The notes under the pieces were generated by a model, which ran no database searches, was not told where the DNA came from, and saw only the letters and a list, made by a program, of their open reading frames with translations. 35,762 nt of DNA from a virus. The stretch is from positions 1-35,762 of the IMG/VR virus record IMGVR_UViG_3300010396_000075. One strand, 5' to 3'. Shown in pieces: positions 1-35,762 of the stretch (within the stretch, counting starts at the first letter, position 1; every line of letters begins with the position of its first letter). A program made the position numbers and the translations under genes.

Positions 1-173
1 GGGAAAGCCCGGCCCGTTGCGAAGTTGGTATAGGATTTAACGACCAGATACACTTTAATGGCGCTGCCATCGAGCCTGGCCATGTCGCCATTCTCGATCA
101 TGTCTTTAAAGACATGGAACCATGAGGTTTCGGCTTGGAAAAGCTCGGCCTGCAGTTTTTCTTGTTTCGTCAT
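1..173 (-). CDS. Winged-helix replication/regulatory protein, N-terminal fragment
   Basis: The reading frame starts at ATG 173 on the minus strand and runs off the left edge; 57 codons are visible. The visible part (MTKQEKLQAELF at the start, then SWFHVFKDMI and a segment ending TGRAFP) resembles the N-terminus of helix-turn-helix proteins of plasmids and prophages, which carry a winged-helix domain just after a TG-x-FP motif. That family is linked to replication initiation or transcription control, but the DNA-binding part itself lies outside the window, so the function is inference. The start codon overlaps the stop of the upstream gene (ATGA at 170-173), so the two are probably translationally coupled in a leftward operon with the repressor. 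Confidence 0.6.
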   Translation of the reverse strand, partial: MTKQEKLQAELFQAETSWFHVFKDMIENGDMARLDGSAIKVYLVVKSYTNFATGRAF

Positions 174-490
174 TCTTCTTGTTCTATCTGATCCATCACG
201 CGCCTCTCTAAGCGCTTTATGGGAAGCACGGCTGACTCCGGCTCTTCCAGGTAAGAGCCCTCCAAACCGAGCATATAACTGTTGCCGTAATCTGCGAACC
301 CTCCCAGGCCTTTAAGAACGCCGCTTTTTGCTTCGCTTGCCAGTTTCTCTGTCAATTCTATTAAATAACCCCGGAGAATCCGGTTTTCTTTTGGCTTTGG
401 GGTAACTACTATTTTAAAGGGGTTATCAGGGCGGGGTTTCTTGGCATCATTGATAACAGCATCAGGAGGTCCCTGTCTGCTTCGTCGCAT
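170..490 (-). CDS. Hypothetical protein in repressor operon
   Basis: This is a 106-residue protein starting MRRSRQGPPDA, basic in the N-terminal half and ending in an acidic tail (RVMDQIEQEE). I recognise no family, membrane segment or catalytic motif. It overlaps the end of the repressor gene by 29 nt and shares ATGA with the gene downstream, so the three leftward genes form one tightly packed unit. An AAAGGA sequence lies about 11 nt upstream of the ATG. A role in lysogeny or in controlling the downstream replication-type protein is only suggested by position. Confidence 0.6.
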   Translation of the reverse strand: MRRSRQGPPDAVINDAKKPRPDNPFKIVVTPKPKENRILRGYLIELTEKLASEAKSGVLKGLGGFADYGNSYMLGLEGSYLEEPESAVLPIKRLERRVMDQIEQEE

Positions 491-962
491 TGTCGGAAAT
501 ATCCTTTATGCGGCTTTTTTTGGCGGGTGACTGATAGCGCTCTTTGCCAGCCCGAAGTGAATTTTTTGTGACATTTTTCGTATTAACTATCTCTAAACTG
601 CTTATTTCACGCTTATCTGCAAGCATTGCCGACAGTTTATACATGATTAAGCGAGCTTCGCTACTCATTTTTTTAATGTTCGATACGTGCTTATATTCTT
701 CCAAAGGAAGAATATCTTTCAATTCTTTTGGGCTCTCTTTGAACACCATTCCGTCTATCGGAACATCCCCGCGCAACTGGCTTTCGGTCACATTATAAAG
801 TTTTGCCCATTTTTGAATCGTGCTGCTTCTCGGCTCATTATGGCCGCCGCTGATAAATCGCCATGTGGTAGTGCGCGGCACTCCTATCTTACGCTGCACA
901 TCATAAGGCGTATCACCCGCCTTATCCATAAGCAACTTTAATATTGTCCTTGTTCGCTCCAT
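462..962 (-). CDS. HTH (XRE/C1-type) phage repressor
   Basis: The protein has 166 residues from ATG 962. Residues 1-60 form a helix-turn-helix domain: the DVQRKIGVPRTTTWRFISG segment has the spacing of a recognition helix after a turn, followed by STIQKWAKLYNVTESQLRG, typical of C1/XRE repressors. No S24 peptidase (Ser/Lys LexA-like) domain is visible in the C-terminal half, so classical RecA-driven self-cleavage is not expected. A GTG at 989 would add nine residues, but it lies inside the probable promoter. With ATG 962 the message would be nearly leaderless, as for lambda cI from PRM. It is divergent from the Cro-like gene, which fits the lysogeny repressor. Confidence 0.8.
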   Translation of the reverse strand: MERTRTILKLLMDKAGDTPYDVQRKIGVPRTTTWRFISGGHNEPRSSTIQKWAKLYNVTESQLRGDVPIDGMVFKESPKELKDILPLEEYKHVSNIKKMSSEARLIMYKLSAMLADKREISSLEIVNTKNVTKNSLRAGKERYQSPAKKSRIKDISDNATKQTGTS

Positions 963-968
963 GATCAG

Positions 969-997
969 AGTGTTACGTACGCGCAACACAAAGTCAA
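969..997 (-). promoter_or_regulatory. Putative leftward repressor promoter
   Basis: On the minus strand a TTGACT box (997-992) is followed after 17 nt by AACACT (974-969). The -35 is good and the -10 is weak, as expected for a promoter that needs activation by its own product. The -35 lies inside the operator half-site at 993-1000. Confidence 0.4.
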
Positions 998-1036
998 CCC
1001 CCCATTAGGACTATTTTGACCCATTTTTGGGTTGAC
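993..1036. promoter_or_regulatory. Immunity-region operators (repeated half-sites)
   Basis: Between the divergent repressor and Cro-like genes there are three related half-sites: GTCAACCC (993-1000), TTGACCCA (1016-1023) and GGGTTGAC (1029-1036). The first and third are perfect inverted copies; the second and third form a near-perfect palindrome centred at about 1026. The outer sites contain the -35 boxes of the leftward and rightward promoters, so binding would block both. This is seen in the sequence; which protein binds is inference. Confidence 0.6.
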
Positions 1037-1061
1037 AGATGGTTGCGCGTTCGCACATAAT
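1032..1061 (+). promoter_or_regulatory. Early rightward promoter (PR-like)
   Basis: A perfect -35 (TTGACA, 1032-1037) is separated by 18 nt from CATAAT (1056-1061, five of six matches). The predicted start of transcription is near 1068, which is the base before the ATG of the Cro-like gene, so the transcript would be leaderless. The -35 overlaps an operator half-site. Confidence 0.75.
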
Positions 1062-1068
1062 CTCACTC

Positions 1069-1275
1069 ATGATAATCCAATACAGACCAGCACAACAATA
1101 TTTGACCGATTTACGAACCATTGCCGGGCTTTCGGATGCCGCAATAGCCGGAAAGGTTGGGATTTGTCGAACCACCATTTTTAGGCTCCGCATCGGCAGG
1201 CACAAAAAAACCTCTGATGAGATCGGAACAAAGATAGCGAATCTTCATGCTGCGGTTCTTAGGGGAAAATCGTGA
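1069..1275 (+). CDS. Cro-like HTH regulator
   Basis: The protein has 68 residues. The segment LRTIAGLSDAAIAGKVG followed by ICRTTIFRLRIGRH has the pattern of a helix-turn-helix (DAAIAGKVGICRTTIFRLR as helix-turn-recognition helix). Size, position and orientation match Cro: first gene of the rightward early operon, divergent from the repressor. An in-frame ATG at 1039 lies inside the promoter spacer, so ATG 1069 is preferred; it would be at or next to the 5' end of the message. The stop overlaps the GTG of the methylase. Confidence 0.75.
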   Translation: MIIQYRPAQQYLTDLRTIAGLSDAAIAGKVGICRTTIFRLRIGRHKKTSDEIGTKIANLHAAVLRGKS

Positions 1276-2117
1276 AAGCTCCTACCCCAGCGCTACGCTA
1301 CCACGGCGCCAAGTTTCGCCTAGCACCCTGGATCATGAGCTTCTTCCCTCAGCATCAAACATACACCGAGGCGTTCGGCGGTGCGGCCGGCGTACTGATT
1401 CAAAAAGAACGATCTTATGCTGAGGTCTACAACGATCTCGATGGCGACATAGTTAATTTCTTTCGGGTGTTGCAAAACTCCAGCTCGAGGGAAGAATTAA
1501 TTAAGCAAGTGATCCTTACCCCGTATGCCAGGGAGGAATTTGAGCTTGCCTACGAAGAAACAGATGATCCGATTGAACGCGCAAGGCGGTTGGCGATAAG
1601 GGCTCAATGTGGTTTCGGAAGCGCTGGTGCGACAAAGGGCATAACCGGTTTCAGGATTGACACCAAGCGGGAATACAGCACGGCCCAGCATTTGTGGGCG
1701 CAATATCCTGACGCGATTGCGGCAGCAGGAATGCGTTTCTCCGGCGTTTTGATAGAAAACCGCCCAGCAATTGAAGTTCTACGCCAGCACGATAGCCCCG
1801 AAACCCTCCATTTTGTAGATCCTCCGTACGTCCTATCCACCCGCGCAATCGGGGGGAATCGTTTTTATCAACATGAAATGGATGATCAGGCGCATATGGA
1901 ATTGCTGGATACCCTACTCGAGCTGGAAGGTTTCGTGGTTCTTTCCGGTTATCCGAATCCAATTTACGAATCGAAGTTAACGGAATGGGACCGTTACGAG
2001 ACTTCTGCGCGAATTTCGGCTGCGCGTGGCACGGCAAACAGGATAGAAGTCGCATGGATAAATCCTAAATGCGCAGAGGCGCTTCGACGTACTGGTCAAC
2101 AGAGGATGTTCGCATGA
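1272..2117 (+). CDS. DNA adenine N6-methyltransferase (D12/Dam class)
   Basis: This 281-residue enzyme should transfer a methyl group from S-adenosylmethionine to adenine N6 in a short target. It shows the D12-class order: LRYHGAK near the N-terminus (8-14), the FGGAAG SAM-binding motif (35-40), EVYNDLDGDIVNFF (51-64) and the catalytic DPPY (183-186). The start is GTG 1272, which overlaps the Cro-like stop and has AGGGG just upstream. No partner restriction gene is adjacent, so it looks like an orphan phage methylase, which could protect phage DNA from host restriction or mark replication. The target sequence cannot be read from the protein. Confidence 0.9.
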   Translation: MKAPTPALRYHGAKFRLAPWIMSFFPQHQTYTEAFGGAAGVLIQKERSYAEVYNDLDGDIVNFFRVLQNSSSREELIKQVILTPYAREEFELAYEETDDPIERARRLAIRAQCGFGSAGATKGITGFRIDTKREYSTAQHLWAQYPDAIAAAGMRFSGVLIENRPAIEVLRQHDSPETLHFVDPPYVLSTRAIGGNRFYQHEMDDQAHMELLDTLLELEGFVVLSGYPNPIYESKLTEWDRYETSARISAARGTANRIEVAWINPKCAEALRRTGQQRMFA

Positions 2118-2923
2118 GCGACTCAACCTTTTTTTCATGGCGAAAGGCTATCTTAAAGTCCGCTTTACCTCCGACGACCCGCCATGTCCTGCTTACTATT
2201 GGCTGTCACATGAATGATGCGGGGGAGAGTTGTTTTCCTTCAATAAAACTTCTGTGTGAGGAAACTGGACTTAGCAATAGGGCGGTAATTACTCATATCC
2301 ACAATGCGACTGAGCTTGGATGGATAACGGTAGGAAGGCATGGATTTGCCGGCCAAAAATGGGCTGCTCATGAGTACCGTCCAGCATGGCCGCACAATCT
2401 CAGAAACGCGGCTGATTCACTGGAAAAGGCAGTGAACGAGGTTCACGACCTTTCTAAAAAGGCGGTGAACGTCATTCCAAAGGCGGTGAACGTCATTCCA
2501 AAGGCGGTGAAGGAGGTTCACTCTAGTACTCCAGAGAGTACTCCAGAGAGTACTTCATTAAATACTATTACCCCGCCCAAAAAATCCTCATCCGAAAATC
2601 TCCTTTCGGACATAGATCCACAGATTGCATCGGATTACCTTGCAATCCGAAAAGCAAAGAACCTTCCTCTTACCAAAACAGCTTTAAACGCAATTCAACG
2701 CGAAGCGGCAAAGCTGGACTATTCCCTAGAGCAAGCGTTGACTATTTGTTGTGAACACAGCTGGGGGGGATTCCAAGCCGCATGGGTTTTAAAGGAACAA
2801 CTATCTGGAAAGTCGCCAAATTCTTTACAACAAGAAAACAAGGAATCAACCATGCGGGCAAAAGCCCGCTTATTTGGCTCACCTACCGAAAAGGATGTGA
2901 CAAATGAAACAACCAGACTTTGA
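2114..2923 (+). CDS. Phage replication protein O-like, HTH domain
   Basis: The protein has 269 residues from ATG 2114, which overlaps the methylase stop (ATGA) and has AGAGGATG upstream. Residues about 1-90 look like the winged helix-turn-helix of replication proteins (FPSIKLLCEETGLSNRAVITHI, then ELGWITVGRHG). A low-complexity linker encoded by tandem DNA repeats (KAVNVIP twice, then STPE repeats) separates it from a C-terminal segment, SLEQALTICCEHSWGGFQAAW, typical of phage primosomal/O-like proteins where it meets the helicase loader. As in lambda O, the origin may lie inside the gene (2426-2580). The next gene overlaps by 20 nt. Confidence 0.75.
   Translation: MSDSTFFSWRKAILKSALPPTTRHVLLTIGCHMNDAGESCFPSIKLLCEETGLSNRAVITHIHNATELGWITVGRHGFAGQKWAAHEYRPAWPHNLRNAADSLEKAVNEVHDLSKKAVNVIPKAVNVIPKAVKEVHSSTPESTPESTSLNTITPPKKSSSENLLSDIDPQIASDYLAIRKAKNLPLTKTALNAIQREAAKLDYSLEQALTICCEHSWGGFQAAWVLKEQLSGKSPNSLQQENKESTMRAKARLFGSPTEKDVTNETTRL
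2426..2580 (+). repeat. Iteron-like direct repeats and AT-rich tract, candidate replication origin
   Basis: Inside the O-like gene four copies of AAGGCRGTGAA start at 2426, 2459, 2480 and 2501; the last three are spaced exactly 21 bp, two helical turns. The flanking copies contain a GTGAAC-GAG-GTTCAC palindrome (2432-2446) and a related half (2512-2522). Then AGTACT occurs three times at 12-bp spacing (2525, 2537, 2549), followed by an AT-rich stretch (about 2554-2572). Iterons next to an AT-rich tract within the initiator gene is the lambda-type origin layout. That it acts as an origin is inference. Confidence 0.6.
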
Positions 2924-3551
2924 ACCCTTCTGTGAAATGCTGGATTTGATTGCCGAACAGCATAGCAAGGTCCTATCTCCCGGCCTGAAAGCTCTCTACT
3001 GGCAAGGTCTAGCCAAGTTCGATTTTATTGCCGTGCAACAAGCCGCAATGCGGCATCTACAAAATCCCGATACTGGCAAATTCATGCCGAAGATCGCGGA
3101 TTTCGTGCAGATGATCGACGGCACGACTCAGGATAGTGCGCTCATGGCTTGGGCAAAAGTTGATAAAGCTGTGCGCTCCATAGGCCCGTATCAAGACGTT
3201 GTTTTCGATGATGCAATTATCCATCGCGTGATTCAGGACATGGGCGGGTGGATCGCCCTCGGCATGAAAGGAGATGCCGAATGGCCCTTTATCGCAAGGG
3301 AATTCGAGAATCGCTACCGGGCATTCAAATCGCGGGGGGAGATACCCGATTACCCACACAAGCTGATAGGAATCGCCACGGCATACAACGAACAGCACGG
3401 CCTCAAGATAGATCACCCAATGCTTGTTGGTAACGCAACTCTGGCACAAAAAGTGTTGTCTGGTGGATCTGACAAGCCAGCCATTGGATTCAAAAAGCTG
3501 GATCTTGAATCAATTCAAACTGAGCCGAAGCAGTTGAGGGCCGTGGGATGA
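2904..3551 (+). CDS. DUF6475-like replication partner
   Basis: The protein has 215 residues and overlaps the O-like gene by 20 nt, with AAGGA placed 8 nt before the ATG. It carries conserved phage features: LYWQGLAKFDF, the FMPKIADFVQMIDG segment, VVFDDAIIHRVIQDMGGW and EWPFIAREFENRYRA. These match my recollection of the DUF6475 family, found beside HTH replication proteins in phages of Proteobacteria. By position it could be the functional counterpart of lambda P (helicase loader), but no AAA+ P-loop is visible, so this remains inference. Confidence 0.65.
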   Translation: MKQPDFEPFCEMLDLIAEQHSKVLSPGLKALYWQGLAKFDFIAVQQAAMRHLQNPDTGKFMPKIADFVQMIDGTTQDSALMAWAKVDKAVRSIGPYQDVVFDDAIIHRVIQDMGGWIALGMKGDAEWPFIAREFENRYRAFKSRGEIPDYPHKLIGIATAYNEQHGLKIDHPMLVGNATLAQKVLSGGSDKPAIGFKKLDLESIQTEPKQLRAVG

Positions 3552-4048
3552 TCCGCATTCTAGGCACCGCTGGCGCGGTATTTTCCGACTGTGAGCGCTA
3601 TCGTTATCGGCTGTGGCGAGTATGGAATCCAGGAAAGCCGAAGGTTTGCTTTGTAATGCTCAATCCTTCTACTGCTACCCACGAAATCCTCGACCCTACC
3701 GTTACCCGTTGCCAGAAACGCGCACAAGCACTTGGCTATGGCGGCATGGAGGTTGTCAATATCTTTGCGCTTCGGTCTACTGATCCGAAGGCGCTGTATG
3801 AGGTAACTGATCCTGTTGGACCGGAAAACTTACGGGAAATAGACGGCGCTGTGGGAAGGTGCGATATAGCAATTTGCGCATGGGGCTCCCATGGGAAGCT
3901 ATCTGATATGGGAAATTTTATCAGGTCAATATTAGGAAGAAGGCATCCAGACAAAGCCCATTATTTAAAACTCAACTCGGACGGAAGTCCAACTCATCCG
4001 CTTTATTTGCCGTACTCGCTGCAGCCTGTTTTGTGGGGGGAAGTGTGA
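3548..4048 (+). CDS. DUF1643 domain protein
   Basis: The protein has 166 residues. The pattern RYRLWRVWNPGKPKVCFVMLNPSTA, followed by DPTVTRC, VVNIFALRSTDP and ICAWGSHG, is characteristic of DUF1643, a family seen in phages and mobile elements whose biochemical role is not settled. It shares ATGA with the gene before it and a GTGA with the gene after it, so it is part of the coupled early operon next to nucleic-acid enzymes. Its function here is unknown. Confidence 0.85.
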   Translation: MIRILGTAGAVFSDCERYRYRLWRVWNPGKPKVCFVMLNPSTATHEILDPTVTRCQKRAQALGYGGMEVVNIFALRSTDPKALYEVTDPVGPENLREIDGAVGRCDIAICAWGSHGKLSDMGNFIRSILGRRHPDKAHYLKLNSDGSPTHPLYLPYSLQPVLWGEV

Positions 4049-4233
4049 ACAATTCCGAAGAATTCCGCCGCGCTTGCGAAGCCCGCGAAGTCATGAAATG
4101 GCCGCGTGAAAAACGCACAGCCCACTACGAAGCAATCAAGTTGATACGCGGGCAGGAAGCTACCACGGCCCTGATTGACGAAGTGAAGAAACAGTACCGG
4201 ATTCGTGAGAATGATATGGGAGCTACATTATGA
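4045..4233 (+). CDS. Small hypothetical early protein
   Basis: This is a 62-residue basic protein (NNSEEFRRACEAREVMKWPREKR near the N-terminus). The start chosen is GTG 4045, which overlaps the DUF1643 stop and sits 4 nt after a GGGGGGA sequence; an in-frame GTG at 4033 is possible but lacks a clear site. The RRACEAREV...RGQEATTALIDEVKKQY pattern recalls small phage proteins of the DUF7696 type, but this match is from memory and weak. It overlaps the next gene (ATGA). Confidence 0.55.
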   Translation: MNNSEEFRRACEAREVMKWPREKRTAHYEAIKLIRGQEATTALIDEVKKQYRIRENDMGATL

Positions 4234-5171
4234 AGATGTTACACGTCGTCAGCGTTTCCGGTGGAAAAGATAGTGCCGCAACGTTAGAGCTTGCAATATC
4301 GCACTGCCCACGAGAAAGCGTAATCCCTATATTTTGCGATACAGGCAATGAACATGAGGCCGTCTATGAATATCTGAATTATCTTGAAAGAATGTGTGCT
4401 ATTCGCATCATTCGATTAAAAGCAGATTTCACCGAACAAATCAGCCGTAAACGCATGTTCATAGCGCGGGATCAGCGTACTAGGCGTGATAGCTCTGGCC
4501 GGAAAGTTCGGTGGACAAACAAAGCTAAGCGCCGGGCATTGAGTGTATTGCATCCAAGTGGCAACCCCTTCCTCGATCTATGCATGTGGAAGGGCCGCTT
4601 CCCCAGCCGTAAGGCGCAATTCTGTACTGAAGAGCTCAAGCGAAACATGGCTGTGGAATTTCAGCTCGACCTTATCGACAAGGGCTTCAGCGTGTTGAGT
4701 TGGCAGGGCGTGCGTCGCGACGAATCGCATAACCGCCGTAACAGCAAGAAAATGGAACGTGTCGGGCCTGGTATGTGGATTTTTCGCCCCATCGTTGATT
4801 GGACGGCGCTCGATGTATTCGAATACTGCACGAAACGCGGACTGGATCACAACCCACTCTATAAACAAGGAATGAAGCGTGTCGGTTGCATGCCGTGTAT
4901 CAATGTCAACAAAGAAGAGCTCAAGCAGATAGCCGCCCGCTTTCCTGAGCACATCACTCGCATATCCGAGTGGGAAAAATTGGTTTCGGCGGCGAGTAAG
5001 CGCCAAGTTTCCACGTTTTTTTCAGCATACAAAGATCCCACGGTAGAAATAGGGGATGTGCACAAGCTCGTTGAATGGGCACAAACCTCAAGGGGAGGCC
5101 GTCAATATGACCTGCTCGGCGGGTTGTCTGATACCTCGGCTTGTTCCTCCGCTTATGGATTGTGTGAGTAA
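4230..5171 (+). CDS. PAPS-reductase-family (PP-loop) enzyme
   Basis: The protein has 313 residues. A PP-loop, VSGGKDS (9-15), binds the adenylate part of ATP or PAPS. Four cysteines (C118, C132, C220, C223; the last two as CMPC) are arranged as in the DndC/phage PAPS-reductase-like group, where equivalent residues can hold an iron-sulfur cluster. The C-terminus ends SSAYGLCE, a signature I recognise from phage members. The family activates sulfur or sulfate groups; in phages the substrate is not established. With no DndA/D/E genes near, phosphorothioation is not supported. It sits between coupled early genes (ATGA upstream, TAATG downstream). Confidence 0.85.
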   Translation: MKMLHVVSVSGGKDSAATLELAISHCPRESVIPIFCDTGNEHEAVYEYLNYLERMCAIRIIRLKADFTEQISRKRMFIARDQRTRRDSSGRKVRWTNKAKRRALSVLHPSGNPFLDLCMWKGRFPSRKAQFCTEELKRNMAVEFQLDLIDKGFSVLSWQGVRRDESHNRRNSKKMERVGPGMWIFRPIVDWTALDVFEYCTKRGLDHNPLYKQGMKRVGCMPCINVNKEELKQIAARFPEHITRISEWEKLVSAASKRQVSTFFSAYKDPTVEIGDVHKLVEWAQTSRGGRQYDLLGGLSDTSACSSAYGLCE

Positions 5172-5548
5172 TGATTCGCCAATCCCAAGAATTCAACATG
5201 CAGTGTGCCTTGTTTACTTGGAGCCGATACGAAAGACGGAAGTATCCCGCGCTGGATTTGCTCGAAGGCTCAATGAACGGGGTAAGGCTGACCAAAGCGC
5301 AAGCCGGTAAGGCGAAAGCAGCGGGCATGCTGCAGGGATCGCATGATGTAAAGCTTCCGGTTAAGCGGGGCGGGTACATTGGCTTGAGCATTGAACTCAA
5401 GCACGGAAAAAATAAGCCTACTACCGAACAACTCTGGTACGGCAACCGGCTCACAGAAGAAGGCTGGCACGTCTGTTACTTTTGGTCATGGACGGAAGCG
5501 GCGGACACGATAAAGGCGTACTTGGAGGGGAAGATAATTAAACCATGA
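5171..5548 (+). CDS. VRR-NUC domain nuclease
   Basis: The protein has 125 residues. The core KRGGYIGLSIELKHGKNKPTTEQLWY followed by GWHVCYFWSWTEA fits the VRR-NUC nuclease fold: Gly-Gly before the strand, E-x-K as the metal-binding pair, then Gln on the following helix and a C-terminal strand. Such stand-alone domains are common in phage replication/recombination modules and may cut branched or structured DNA. Its ATG overlaps the TAA of the preceding gene, and its stop overlaps the next ATG. Confidence 0.85.
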   Translation: MIRQSQEFNMQCALFTWSRYERRKYPALDLLEGSMNGVRLTKAQAGKAKAAGMLQGSHDVKLPVKRGGYIGLSIELKHGKNKPTTEQLWYGNRLTEEGWHVCYFWSWTEAADTIKAYLEGKIIKP

Positions 5549-5958
5549 CAGCCATTGCAGGAACAAAGCGCACCGCCAAACAATTAGTTGACGGTACGAT
5601 TGCCGTTACCGTACACATAGAACCAAGGGACGCGGCGGAGTTTTGGAGGATGTTTCCATCTGTAGACACGCCATGCGCCATTGCTCCACTCGTCAACGAC
5701 TTTGAGCGCTTGCCACAGCCCAACAAACCCAAGGGCGGCCCACTCTGCACACTCGCGGCCAGGTGGTGCAAGGAGCCGATGTTCCAACAATGGATAGGCG
5801 TCGAAACCGAGCAGGGGGCGGCAGACTCCATACGAACAATTTGTGAAATCAAATCCAGATCAGAACTTGACCACAATCCAATGGCAGCAATCAATTTCAA
5901 CGAGCATTTCCGCACCCCATACATGGAATTCCTAAAAACACAACTCGAAAGGGAATGA
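5545..5958 (+). CDS. Conserved phage early protein, unknown function
   Basis: The protein has 137 residues. It contains a central KPKGGPLCTLAARWCKEPMFQ segment and SRSELDHNP followed by HFRTPYMEF, a pattern I recall from uncharacterised phage proteins found late in early operons. I see no membrane segment or catalytic signature. It overlaps the nuclease gene before it and the putative regulator after it (ATGA on both sides), which ties it to that transcription unit. Confidence 0.6.
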   Translation: MTAIAGTKRTAKQLVDGTIAVTVHIEPRDAAEFWRMFPSVDTPCAIAPLVNDFERLPQPNKPKGGPLCTLAARWCKEPMFQQWIGVETEQGAADSIRTICEIKSRSELDHNPMAAINFNEHFRTPYMEFLKTQLERE

Positions 5959-6503
5959 TGTTCAACAATGCCGGGCACGCCCTTGAATGGGCATATAACA
6001 CCTCTGCTAAACCAATCGTAAAAATGTCCGGGATAAACCATATGCGGCAGTCACCAACAAAAGGGGCGCCAAACGATCTATTAATAAACTTCAGCGTCCA
6101 CGACCGGCACGCGCAAGCGGCTTTGATTATCGGATTGATAGATGGGCTACACGATCAAGCCGAGCGGGAATTCATAAAAGCACGGTTCGGCAGGGTAATA
6201 AGCGACGAGGCTATCTCCGCGTTAGTCTGTCAGGGTTGTGGCGCGGTGGGTTTTGGCCTGGCTGGCAGTAAATCAAAAGAAATTGTCTACAGGGTAATGC
6301 ATGGTTACTTTACCGGGCGGGAGCTACCATATCGGGCAGTGCGGCAGCTACTGAACTGTCGGCATGATTACGCTCTGATGGTTAAGCGGTGTCTCTATGA
6401 TTTGCTGGATCACTACCACGACCGCGCTATGGCGGACATGGCAGAGATTTTCGAGCGGCAGGGGTTGATACGGTCAACCAATTCCTGTGCCAGCCATTTT
6501 TAG
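5955..6503 (+). CDS. Putative late regulator (Q-like antiterminator position)
   Basis: The protein has 182 residues and is the last gene of the rightward early operon. It is helix-rich, with a C-Q-G-C pair (about residue 92-95), a central YRVMHGYFTGRELPYRAVRQLL segment that resembles a helix-turn-helix, and a C-terminal FERQGLIRS. Analogous proteins in phages of Proteobacteria are annotated as antitermination or late-control proteins. The position, just before the late region that starts with a promoter-terminator pair near 9100-9192, supports this; the sequence alone does not prove it. It converges with the leftward gene at 6474, overlapping its end by 30 nt. Confidence 0.5.
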   Translation: MMFNNAGHALEWAYNTSAKPIVKMSGINHMRQSPTKGAPNDLLINFSVHDRHAQAALIIGLIDGLHDQAEREFIKARFGRVISDEAISALVCQGCGAVGFGLAGSKSKEIVYRVMHGYFTGRELPYRAVRQLLNCRHDYALMVKRCLYDLLDHYHDRAMADMAEIFERQGLIRSTNSCASHF

Positions 6504-6656
6504 AGCCCTCCGAATCCCCTCGCTTGCTTTGCCGTTGCCCAAATCCTTTGCTCTCTGCCAACTTTCCTCATCGATGTAAATATCCCGGCGCTTGCCGCCT
6601 TTCCCATCCCCTACGGATGGGGGGCGACCCTCTGGATTCCTGATTCGTTTATCCAT
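6474..6656 (-). CDS. Small ribbon-helix-helix-like DNA-binding protein
   Basis: This protein has 60 residues from ATG 6656 (an in-frame ATG at 6668 would add four). After a basic N-terminus (RIRNPEGRPPS) it reads RRDIYIDEESWQRAKDLG followed by KASEGIRRALKMAG: a beta strand and two helices as in CopG/MetJ-type regulators. Small RHH-like proteins with the SEGIRRAL ending occur in many prophages. It overlaps the end of the upstream gene by 8 nt and the convergent early operon end by 30 nt, so its message could be antisense to the putative late regulator. Confidence 0.65.
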   Translation of the reverse strand: MDKRIRNPEGRPPSVGDGKGGKRRDIYIDEESWQRAKDLGNGKASEGIRRALKMAGTGIG

Positions 6657-6894
6657 GTATAATGGCATCCGTTATTTTGCAGTCGCGCAGCACAATTTGC
6701 GCGATGTATTCGTTGCTTACCGGGGAGCCGTCAGCTTCAACGACCGATTTATCGCCCGCGCAATCGACTATTCCGAATGTCTGGTTATCAAATGATTTTT
6801 CTGTACCACGATCAGTTCCGTTAAGCACAAACCAGTACGTTGTCGCCTCGTCTTGCCAGTTTTGATCTTTGCTGCTGAAAGTTGCTGTTGCCAT
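6649..6894 (-). CDS. Conserved small phage protein
   Basis: The protein has 81 residues starting MATATFSSKDQNWQDEATTYWF. The W-x-D-E-x-T-T-Y-W-F start and the later FGIVDCAG look like a compact beta-rich fold; I recognise similar uncharacterised phage proteins but no function. It has an excellent ribosome binding site (AAGGAGA) and its own consensus promoter at 6925-6952, so it should be expressed independently of the genes upstream of the 7005 terminator, for example in the lysogen. It probably shares its transcript with the RHH-like gene. Confidence 0.65.
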   Translation of the reverse strand: MATATFSSKDQNWQDEATTYWFVLNGTDRGTEKSFDNQTFGIVDCAGDKSVVEADGSPVSNEYIAQIVLRDCKITDAIIHG

Positions 6895-6924
6895 GATTTT
6901 CTCCTTTTCGTTGTTGATGTGACT

Positions 6925-6952
6925 ATTATATACACATATAATTAAGTGTCAA
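6925..6952 (-). promoter_or_regulatory. Consensus leftward promoter
   Basis: On the minus strand TTGACA (6952-6947) and TATAAT (6930-6925) are both perfect, separated by 16 nt. This is the strongest sigma-70-type promoter in the window and drives the two genes at 6894-6474. The sequence from the -10 to the start codon closely matches the leader of the 8997 gene. Confidence 0.85.
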
Positions 6953-7000
6953 GAGATTTATTACAAGAATGCAACAAGAATGGCTTGTTTCGAATAACTG

Positions 7001-7027
7001 AATTAAAAACGGGGATTTCTCCCCGTT
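7001..7027 (-). terminator. Intrinsic terminator of the leftward block
   Basis: An 8-bp perfect stem (7008-7015 with 7020-7027, loop TTTC) is followed in the leftward direction by TTTTTAATT (from the A-run at 7001-7009). It directly follows the stop of the 7030 gene and separates the two leftward transcription units. Confidence 0.85.
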
Positions 7028-7029
7028 GG

Positions 7030-7338
7030 TTATCCGTGATACCCGCAAGCGTCTGGATCCCCCCCATCAAGGATTTCGAAATCTTCCTTGATTTCCTTGC
7101 CGACCTCGTCATAAGTCGTCGTGACTTTGGAAACGTAGTGAAAGGCCATGCTTTCAGCTAAAGCTTCTTCCTGCGTTGTGTCCGGTTCATCGCCTCTGTC
7201 AGTGGTGGCACAACTCTCAGCCATTTCTTTGTAATCCGCATAAGCGGCCTCATAGCTGGCAAACGGGTTGATATTTCCGTTGCTTAAATCCCCGCTCCAA
7301 AATTGGATAATTGTTCTATTGGCTAATTCTTTGTTCAT
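7030..7338 (-). CDS. Hypothetical protein
   Basis: The protein has 102 residues and is strongly acidic (TTDRGDEPDTTQEEALAES, EVGKEIKEDFEILDGGDPD). I chose ATG 7338 because AAGGAG lies 7 nt upstream; the ATG at 7344 would be only one base from that site. The N-terminal part (FASYEAAYADYKEMAESC) may form a helix. No family is recognised. It is the last gene before the terminator at 7001-7027. Confidence 0.6.
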   Translation of the reverse strand: MNKELANRTIIQFWSGDLSNGNINPFASYEAAYADYKEMAESCATTDRGDEPDTTQEEALAESMAFHYVSKVTTTYDEVGKEIKEDFEILDGGDPDACGYHG

Positions 7339-7385
7339 TTTCATTCTCCTTGGTGGAATTTTTTAGGGTTGTAATTCTGACTTTT

Positions 7386-7553
7386 CTATCGAATGTAGAG
7401 AAAAGTAACGAGGCTAATCCAGTAAACAAAAGAGAAGGCGAATCCAAGAACCGGGATACGTCCAAAGCGATCGTAATCCGGCAGTGTGGCAAAGGCGGCG
7501 ATGGTTACGAAAAACATTAAAATAATTATCCATTTGCTAAACAAAATATCCAT
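7386..7553 (-). CDS. Small two-helix membrane protein
   Basis: The protein has 55 residues. Residues about 7-24 (KWIIILMFFVTIAAFATL) and 35-53 (VLGFAFSFVYWISLVTFL) are hydrophobic, joined by a short charged loop (PDYDRFGRIP), so a two-span inner-membrane hairpin is expected. An AGAGAG sequence precedes the ATG, and the gene begins 10 nt after the HTH gene's stop. Small membrane proteins like this in prophage accessory operons can act in superinfection exclusion or as toxins, but nothing here decides between these. Confidence 0.6.
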   Translation of the reverse strand: MDILFSKWIIILMFFVTIAAFATLPDYDRFGRIPVLGFAFSFVYWISLVTFLYIR

Positions 7554-7563
7554 GATTTTCTCT

Positions 7564-7740
7564 CTATTTCTTTGTCTTCAGGTTAAAAAGTTCCCACTTT
7601 GTGGGGTGCATATTCCGCTGGCCAGATTCCCAATATTGCCAGGCACGAATATCGACATATACCAGGCCGGCGGCTTCGGGTTGAGTGAGACCTGCTGCAA
7701 GCCGGGCCGCTTTGATTTCTTCGGGGGTTGGAGAGTTCAT
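7564..7740 (-). CDS. Small HTH (XRE-type) protein
   Basis: The protein has 58 residues from ATG 7740, which overlaps the upstream stop (ATGA). TPEEIKAARLAAGLTQPEAA is the first two helices of an XRE domain, followed by the recognition helix region (YVDIRAWQYWESGQRNM) and WELFNLK. This single-domain pattern (Q-W-E-x-G-x-R-x-M) is common in mobile elements. It is a third HTH protein in the window, beside the repressor and Cro-like genes, and may regulate the leftward block itself. An in-frame ATG at 7773 exists but would overlap the upstream gene by 37 nt. Confidence 0.7.
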   Translation of the reverse strand: MNSPTPEEIKAARLAAGLTQPEAAGLVYVDIRAWQYWESGQRNMHPTKWELFNLKTKK

Positions 7741-7964
7741 TTCGGCTTCCCGTCTTCTGGCTCTGTGTTCCACACCGCGCGGTACTCTGCGCTCAACCTG
7801 TCGTATTCTGCACCTAAAAACTTTATCCTAGCGTTCCGTTCTTCCGTCCAGCTTGATGGAAAATTGCTGTGTTGTTTCCAAGACAGACCATCCATTTCCT
7901 TGTAGACAGCTCGTTGCCGGGATGCAGTCTCTTCACTTTTTGCTACTTTTTCTCCGAATTCCAT
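7737..7964 (-). CDS. Hypothetical charged protein
   Basis: The protein has 75 residues, starting MEFGEKVAKSEETASRQRA and ending EPEDGKPK. It is charged and probably helical, including AEYDRLSAEYRAVW, which may form a coiled coil. The ribosome binding site and spacer are identical to those of the 8997 gene (AAGGAGAAACAAA before ATG). No family is recognised. Its stop overlaps the HTH gene's start, so the two are likely translationally coupled; an HTH gene coupled to a small charged gene recalls toxin-antitoxin-like pairs, but there is no sequence support for that. Confidence 0.6.
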   Translation of the reverse strand: MEFGEKVAKSEETASRQRAVYKEMDGLSWKQHSNFPSSWTEERNARIKFLGAEYDRLSAEYRAVWNTEPEDGKPK

Positions 7965-7987
7965 TTTGTTTCTCCTTGTCTGTACGG

Positions 7988-8134
7988 TTACAACATCACT
8001 ATTACATGCGTTGCCCTGCTCACGATCATGTAATATTTTCTGTCAATTTCGGCCATTACTTCCTTGAAATTCCATGCTGTAATGGTGAGGATTGTCCGGC
8101 CAGTGAATCTATTTTTAATTGCCCAAGTGTTCAT
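7988..8134 (-). CDS. Very small hypothetical protein
   Basis: This is a 48-residue frame starting MNTWAIKNRFTGRTILTITAW and ending HVIVML. AGGAG lies 7 nt before the ATG, and spacing to its neighbours (15 nt upstream, 23 nt downstream) fits the leftward operon. It is basic in the middle (EIDRKYYMIVSRATH). The coding call rests on position, ribosome binding site and fit, since the frame is short; no family is recognised. Confidence 0.5.
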   Translation of the reverse strand: MNTWAIKNRFTGRTILTITAWNFKEVMAEIDRKYYMIVSRATHVIVML

Positions 8135-8149
8135 GATGGTTTCTCCTGA

Positions 8150-8326
8150 TTAAGCAAAGTTGAGAATGCCGCGGGGAAGGCCGTCAACAGTGATGATTTT
8201 CAATTCGAATATGTCGGCTATTTCTTCGGGTAGCGGAAGGTTTTCGAGGACGCACTTAACGAAAACGGAATCAAAATCTCTTATGTCGTATCCGGTATTG
8301 TTGGTAAAAATAATGCGGTTGTTCAT
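8150..8326 (-). CDS. Very small hypothetical protein
   Basis: This is a 58-residue frame starting MNNRIIFTNNTGYDIRDF and ending TVDGLPRGILNFA. CAGGAGAG lies 6 nt before the ATG. It sits in the leftward operon, 15 nt ahead of the next small gene. The alternation of short hydrophobic and charged segments (VFVKCVLENLPLPEEIADIF) suggests a folded domain, but I recognise no family. Confidence 0.55.
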   Translation of the reverse strand: MNNRIIFTNNTGYDIRDFDSVFVKCVLENLPLPEEIADIFELKIITVDGLPRGILNFA

Positions 8327-8361
8327 GGTGTCTCTCCTGTTGGTTATTTAATCCGTCCACT

Positions 8362-8381
8362 CATGCCCGGTGAAGGGCATG
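8362..8381. other. Intergenic hairpin in leftward operon
   Basis: A perfect 7-bp stem (CATGCCC at 8362-8368 with GGGCATG at 8375-8381) with a six-base loop lies between the LPD29 gene and the next small gene. No T-run follows in either direction, so it is not a standard terminator; it may adjust mRNA stability or coupling between the first gene and the rest of the operon. Confidence 0.4.
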
Positions 8382-8391
8382 GATTGAGGGA

Positions 8392-8997
8392 CTAATCTAT
8401 GAATTCTTTGTTTGCCGTTTTATTGATGCAGTCATATTGACGCGCAAACCTGTAAATTTGTACTTGAGCATCAGCATCGCCTGGGTACCCACCTTGCACC
8501 ACCATGACGCAACGGGCGTTTCCTGATCTGTAGTCTTCAACTGTCACTTTTTCTGCAGCAGGGCTGAATTTCTTCCATACGTGATCAATTGCGATTTGCA
8601 CCAATTCCGGGGAAAAGTCACGATTTGAAAATATATATTTCGCGCTGCCGAACGCATCAACCCATGCATGATCTTGGCGATAGTTATAGCAGTCTGTCAT
8701 TCCGTCGAAGCTGCCCGCGTCGTAGCGATTTATTATTTCATCTACTTGTGCGTTGGTCGGGCCGTCTGTCCACCCCACATTGATGGAGTTGCCACCTGAA
8801 TAGCGGCTGGTCTTGACGGTAAACTTGATACCGGGGAATGCGGCTTTCAGTTCAATTCTCATATTCTTTGCTGCCGTTATTAGCGAGCTGCTGTCTTCTG
8901 AAGCGGCTACCAAGTGCGGAAATGCTTGTTTCAGTGCGTTAGCTGCAAACCTACGGGCGGCTTGTTTGGCTTCGTAGTCGGATGTATTGAAGTTCAT
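8392..8997 (-). CDS. LPD29 domain protein
   Basis: The protein has 201 residues. Residues about 40-125 (AKNMRIELKAAFPGIKFTV, SGGNSINVGWTDGPT, YNYRQDHAW, KYIFSNRDFS) match my recollection of LPD29, a large-polyvalent-protein-associated domain seen in phage and plasmid proteins. In larger proteins LPD domains accompany restriction or anti-restriction and DNA-handling modules; here the domain is nearly alone. It is the first gene after the 9046-9019 promoter, with AAGGAGAAACAAA before the ATG. A role in counter-defence is possible but is inference. Confidence 0.7.
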   Translation of the reverse strand: MNFNTSDYEAKQAARRFAANALKQAFPHLVAASEDSSSLITAAKNMRIELKAAFPGIKFTVKTSRYSGGNSINVGWTDGPTNAQVDEIINRYDAGSFDGMTDCYNYRQDHAWVDAFGSAKYIFSNRDFSPELVQIAIDHVWKKFSPAAEKVTVEDYRSGNARCVMVVQGGYPGDADAQVQIYRFARQYDCINKTANKEFID

Positions 8998-9022
8998 TTT
9001 GTTTCTCCTTTTCGTTGGTTGA

Positions 9023-9058
9023 TGGTGTAACTATGCCGAACTTTGTTCAGGTTGTCAA
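9023..9058 (-). promoter_or_regulatory. Leftward promoter of accessory block
   Basis: On the minus strand a perfect TTGACA is followed after 17 nt by CATAGT (four of six). The leader that follows (ATCAACCAACGAAAAGGAG) is nearly the same as that of the promoter at 6925-6952. This promoter should drive 8997 down to the terminator at 7001-7027. Confidence 0.7.
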
Positions 9059-9098
9059 GAGGGAAACGTAACAATACGTAATATATTTTCATAACCTA

Positions 9099-9125
9099 TT
9101 GATTTTTACGGGGAGCATGTATAGA
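9099..9125 (+). promoter_or_regulatory. Possible late promoter
   Basis: TTGATT (9099-9104) and TATAGA (9120-9125) face rightward, but the 15-nt spacing is short, so this call is weak. Upstream there are two ACGTAA repeats exactly 10 bp apart (9066, 9076). The promoter would start transcription near 9132, followed about 40 nt later by the terminator at 9169-9192: the arrangement of a Q-type late promoter. Confidence 0.35.
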
Positions 9126-9168
9126 GTTACGTTCACAAATTCGAGTTTTGCCCTCCAAACAATCTATC

Positions 9169-9192
9169 AACCCGCCAACAGCGGGTTTTTTT
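9169..9192 (+). terminator. Intrinsic terminator before the late genes
   Basis: The stem AACCCGC / GCGGGTT (9169-9175, 9181-9187) with loop CAACA is followed by a run of T to 9192. The ATG of the first late gene (9193) starts on the very next base, so unmodified polymerase should stop before the late operon. Confidence 0.85.
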
Positions 9193-9594
9193 ATGCCCAT
9201 TTTCGCCCTTATCGCCATCATTCTTGGTTCTTTGGCTGTTGGTTTCGGCTCGGGCTGGGGTGTAAAGGGCTGGAAAGATGGCGCGACCGTGGCGCAAGTC
9301 AAATCACAAAAAGCGGCGGTTGAATCAAGAAATGCGGAGCTGCAAACAGCAAATACCGGCTGTGCTACCGATATTGAAGGAGTTAAAAAAGGTGTTGCTG
9401 TAGTCGTGGCTCACGTCGAGGAACGCGAGAAGGCGGCATCTGAGGCCATGAAAGCGGCGGATTTGACCATAACTCAACACAAGGTCAGGGCGGCGACTAT
9501 CAAGAAACTCCCAACAATCGCAGAGAGCCCGGCTGCTCAATGTGCTGCGATTATTCGGGAGCAAATTGATTATGTTCGGGAGCGGAAACAGTGA
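9193..9594 (+). CDS. Rz-like inner-membrane spanin candidate
   Basis: The protein has 133 residues from ATG 9193; an in-frame ATG at 9148 would lie across the terminator stem. Residues 2-22 (PIFALIAIILGSLAVGFGSG) form one N-terminal membrane span, followed by a long helical, probably coiled-coil periplasmic part (AQVKSQKAAVESRNAELQT, EEREKAASEAMKAADL) and a C-terminal CAAIIREQIDYVRERK. This is the layout of i-spanin (Rz), which bridges inner and outer membrane in the last step of lysis. A lipoprotein gene lies two genes downstream. No strong ribosome binding site is visible because the T-run abuts the ATG. Confidence 0.6.
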   Translation: MPIFALIAIILGSLAVGFGSGWGVKGWKDGATVAQVKSQKAAVESRNAELQTANTGCATDIEGVKKGVAVVVAHVEEREKAASEAMKAADLTITQHKVRAATIKKLPTIAESPAAQCAAIIREQIDYVRERKQ

Positions 9595-9761
9595 AAGAGT
9601 TCTTTATATTCATTGATGACGACGCGACGGAAGATCAGATTAAATCCATAGCTGCTGAGATTTTTATTTTGTCTCCGCTCGTTGTTGGCGTCTATCGGCC
9701 CAAACAGGCGGAGCATATTGAGGACCGTATTACCCACGACGCGCCAGGTGCAACGCAATGA
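9591..9761 (+). CDS. Small hypothetical protein between spanin-like genes
   Basis: This 56-residue frame begins at GTG 9591 overlapping the upstream TGA, with GGGAGCGGA upstream, and ends at 9761 overlapping the next ATG (ATGA). It starts MKEFFIFIDDDATEDQI and continues with a hydrophobic stretch (IAAEIFILSPLVVGVY), then a charged tail. It looks like a small alpha/beta protein rather than a membrane protein; the family is not recognised. The tight overlaps on both sides support that it is real. Confidence 0.6.
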   Translation: MKEFFIFIDDDATEDQIKSIAAEIFILSPLVVGVYRPKQAEHIEDRITHDAPGATQ

Positions 9762-10045
9762 GTAACGTCCTGCTGTACTTGGTTATCATGCTGTTGATTG
9801 TGGCTAATATTTCCGGCTGCACCACCAGGCCACCCATCATTGTTACAAAAACCATCGACAGACCTGTGCCTGTTTTCTGTGAGGTCAGGGCGCCTGCTGA
9901 ATGCAAGGATGCTTACGCGGTTGATCGAGTGTCAACGACTGATGATCCGGTGACTATTAATCGAGCATTCAGGCAGGAAATTGAAGAGCGGTGGGCGTGC
10001 GAGATTAAATTACGGGCAGCTTTGAAAGGGTGCAATACAAAGTAA
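9758..10045 (+). CDS. Rz1-like outer-membrane lipoprotein (o-spanin candidate)
   Basis: The protein has 95 residues. A hydrophobic signal (LLYLVIMLLIVAN) ends in the lipobox ISGC, so Cys 21 would be lipid-modified, followed by TTRPPIIVTKTIDRPVPVFC and a helical C-terminus (IEERWACEIKLRAALKGC). This fits an o-spanin-type lipoprotein paired with the Rz-like gene at 9193. In lambda Rz1 is nested inside Rz; here it is separate, which is common in phages of betaproteobacteria. The stop overlaps the terminase start (TAATG). Confidence 0.65.
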   Translation: MSNVLLYLVIMLLIVANISGCTTRPPIIVTKTIDRPVPVFCEVRAPAECKDAYAVDRVSTTDDPVTINRAFRQEIEERWACEIKLRAALKGCNTK

Positions 10046-10491
10046 TGGCACGTCCAACAATCAAAACCAAGAAGCTGTGCGAAGCGATATGTGAAGGCAT
10101 CGCGCTCGGCAAATCATCTCGTGCTGTTTGTGCTGGAGCAGGAATAAGCGATCGTGTTTTATGGAACTGGCTAGCGCAAGACGAGGAATTCATGCAGCAA
10201 TACGCGCGCGCGAAAGAGAAGTGCGCCGATTACTACGCTGAAGAAATTGTTGAAATTGCTGATGATGGCGCCAACGACAAATACATTGATGAGTGGGGCA
10301 AAGAAGTTGTCGATAATGAAGCAATTCAACGCTCGCGACTCCGGGTTGACGCTCGCAAATGGTACGCATCGAAACTTGCCCCTAAAAAGTACGGCGACCG
10401 CATCACAAACGAACACGAAGGCGGAGATCCAAGTAAGCCAATCAGCCACAATATCCAAGTGTCATTTGTAGCCTCAAACCCTCAAAAATAG
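10045..10491 (+). CDS. terS: Terminase small subunit
   Basis: The protein has 148 residues from ATG 10045, whose A is also the last base of the upstream TAA. The N-terminus has the TerS helix-turn-helix pattern (CEAICEGIALGKSSRAVCAGAGI, then SDRVLWNWLAQDEEF), followed by YARAKEKCADYYAEEI and RLRVDARKWYASKLAPKKYGDR, typical of the small subunit next to PBSX-type large terminases. It recognises the packaging start site and loads TerL. Confidence 0.85.
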   Translation: MARPTIKTKKLCEAICEGIALGKSSRAVCAGAGISDRVLWNWLAQDEEFMQQYARAKEKCADYYAEEIVEIADDGANDKYIDEWGKEVVDNEAIQRSRLRVDARKWYASKLAPKKYGDRITNEHEGGDPSKPISHNIQVSFVASNPQK

Positions 10492-10562
10492 CGTAATTGC
10501 CTAATTATTATGCGATTAAAACGCGATATAAGCGATTTAAAATTGGTGGTCAAGGGGTAAGT

Positions 10563-11834
10563 ATGGGTGCCCCTGAATTTATACAACGCACAGCGGAATT
10601 CCCCGAAAAACTGCAATTCTTGTTCGAGCCGCACCGATACAAGATTGCTTACGGTGGGCGGGGCGGTGCCAAGTCCTGGGGAGTTGCAAGAGCATTGTTG
10701 ATCCAAGGTGCGGCTACTCCGCTGCGGATACTGTGCGCTCGTGAGTTCCAGAACTCTATTGCAGACTCAGTACACCATCTGTTGCAGTCTCAAATCACAT
10801 CGATGGGCCTGGATCATTTCTACGAGATCGAGAAGGCCGCGATTTACGGCAGGAACGGGACACAGATTTTCTTCGCCGGCATCCGAAACAACATCTCGAA
10901 GATCAAATCATTCGAAGCCGTCGACCGGGTGTGGATCGAGGAAGCGCAAAACGTAAGTAAATCGAGCTGGGAAACACTGATCCCCACGATTCGTAAGGAC
11001 GGCTCGGAAATCTGGGCGACATATAACCCTGAACTGGAAAGCGACGAAACGCATCAACGTTTCGTGATTAATACTCCTGACGACGCGGCGGTCGTCAAGG
11101 TCAACTGGAGCGATAACCCCTGGTTTCCCGAAGTCCTGGCGAAAGAACGGGATGCTCTAAAGGCACGTGATCCAGACGCATACCAGAATATTTGGGAAGG
11201 GAACTGCCGCACCAGCCTGGAAGGCGCAATCTACGCCAAGGAATTGAGGGCAGCACAGGAAGAAAAGCGTGTTCTGAACGTGCCATACGATGCCTTGAAG
11301 CCAGTCCATACGTTTTGGGATCTCGGATGGGCGGACAATACCAGCATATGGTTTACGCAATCGGTCAACAACGAACTGAGGCTGATTGACTACTACAGCA
11401 ACAGCCAGGAATCGATACAGCACTACATCGCAGTGCTGCAAAACAGGGGATACCTCTATGGCACGGACTGGCTGCCGCACGATGCAAAAGCCAAAACACT
11501 GGCCACGGGTCGCAGCATCGAGGAAATCATGCTGGGGCATGGCCGTAAAGTCCAGATCGTTCCCAACCTATCCGTTATCGACGGCATCAACGCAGCGCGA
11601 ACTATTTTTAACCGATGCTATTTCGATGAGCGCAAATGCAGTGAAGGTCTACAAAACTTGAGACACTATCGATATGAAGTGGACCCGGAAAGCAAACAAT
11701 TCTCCGGCCGGCCATTGCATGATCACCATAGCCATGCTGCGGACGCCTTCCGGTACTTCGCCGTGGCAGTCGAGGAAGACCGCCCGGCTGCCAGCGCACG
11801 CGGGATCAAAATGAGTGGATGGCGCGCAGCATGA
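10563..11834 (+). CDS. terL: Terminase large subunit (PBSX type)
   Basis: The protein has 423 residues from ATG 10563 with AAGGGG upstream; a TTG at 10497 would extend it by 22 residues but has no support. The N-terminal ATPase shows Walker A (YGGRGGAKSW) and Walker B (DRVWIEEAQ); the C-terminal nuclease shows the first acidic site in TFWDLGWADN and a late HHSHAADAFRYF motif. It pumps DNA into the prohead and makes the packaging cuts. The length and motifs fit the PBSX-like TerL family. The stop overlaps the portal start. Confidence 0.95.
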   Translation: MGAPEFIQRTAEFPEKLQFLFEPHRYKIAYGGRGGAKSWGVARALLIQGAATPLRILCAREFQNSIADSVHHLLQSQITSMGLDHFYEIEKAAIYGRNGTQIFFAGIRNNISKIKSFEAVDRVWIEEAQNVSKSSWETLIPTIRKDGSEIWATYNPELESDETHQRFVINTPDDAAVVKVNWSDNPWFPEVLAKERDALKARDPDAYQNIWEGNCRTSLEGAIYAKELRAAQEEKRVLNVPYDALKPVHTFWDLGWADNTSIWFTQSVNNELRLIDYYSNSQESIQHYIAVLQNRGYLYGTDWLPHDAKAKTLATGRSIEEIMLGHGRKVQIVPNLSVIDGINAARTIFNRCYFDERKCSEGLQNLRHYRYEVDPESKQFSGRPLHDHHSHAADAFRYFAVAVEEDRPAASARGIKMSGWRAA

Positions 11835-14011
11835 TCGATACCCCCAACAGTCTGCAATCCGAGCCCATAACAAAGGACATAACCTTCGAGGCCTATCAAA
11901 AAATCTGCCGGGATATTCGCCACCAGCCAAAGTGGAGGCTTGAGAGCGATAAAGACGCGGATTACTATGATGGCGCGCAGATCAGCCACGAAGTCGCGGT
12001 ACGACTCAAAGACGCCGGGATCCCGGAACAGGACTCGAATCTGATCAAGCCGACCATCAATGCTGTGCTGGGAATCGAAGCGCGAAGCCGGACAGACTAC
12101 AAAATCACGTCTGACGACGAGCAGCAGGACGAAATAGCCGAAGCTCTCTCCGCGATGATCAAGGAAATGGAGACCGAATCCAGGGCTGACCGGGCCATGA
12201 GCGATGCTTACTCATCAATGATCCGTGCAGGCGTAGGATGGGTTGAGGTATCCAGGGCATATAACCCGCTGGATTATCCATACCGCGTGCGCGAGGTCCA
12301 CCGGAATGAAATATTTTGGGACTGGACCGCACGAGAGCCGGATTTATCCGATGCGCGCTACCTTCGCAGGGACAAATGGCTGGACCGGCAGAACGCAATC
12401 TCCATGTTTCCCCAGGAAAAGGCGCTGATCGAGAATGCTTGGTCCGGTTGGAATACGATTGATGTATACGACGGCAACGACACGCGCATGTGCCGCGCAT
12501 TTGAGGATGATGAGCGCTGGTCTCAAATGGATGAGGATTATCTGAACCGCTCATCCGGCATGGTCAAATTGTCTGAGCTTTGGTACAGACATTGGGAATT
12601 CGCACCGGTGCTGATGCTACCGAACGGTAGGGCGGTTGAGTATGACCAGGACAACGCATTGCACGTTATCGCCGTAGCGCGTGGCGTGGTACAGGTGCAA
12701 AAGTCACTGTTGCCTCGTGTTCGTGTCGCAATCTGGCTCGGACCCCATAAACTGATGGACGAGCCAACACCGCTACCGCACGGGAACTTCCCCTACGTTC
12801 CCTTCTGGTGTTTCCGGAAGGACCGTAGCCGGACACCTTACGGCCTGATACGGGATATGCGCGGCCCTCAGAATCAGATCATCGACTTGGACATACTGCT
12901 TTATGAAGTACTCAACAGCAAGCGAGTTGAAGTCGATAATGATGCGCTCGATCTTTCGCAGAATAGCTATCAGGAAGTCGCGCAGAACATCGCCTCGCCA
13001 CGGTCGATGACCATCTTAAACGCACAACGACGCAATGCTGATGGATTCCGGGTGACCATCGATAATGCCCTGGCGGCTCAAGTCTACCAACTGGTACAAG
13101 AGCGCCAGACTCGGATCGAATCGGTAAGCGGCGTCTACCGGGCGATGCTTGGGAACAGCACAGATGGTAAATCAGGTGTGGCCATCAGCAATCTTGTCGA
13201 ACAGGGATCCACGGTCCTGGCCGAGCCCAATGACAACTTCAGGTATGCGCGGCGCCTGGTGGGAGAGATGCTCACCAGTTTCGTCAAAAATGATTTGCTT
13301 GGCAAGCCGACACAAGTCTCGGTACAGCGCGGGACAAAGAAGCAGGTTATTTACATCAATCGCGAAGTAATGACACCGCAGGGCAAGGTGGTACAAAACG
13401 ATATTGCCTCGGCGCAGGTCAAGGTTGTGCTTGAGGATATACCGGCTACACCGAGCTTCCGTGCCCAACAATTCCAAGCATTCAGCCAGGTAATGCAGTT
13501 TGCTCCGCCAGCGTATCAAGCTGTTCTGTACCCGGCGCTGGTAGATCTGTCCGATCTGCCAAACCGACATGCAATAGCCGAGCAGCTGCGGAAAGTGGGT
13601 AACGTGCCGGACCTTATCACCACGCCGGAACAAGAGGCAGCCGAGCAGCAGCAGGCACAGATGCAGCAGCAATTGCAGCTTAAAACGATACAGCTCGAAC
13701 TCGCACTGAAAGAGGCACAGGTAGCGAAACTTCAAGCCGAAGCGGCTAAAGTGGGCATGGACGCTCAGGCCGAGCAGCAAAATATCACGCTTCAGGCACA
13801 GATTGAAACGCTCAAGGCGCAAGTAGCGCACGCAGAACTGGCAATGAAGAGCAAGGCGCTGGATCTTCAGGCCGTCAAGATTCGTGCTGACGCGACGATA
13901 AACGCCGAGAAAGTTTCCATCGCAGAGCGTGCGCAGGCACTTGATGAGAAAACGGCAGCGGCTGTGCTGGCTAATCCGGCTACTCAAGACACTAATCAAA
14001 CGAGGTCGTAA
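11831..14011 (+). CDS. P22-like portal protein
   Basis: The protein has 726 residues from ATG 11831 (ATGA overlap; ATG 11819 is an alternative), close to the 725 of P22 gp1. The N-terminal EAYQKICRDIRHQPKWRLESDKDADYYDG, then GIEARSRTDYKI and the WVEVSRAYNPLDYPYRV region are typical of P22-type portals. The last 170 residues are a Gln/Ala/Lys-rich coiled coil (QQQAQMQQQLQLKTIQLELA) like the P22 portal barrel. It forms the ring through which DNA enters and leaves the capsid. Confidence 0.9.
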   Translation: MIDTPNSLQSEPITKDITFEAYQKICRDIRHQPKWRLESDKDADYYDGAQISHEVAVRLKDAGIPEQDSNLIKPTINAVLGIEARSRTDYKITSDDEQQDEIAEALSAMIKEMETESRADRAMSDAYSSMIRAGVGWVEVSRAYNPLDYPYRVREVHRNEIFWDWTAREPDLSDARYLRRDKWLDRQNAISMFPQEKALIENAWSGWNTIDVYDGNDTRMCRAFEDDERWSQMDEDYLNRSSGMVKLSELWYRHWEFAPVLMLPNGRAVEYDQDNALHVIAVARGVVQVQKSLLPRVRVAIWLGPHKLMDEPTPLPHGNFPYVPFWCFRKDRSRTPYGLIRDMRGPQNQIIDLDILLYEVLNSKRVEVDNDALDLSQNSYQEVAQNIASPRSMTILNAQRRNADGFRVTIDNALAAQVYQLVQERQTRIESVSGVYRAMLGNSTDGKSGVAISNLVEQGSTVLAEPNDNFRYARRLVGEMLTSFVKNDLLGKPTQVSVQRGTKKQVIYINREVMTPQGKVVQNDIASAQVKVVLEDIPATPSFRAQQFQAFSQVMQFAPPAYQAVLYPALVDLSDLPNRHAIAEQLRKVGNVPDLITTPEQEAAEQQQAQMQQQLQLKTIQLELALKEAQVAKLQAEAAKVGMDAQAEQQNITLQAQIETLKAQVAHAELAMKSKALDLQAVKIRADATINAEKVSIAERAQALDEKTAAAVLANPATQDTNQTRS

Positions 14012-14592
14012 TGATTAAATTTTTGGTTGACACAACGGTAACCGGTGACAGATTCCCGGCTGGCTCAATTTCGAACTTCGCGACGGTAATCGAGCTGCAA
14101 TTGATCGCCCAAGGAGTTGCCATCCTCTGTCCGCTGGCGGTGCTGATTGCGCAATCGTATGCTGGCTGGACCCGATCCTCGGTTAATGCTGCCGGGGATG
14201 CTACTACTGTAACGCTCGCATCGGTCGTGGTGCCGGGGGGCACTATGGGGCCGAACAGTGTATTGCGTATTACGCTTGATTGGTCATACACCAATTCAGC
14301 AAGCACGAAGGCCTTAGCCACGAATTGGGGCGGAATTAACATCTCTGCCCCTACAGCAACGACATCATCTGGATACAAAGGCCTGATTGAGATCGCGAAT
14401 AAAAATAGCCTAAGCATCCAGACCATTCAGAACAACACTAATTACGGATCCGCTTCGCGTGTATCCCCTGACCCGACTATCGATACATCCAGTGATGTGT
14501 CTCTGGATTTTCGTGCAAATTGGGGCGCGGCGGCGAGTGCCGAAACGATTACACTGATTGGCTATTCCGTCTGGCACTACCCAGGCTCATGA
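14011..14592 (+). CDS. Hypothetical late protein
   Basis: The protein has 193 residues, rich in Ser, Thr, Ala and short beta-strand-like segments (SVLRITLDWSYTNSAST, GLIEIANKNSLSIQTIQ), with FLVDTTVTGDRFPAGSI at the N-terminus. No catalytic motif is visible. It overlaps the portal stop (TAATG) and the glycosidase start (ATGA), suggesting a virion component or a partner of that enzyme. The composition fits a beta-sandwich surface protein; this is inference. Confidence 0.6.
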   Translation: MIKFLVDTTVTGDRFPAGSISNFATVIELQLIAQGVAILCPLAVLIAQSYAGWTRSSVNAAGDATTVTLASVVVPGGTMGPNSVLRITLDWSYTNSASTKALATNWGGINISAPTATTSSGYKGLIEIANKNSLSIQTIQNNTNYGSASRVSPDPTIDTSSDVSLDFRANWGAAASAETITLIGYSVWHYPGS

Positions 14593-15815
14593 GCGATTTT
14601 ACCGTGACTGGTGGCGTAAGCAGCTACTACCCGAAGCCGGGAGAGGATTTCGGCGGCGTCATTGGGGCAAGCACAGCCACCTTTTGCTTACCAAAAGACC
14701 TGGTATCCGGCCTGGATGCAAACACGCTTGCCATACCGGGCCTGCCGATCACGGTTCTCAATAGTTCGCCTATTAGAATTCCCGAGACTTTCTTCGGAGT
14801 GAGCGTACAAAATCAGGCGAATGATAATCTGGCTGGCGTAACCGCGAAAGTAACCCGGTCCCATGACAGGAAAAGCGGTACAGCGATGTGGAAATATATC
14901 GAAGTGGCCGACAACGTATGGAACTGGACGAATATTGATGTCTGGGTGAACGCGCATTATGCAGCGGGCCGAGATATGGTATTCACCCTCTACGGTACCC
15001 CGCTGTTCTGGTCAGCGAGACCGACTGAGCAATGCGCCTATGGGCCAACCTACCTTGGAGTAGCGGCAGAGCCCAGCGACATGACGAAGTGGAGCCGCTT
15101 TTGTACTCAGGTTGCCACGCGCTACTTGGGCAAGATCAAATATTACGAGGTATGGAACGAGCCAAATTATCTAAACGATGGCACGAATCTTCCAGCTTCG
15201 CCGGGCAACTTCTATTTTTCCGGAACATTCGCCACACTGGCCGACATGATGCGCCTCGCCAGCGCGGCTATCAAAGCAGTGGACCCTACGGCACAGATTA
15301 TCAGCCCGCCCATTACGGACTGGTCAGCCACGGCCAGCCAAGCCGCTGAGACATGGTTTACCACTTTCATGAGTACGACAACGGGCGCAACGACACCAGC
15401 CGCGCTTACCGATATCGTAGGAGTACACCTGTATCTGCCATCATCCAATAAAGTGCAAGACCTGGCCGGAATCATTGATCGAATCAAGGCCGGGATAGTG
15501 ACAGCTGGTATCTCTGGCAAGGAAATATGGGACACCGAAAGCGCGCCTATCGGGGGCGATGTAAGCACACTCGATAACCCCCATGCCAATTTGATCATTG
15601 CCCGCAGCATGATTACCAAGGCAGCAAAGGGCATAGCGCGCAGCATCTACTACCAATACGATCACGGCACAATGGGTTTTATCAACCGTCCACAGATCCA
15701 GGAATACCGGGAGCGGATTATCAGCATTCTTCGCAGCGGCAGGATAACCAACGCGCACCGTTTCACCGATGGCAGGGTAGCCTACGCGACGGAATCGGGA
15801 TTGACGATTATTTAG
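14589..15815 (+). CDS. Glycoside hydrolase (clan A-like TIM barrel)
   Basis: The protein has 408 residues from ATG 14589 (ATGA overlap). Beta-barrel landmarks of clan GH-A are visible: KYYEVWNEPN with the likely acid/base Glu 191 right after Asn, and EIWDTESAP with the likely nucleophile Glu 317; DIVGVHLYLP and ARSIYYQYDH fit strands 6 and 8. GH39, GH5 or GH51-like families are closest by motif; I cannot choose. The N-terminal 70 residues look like a separate small domain. It would cleave a glycosidic bond, possibly in host surface polysaccharide. It is unusual between portal and scaffold genes. Confidence 0.8.
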   Translation: MSDFTVTGGVSSYYPKPGEDFGGVIGASTATFCLPKDLVSGLDANTLAIPGLPITVLNSSPIRIPETFFGVSVQNQANDNLAGVTAKVTRSHDRKSGTAMWKYIEVADNVWNWTNIDVWVNAHYAAGRDMVFTLYGTPLFWSARPTEQCAYGPTYLGVAAEPSDMTKWSRFCTQVATRYLGKIKYYEVWNEPNYLNDGTNLPASPGNFYFSGTFATLADMMRLASAAIKAVDPTAQIISPPITDWSATASQAAETWFTTFMSTTTGATTPAALTDIVGVHLYLPSSNKVQDLAGIIDRIKAGIVTAGISGKEIWDTESAPIGGDVSTLDNPHANLIIARSMITKAAKGIARSIYYQYDHGTMGFINRPQIQEYRERIISILRSGRITNAHRFTDGRVAYATESGLTII

Positions 15816-15840
15816 CTTTACTTTAAAGATCAAAACACTA

Positions 15841-15865
15841 AGCCGCCTTGAGCGGCTTTTTTTAT
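15841..15865 (+). terminator. Intrinsic terminator
   Basis: The stem AGCCGC / GCGGCT (15841-15846, 15852-15857) with loop CTTGA is followed by seven T in a row plus the stem's last T. The 25-nt sequence is identical to that at 26045-26069. Confidence 0.9.
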
Positions 15866-15877
15866 TGGGACAGAGGA

Positions 15878-16153
15878 ATGTTCATCAAGCCGTATGTCAG
15901 CGCCAGTGTGCTGTATCACCCCTTCGGACACATGGAGACACACATTGTCCAGGCAGCGATTATCGTCGATGTATGGAACGACTCCTTCGTAAACATCGTG
16001 ACCTGGACCCGCGACGGCATGCAGAACATGCACCGGGGCGTATCACTCATCCAGGGTGCAACCGAGTTGCCATCCGGCGAATATGTGTCATGGCCGAATA
16101 CCCCGCCGACCGCGGGACCGTACCGCGATCAGTCGGCTGATGAACGGCTTTAA
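15878..16153 (+). CDS. Small conserved phage protein near capsid genes
   Basis: The protein has 91 residues from ATG 15878 with AGAGGA just upstream; the terminator lies 12 nt before the start. It begins MFIKPYVSASVLYHPFG and has a beta-rich AAIIVDVWNDSFVNIVTW, then GVSLIQGATELPSG. Similar small proteins (a beta domain with hydrophobic core) occur upstream of scaffold and capsid genes in many podoviruses and siphoviruses; function is not settled. A region of about 120 nt with no gene follows; it holds an inverted GTACG/CGTAC pair and otherwise nothing clear. Confidence 0.65.
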   Translation: MFIKPYVSASVLYHPFGHMETHIVQAAIIVDVWNDSFVNIVTWTRDGMQNMHRGVSLIQGATELPSGEYVSWPNTPPTAGPYRDQSADERL

Positions 16154-16274
16154 GGATTTCAGTTGTACGCACAAATCGTACGACTCAAAACGCGCTAACG
16201 GCGATACCGTAGATTCTTTTTAACCCCGCGCAAGCGGCGTGCTCACGACGATATGCAGTGGAGGATTAAGGAAA

Positions 16275-17303
16275 ATGGAAATAGATCAGCTTACGGATGA
16301 ACAGATTGCAAACCTGACACCGGAACAAATCGAAATGTTGGAGAACGATCCCGACAAACTCGCTGAAATTCTGGAAGGTCAAGCGGCTAAAGACGACACC
16401 AAGGAAGACTACACCGAGGACAAACCCAAACCGGCAGTGAAGAAAGGCGTGGCTAACGACGCGGGGGAAACTACGGACGGTGACGACGATAAAGAGCCGG
16501 TCGTTCTGAATAAGAGCGGCAAGGGGACTATTCCTTATGAAAAACATAAGGAGCTTCGCGTGGAGAATTCTTCACTGCGTGACCAGCTTCAGGCAGCCAA
16601 GACGGAAAGCATCAAGGCTACCGAGCAGTTGCAAGCGTTGCTGAAGGATAAAGACTCTGCCAAGGGGAGTACGGATGTTGCCGAAGCCGACGAGGCTTTG
16701 ACAAAACACCTTGATTACATTAAGGAAAACATGCCGGAACTCCACACTGTTCTCGCTTCGATTCTCGCTAAAAGCCAGTCTACAACGGGGCAAATCTCCG
16801 AAGAGACAAAAGAATTGAAGAAAACGCTTGAGGAACTGAAAAAGGAGCGCGAAGAAGCACAGCGCGCAACTCAACAGAGCATCGAGGAACAGGTAGCCGA
16901 AGCCAAGGAAAACAACCCCGACTTAACCCATTGGGAAGCATCCGATCCGGAAGCATGGGACGAAGCGCTGAAGCAGGACGAGATCCTACGGACTAGCCGG
17001 AAATGGGCAGGAAAGCCCTACGCGGAACGGTTCGAGGAAGTTGTCCGCCGCGTGCGCGCCATTAACCCGGAAGCCTCTGCACCAAAAAAGACACCTGACC
17101 CGAAGGAAACCAAAGCCAAGGCTGAAACCAAGGTCAAGGAAGCTTCGGCTAAGAAACCTACAACCCTTTCGGACTTCCAGGGCGGTGCAAATCCTGCATC
17201 TGAGGGCGACGAAATCAACAATCTGAACCCGCATGAACTGGTGGCAAAGCTGATGAAAATGCCATCGCAGAAAGCTGCCGCAATGAGGGCCGATCTTGAA
17301 TAG
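16275..17303 (+). CDS. Scaffolding protein candidate
   Basis: The protein has 342 residues from ATG 16275 with AAGGA upstream. It is highly charged and helical: acidic N-terminus (DQLTDEQIANLTPEQIEML), long coiled-coil part (KETKELKKTLEELKKEREEAQ, VENSSLRDQLQAAKTE), and a Lys/Ala-rich C-terminal tail (KAETKVKEASAKKPT). Composition, size and place directly before the capsid gene are those of phage scaffolding proteins, which guide prohead assembly and leave or are recycled. The sequence does not show a protease. Confidence 0.8.
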   Translation: MEIDQLTDEQIANLTPEQIEMLENDPDKLAEILEGQAAKDDTKEDYTEDKPKPAVKKGVANDAGETTDGDDDKEPVVLNKSGKGTIPYEKHKELRVENSSLRDQLQAAKTESIKATEQLQALLKDKDSAKGSTDVAEADEALTKHLDYIKENMPELHTVLASILAKSQSTTGQISEETKELKKTLEELKKEREEAQRATQQSIEEQVAEAKENNPDLTHWEASDPEAWDEALKQDEILRTSRKWAGKPYAERFEEVVRRVRAINPEASAPKKTPDPKETKAKAETKVKEASAKKPTTLSDFQGGANPASEGDEINNLNPHELVAKLMKMPSQKAAAMRADLE

Positions 17304-17314
17304 AAGGAACTGCA

Positions 17315-18607
17315 ATGGCTGAAACTAATATCCCAAGCGGTGCGGCGGTAACGAGCCTATCCGGCAATCTGGCAATAAAACACTATAGCGCGGCACTCTT
17401 CGCGAATACGCTGAGGAATACCACCGCTATGGATAACCTCATGGGGCCGGTCGAGCCGACTGCAGCAATGTCGAAAGTTGCTGGGCAGACTCAACCCGGA
17501 GTACCCATCGTCCGTATCGATAACTTGATGAAGAGCCCTGGCGATGTTGTCTCGCTGGATCTAGTGGATACCATCGGCGGTTCTCCGCTCATGGGCGATA
17601 TCAACCGGGAGGGCATGGGTAAAACACTCTCGTTTTCCTCGATGGAAATCAAGATTGATTTATCGAGCCAAGTAGTCGATGCGGGCGGCTCGATGAGTCA
17701 GCAGCGCACGAAGTACCAGTTGCGCGAGATTGCCCTGGCACAATTGTCCGGTTACTTCCCGCGGCTGAATGCGCAAACCTCACTGGTAATGCTGTCTGGC
17801 GCACGTGGGGCACAAGCTGGCACGGACTGGGTTATTCCCCTTCAATCCGCTTCCAACTTCGCCTCCGTCATGGTCAATTCCGTGCAGGCGCCCACGTTCA
17901 ACCGGCATTACGTGGTGAACGGTACGGCGCTGACACAAGGCGGCCAGCAGCTTGGGTCCATCGTTTCAACCGATATTTTCAAGCTGTCTCATGTTGATAC
18001 ACTCAGGAAGATGTTGGACAACATGGACCAGCCGCTGCAATCGGTGCGGCTGGACGGCGATGGGGCGGCATCTACCTCGAAAATGTGGGTATTCCTGGCA
18101 ACACCGAATCAATACTCGCAACTGCTGACGGAAGGTTCCTTGCGTGCATTCCAGCAAAACGCCGTGAACCGTGCGGCGTACCTGGACCGCAAGCATCCTC
18201 TGTTTGCGGGCGAAGTCGGTATGTGGAACGGTATCCTGGTGATCAAGAATGACCGCGCTATCCGTTTCATGCCAGGTGACAGCACGCAGATTATCACCTC
18301 CGGCAATGCCGCAACCGCAACCGAGAGCGCTCAGACTGTCAACGGTTCCCTGACTGCCGGTTATGCGGTAGAACGCGGCCTGTTGCTGGGCGCGCAAGCC
18401 CTGGGCATTGCTTACGGCAAAACGAAGGTAAGCGGCATGCAGTTCGGGTGGAAGGAACACTACTATAACTTCGAGAGCAATCTGGAGGTGATGGGTGAGA
18501 AAGTGTGCGGACACAAAAAAGTACGCTTTGCTTCCGACGATGGCACCGGCACGAAGGTTCCAACCGACTTCGGCGTAATCGCCGTGGACTCCGCCGTTCC
18601 GCTGTAA
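17315..18607 (+). CDS. Major capsid protein (DUF4043/N4 gp56-like)
   Basis: The protein has 430 residues, starts 11 nt after the scaffold stop and has AGAAGGAAC upstream of its ATG. Hallmarks include LAIKHYSAALFANTLRNT, SQVVDAGGSMSQQRTKYQLREIA and LSGARGAQAGTDW, as in the DUF4043/Phage_capsid_3 group of HK97-fold major capsid proteins. It forms the icosahedral shell. The region after its stop (18608-18673) holds a small hairpin (18612-18627) without a T-run, then AAGGAG for the next gene. Confidence 0.85.
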   Translation: MAETNIPSGAAVTSLSGNLAIKHYSAALFANTLRNTTAMDNLMGPVEPTAAMSKVAGQTQPGVPIVRIDNLMKSPGDVVSLDLVDTIGGSPLMGDINREGMGKTLSFSSMEIKIDLSSQVVDAGGSMSQQRTKYQLREIALAQLSGYFPRLNAQTSLVMLSGARGAQAGTDWVIPLQSASNFASVMVNSVQAPTFNRHYVVNGTALTQGGQQLGSIVSTDIFKLSHVDTLRKMLDNMDQPLQSVRLDGDGAASTSKMWVFLATPNQYSQLLTEGSLRAFQQNAVNRAAYLDRKHPLFAGEVGMWNGILVIKNDRAIRFMPGDSTQIITSGNAATATESAQTVNGSLTAGYAVERGLLLGAQALGIAYGKTKVSGMQFGWKEHYYNFESNLEVMGEKVCGHKKVRFASDDGTGTKVPTDFGVIAVDSAVPL

Positions 18608-18673
18608 TCAACCCCGACCGAGCGGGGGCTTGCATAGTCCCGCCGTTCTAACAAATTAGCAAGGAGATTCAAA

Positions 18674-19114
18674 ATGGCTAGCTACAAAGCAGTTGATTTA
18701 AACACAAAGTCTCGAATGATGGGCGGCTATGGCAACGGTCTCGTAATTTGGGGATCGGTCTCGCCAACGTCCGGGGCATCCGGCGACGTGTACTATCCGA
18801 CGCGCATTCCGGCAGGGATGGTGATTACCCAACTGGACATCGTTAATGATGATCTGGACACAGGCGGAACGGCAATGTCGGCATCCATCGGTTATGAGCC
18901 GGTCAATGCCACCGATGGACCCACGGCTAATACCACCTATTTCTCCGCAACGGCGACATTCCTGACCGCTGCAGGGAGAAAATCCTGCGTGTTTCAGCCG
19001 ATCAAGTTCGAGAAAGACGTATATATCACCCTTACGCTGACGGTAGCTGCCACCACATTTGTAACGGGCGCGGTGACTGCCATCGCAACGGGGCAGGCCG
19101 AAGGCATTCATTAA
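18674..19114 (+). CDS. Capsid-associated (decoration-type) protein candidate
   Basis: The protein has 146 residues, starts with AAGGAG upstream and lies directly after the capsid gene. Ser/Thr/Gly/Ala-rich, beta-type composition (TYFSATATFL, VYITLTLTVAATTF) and the YPTRIPAGMVITQLDIVNDDL segment fit a small virion surface protein; such a gene commonly follows the DUF4043-like capsid gene. Head decoration or stabilisation is inference from position and composition. Confidence 0.65.
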   Translation: MASYKAVDLNTKSRMMGGYGNGLVIWGSVSPTSGASGDVYYPTRIPAGMVITQLDIVNDDLDTGGTAMSASIGYEPVNATDGPTANTTYFSATATFLTAAGRKSCVFQPIKFEKDVYITLTLTVAATTFVTGAVTAIATGQAEGIH

Positions 19115-19138
19115 GTTTTTCTGCTGTTGGGCTTTAAA

Positions 19139-19173
19139 GGGCGGTTTCCCTCCCGAGACCGCCCTATTTTTTA
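19139..19173 (+). terminator. Intrinsic terminator after capsid genes
   Basis: The stem GGGCGGT / ACCGCCC (19139-19145, 19158-19164) with a 12-base loop is followed by TATTTTTT. The ribosome binding site AGGAG of the next gene begins at the end of the T-run. Confidence 0.85.
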
Positions 19174-19182
19174 GGAGTGAAT

Positions 19183-19560
19183 ATGCCTCAAGTGCAATAT
19201 TTGGGTACATGCAGCAAGCAGGACAGCATTCGCGGGATTGGTTTGCATTGGGAGCCGGGGCAAACTCGGCATGTAACAGCCGGAGTTGCGGAACGGCTAC
19301 TGCGATTTACCGACACCTGGAAATCGATTGAGCAAGAAACGGATAGCAATGATCCTATCGATCTGACCGAAGACGAGAAACCCTGTGAAGAACCGCTGCC
19401 GGTCGTGGACTTTCACGCGATGAGCAAGGATGAAATGGTGGATTATGCCGCCAAGGAGTTCGGCGAGAAACTGGACAAGCGCCAAACCGTAGACACGTTG
19501 CGAATTAAGTTGGTCGGGCTTTTCGGCAAGTACAAATTGGACAATGAAGGCAAGAAATAA
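19183..19560 (+). CDS. Hypothetical structural/connector protein
   Basis: The protein has 125 residues from ATG 19183, six nt after AGGAG (a GTG at 19177 is too close). N-terminal beta-rich segment (VQYLGTCSKQDS, WEPGQTRHV), acidic middle, and a C-terminal helix-extended-helix-like segment (KDEMVDYAAKEFGEKLDKRQT, VDTLRIKLV) similar to the small SAP/HeH-type tail seen in phage neck-region proteins. Function is unknown; the gene order (capsid, this, DUF6682) suggests the head-tail interface. Its TAA overlaps the next ATG. Confidence 0.6.
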   Translation: MPQVQYLGTCSKQDSIRGIGLHWEPGQTRHVTAGVAERLLRFTDTWKSIEQETDSNDPIDLTEDEKPCEEPLPVVDFHAMSKDEMVDYAAKEFGEKLDKRQTVDTLRIKLVGLFGKYKLDNEGKK

Positions 19561-19892
19561 TGGCTTTCACGTATCAATCAGTCGTGGACGAGGCCCGCAT
19601 TCCGCTGAATGACACGGATAAGACTCGATATTCAGACACTACCCTGCTTTCCTTTGCCAATCATGGAATGCTGGCGCTGGCGAAGCGTAGGCCCGATCTG
19701 TTTGTCGGGCAGTTTGCCAACCTTCCGGACGGACAAAGAGCATTGACTGACGCCTTCCCTTTGCCCGCTGGCTACGTTCAAACCGTCGCGGACTACGTGA
19801 CGGCCAGGGCCGAAATGACAGACGACGAGTTTGCCAACTCTGGCAGGGCTGCATTGTTTATGCAGATTGTTGCTACTGAGGCTCCCGCATGA
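19560..19892 (+). CDS. DUF6682-like connector protein
   Basis: The protein has 110 residues. YQSVVDEARIPLNDTDKTRYSD followed by LLSFANHGMLALAKRRPDLF matches the DUF6682 pattern that I associate with helical head-tail connector (adaptor) subunits in podoviruses. It would sit below the portal ring. TAATG overlap upstream and ATGA overlap downstream show coupled translation with the neighbouring neck proteins. Confidence 0.7.
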   Translation: MAFTYQSVVDEARIPLNDTDKTRYSDTTLLSFANHGMLALAKRRPDLFVGQFANLPDGQRALTDAFPLPAGYVQTVADYVTARAEMTDDEFANSGRAALFMQIVATEAPA

Positions 19893-20527
19893 CAAAACTC
19901 TGGTCCGACTTCTACGATCTGGTGGTACCTGATCTGCCGGGTTGCCCGTTCGCCATGGTCGATAACGCGCTGCGTCAATCCGCGATCGCCTTCTGCGAAC
20001 AATCCCTGGCATGGACATATCAACATCCTGACGTTTCGGTAGTTGCAGCCACGGCGCTATATCCGTTTGTCCCGCCGACCGGGGCCGTGGTGCATGCCAT
20101 TACCTATGCCGAATTCGCCGGAACGGCTATCGAATATAACGTTGGCGAATCGGGAATCATGATCTATGACTGGCGCAACCAGACCGGCACGCCTACTTAT
20201 GTTCTCGGCGGCGCCACTGAATTAACCCTTGTGCCGACACCTGACGTGGCCGGAACGCTCTCGATGACCGTAGCGCTCAAGCCTATCCCTGCCGCTACCG
20301 GCATCGACGATTCAATCTTCAACGAATACCGCGAAGGCATCATTTCGGGCGCGCTTGGGAGGATCATGCTATCGCCCAAGAAGCCTTACAGCAACCCGGC
20401 GCTCGCCACCTATCATCAACAGCAATTCACGATTAAAGCAGGGCAAGCGGGAATGAGACAAGCGCGAAACTACACCCGCGCACCGCTTCAGACTGCGATT
20501 CTCAGCCGGGGGAGAACATGGGGTTAA
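19889..20527 (+). CDS. Neck / tail-tubular protein candidate
   Basis: The protein has 212 residues. It starts TKLWSDFYDLVVPDLPGCP and has an alpha-beta pattern with ALRQSAIAFCEQSLAWTYQHP, a beta-rich middle (TELTLVPTPDVAGTLSMTVALKPI) and a helical end (YHQQQFTIKAGQAGM). This recalls tail tubular A or gp11-like neck proteins of podoviruses that connect the adaptor to the tail nozzle. The identification rests on fold pattern and gene order. It overlaps the fibre gene by 10 nt. Confidence 0.6.
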   Translation: MTKLWSDFYDLVVPDLPGCPFAMVDNALRQSAIAFCEQSLAWTYQHPDVSVVAATALYPFVPPTGAVVHAITYAEFAGTAIEYNVGESGIMIYDWRNQTGTPTYVLGGATELTLVPTPDVAGTLSMTVALKPIPAATGIDDSIFNEYREGIISGALGRIMLSPKKPYSNPALATYHQQQFTIKAGQAGMRQARNYTRAPLQTAILSRGRTWG

Positions 20528-21534
20528 AGTTTAGCAACTTCGGAAAGGCCACAATCAGTTCAGCGCCCAGCGGCACAAGTGGCCTATCGTTCACTGTCGC
20601 GGCCGGAACAGGGTTGCTATTCCCATCTCTCGGCGCGGGCGATTACTTCTACGGCATCTTCAAGGATGCTTCCGGTAACCGGGAAATCGTGAAGATCAGC
20701 GCGAGAAGTACCGACGCCATGACTATCGCCACTGGTGGCCGTGGGCTGGACGGCACTACGGCGCGCACCTGGGCGGCGGGAGATTATTTTGTAGCGGGAA
20801 TGCCCAACGTAGCGATCCAGGAATCGCTGGGTAATACAAATCTTCAGGCAATTGGTGCGCTAACTTCTGCTGCTGACCAATTGCCATACTTCACCGGCAG
20901 CGGCACGGCGGCGTTGACCGGGCTGAGTTCGTTTATCCGCACAATGCTGGATGATACCGACGCGGCAACGGCCAGATCAACGCTTGTCCTTGGAAGCATC
21001 GCAACCCAAGATGCCGGTGCGGTGGCGATTACTGGCGGCGCTATTGCCGGAATCACTGATCTTGCCATTGCAGATGGGGGAACCGGCGCGAGTACAGCGG
21101 CGGCGGCGTTTGCTAACTTAAAGCAGGCCGCGACCCAAGCGACAACAGGTGTGGCACGACTGGCCACCGGACTTGAGGCGCAAGCCGCCACTGACACACT
21201 CACGATAATATCGCCAGCATCGCTTGCAGTTACTGTTTTAGGCATAGGCCAAACATACCAAAATGTTATAGGAAGTAGGGCGTTCTCAACTACATATACG
21301 AACTCAACCGGCAGACCCATAGCCGTTTTTGTCTACACGGAGTCATCCTCTGGATCACCTGTGCAAGTTACCATAAAAGGGTATATAAACGGCTCAGTCA
21401 CAAACATCCAACAACTGTATGCTAACGGGCCGGGATACGGCAGCACTTGTGTTTTGATCGTACAGGCAGGAGCCACGTATTCAGTATCTCAAACAAATGC
21501 AGGGTCTAATACAATCTGGCTGGAGTTAAGGTAA
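20518..21534 (+). CDS. Tail fibre protein
   Basis: The protein has 338 residues. Ala/Gly/Thr/Ser-rich beta structure, the LPYFTGSGTAALTGLSSFIRTMLDDTDAATARSTL type of segment and IADGGTGASTAAAAFANLK are classic tail fibre motifs (triple beta-helix shaft repeats). The N-terminal part (GLKFSNFGKATI, GGRGLDGTTARTW) would attach to the tail, and the C-terminal 100 residues would be the receptor-binding tip. A fibre-assembly gene follows after 2 nt. It recognises the host surface. Confidence 0.8.
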   Translation: MGLKFSNFGKATISSAPSGTSGLSFTVAAGTGLLFPSLGAGDYFYGIFKDASGNREIVKISARSTDAMTIATGGRGLDGTTARTWAAGDYFVAGMPNVAIQESLGNTNLQAIGALTSAADQLPYFTGSGTAALTGLSSFIRTMLDDTDAATARSTLVLGSIATQDAGAVAITGGAIAGITDLAIADGGTGASTAAAAFANLKQAATQATTGVARLATGLEAQAATDTLTIISPASLAVTVLGIGQTYQNVIGSRAFSTTYTNSTGRPIAVFVYTESSSGSPVQVTIKGYINGSVTNIQQLYANGPGYGSTCVLIVQAGATYSVSQTNAGSNTIWLELR

Positions 21535-21536
21535 GT

Positions 21537-22022
21537 ATGAAATATTACAAAGACGCGAATAATCAGGTTTATGCATTCGAGGCAGACGGCTCTCAGGATG
21601 CGTTTATTCCCCAGGGATTGACACCTATTTCCGAACAAGAGGCCGCGGCAATAATATCTCCGCCGCCGACCGCCGTAGAAATGATCGCCAGCGCACAAGA
21701 TCGTATCAGCACTGCCTATCAAGCCGCCGTCGATGCCCTGACAGCCGGATACCCGCAGGATGAAATAGCAAGCTGGCCGAAGCAGGAAACCGAGGCGCGC
21801 GCATGGCTGGCCGACAATACCGTTACTACCCCTTGGATTGATGCCGCGGCATCATCCAGAGGAATAGCCAAAGCGGATTTTGTTAATCTGGTTATCGGCA
21901 ATGCTAATGCATTGGCCCCGCTGCATGGAGCTCTCACCGGCAAACGCCAGAAATTGCGGGATGAGATAACCTCGCTGGGCAGTAACCCGACGCAGGCACA
22001 GCTTGACGCTATCCAGTGGTAG
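21537..22022 (+). CDS. Tail fibre assembly protein (chaperone)
   Basis: The protein has 161 residues. It starts KYYKDANNQVYAFEADGSQDAFI with LTPISEQEAAAII, which is the standard N-terminus of tail fibre assembly (Tfa-like) proteins, followed by a helical repeat-like middle (AQDRISTAYQAAVDALTAGY). Directly downstream of the fibre gene, it would help fold or trimerise the fibre tip or stay attached to it. Confidence 0.75.
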   Translation: MKYYKDANNQVYAFEADGSQDAFIPQGLTPISEQEAAAIISPPPTAVEMIASAQDRISTAYQAAVDALTAGYPQDEIASWPKQETEARAWLADNTVTTPWIDAAASSRGIAKADFVNLVIGNANALAPLHGALTGKRQKLRDEITSLGSNPTQAQLDAIQW

Positions 22023-22067
22023 TCAAACCAATTTGTATATCGAATTGCCGAAAATATTAACAACAAG

Positions 22068-22088
22068 AGCCGCTTTTGCGGCTTTTTT
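22068..22088 (+). terminator. Intrinsic terminator after fibre genes
   Basis: The stem AGCCGC / GCGGCT (22068-22073, 22078-22083) with loop TTTT is followed by a T-run to 22088. The next gene's ATG is at 22107. Confidence 0.85.
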
Positions 22089-22106
22089 CATTTAAGGGGG
22101 CAGGTA

Positions 22107-22274
22107 ATGGACAAGCCGACACCAATCTGGAAGAACAAAGTCGAAGAAATCAACCTGAAGGCCGACGCGGAAGCAGACTCTATGCTGGACAAACTGAAGG
22201 CTTCAAAGTGGACAGCGGCAATATTGCTCGGGGCCGCTGTCGTCGTAATCATAATCCTGGTGCGGATGCTCTGA
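22107..22274 (+). CDS. Tail-anchored small membrane protein, holin candidate
   Basis: The protein has 55 residues: charged N-terminal half (WKNKVEEINLKADAEADSML), then a single hydrophobic span at about 36-52 (AAILLGAAVVVIIILV) ending RML. GGGGG and CAGG lie before the ATG. It is the first of four lysis-region genes (membrane protein, membrane protein, lipoprotein, endolysin). A single C-terminal span could be a class III-like holin or antiholin, but this is based on context. The next gene starts 2 nt after its stop. Confidence 0.5.
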   Translation: MDKPTPIWKNKVEEINLKADAEADSMLDKLKASKWTAAILLGAAVVVIIILVRML

Positions 22275-22275
22275 A

Positions 22276-22581
22276 ATGCCACATACCGAGGATGCCGACG
22301 ACGAACAACTCGAAGAAAGACGCAGAGGACCGTCCAATTACGCCATTTCCCTTAGTGGAATCCTTGCGGTAGCCGGACTCGCGGCTTCTGGCGTGGCGAC
22401 CTACAACTCCTTGCAGAACGATATTGCAACCTTGAAGCGAGGCGAAACCTATCAGGAACAGACCAACCAGCGCTTGAGCGAGGAAATCAAGTCATCCAGG
22501 ATAGAACAGCGCGAAACCATGCGTGAATTCAACGACAAGCTTGACCGCATTATCGAGCAATGGCCGCGGGGACACAGATAA
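22276..22581 (+). CDS. Membrane-coiled-coil protein (holin or i-spanin-like)
   Basis: The protein has 101 residues: acidic/basic N-terminus (HTEDADDEQLEERRRGPS), a membrane span at about 24-43 (ISLSGILAVAGLAASGVATY), then a coiled coil (NQRLSEEIKSSRIEQRETMREF). The layout (short cytoplasmic end, one span, long helical tail) fits either a pinholin/holin or an inner-membrane spanin. Its TAA overlaps the ATG of the lipoprotein downstream, which favours a two-part spanin with that gene. There is no sequence-level proof. Confidence 0.5.
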   Translation: MPHTEDADDEQLEERRRGPSNYAISLSGILAVAGLAASGVATYNSLQNDIATLKRGETYQEQTNQRLSEEIKSSRIEQRETMREFNDKLDRIIEQWPRGHR

Positions 22582-22877
22582 TGCGTGCCTTGCTCGTGAT
22601 GATAATCATCATTTCAGCTTGCACGGCTCCAAACAAAACAGAAAAGACGGAAATTCCCGTGGTTGTGGTGCCCGACTATCCACCAGTCATTGATACCAGA
22701 ACACAAAAGAGAGAACCGGCTAAACCCAAGAAAGTTGCACCTAAACCCATTGAAAAACCGGCAGATCCCGAATCGGAACCCGCTAACCCAATGGCCGAGT
22801 GCACGAATATAAAAGGTATCAATCCGAAAGAGACCGCAAGACTGAAACTTGATTGCATCACTCATAGACTCGAATGA
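22581..22877 (+). CDS. Proline-rich lipoprotein (o-spanin candidate)
   Basis: The protein has 98 residues from ATG 22581: very hydrophobic short signal (LLVMIIIISAC), with lipobox ISAC so Cys 14 is the likely lipid-modified residue. The mature part is rich in Pro and Lys (KREPAKPKKVAPKPIEKPA), typical of Rz1-like spanins, and ends AECTNIKGINPKETARLK and DCITHRLE. It overlaps the preceding gene (TAATG) and the endolysin (ATGA). This is the second spanin-type lipoprotein in the window; the other is at 9758. Confidence 0.6.
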   Translation: MRALLVMIIIISACTAPNKTEKTEIPVVVVPDYPPVIDTRTQKREPAKPKKVAPKPIEKPADPESEPANPMAECTNIKGINPKETARLKLDCITHRLE

Positions 22878-23395
22878 ACACGCCAACCCCTACTCAGGTT
22901 CGCACAACTGTCGCGACTATGGTGCTGGCCGCATCAACCCTTGTCGGAATCGCGGTCCATGAGAACTACCGGGAAGTTGCGCACGTACCAGCCAAGGGCG
23001 ACGTGCCCACTATCGGATTCGGCCACACGTCCGGTGTGAAATTAGGGGACAAAACAACGCCTGTCCGCTCGCTCATTCAATTAATGGATGAAGTCCAAGG
23101 GGTGTATGTGGACGGCCTGAAGAAATGCATCACAGCGCCTCTATTCGATTATGAATTTGCCGCATATATCAGCCTCGCCTACAACATCGGAGTGCCTGCA
23201 TTCTGCCGGAAAGCTAAACCTGGACAGCCTCCCAACCTGATCGACCTCATAAATACCCAGCGATACGAGGAAGCCTGCCAGCGCATCGAAGCATACAAGT
23301 ATGGGCCGGGGCGGAAAGTGCTGCCCGGTCTGGTAAAAAGGCGCGCTGACGAGCGGGCAACCTGCGAGGGTAAAAAACAGGATGGTCAACCATGA
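22874..23395 (+). CDS. SAR-type GH24 endolysin
   Basis: The protein has 173 residues. N-terminal residues about 11-28 (TTVATMVLAASTLVGIAV) form a signal-anchor-release (SAR) segment rather than a cleaved signal. The catalytic Glu 30 (HENYREVAHVP) precedes GDVPTIGFGHTSG, the sequence of phage lysozymes of the GDVPT subgroup where the Asp sits in the GDVPT loop. YISLAYNIGVPAFC fits the second conserved block. It cuts peptidoglycan between NAM and NAG; membrane tethering would be released by holin-induced depolarisation. Confidence 0.85.
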   Translation: MNTPTPTQVRTTVATMVLAASTLVGIAVHENYREVAHVPAKGDVPTIGFGHTSGVKLGDKTTPVRSLIQLMDEVQGVYVDGLKKCITAPLFDYEFAAYISLAYNIGVPAFCRKAKPGQPPNLIDLINTQRYEEACQRIEAYKYGPGRKVLPGLVKRRADERATCEGKKQDGQP

Positions 23396-23642
23396 AAGCT
23401 GGGGCAGGGAATTCAATCTCGATATCGTCTGGACAGCAACAACCGCATTCAGTACTTGCCGCGCTCTCGTCTGGACCCGGAACCCCGTGCGATTTGCGGC
23501 GACGATCTGTGTAGATGGAGACCATCAGTATGCAATACACACTCAAGGGCTTCATGGGCTATCTCATGAACAGCGTGAAGACTTGGAAAAGCATCTGGAA
23601 TCGAAAGGATATAGCAAGCGCGAACTCTATTCAGGTAAATGA
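23382..23642 (+). CDS. Small hypothetical protein after endolysin
   Basis: The protein has 86 residues from ATG 23382, overlapping the endolysin end by 14 nt, with GAGGG about 12 nt upstream. It contains REFNLDIVWTATTAF and HTQGLHGLSHEQREDLEKHLESKGYSKRELYSGK, where the second part reads like a helix pair. An out-of-phase ATG at 23392 would give only about 40 residues with a Ser-rich composition, so this frame is favoured. I recognise no family. Confidence 0.5.
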   Translation: MVNHESWGREFNLDIVWTATTAFSTCRALVWTRNPVRFAATICVDGDHQYAIHTQGLHGLSHEQREDLEKHLESKGYSKRELYSGK

Positions 23643-23697
23643 AGTTGTAAGCGAAGGGGGCAATCCTGCCCAAATTTTAAATATGGGAGTAGTAGAA

Positions 23698-23895
23698 ATG
23701 GCTGATGTTTATGGCGTTAATGTGAAGGTGGAGTTTGTGAAAAATGGGGTAGTGGAATCGACGGCTGGCGGGGAATATCCCGCATGCGGCTATAAAGCCG
23801 TGACCGTGATTCAACGGGCCGTGGCAGAAAGCCTCTTGGCTTTGGGCGATGCAAAAGCCGCACAGATGGAAGCAGATACCGCTGCCGCCAGCTAA
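23698..23895 (+). CDS. Small hypothetical late protein
   Basis: The protein has 65 residues from ATG 23698 (GGGAG upstream at the 5' side of GTAGTAG). The frame stays open further upstream (to 23515), but the best ribosome binding site and a change in composition favour the short form. It reads ADVYGVNVKVEFVKNGVVES followed by a helix-rich end (AVTVIQRAVAESLLALGD). Beta-hairpin then helices; function unknown. The next structural gene begins 38 nt later. Confidence 0.5.
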   Translation: MADVYGVNVKVEFVKNGVVESTAGGEYPACGYKAVTVIQRAVAESLLALGDAKAAQMEADTAAAS

Positions 23896-23902
23896 CGCGA
23901 TA

Positions 23903-23926
23903 GGGGCGCTGCTGTAACAGTGCCCC
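23903..23926 (+). terminator. Hairpin, possible weak terminator
   Basis: GGGGC and GCCCC (23903-23907, 23922-23926) frame a GCTG/CAGT inner stem with a six-base loop. The following ATATTTC is a poor T-run, so termination may be partial. It lies immediately before the ATG of the nozzle-like gene. Confidence 0.4.
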
Positions 23927-23933
23927 ATATTTC

Positions 23934-25994
23934 ATGACCGCATTCCGCATAGCCGGTTTCTCCGGCCTCGTCCCGCGACTCGCAAAGCAATTACTCGCCC
24001 CTAATCAGGCACAAATTGCGACGAATTGCATTCTCACGTCCGGAGACCTGCGTCCGCGTAATGGTCCCTTGCTGGTTGCCACACCAGTTATTGCTGACGA
24101 CATTATTTCTATGTTCCGAATGGAAAAGGACGGAAACGAGAAGTGGCTAGCATGGGATAAGGATGTAGACGTAGCTCGATCCCCAATTGCCGGGAACACC
24201 GAGAGACGTTTCTACTACACTGGCGACGGCGAACCGCGTGCATCCGACTATGACACCGCGACGGCGGGAACAGGCCCATACCCTTCGGGATGCTATGTGC
24301 TGGGCGTAACCCCGCCAGTCACCAAACCTACCGTGACACCATCGGGCGGCACCGGGGCGACAATATCCCGTTCCTACGCCTATACCTTTGTCACGCCCTG
24401 GGGCGAAGAGTCCGCGCCTTCTCCTGTTTCTGCAGTCACAACCGGAAAGGTTGACGATACCTGGGCGCTATCGGCAATGGATGCCGCGCCGCCCAATAGC
24501 GGCACAATATCAGCCGCGGTTAAAGATGCACCCTCGACCGGTTACGTCCAAATAACACTTGATACCGTTTTCGGCCTCCGCGCTGGCGAAACAATCACGT
24601 TTGCCGCCGTTGTCGGCATGACGGATATAAACGCCACGTTCACGCTTTACAGCGTGGATTCAGGGACCAACAAAGTAGTAATCATCCTGTCTACTACCCA
24701 AATCTATACCAGCGGCGGGACTTGGGCAAGAGTAGCACCACACAACACAACCGGCATGACCAAGCGGATTTACCGCACGCTGACTTCCACAACTGATACC
24801 GAGTATCACTACTTGGTGACTATCGCGGTAGCGACAACTACCTACAGCGACACCATACCCGACACCACGGCAGCGCTGGGCGAAGTCCTCCCGACGACCA
24901 ATTGGCTCATGCCTCCCGCCAATATGCTCGGAATCATCATCATGGCAAACGGCATTGCATGCGGCTTTTTCGGAAACTCAGTTTGTTTCTCGGAACCGTT
25001 CAAGCCCTACGCTTGGCCCATTGCTTACCAGCAATCCTATGACCAGGATATCGTAGCAATCGGGGTGAATGGCACAACGCTTGTCGGAATGACGATGGGC
25101 AATCCCTTCACCATTACCGGCGTTGACCCGGTAACGATGGGCGGGGGCATGAATAACCTCGGTGTGGCGTGGCCCTGCATGTCGAAACGCAGTGTGGCGA
25201 GCTTTGTTTTCGGAGTCGGATATGCTGCACCGCAAGGGCTCGTTATCATCGCGGCGAATACATACATTATAAATGGCGCAACATCAGACGTTGATACCAA
25301 GGATTTATTTACTCAGGTTGAGTGGTCTGATCTTAATCCCGATACCTTTATCGCCACGTCGGCTAATAACCGGTATTACGCTGGCTATTCGGCCAATGGC
25401 AGCAGCCTGATGTTCGTTATCGACAAGGCTGAACCGGCATCCTTTCTAAAGATTAATCAGAATATTACCGCTATATGGGCTGATCCGTGGACTGGACTGC
25501 TCTATGTGGCTACCGACAAGAAAATCTATCAATGGGAAGGCGATGTTGGAACGAAGCTTTCCTATGAATGGTGGAGCAAAAGATTTCTCGCGCCTTCGCC
25601 GATGAATTATGGTGCAGCCAAGATCGACGCGGACTTTTCCATGACGGAAGCGGAAAGCGCTGGATCACAAGCTGCATTCGACGCGGCAGTAGCGGCAAAT
25701 CAGTCGCTCATCACTGGCGGATTAATGAATGATGGCCTCGCGGATCCCGCGTTCGGTGAATACGAAGTGGGCGGCGATGAGATGCAGCCGCTCCCCGTCC
25801 TCTCAATCGATTCCCTACAGTTCCAGTTATGGGCGAATGACGAGTTGAAGCTATCCCGAAGCGTGACCAATACCCGTGCATTCAGGCTACCGACTGGTTA
25901 CAAGGCCGATAACGTGGAAGTGGTGCTATCGGGCAATGTGAAGGTTACTGGCGTTGTACTGGCTGAGACTATGGACGGACTGAAGGAAGCTTGA
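23934..25994 (+). CDS. Tail nozzle / packaged-DNA stabilisation-type protein
   Basis: The protein has 686 residues. It begins FRIAGFSGLVPRLAKQLLAPNQAQIATNC, then a beta-propeller-like body (repeating beta strands with GLLYVATDKKIYQWE, YYAGYSANGSSLMFVIDK and NPFTITGVDPVTMGG). A fibronectin-like insert is visible near residue 130-290 (YTFVTPWGEESAPSPVSAV, KRIYRTLTSTTDTEYHY). Size and pattern fit podoviral nozzle proteins (T7 gp12 or P22 gp10-like), which close the tail and contact the host. Family placement is by fold pattern, not by a sequence search. Confidence 0.65.
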   Translation: MTAFRIAGFSGLVPRLAKQLLAPNQAQIATNCILTSGDLRPRNGPLLVATPVIADDIISMFRMEKDGNEKWLAWDKDVDVARSPIAGNTERRFYYTGDGEPRASDYDTATAGTGPYPSGCYVLGVTPPVTKPTVTPSGGTGATISRSYAYTFVTPWGEESAPSPVSAVTTGKVDDTWALSAMDAAPPNSGTISAAVKDAPSTGYVQITLDTVFGLRAGETITFAAVVGMTDINATFTLYSVDSGTNKVVIILSTTQIYTSGGTWARVAPHNTTGMTKRIYRTLTSTTDTEYHYLVTIAVATTTYSDTIPDTTAALGEVLPTTNWLMPPANMLGIIIMANGIACGFFGNSVCFSEPFKPYAWPIAYQQSYDQDIVAIGVNGTTLVGMTMGNPFTITGVDPVTMGGGMNNLGVAWPCMSKRSVASFVFGVGYAAPQGLVIIAANTYIINGATSDVDTKDLFTQVEWSDLNPDTFIATSANNRYYAGYSANGSSLMFVIDKAEPASFLKINQNITAIWADPWTGLLYVATDKKIYQWEGDVGTKLSYEWWSKRFLAPSPMNYGAAKIDADFSMTEAESAGSQAAFDAAVAANQSLITGGLMNDGLADPAFGEYEVGGDEMQPLPVLSIDSLQFQLWANDELKLSRSVTNTRAFRLPTGYKADNVEVVLSGNVKVTGVVLAETMDGLKEA

Positions 25995-26044
25995 CCGATT
26001 AAGCATTAATCATTCTCTTTTATATTTTCACTGCACTTGTAACC

Positions 26045-26069
26045 AGCCGCCTTGAGCGGCTTTTTTTAT
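26045..26069 (+). terminator. Intrinsic terminator
   Basis: The stem AGCCGC / GCGGCT (26045-26050, 26056-26061) with a five-base loop and a run of T is a 25-nt perfect copy of the terminator at 15841-15865. The next gene's ribosome binding site (GGAGAAA) begins at 26070. Confidence 0.9.
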
Positions 26070-26081
26070 GGAGAAACAGAA

Positions 26082-26471
26082 ATGACTTTAGCCTATAGCA
26101 GCACAATCCGCAATGCGATGTTGAACGCCATCACCACGGCGGCGGGTGCCAGCGCATTACTCAGTATCTACAACGGCGCACGCCCGGCAACTGGCGGCAC
26201 GGCAACGACCTTACTCGCGCAACTCACGTGTAACGCGACGTTTGCGCCAGCGGCATCGGGCGGTGTTTTGACACTTAATTCCATAACCAATAACAACGCG
26301 GCAGCTACCGGAACCGCATCATGGTTTCGCATCACCAGTTCCGGCGCCACTTTCTGCCTGGATGGCGACGTGGGGACAAGCGGCTCAGACCTCAACTTGA
26401 CCACCACCAGCATTGTTTCCGGGCAGCCTGTAGCCGTTTCAAGTTTCGCTATTACCGAAGGCAATCCATAA
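26082..26471 (+). CDS. Small beta-rich virion protein candidate
   Basis: The protein has 129 residues from ATG 26082, with GGAGAAACAGA upstream. Thr/Ser/Ala-rich: TLAYSSTIRNAMLNAITTAAGASALLSIYNGARP, then beta strands (GTASWFRITSSGATFCLDGDVG, LTTTSIVSGQPVAVSSFAI). The sequence style resembles phage head or tail accessory proteins found near fibre clusters. Function not recognised. It starts 13 nt downstream of the terminator, as do other late sub-operons here. Confidence 0.6.
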   Translation: MTLAYSSTIRNAMLNAITTAAGASALLSIYNGARPATGGTATTLLAQLTCNATFAPAASGGVLTLNSITNNNAAATGTASWFRITSSGATFCLDGDVGTSGSDLNLTTTSIVSGQPVAVSSFAITEGNP

Positions 26472-26474
26472 GCC

Positions 26475-26801
26475 ATGTGGCAAGCCGCTGCTGCTTGGGC
26501 TTTCCACGTGATTTACACCCTTGATCTATTCCTGAATGCGCTTATCAAGGGCTCACCGCTGGAAACCATATCGTCTCGATGCTACCGGCTTGACTACATC
26601 TGGCAATACCGAGTCTGTGAAATCGTACTGGACACCATGGCGCGGCCATTCGTGGGGTCGGAACACTGCAAGCAATCGTACTTGAATCTGGTGGAGGGCA
26701 CTTATCTGCCCAAAGGATTCTTCGACAAAGCCGTGTACGACAAGGTAATGGACGATGCCAACGCAATGAATGCACGATTCGATAAATCGCATAATTTTTA
26801 A
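26475..26801 (+). CDS. Hypothetical late protein
   Basis: The protein has 108 residues and starts 3 nt after the previous stop. The N-terminus is aromatic and amphipathic (WQAAAAWAFHVIYTLDLFLNALI), followed by LETISSRCYRLDYIWQYRVCEIVLDTM. It is helical and may be membrane-active or a subunit that packs against membrane proteins. It reminds me of small phage genes with an ETISSR motif, function unknown. Confidence 0.55.
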   Translation: MWQAAAAWAFHVIYTLDLFLNALIKGSPLETISSRCYRLDYIWQYRVCEIVLDTMARPFVGSEHCKQSYLNLVEGTYLPKGFFDKAVYDKVMDDANAMNARFDKSHNF

Positions 26802-26812
26802 CGGAGAATTAC

Positions 26813-27118
26813 ATGGCTACTTACGACGAACTTCTTCTCGCGGCCGCGGATACCGGATTAATCAACCATGTTCGCGTGGCCGTATTCGTTTCGGCCACCA
26901 ACATCATGACTGAAGCGACGGCAACCACGAACCACGCCAACCGGCTCTTATGGGCCAAGACGGTATTCAATGATCCAGCAGCGGCAGGCGCAAAAATGAT
27001 GTGGCCGGTACTCGCGCAAAACAAAACCGCAACCCTAGCAGCGATTACCGGAGCCGATGATCCCACGGTACAAGCCGCCGTAGATGCAGCCGTCAACGTC
27101 TTTGCAACCGGGGCTTAA
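26813..27118 (+). CDS. Small conserved phage protein
   Basis: The protein has 101 residues, with GGAG before its ATG. The pattern is helical and Ala-rich: TYDELLLAAADTGLINHVRVAVFVSA, ANRLLWAKTVFNDPAAAGAKMMWPVL, TVQAAVDAAVNVFATG. Similar short proteins occur beside tail and fibre genes in podoviruses. It is probably a structural or assembly protein; unproven. The next gene starts 2 nt later. Confidence 0.55.
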   Translation: MATYDELLLAAADTGLINHVRVAVFVSATNIMTEATATTNHANRLLWAKTVFNDPAAAGAKMMWPVLAQNKTATLAAITGADDPTVQAAVDAAVNVFATGA

Positions 27119-27120
27119 AC

Positions 27121-27507
27121 ATGGCGCTCACAAAAAACGCCCGTACAATTCTGGCCAGCGTGGCATGTGTCCCAGCAACCCCTCAGCGCGGGCGCCTGGA
27201 CATGAACGCGGTACAAGGTGGCGGCTTCCTAACCATCAAAATGACCAATGGAGGAACGGGGCCAACTGTGCAATGCCTGTGCAATATCCTCGTTGCGCAC
27301 AACGCAGTGCTTCCGGCTGCAGCTAGTGCAGGCACTGACTGGAAAACGATTGCAACAATAGGCGGCGGAACAGTAGCGAGTTACCCAACTGAATTAGGCA
27401 TACCCATTGACCCCTCTATCATGTGCCTTGAAGTCGAATTTACCGGCAACACCGGGCAGAACGTAACCGTTGAAGCATACCTGAGCGAACTCACGACAAT
27501 AGCCTAA
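27121..27507 (+). CDS. Small virion protein candidate
   Basis: The protein has 128 residues, beta-rich: GGGFLTIKMTNGGTGPTVQCLCNILVAH, DWKTIATIGGGTVAS, VTVEAYLSELTT. It looks like a compact beta-sandwich, perhaps a tail or head accessory subunit. It is packed with its neighbours (2 nt and 4 nt spacing), so is co-transcribed with the repeat-bearing protein that follows. The family is not recognised. Confidence 0.55.
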   Translation: MALTKNARTILASVACVPATPQRGRLDMNAVQGGGFLTIKMTNGGTGPTVQCLCNILVAHNAVLPAAASAGTDWKTIATIGGGTVASYPTELGIPIDPSIMCLEVEFTGNTGQNVTVEAYLSELTTIA

Positions 27508-27511
27508 CGCA

Positions 27512-29098
27512 ATGACCATTGCCCTATTAACGCGGCGGGGCAAGTTCTACAAATCCCCCGGACCACAGGCAAGAATAGTTCAGGCATACCGGAACTATGC
27601 ACAGTTTTACTCCCTGATGGACGGGGAGGTATTCGCACGCGACATAGTAAACGGTAATAACTCATCCACGGCGCCGGGCGCATCTCCACCCACCACAGTA
27701 ATAACGCCGTGGGGCAAGTCACTCCATTTTGACGGATCAAGCCAGGGTCTTTATTCCGCAAATAAAATCCCTGTGCTATCTGCTGTCACGGTAATGGCAT
27801 GGGTAAGACCGGCCGCGCTCAATACTAATTACGCTCGTATAGCCGAGACTGATTACGCAACAAACTTTTATTTGGGCAGTAACACGGCATCAAAGTACGC
27901 TGTCATGTTCAACAATTCCTCGCTGGAAGGTTGTATTGGCGGGCAACAGGTAATAGGGCAGCGAGATTTTGTAGTAGGCACGTTCGACGGAACCAACCGT
28001 AATCTTTACGTAAACGGGGTTCTTGTAGCATCCGCAACGGCGACCGCACCAACCTTTCCCCAAGAAGTCTTTATAGGTAAAGGTGCGGGGGGGTCATATG
28101 GGTATTGGAATGGCGAAATTGATAACGTTTCCATATGGAGCCGGGCCTTCGCGGCTGGCGAGATATGGCAGGCATATCAAGATCGATGGCGTTTGTTCGA
28201 GCCGCCAAGACTGTACATTGGAGCGAACTTTGCGGCTGGCGGAAGTGTTACCGGCACGCTTGCCTACACCAACAAGAATGACACGGTAGCGGCAAGCGGC
28301 ACAACCACAGTCACCGGCACGATTGCCAGGACGAATGCCAATGATACCGTTGCAGCTTCGGGTACGACGACTGTAACCGGTACCCTGGCCAGAACAAATG
28401 CAAACGATACGGTTTCCGCCAGCGGCTCACCGATTGTTACAGGTTCACTCGCAAAAAAAAATGCGAATGACACGGTAAGCGCAAGTGGTTCAGTCGGATC
28501 GGCAATAACCGGATCACTGGCGTACACCAATAATAACGACACGGTTTCCGCTTCGGGGACGACGCCGGTAGTTGGCACTCTGGCAAGAACAAATGCCAAC
28601 GACACCATAGCGGCGACAGGGACAACAACAGTAACAGGTAGCCTCGCCAAGACCAACGCGAATGACACTTGCGCGGCAAGCGGAACGGTAACAAATCCGA
28701 GCGTATCCGGTTCACTGGCTTACACGAATCGCAACGATACGGTAGCGGCAAGCGGCACGACGACCATAAAAGGAAGTGCCGCTTATACCAATAATAATGA
28801 CCGATTATCCGCATTCGGCACGATAAATAACGGCATCGTATTCGAGTCGGAACTGATGACCGGGCAGCCGGTATCAACAGCCATCAAGAAACCGGGAGTG
28901 CCCACAGGTACGCCAGATTGGGAAAAAACGATATTTGAAATAATGCTGGGACGGCGGGGGAATGCAATACCTATTCCTGCCGAGCCGCCTTTGACCTTTT
29001 CCTCTACGCCAACACAGGCCGAATGCCAAGCGCTCTTTGCGTACACCAATACGGTACGAAATGCTCTGGATCAACTCATTACGAGGTTCGATAGCTGA
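27512..29098 (+). CDS. LamG-like protein with nine tandem repeats
   Basis: The protein has 528 residues. Residues about 55-235 look like a LamG/concanavalin-type jelly roll: LHFDGSSQGLYSANKIP, VTVMAWVRPAAL, FVVGTFDGTNRNLYVNGVLV, GEIDNVSIWSRAF. Residues 246-439 are nine repeats of about 21 residues on the pattern TGTLAxTNxNDTVAASGTTTV (units four and seven carry short insertions). The last 90 residues (DWEKTIFEIMLGRRGNAIPIP) look helical. It probably is a host-surface-binding virion protein, with the repeats as a spacer. It overlaps the next gene by 3 nt (TGATG). Confidence 0.7.
   Translation: MTIALLTRRGKFYKSPGPQARIVQAYRNYAQFYSLMDGEVFARDIVNGNNSSTAPGASPPTTVITPWGKSLHFDGSSQGLYSANKIPVLSAVTVMAWVRPAALNTNYARIAETDYATNFYLGSNTASKYAVMFNNSSLEGCIGGQQVIGQRDFVVGTFDGTNRNLYVNGVLVASATATAPTFPQEVFIGKGAGGSYGYWNGEIDNVSIWSRAFAAGEIWQAYQDRWRLFEPPRLYIGANFAAGGSVTGTLAYTNKNDTVAASGTTTVTGTIARTNANDTVAASGTTTVTGTLARTNANDTVSASGSPIVTGSLAKKNANDTVSASGSVGSAITGSLAYTNNNDTVSASGTTPVVGTLARTNANDTIAATGTTTVTGSLAKTNANDTCAASGTVTNPSVSGSLAYTNRNDTVAASGTTTIKGSAAYTNNNDRLSAFGTINNGIVFESELMTGQPVSTAIKKPGVPTGTPDWEKTIFEIMLGRRGNAIPIPAEPPLTFSSTPTQAECQALFAYTNTVRNALDQLITRFDS
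28247..28828 (+). repeat. Tandem in-frame coding repeats (63-bp unit)
   Basis: Nine near-identical in-frame units encode the TGxLAxTNxNDTVxASGT pattern; seven are about 63 bp and two are longer (69 and 72 bp). DNA identity between units is lower than amino-acid similarity, so the array has diverged. Copy number may vary between isolates by recombination, which would change shaft length. Confidence 0.9.
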
Positions 29099-29712
29099 TG
29101 CAAAACGAACAACTTTTGAAGCTGCTGAAGGCCAACATCGGCGCGCAATTAACTGCGGATCTTGCGGCTGATATTTACATCATGGCCGGGTATCTGTCCA
29201 CGCTCATTCAGCCCAGCGTTATCAAGCGCATACCGCCAACGGAATGGCAAGATTACACGTTCCACGTGGAGCTCATGGAAAAAATAGTTGATGAAATGCG
29301 GCCCTTGCACCTGGAGCATTGGAAAGAAACCGAGGCGCATCGGCACGGCCTGAACTTCAATCCTGACTACGCTACTTTCATCCGATACGAACGGGCGGGG
29401 CGATACGTTCTTTTCACGCTGCGCAAGGAAGGTAAGCTACTCGGCAACTGTGCAATGTACCTGTCCGAAAGTGCCCACACGAAATCTATCCTGGCAACGG
29501 AAGACACGCTATTTATCCTAGCGGAAGCAAGGCGAGGCCGTCTGGCCGGGAGATTCATCGAATACTGCGAAGATGCGCTTAAATCGCTGGGAGTCAGGGA
29601 AATAAACGTAAGTGTCAAAACCGTGAACAAGGCAGGGCGGTTCTTCCGGATGCTTGGATACAAACATGTTGAAGATGGACTGAATAAAATATTGGAGGTT
29701 GAACATGCGTAA
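29098..29712 (+). CDS. GNAT family N-acetyltransferase
   Basis: The protein has 204 residues. The C-terminal part has the GNAT order: strands around RYVLFTLRKEGKLLGNCAMYLS, a motif A-like ILAEARRGRLAGRFIEYCEDAL with the R-x-x-x-G-x-A acetyl-CoA pyrophosphate loop, and NVSVKTVNKAGRFFRMLGYKH (motif B). The first 90 residues are a helical extension (LKLLKANIGAQLTADLAADIY). The target is unknown: it may modify a virion protein, peptide or host factor. Placed between virion genes with a TGATG overlap upstream, it is expressed late. Confidence 0.85.
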   Translation: MQNEQLLKLLKANIGAQLTADLAADIYIMAGYLSTLIQPSVIKRIPPTEWQDYTFHVELMEKIVDEMRPLHLEHWKETEAHRHGLNFNPDYATFIRYERAGRYVLFTLRKEGKLLGNCAMYLSESAHTKSILATEDTLFILAEARRGRLAGRFIEYCEDALKSLGVREINVSVKTVNKAGRFFRMLGYKHVEDGLNKILEVEHA

Positions 29713-30889
29713 ATTACACGGCGATACCGAATTCCTGAATCCCAATATCTGCTATTGCTCAAGTTCCCCGCCTCCGCCTGATCCACTTATCGGTCAATCA
29801 GCCGCGGCGAATGCTGAAATTGGGCAGCAACAGGTAGACCTTGCCAAGCAGCAGCTAGCCTGGAATCAGACAAGAGCGGCAGCACAAGATCCGCTCATTG
29901 CCAAAATAGCGCAGCAACAGATTCAATCCGCCGACACGAACACCGCGCGCGCAAACGACCAATGGAACCAGTACAAGACGATGTTCCAACCCGTCGAGAA
30001 TCAGATGGTGACGGATGCACAAAACTTCGATTCTCCCGAACGGCAAGCGCAACAAGCAGCAATGGCCGGGGCCGATGTTACCAGCGCCTACGGAGGTGCC
30101 CTAGACTCAAACCAGCGCAACATGGAGCGCATGGGCGTTAATCCTAACTCCGGCAGGTTCCAAGCGATTAACAACGAAACCAATCTGGCACAGGCAAAAG
30201 ATACCGCTGGCGCAATGAATAACGCCAGGAATAACACCATCATGCAGGGTATGGCGCTGCGCCAGGGCGCGGCACAGTTCGGGCGCAATATGCCCAACAC
30301 CGGACTTGCGGCTGATTCGCTCGCGCTGAATGGCGGGAATGCTGCCGTGGGGAATATGGCTACCGGGGCGAACATGAATAATGCTGGGGTGAATACTGCA
30401 GCTGGGCTGTATGGCGGGGCAGCTGGTGCATATGGCAGCGCTGGCAGCTTGATGGGCAACCAGTATCAAAGCCAGCTCAATGCATGGGGTCAGCAACAGG
30501 CGGCTATGGGTGGTCTCGGGCAGGGTTTAGGGCAACTTGGCGGCATGATGGCGATGGCGAAAATGATGCCGATTCCCGTTCGAAAAGGCGGGATGGTCCA
30601 AAATTACGGCATCCATCGCATGCGAATGAAACATTTCGGTAATAGACGTGGCGGGTTATCGAAAATACGCTACGAAGAAGGCGGCATGATTGAAGGTCCG
30701 GGTGACGGCACTAGTGATTCAATCCCTGCCAGCATTGAAGGCGTGCAACCCATCCGGGTATCAAACGGCGAAGCGATTCTTAACAAGGCTGCGGTAGATC
30801 TGGTGGGCGAGGACTTCATACACCGGATCAATGCCGGTGGATTAAAGCGCAAACCACAAACAGCTAATGAACAACAGGAGACTCAATAA
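29705..30889 (+). CDS. Ejection/internal virion protein candidate
   Basis: The protein has 394 residues from ATG 29705 with GGAGG upstream (a TTG at 29699 is possible but weaker). Gln/Ala/Asn-rich (QQVDLAKQQLAWNQ, QQAAMGGLGQGLGQLGG), with low complexity in the middle, and a C-terminal GGMIEGPGDGTSDSIPASIEG then RVSNGEAILNKAAVDLVGEDF motif that I recognise from phage DNA-ejection/internal virion proteins. It probably enters the host with the DNA. It overlaps the GNAT gene by 8 nt and the next gene by one base. Confidence 0.65.
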   Translation: MRKLHGDTEFLNPNICYCSSSPPPPDPLIGQSAAANAEIGQQQVDLAKQQLAWNQTRAAAQDPLIAKIAQQQIQSADTNTARANDQWNQYKTMFQPVENQMVTDAQNFDSPERQAQQAAMAGADVTSAYGGALDSNQRNMERMGVNPNSGRFQAINNETNLAQAKDTAGAMNNARNNTIMQGMALRQGAAQFGRNMPNTGLAADSLALNGGNAAVGNMATGANMNNAGVNTAAGLYGGAAGAYGSAGSLMGNQYQSQLNAWGQQQAAMGGLGQGLGQLGGMMAMAKMMPIPVRKGGMVQNYGIHRMRMKHFGNRRGGLSKIRYEEGGMIEGPGDGTSDSIPASIEGVQPIRVSNGEAILNKAAVDLVGEDFIHRINAGGLKRKPQTANEQQETQ

Positions 30890-32193
30890 TGGGCGGCGGA
30901 CTTGCTTTCTTAGGAGGATTGGCAGGGGGTGCGGCACAGGGAGCGCAAACCATGCAACAACTTCAACTCCAAAATATGTACTACGGTGGAAGGGTGGATA
31001 ATGGGGAAGAAGCAAACCGTATTCGTGAAGAAGCGATAGCCGCCCGGACAGGAAAGGGTGGTGGCGGCAGCAGCGGTAGCGGCGGTGGTGGTGGTGGAAG
31101 TAAAGGTGCGGATTACGAGGGATTCGACAATTCCCTTATTCCAATTTTCCAGGCTGGCGAAACCAACAAACCTGTAGTACAGCCTGCCCCAGCAATGGCG
31201 AACCAGGCCGGATTAGCTGGGCCTGGACCATCCTCGGCAACATTACCCAATGTGGGCACGTTGGCGAACAACCCCGCTGCAGCCTATCAAGGCGCTGGAC
31301 TTGGCGCACCGGCACAAGCCGCGCCGGCAGAACCCCAAACGCCAATAAACCCGCGACAGGAAATCGTAAAGCAAATGATGTTTGGCAACCTGGCCAACGA
31401 ACCGGACAAGCTTAATGCGATCGCGGCGGCGGCGGCTGTGCACGGCCTGGGTGACAAGATTACGCCGTGGCTAGAAGGCATATATAAAGCCAAGAAAAGC
31501 GGGATTCTCGATGGCGCAATGAACTTGATCAACAATAACATTGATGGCGCAATCAATAGTCTCAAGCAGGGCGGGATAAATCTCGCGGGCAGGCCGACAA
31601 AAGTGGAGCCAGATAACCCCAATGACTACCGATGGAAAATAAATATTGACGGTACGGGCGAGCGGGTGATGGACGTAAGAAACATGGTTGCATCCACAAT
31701 GGACCCTGAAAAGTTCATGGATCTACAAAACAAAACAAAAGTCGCAAATGCACAGGCCGATGCGCATACCGCAAATGCAGAAGAAAGTCGGGCGAAGGCG
31801 AAGGTATACGGTTCTGGCGGGGGATTGGGGCGTAGCTCTGGTGGTGGTGTAGCGAAAGCGCCGCGAGTTTCTAAAGTTATGGAAACAAATCGCGGTATTG
31901 TGGCAATCATGTCCGACGGATCGCAGGTTATCCAAAAGGGTCCGGACGGAAAACCCATGTTTGGCCCATCAAACTTAAAGACGGCGGCGGGTTTGATTGG
32001 AAAGACTCTTGATCCGCTCGGCGACAATAGCGATATTGCTGGAAAAGTAACCGGATTGGCTGATCAACTTAATAGCGGAGGGAAGCCTCCTCCTGCCACT
32101 CTGAAAGACCTTCCAGAAGACGCCAAAATGATAGGCACGTCCAAAGGTAAACCGATTTACGAGGTAAATGGTAAAAGATGGGAATCGAAATAA
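30889..32193 (+). CDS. Second ejection/internal virion protein candidate
   Basis: The protein has 434 residues. Gly-rich ends (GGGLAFLGGLAGGAAQGAQ, SSGSGGGGGGSKG), Ala/Pro-rich middle, then helices (DKLNAIAAAAAVHGLGDK, AEESRAKAKVYGSG). Composition and position next to the former protein fit an internal virion (ejection) protein; family membership is not clear. Flexible glycine linkers are suited to passing through a narrow portal. The gap after it (32194-32243) holds a moron promoter. Confidence 0.6.
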   Translation: MGGGLAFLGGLAGGAAQGAQTMQQLQLQNMYYGGRVDNGEEANRIREEAIAARTGKGGGGSSGSGGGGGGSKGADYEGFDNSLIPIFQAGETNKPVVQPAPAMANQAGLAGPGPSSATLPNVGTLANNPAAAYQGAGLGAPAQAAPAEPQTPINPRQEIVKQMMFGNLANEPDKLNAIAAAAAVHGLGDKITPWLEGIYKAKKSGILDGAMNLINNNIDGAINSLKQGGINLAGRPTKVEPDNPNDYRWKINIDGTGERVMDVRNMVASTMDPEKFMDLQNKTKVANAQADAHTANAEESRAKAKVYGSGGGLGRSSGGGVAKAPRVSKVMETNRGIVAIMSDGSQVIQKGPDGKPMFGPSNLKTAAGLIGKTLDPLGDNSDIAGKVTGLADQLNSGGKPPPATLKDLPEDAKMIGTSKGKPIYEVNGKRWESK

Positions 32194-32198
32194 TCCAC

Positions 32199-32226
32199 TT
32201 GCAAGTCTGATAATATCGTCTATAGT
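32199..32226 (+). promoter_or_regulatory. Promoter of lipoprotein moron
   Basis: TTGCAA (32199-32204), 16 nt, then TATAGT (32221-32226) make a plausible sigma-70 promoter directly upstream of a GGAGG site (32234-32238). This gives the single gene at 32244 its own expression, independent of the late operon. Confidence 0.65.
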
Positions 32227-32243
32227 GATATTAGGAGGGCCAT

Positions 32244-32612
32244 ATGAAACGGCTACTGATCTGTGTAATGGCGGTTTTCCTGTTTTCAGGGTGCGCGACA
32301 ACCAGCGTAAACAAGGAAGCCAAAACCCGCTATAAAGAAAAAATGGACTTGTTTCTAGGTGAAGACGAGTCCTTTTTGGTGCGGTGGTGGGGGGCGCCTG
32401 ATAGGGAATATGAACTTGATGGAGTAAAATACTTAAGATACTCATCTTCCAGGACTGTTCCATATCCAATGCCATTACAGATAAGCGTTCCCTCCTATAA
32501 TCGCTTCGTCATGTACGGCGGAGGGGCAGCAAGCATGAATTGCGATAATACTTTTGAAATCCAGCGCGGAATAGTTGTCGCGTGGCGATTCAAAGGTAAC
32601 GGCTGTAGATAA
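32244..32612 (+). CDS. Lipoprotein moron (lysogenic conversion candidate)
   Basis: The protein has 122 residues. A signal (RLLICVMAVFLFSGC) ends in lipobox FSGC, so the Cys is probably lipid-anchored. The mature part has FLVRWWGAPDREYELDGVKYLRYSS and FEIQRGIVVAWRFKGNGC, similar in style to small outer-membrane lipoproteins with the G-x-P then G-x-x-x-L-x-Y pattern (SmpA/BamE-like in shape only). It has its own promoter and is closed by a terminator (32633-32660): a typical moron. Expression in the lysogen could alter the host surface or exclude other phages. Base use is more AT-rich than neighbouring late genes. Confidence 0.75.
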   Translation: MKRLLICVMAVFLFSGCATTSVNKEAKTRYKEKMDLFLGEDESFLVRWWGAPDREYELDGVKYLRYSSSRTVPYPMPLQISVPSYNRFVMYGGGAASMNCDNTFEIQRGIVVAWRFKGNGCR

Positions 32613-32632
32613 ACGCAGCATCATGAACATTC

Positions 32633-32660
32633 AAGCCGCCTTCGAGCGGCTTTTTCTTTT
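32633..32660 (+). terminator. Intrinsic terminator after moron
   Basis: The stem AAGCCGC / GCGGCTT (32633-32639, 32646-32652) with a six-base loop is followed by T-rich TTTTCTTTTT. It is a close variant of the terminators at 15841 and 26045. GAGG for the next gene begins right after it. Confidence 0.85.
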
Positions 32661-32669
32661 TGAGGCCAC

Positions 32670-35600
32670 ATGGCATATACCGAATTCAATGGCGAACTGG
32701 ACGGCGAAGAACCCGGCTATGTCGAGTTCAATGGCGAACTGGATAAACCAGAGTCAAAACTGGATAAGGTTAAATCCGTTGTGTCAAAGGGTGTGGACGC
32801 TGGGCTGTCCATGCTCACGCCCAAGAAAAGTATTGCGGATCAGGCACAGACTCAACCTACACAACCTGCAAACGCAGCCAGGATACAGCGCAACAATGCG
32901 ATTGGATTAAGAGCATTTACCTCCGCCGAACCGGTCCCCCAAGAAGGCGGATTCGTTAACTCTGCTGCCCGCACAGTCGGGCAGGGCATCAAGGGTGCCG
33001 GACAGGTTGCCGCTGATTATCTCGGTGCAGACCGCAACAATGCCGCGAAACGATACGGACAAGCGGTTATCGATGCAAATCCCACGGCGGTCAATTCCCT
33101 CGAAGACATAGCCGCCAAACCGGGTACCGCCATTGCTGAAGGCACAGGCAATGCAGCGCCATCCATGGCCGGAATGATCGGTGCGCGAGCTGTAGGCCAA
33201 GGCATTACCGCACTCTCCCCGCTGGCTGGTCCCGCTGCCCCTCTGGTAGCTGCTGCCGGTCAAGTCGTGTCATGGCTCGGACCTGCTGCAATCGCTGCGC
33301 TACCTTCCTACGGCGGTATTCGCGACAAGCAAATACTCAATGATCCGGCGGCTGAACAATCAGCCAAATCCAAAGCTATTGCAGCAATGGGAGCGGCGGC
33401 TGTTGCTGGGATAGAAACCGCATTCGGCCCACAGAATTGGGCACTTGCTGCGATGACCAAGCAGGGCCGGGCAAAAATGGCAGAGAAGTTTGCCGCGACA
33501 ACGCTAGCCGGATCGATTGGGAAAGGTGCCGTCAAAGGCGCTGCTATCGAAGGCTCAGAAGAACTCGCCCAGAATCCCATTGAACAACTCGCGGCTGGTG
33601 ACAATCCGACGACCAAAGAGAATATAAAAGATACCTTGTTCGGTGGCGCAATGGGCGCACTCAGCGGCGGGGTATTGGGCGGCGGGTCTGGAATGCTGCT
33701 CGGTAAACCCATCACACAGACACCAGACAACGTTCTCAAATACACTGCTGAACGGGGCGGCAAGAAGGCCAAAGAAACCGCACAAGCAGAATTAGACCGC
33801 AGGGCGCAAGATGGGATCGTTAATAATACCCCTGAATCAACACCTGAAGCCGTACAGCGCATCATAGCCACAGGCAAGGATAAGGCAAAGGATATTAATC
33901 CCGATGCAGCCACGGGCTCAGATTCTATTCAAAGCAGCATATTTGAGGAACCAGACCATGTTGTTGACGCCAACAAAATGGATAACGCACCGGATCAGCC
34001 GACTCCCGAACCCGTAGAAACGCTCAACGCACAACTCAATGCGCTGGCCGATGGCAGAAAACCAGGTGTTCTCATCACTCCGGGCGAACCCATGCCGGAT
34101 TCTCTACCGCAAGGCATTAAATCTGCCGATGTGCCGGGACACGGTACGCTCCTATATCGGGATGAGGCCACCCTGCAAGCTGCAAGAAATGGACAGATGG
34201 GAGCCGCACTCGGCTATGGTATTGATGAGAAGCCAGCGGGCGCTACCCATACTGTGACCGCACGCGACGAGAAAGGAAATGTCATTCAGGACGTGGCGAC
34301 CGATGGCAGTCATTCTGTCATTCAGGCGGCCAAAAATGTGGCGGGGCCTGCCGGCACGGTCGAAATTCGGCCTGTCGCTGATGCGATGGTGGAGCGTGAT
34401 GCCAACGTACATCAACCCACTCAAGAACAAGTGGAAAAGGCCGGCGCACAAGCAGCAGAGAAAGTGGGGCTCCCTAAAGTTGGGTCACGTATAGAATACA
34501 AGGGTCCTTCAGGGGAAACTCGATCTGGCACCGTACTTGCGTACGGAGTTTTGCAAGGGAACGGGAATGTTGAACATCGAGTGCGTATCAAAGATGATGA
34601 GGGTTATGAAACAGCACCAATGGTGGACGCAGCCAATCCACGGTTACCAAAAAAACAGGCAACTTTACCCAATAAACCACTGGACGAAACACAAGATACC
34701 AAAACAACATTAGTCCAATCCGGGGGAGGAACTAAGCCTGTAGCCGCTCCCAAACAGGAGAAAACGGAAGACACACCGAGGGCTCACCCTATCCGACCCC
34801 TCCTGGAATCCCTCATCAAGCGCCGGGCGGCAGCCAAACAGGTAGGCAAGGAACGCAGCATCAACAACGCCATTGCTCGCGCCAAAGAAGTAATGAGTGG
34901 CAAACGCGCAGATACTGACCTTGAATCAAAATGGTTCCGCTTGCAAGCTGGCGCAATACGAAAATCAGATCCTGCGACTGCTGATTTATTGCACCAGATC
35001 AGTGAGACCATTAAACCGCTTGCAAAACAGAAATCAAGCGGATATGATAAATCACATGAAATATCCAGCCAAAAGAAGCCCGAAACCAAGCAAACTATCC
35101 CTGTGCGGGGGAGTGAGAGCGCCGTTCTACGTGAACGGGGTGGACGTATCCTCGCCAACGGGATCGTTCAAAGCATACAAACACACGGTATTTCTGCCCT
35201 CATCGGAAAAACCATCAACTCCCCCGAGCAGCTTGCCGAAATAGCCCAGGTTTACCGCAATCCTCGTTACGAAACCTTCCGTATTTTCTTCACCAAGGGC
35301 ATCGAAATTGTTCACGCTTCCGGCGTGACGGCTCGCCTTCCCGGCACTACCCCTATATTCCCTAAGGACATGTCCACCGAACAAGGTGCGACCTGGATCA
35401 AGGATATGATGCAATCCTCCGGGGCAGACGGTTACTGGATGCTACACAACCATCCGTCTGGCAACCCTACCCCAAGCGATACCGATATCACAGCGACAAG
35501 AAACATGGCAAAGCTGATACCCGGATTTAAGGGGCACGTAATCATTAACTCAAACAAGTACGCGCAGATAATGATCCCTAATAGCCGAATATCTGCAAAA

Positions 35601-35762
35601 GTAATCAGCAAACATTTTTCCGAAGATAACCTCCTGAAAGCCTCAAAACCAAGCGTCTATATTGGTAAGCCCGTTCCCAATCCGAGCGTTGTAGCAACTA
35701 TCGGGAAGTCCTTCCAAAAAGATGGATGGGTAACTCTTATCGGTGTTTCCGGACTCTCAGGA
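32670..35762 (+). CDS. Large polyvalent virion protein with RadC/JAMM-type motif (partial)
   Basis: The frame opens at ATG 32670 (GAGG upstream) and stays open through the right edge: 1031 codons seen, no stop. The N-terminus carries a duplicated EFNGELD motif (residues 5-11 and 19-25); residues about 85-375 are Ala/Gly-rich and hydrophobic, as in proteins that cross membranes during DNA entry. Near the end, H926-N-H928-PSG...PS936-x-x-D939 matches the RadC/MPN+ (JAMM) metal-binding motif, with a preceding IEIVHASGV and following GHVIINSNKYAQI strand. Large phage ejection proteins with enzyme domains (gp16-like) are the best comparison. Protein continues outside the window. Confidence 0.75.
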   Translation, partial: MAYTEFNGELDGEEPGYVEFNGELDKPESKLDKVKSVVSKGVDAGLSMLTPKKSIADQAQTQPTQPANAARIQRNNAIGLRAFTSAEPVPQEGGFVNSAARTVGQGIKGAGQVAADYLGADRNNAAKRYGQAVIDANPTAVNSLEDIAAKPGTAIAEGTGNAAPSMAGMIGARAVGQGITALSPLAGPAAPLVAAAGQVVSWLGPAAIAALPSYGGIRDKQILNDPAAEQSAKSKAIAAMGAAAVAGIETAFGPQNWALAAMTKQGRAKMAEKFAATTLAGSIGKGAVKGAAIEGSEELAQNPIEQLAAGDNPTTKENIKDTLFGGAMGALSGGVLGGGSGMLLGKPITQTPDNVLKYTAERGGKKAKETAQAELDRRAQDGIVNNTPESTPEAVQRIIATGKDKAKDINPDAATGSDSIQSSIFEEPDHVVDANKMDNAPDQPTPEPVETLNAQLNALADGRKPGVLITPGEPMPDSLPQGIKSADVPGHGTLLYRDEATLQAARNGQMGAALGYGIDEKPAGATHTVTARDEKGNVIQDVATDGSHSVIQAAKNVAGPAGTVEIRPVADAMVERDANVHQPTQEQVEKAGAQAAEKVGLPKVGSRIEYKGPSGETRSGTVLAYGVLQGNGNVEHRVRIKDDEGYETAPMVDAANPRLPKKQATLPNKPLDETQDTKTTLVQSGGGTKPVAAPKQEKTEDTPRAHPIRPLLESLIKRRAAAKQVGKERSINNAIARAKEVMSGKRADTDLESKWFRLQAGAIRKSDPATADLLHQISETIKPLAKQKSSGYDKSHEISSQKKPETKQTIPVRGSESAVLRERGGRILANGIVQSIQTHGISALIGKTINSPEQLAEIAQVYRNPRYETFRIFFTKGIEIVHASGVTARLPGTTPIFPKDMSTEQGATWIKDMMQSSGADGYWMLHNHPSGNPTPSDTDITATRNMAKLIPGFKGHVIINSNKYAQIMIPNSRISAKVISKHFSEDNLLKASKPSVYIGKPVPNPSVVATIGKSFQKDGWVTLIGVSGLSG

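Follow-up and report, generated by a model that had tools for sequence, protein, structure and literature searches.

A RadC-type JAB domain in a giant polyvalent protein of a tailed phage, with an apparently degenerate JAB-like domain beside it

The polyvalent-protein gene and its genomic setting

The window analysed here is an entire IMG/VR record, a contig of 35762 bp from a tailed phage. It carries the 5' part of a gene for a giant polyvalent protein (Table 1), which is incomplete in the window because the contig, and with it the whole record, stops inside the open reading frame. Upstream are found genes for a D12 adenine methylase (1272-2117), an O-like replication protein, a phosphoadenosine phosphosulfate reductase (4230-5171), terminase, portal, major head protein, tail fibre, endolysin and an internal virion protein, the methylase and the reductase being part of the early region. 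The terminase, portal, head and internal virion protein genes are on the same strand as the polyvalent-protein gene. Among 45 records the portal family phrog_156 was matched in 24 and the head protein family phrog_334 in 14. A match named E1_FCCH in the internal virion protein was weak, below the cut-off, and was taken as chance.

Table 1. Features of the polyvalent-protein locus in the window.
Feature	Position	Strand	Basis
Intrinsic-terminator-like hairpin just upstream of the polyvalent-protein gene	32633..32652	+	Conserved in L010, the sister phage
Polyvalent-protein gene, 5' part only	32670..35762	+	ATG start, 1031 codons, still open at contig end
Two near-identical N-terminal nonapeptides, YTEFNGELD and YVEFNGELD (residues 3-11 and 17-25)	32676..32744	+	Read in translation
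Ala/Gly-rich region (residues 95-350)	32952..33719	+	Composition
RadC-type JAB/MPN+ domain (residues 846-976)	35205..35597	+	AF2 model, RadC structural match, PF04002
Catalytic-type Glu E868 (YETFR)	35271..35273	+	Invariant in 62/62 homologues
JAMM metal motif HNHPSGNPTPSDTD (residues 926-939; H926, H928, S936, D939)	35445..35486	+	H, H, S, D invariant in 62/62
Start of second, apparently degenerate JAB-like domain (residues 995-1031); contig ends inside it	35652..35762	+	Alignment with L010 and others

A complete counterpart of the protein is present in a sister phage (L010; L002 is the same contig). It has 2065 amino acids and shares 70% identity with the window protein along all the length available. 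By comparison with it we infer the window protein's own LPD38 domain and most of its second domain, described below.

Three other features of the window were recorded. Between the structural gene and the polyvalent-protein gene there is a variable slot, which holds different short lipoprotein-like genes, with a signal peptide ending in SGCA, in the window (32244-32652) and in L010 (7094-7364), and no gene in the related L012; the same conserved terminator hairpin lies 3' of both versions. The slot looks like a moron cassette and perhaps serves superinfection exclusion. A GNAT acetyltransferase gene (29098-29712) is located among the virion structural genes, and L010, L011 and L012 carry it in the same place with 60-68% identity. 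On the minus strand, a small open reading frame (8392-8997) encodes LPD29 (E 3.6e-23), a domain of polyvalent proteins that is here a gene of its own.

The Ala/Gly-rich region of the polyvalent protein had been called membrane-active-looking in the preliminary description. Its composition is as reported, alanine and glycine making up 39% of residues 95-260 and 34% of residues 261-350, but no clear transmembrane helix is found there, the top Kyte-Doolittle 19-mer reaching only 1.56, and a membrane-active region was rejected as unsupported. Searches with the whole 1031 amino acid protein against annotated phages, and with whole-protein patterns against IMG/VR, gave no match, probably owing to the fast-evolving N-terminal part. 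The last 201 amino acids as query recovered the relatives which the whole-protein search had missed.

The RadC-type domain and its metal site

The only domain matched in the window protein, the gene being cut, is a RadC-type JAB/MPN+ domain. The preliminary description had reported a protein of more than 1031 residues with a C-terminal RadC/JAMM motif. The open frame and the complete site bear out its size and its motif, but not the terminal position: the domain appears C-terminal because the contig stops there, while in L010 it is found mid-way, with the RadC histidines near residue 970 of 2065 and LPD38 at 1760-1952, the protein's end. The residues H926, H928 and D939 are located as first described and, with S936 and the upstream E868, give the full EXnHxHX7SXXD spacing, so that the JAMM site is complete.

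The match to the RadC family PF04002 has an E value of 1.1e-6 and 29 bits (curated cut-off 22.1), and PHROG 10276, annotated as a DNA repair protein, also covers the motif region. The domain stays under the cut-off of the Prok-JAB model (15.1 versus 25 bits) and of the canonical RadC models TIGR00608 (24.6 versus 133.85 bits) and NF000642 (25.2 versus 180 bits). Residues E, H, N, H, P, S and D of the site are kept in all 62 non-redundant homologues, and this conservation together with the PF04002 match places the motif beyond chance. In L033, L049 and L052, which were excluded from the 62-member count, the residues following HNHP differ from the usual [ST]G (HNHPGK, HNHPSS), both histidines, the serine and the aspartate being apparently retained.

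Predicted fold

An AF2 model of the window's sequence (model ma8085858152b) was computed from an alignment with 30 homologues in which the window sequence stood first. Its mean pLDDT is 80.8, and the domain reaches 85-98 in most of its blocks. Compared by VIA-align, the first structure is RadC 2qlc (Z 14.3, 2.2 A over 116 residues), followed by PfJAMM1 (Z 9.8) and AMSH (Z 8.8). The model of L010 agrees, with Z 13.3 to RadC versus 9.2 to deubiquitinases. Structure prediction had been proposed at the outset as a check for an MPN fold, and that fold was found: in the model the domain has an MPN/JAB fold nearest to RadC, ahead of deubiquitinases. It was the fold search which decided the likeness to RadC, since the PDB sequence search with the last 201 amino acids was weak, listing 2qlc only at E 0.25 behind a spurious amidohydrolase at 0.04.

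The same search bears on a different enzyme activity. The fold also matches, besides PfJAMM1 and AMSH, Rpn11, Cap3 (9ild) and bacterial Ubl-deubiquitinases (8tyx, 9ea4), all at Z 6.8-9.8, and the exact JAMM motif in 62/62 homologues would suit an isopeptidase which strips bacterial ubiquitin-like proteins from the conjugates of host defences such as type II CBASS, Bil or Bub. Both sequence and structure are nevertheless nearest to RadC and not to the deubiquitinase branch, and RadC has been argued to have no groove for a ubiquitin tail (Iyer et al., PMC5512222). The genomic evidence on this point is given with the relatives.

A second, apparently degenerate JAB-like domain

Downstream of the RadC-type domain begins a second domain, of which only the first 37 or so residues are inside the window. 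In L010 it is modelled by AF2 at a pLDDT of about 90 as helix-strand-strand-helix-strand-helix-strand-strand, which is the order of secondary structure of the RadC domain. Alignment of the RadC domain to the second domain by hhalign gave a probability of 94.7 and a score of 46.5; the maxima of the controls were 23.2 for 200 column shuffles, 37.7 for 200 ten-column block shuffles and 15.1 for 15 other slices of the same proteins. The HxH motif is absent from the second domain in 60/60 members. The fold search with the L010 model listed no clear independent match to this segment, which was barely probed there, so that the absence carries no weight. On alignment and models, the second domain is apparently a degenerate copy of the JAB domain without metal ligands, and the module, whose second half is known from the relatives, resembles an MPN+/MPN- pair in a single chain. 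No description of this probable pseudo-JAB partner was found in the literature examined.

The contrast between the two domains speaks to whether the first one is an enzyme. No activity has been demonstrated for RadC domains, and E. coli radC mutants have normal sensitivity to DNA damage (PMC11981726), which would fit a structural or DNA-binding domain that can do without catalysis and is retained for its fold. We consider this improbable, as the members diverge to about 30% identity and yet all residues of the metal site, with the catalytic-type Glu, stay unchanged in 62/62, whereas the adjacent second domain has none of them.

The family and its relatives

Domain scans identified about 90 loci in phage contigs and bacterial genomes, of which 62 non-redundant ones could be aligned across the metal site. 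The tree sets these on a long branch of their own (SH-aLRT 100), apart from the canonical RadC proteins encoded in the same bacterial genomes. L010 groups with the window sequence (96), and next come L011 and L012 (97); the tree was built on few columns and many of its inner forks are unresolved. By sequence, the domain belongs to a distinct RadC-related clade found mostly within giant phage polyvalent proteins. Nearly all columns invariant over the whole set are within the RadC module.

All 18 full-length relatives scanned have the RadC Pfam match, and Prok-JAB is matched in one. Other domains include LPD38 in six, ddrB-ParB and ART-PolyVal in four each and LPD3 in three, with LPD1, LPD5, InPase, MuF_C and RelA_SpoT each present in subsets; L010 combines RadC with LPD38. 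One Acidovorax locus (L061, 7730-11425) has a single open reading frame of 1232 amino acids with two in-frame RadC matches separated by 1440 bases, apparently a duplicated module. As a mere occurrence, a RadC-like domain in phage proteins is already in the databases: BFVD holds phage proteins automatically named "RadC-like JAB domain containing protein", with alignments long enough for both domains. None of the annotated GenBank phage records matched the two-domain module.

The context of the relatives does not point to ubiquitin-like proteins. Ubiquitin-like, E1 and E2 Pfam domains were found in 0/18 full-length relatives, and Prok-E2_B was found in only 3 of 26 host genomes, a count that has no base rate for comparison; the Prok-E2_A search matched nowhere, controls included, and is uninformative. 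The gene paired with the solo form, described in the next section, is moreover one of antirestriction. An isopeptidase acting on ubiquitin-like conjugates is thus very unlikely. The deubiquitinase or Ubl-defence role put forward in the preliminary description is not favoured, the only model over threshold and the nearest structure both being RadC; the predicted fold would permit such a role and the context lends it nothing.

The solo form beside ArdC

The domain also occurs as a solo form of about 375 amino acids. In at least 29 of the 31 Nitrosomonas-type solo loci it is encoded directly downstream of a gene combining ArdcN, MPTase-PolyVal and DUF5710. In the two others (L102 and L103) the sequence begins too near the match to show the upstream gene, and the 708 amino acid L079 was omitted from the count. 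One solo locus is on a MOBP/MPF_T conjugative plasmid. As the relatives show, the two-part module is recurrent in phages and in conjugative elements.

For the MPTase domains Iyer et al. (PMC5512222) propose trigger or maturation cutting. A parallel role for our module would be that of a peptidase which, after injection, cuts the polyvalent protein or a partner and frees the other domains; the fusion of the module to giant multi-domain phage proteins and the frequency of peptidase domains in polyvalent proteins (PMC5512222) are in line with it. Yet the solo form adjoins a protein which already bears its own MPTase-PolyVal domain, and no shared cleavage site is evident, because the sequences flanking the module are not conserved. 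JAMM enzymes are not known to act as general endopeptidases. We regard such a peptidase as unlikely.

Proposed function

We give about an even chance to the reading in which the module would be an injected, metal-dependent hydrolase of RadC type, acting early on a nucleic acid or nucleotide-type substrate, such as the incoming DNA or a nucleotide signal, in DNA processing or counter-defence. The polyvalent protein would be made late, packaged, and then injected together with the DNA. Once inside a new host, the module would hydrolyse its substrate in a metal-dependent manner, and may thereby process the DNA that enters or disarm a defence, in the manner of the ArdC-type partner of the solo form. 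What the analysis shows is the predicted fold, the metal site, the clade, the likeness of the second domain to the first and the gene neighbourhoods. That the protein is packaged and injected, that the module is catalytic and on which substrate, and what the second domain does are what we infer; delivery with the DNA is plausible judging from the position of the gene.

The choice of substrate is based on the ArdC neighbour and on the literature, Iyer et al. having argued that RadC processes nucleic acid or nucleotides (PMC5512222). This evidence is contextual, since a published study that compared the RadC-like domain of DinG proteins by DALI obtained metalloproteases and not nucleases (PMC11981726). 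The activity of RadC itself is unsettled (PMC5512222, PMC11981726). No paper on RadC together with anti-defense and phage came up in a literature search. It is unlikely that the module is, more specifically, a phage-injected single-chain MPN+/pseudo-MPN enzyme which disarms a ubiquitin-like or nucleotide-signalling defence of the host at DNA entry.

RadC is very widespread in bacteria. A compact version of about 370 amino acids beside ArdC and its counterpart in phages, which is probably injected, make up a defined module with a clear setting, DNA entry, in which the function of RadC-type JAB domains can be studied. The repertoire of phage-type polyvalent proteins would, if this reading is true, be widened.

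Comparison with known systems

The JAMM deubiquitinases and JAMM proteins of Ubl defence (AMSH, Rpn11, PfJAMM1, Cap3) share the MPN fold and the JAMM motif, but their structural similarity to the window domain is lower, no ubiquitin-like partner was found and Prok-JAB stays below its cut-off. The probable MPN+/MPN- pairing is reminiscent of Rpn11/Rpn8 and BRCC36/Abraxas, but in the window type it is within one chain. As to the ArdC antirestriction polyvalent proteins of conjugative elements, the ArdC gene adjoins the solo form, and ArdcN was matched neither in the window protein nor in the 18 scanned relatives.

RadC (UPF0758; PF04002; 2qlc) provides the closest fold and the closest sequence model, with the HNHPSGxxxPSxxD site and the upstream Glu; the window clade differs from it by extra invariant Arg residues, the tandem second domain and the context of a giant phage protein. 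The phage-type polyvalent proteins (PMC5512222) are alike in being giant open reading frames in the late region of portal-terminase phages, and the relatives are likewise multi-domain (LPD38, ddrB-ParB, ART-PolyVal, InPase, MuF_C). The survey of Iyer et al. of 2017 (PMC5512222) lists RadC only in polyvalent proteins of conjugative elements, whereas here it is widespread in those of phage type, and the conjugative version is a solo protein.
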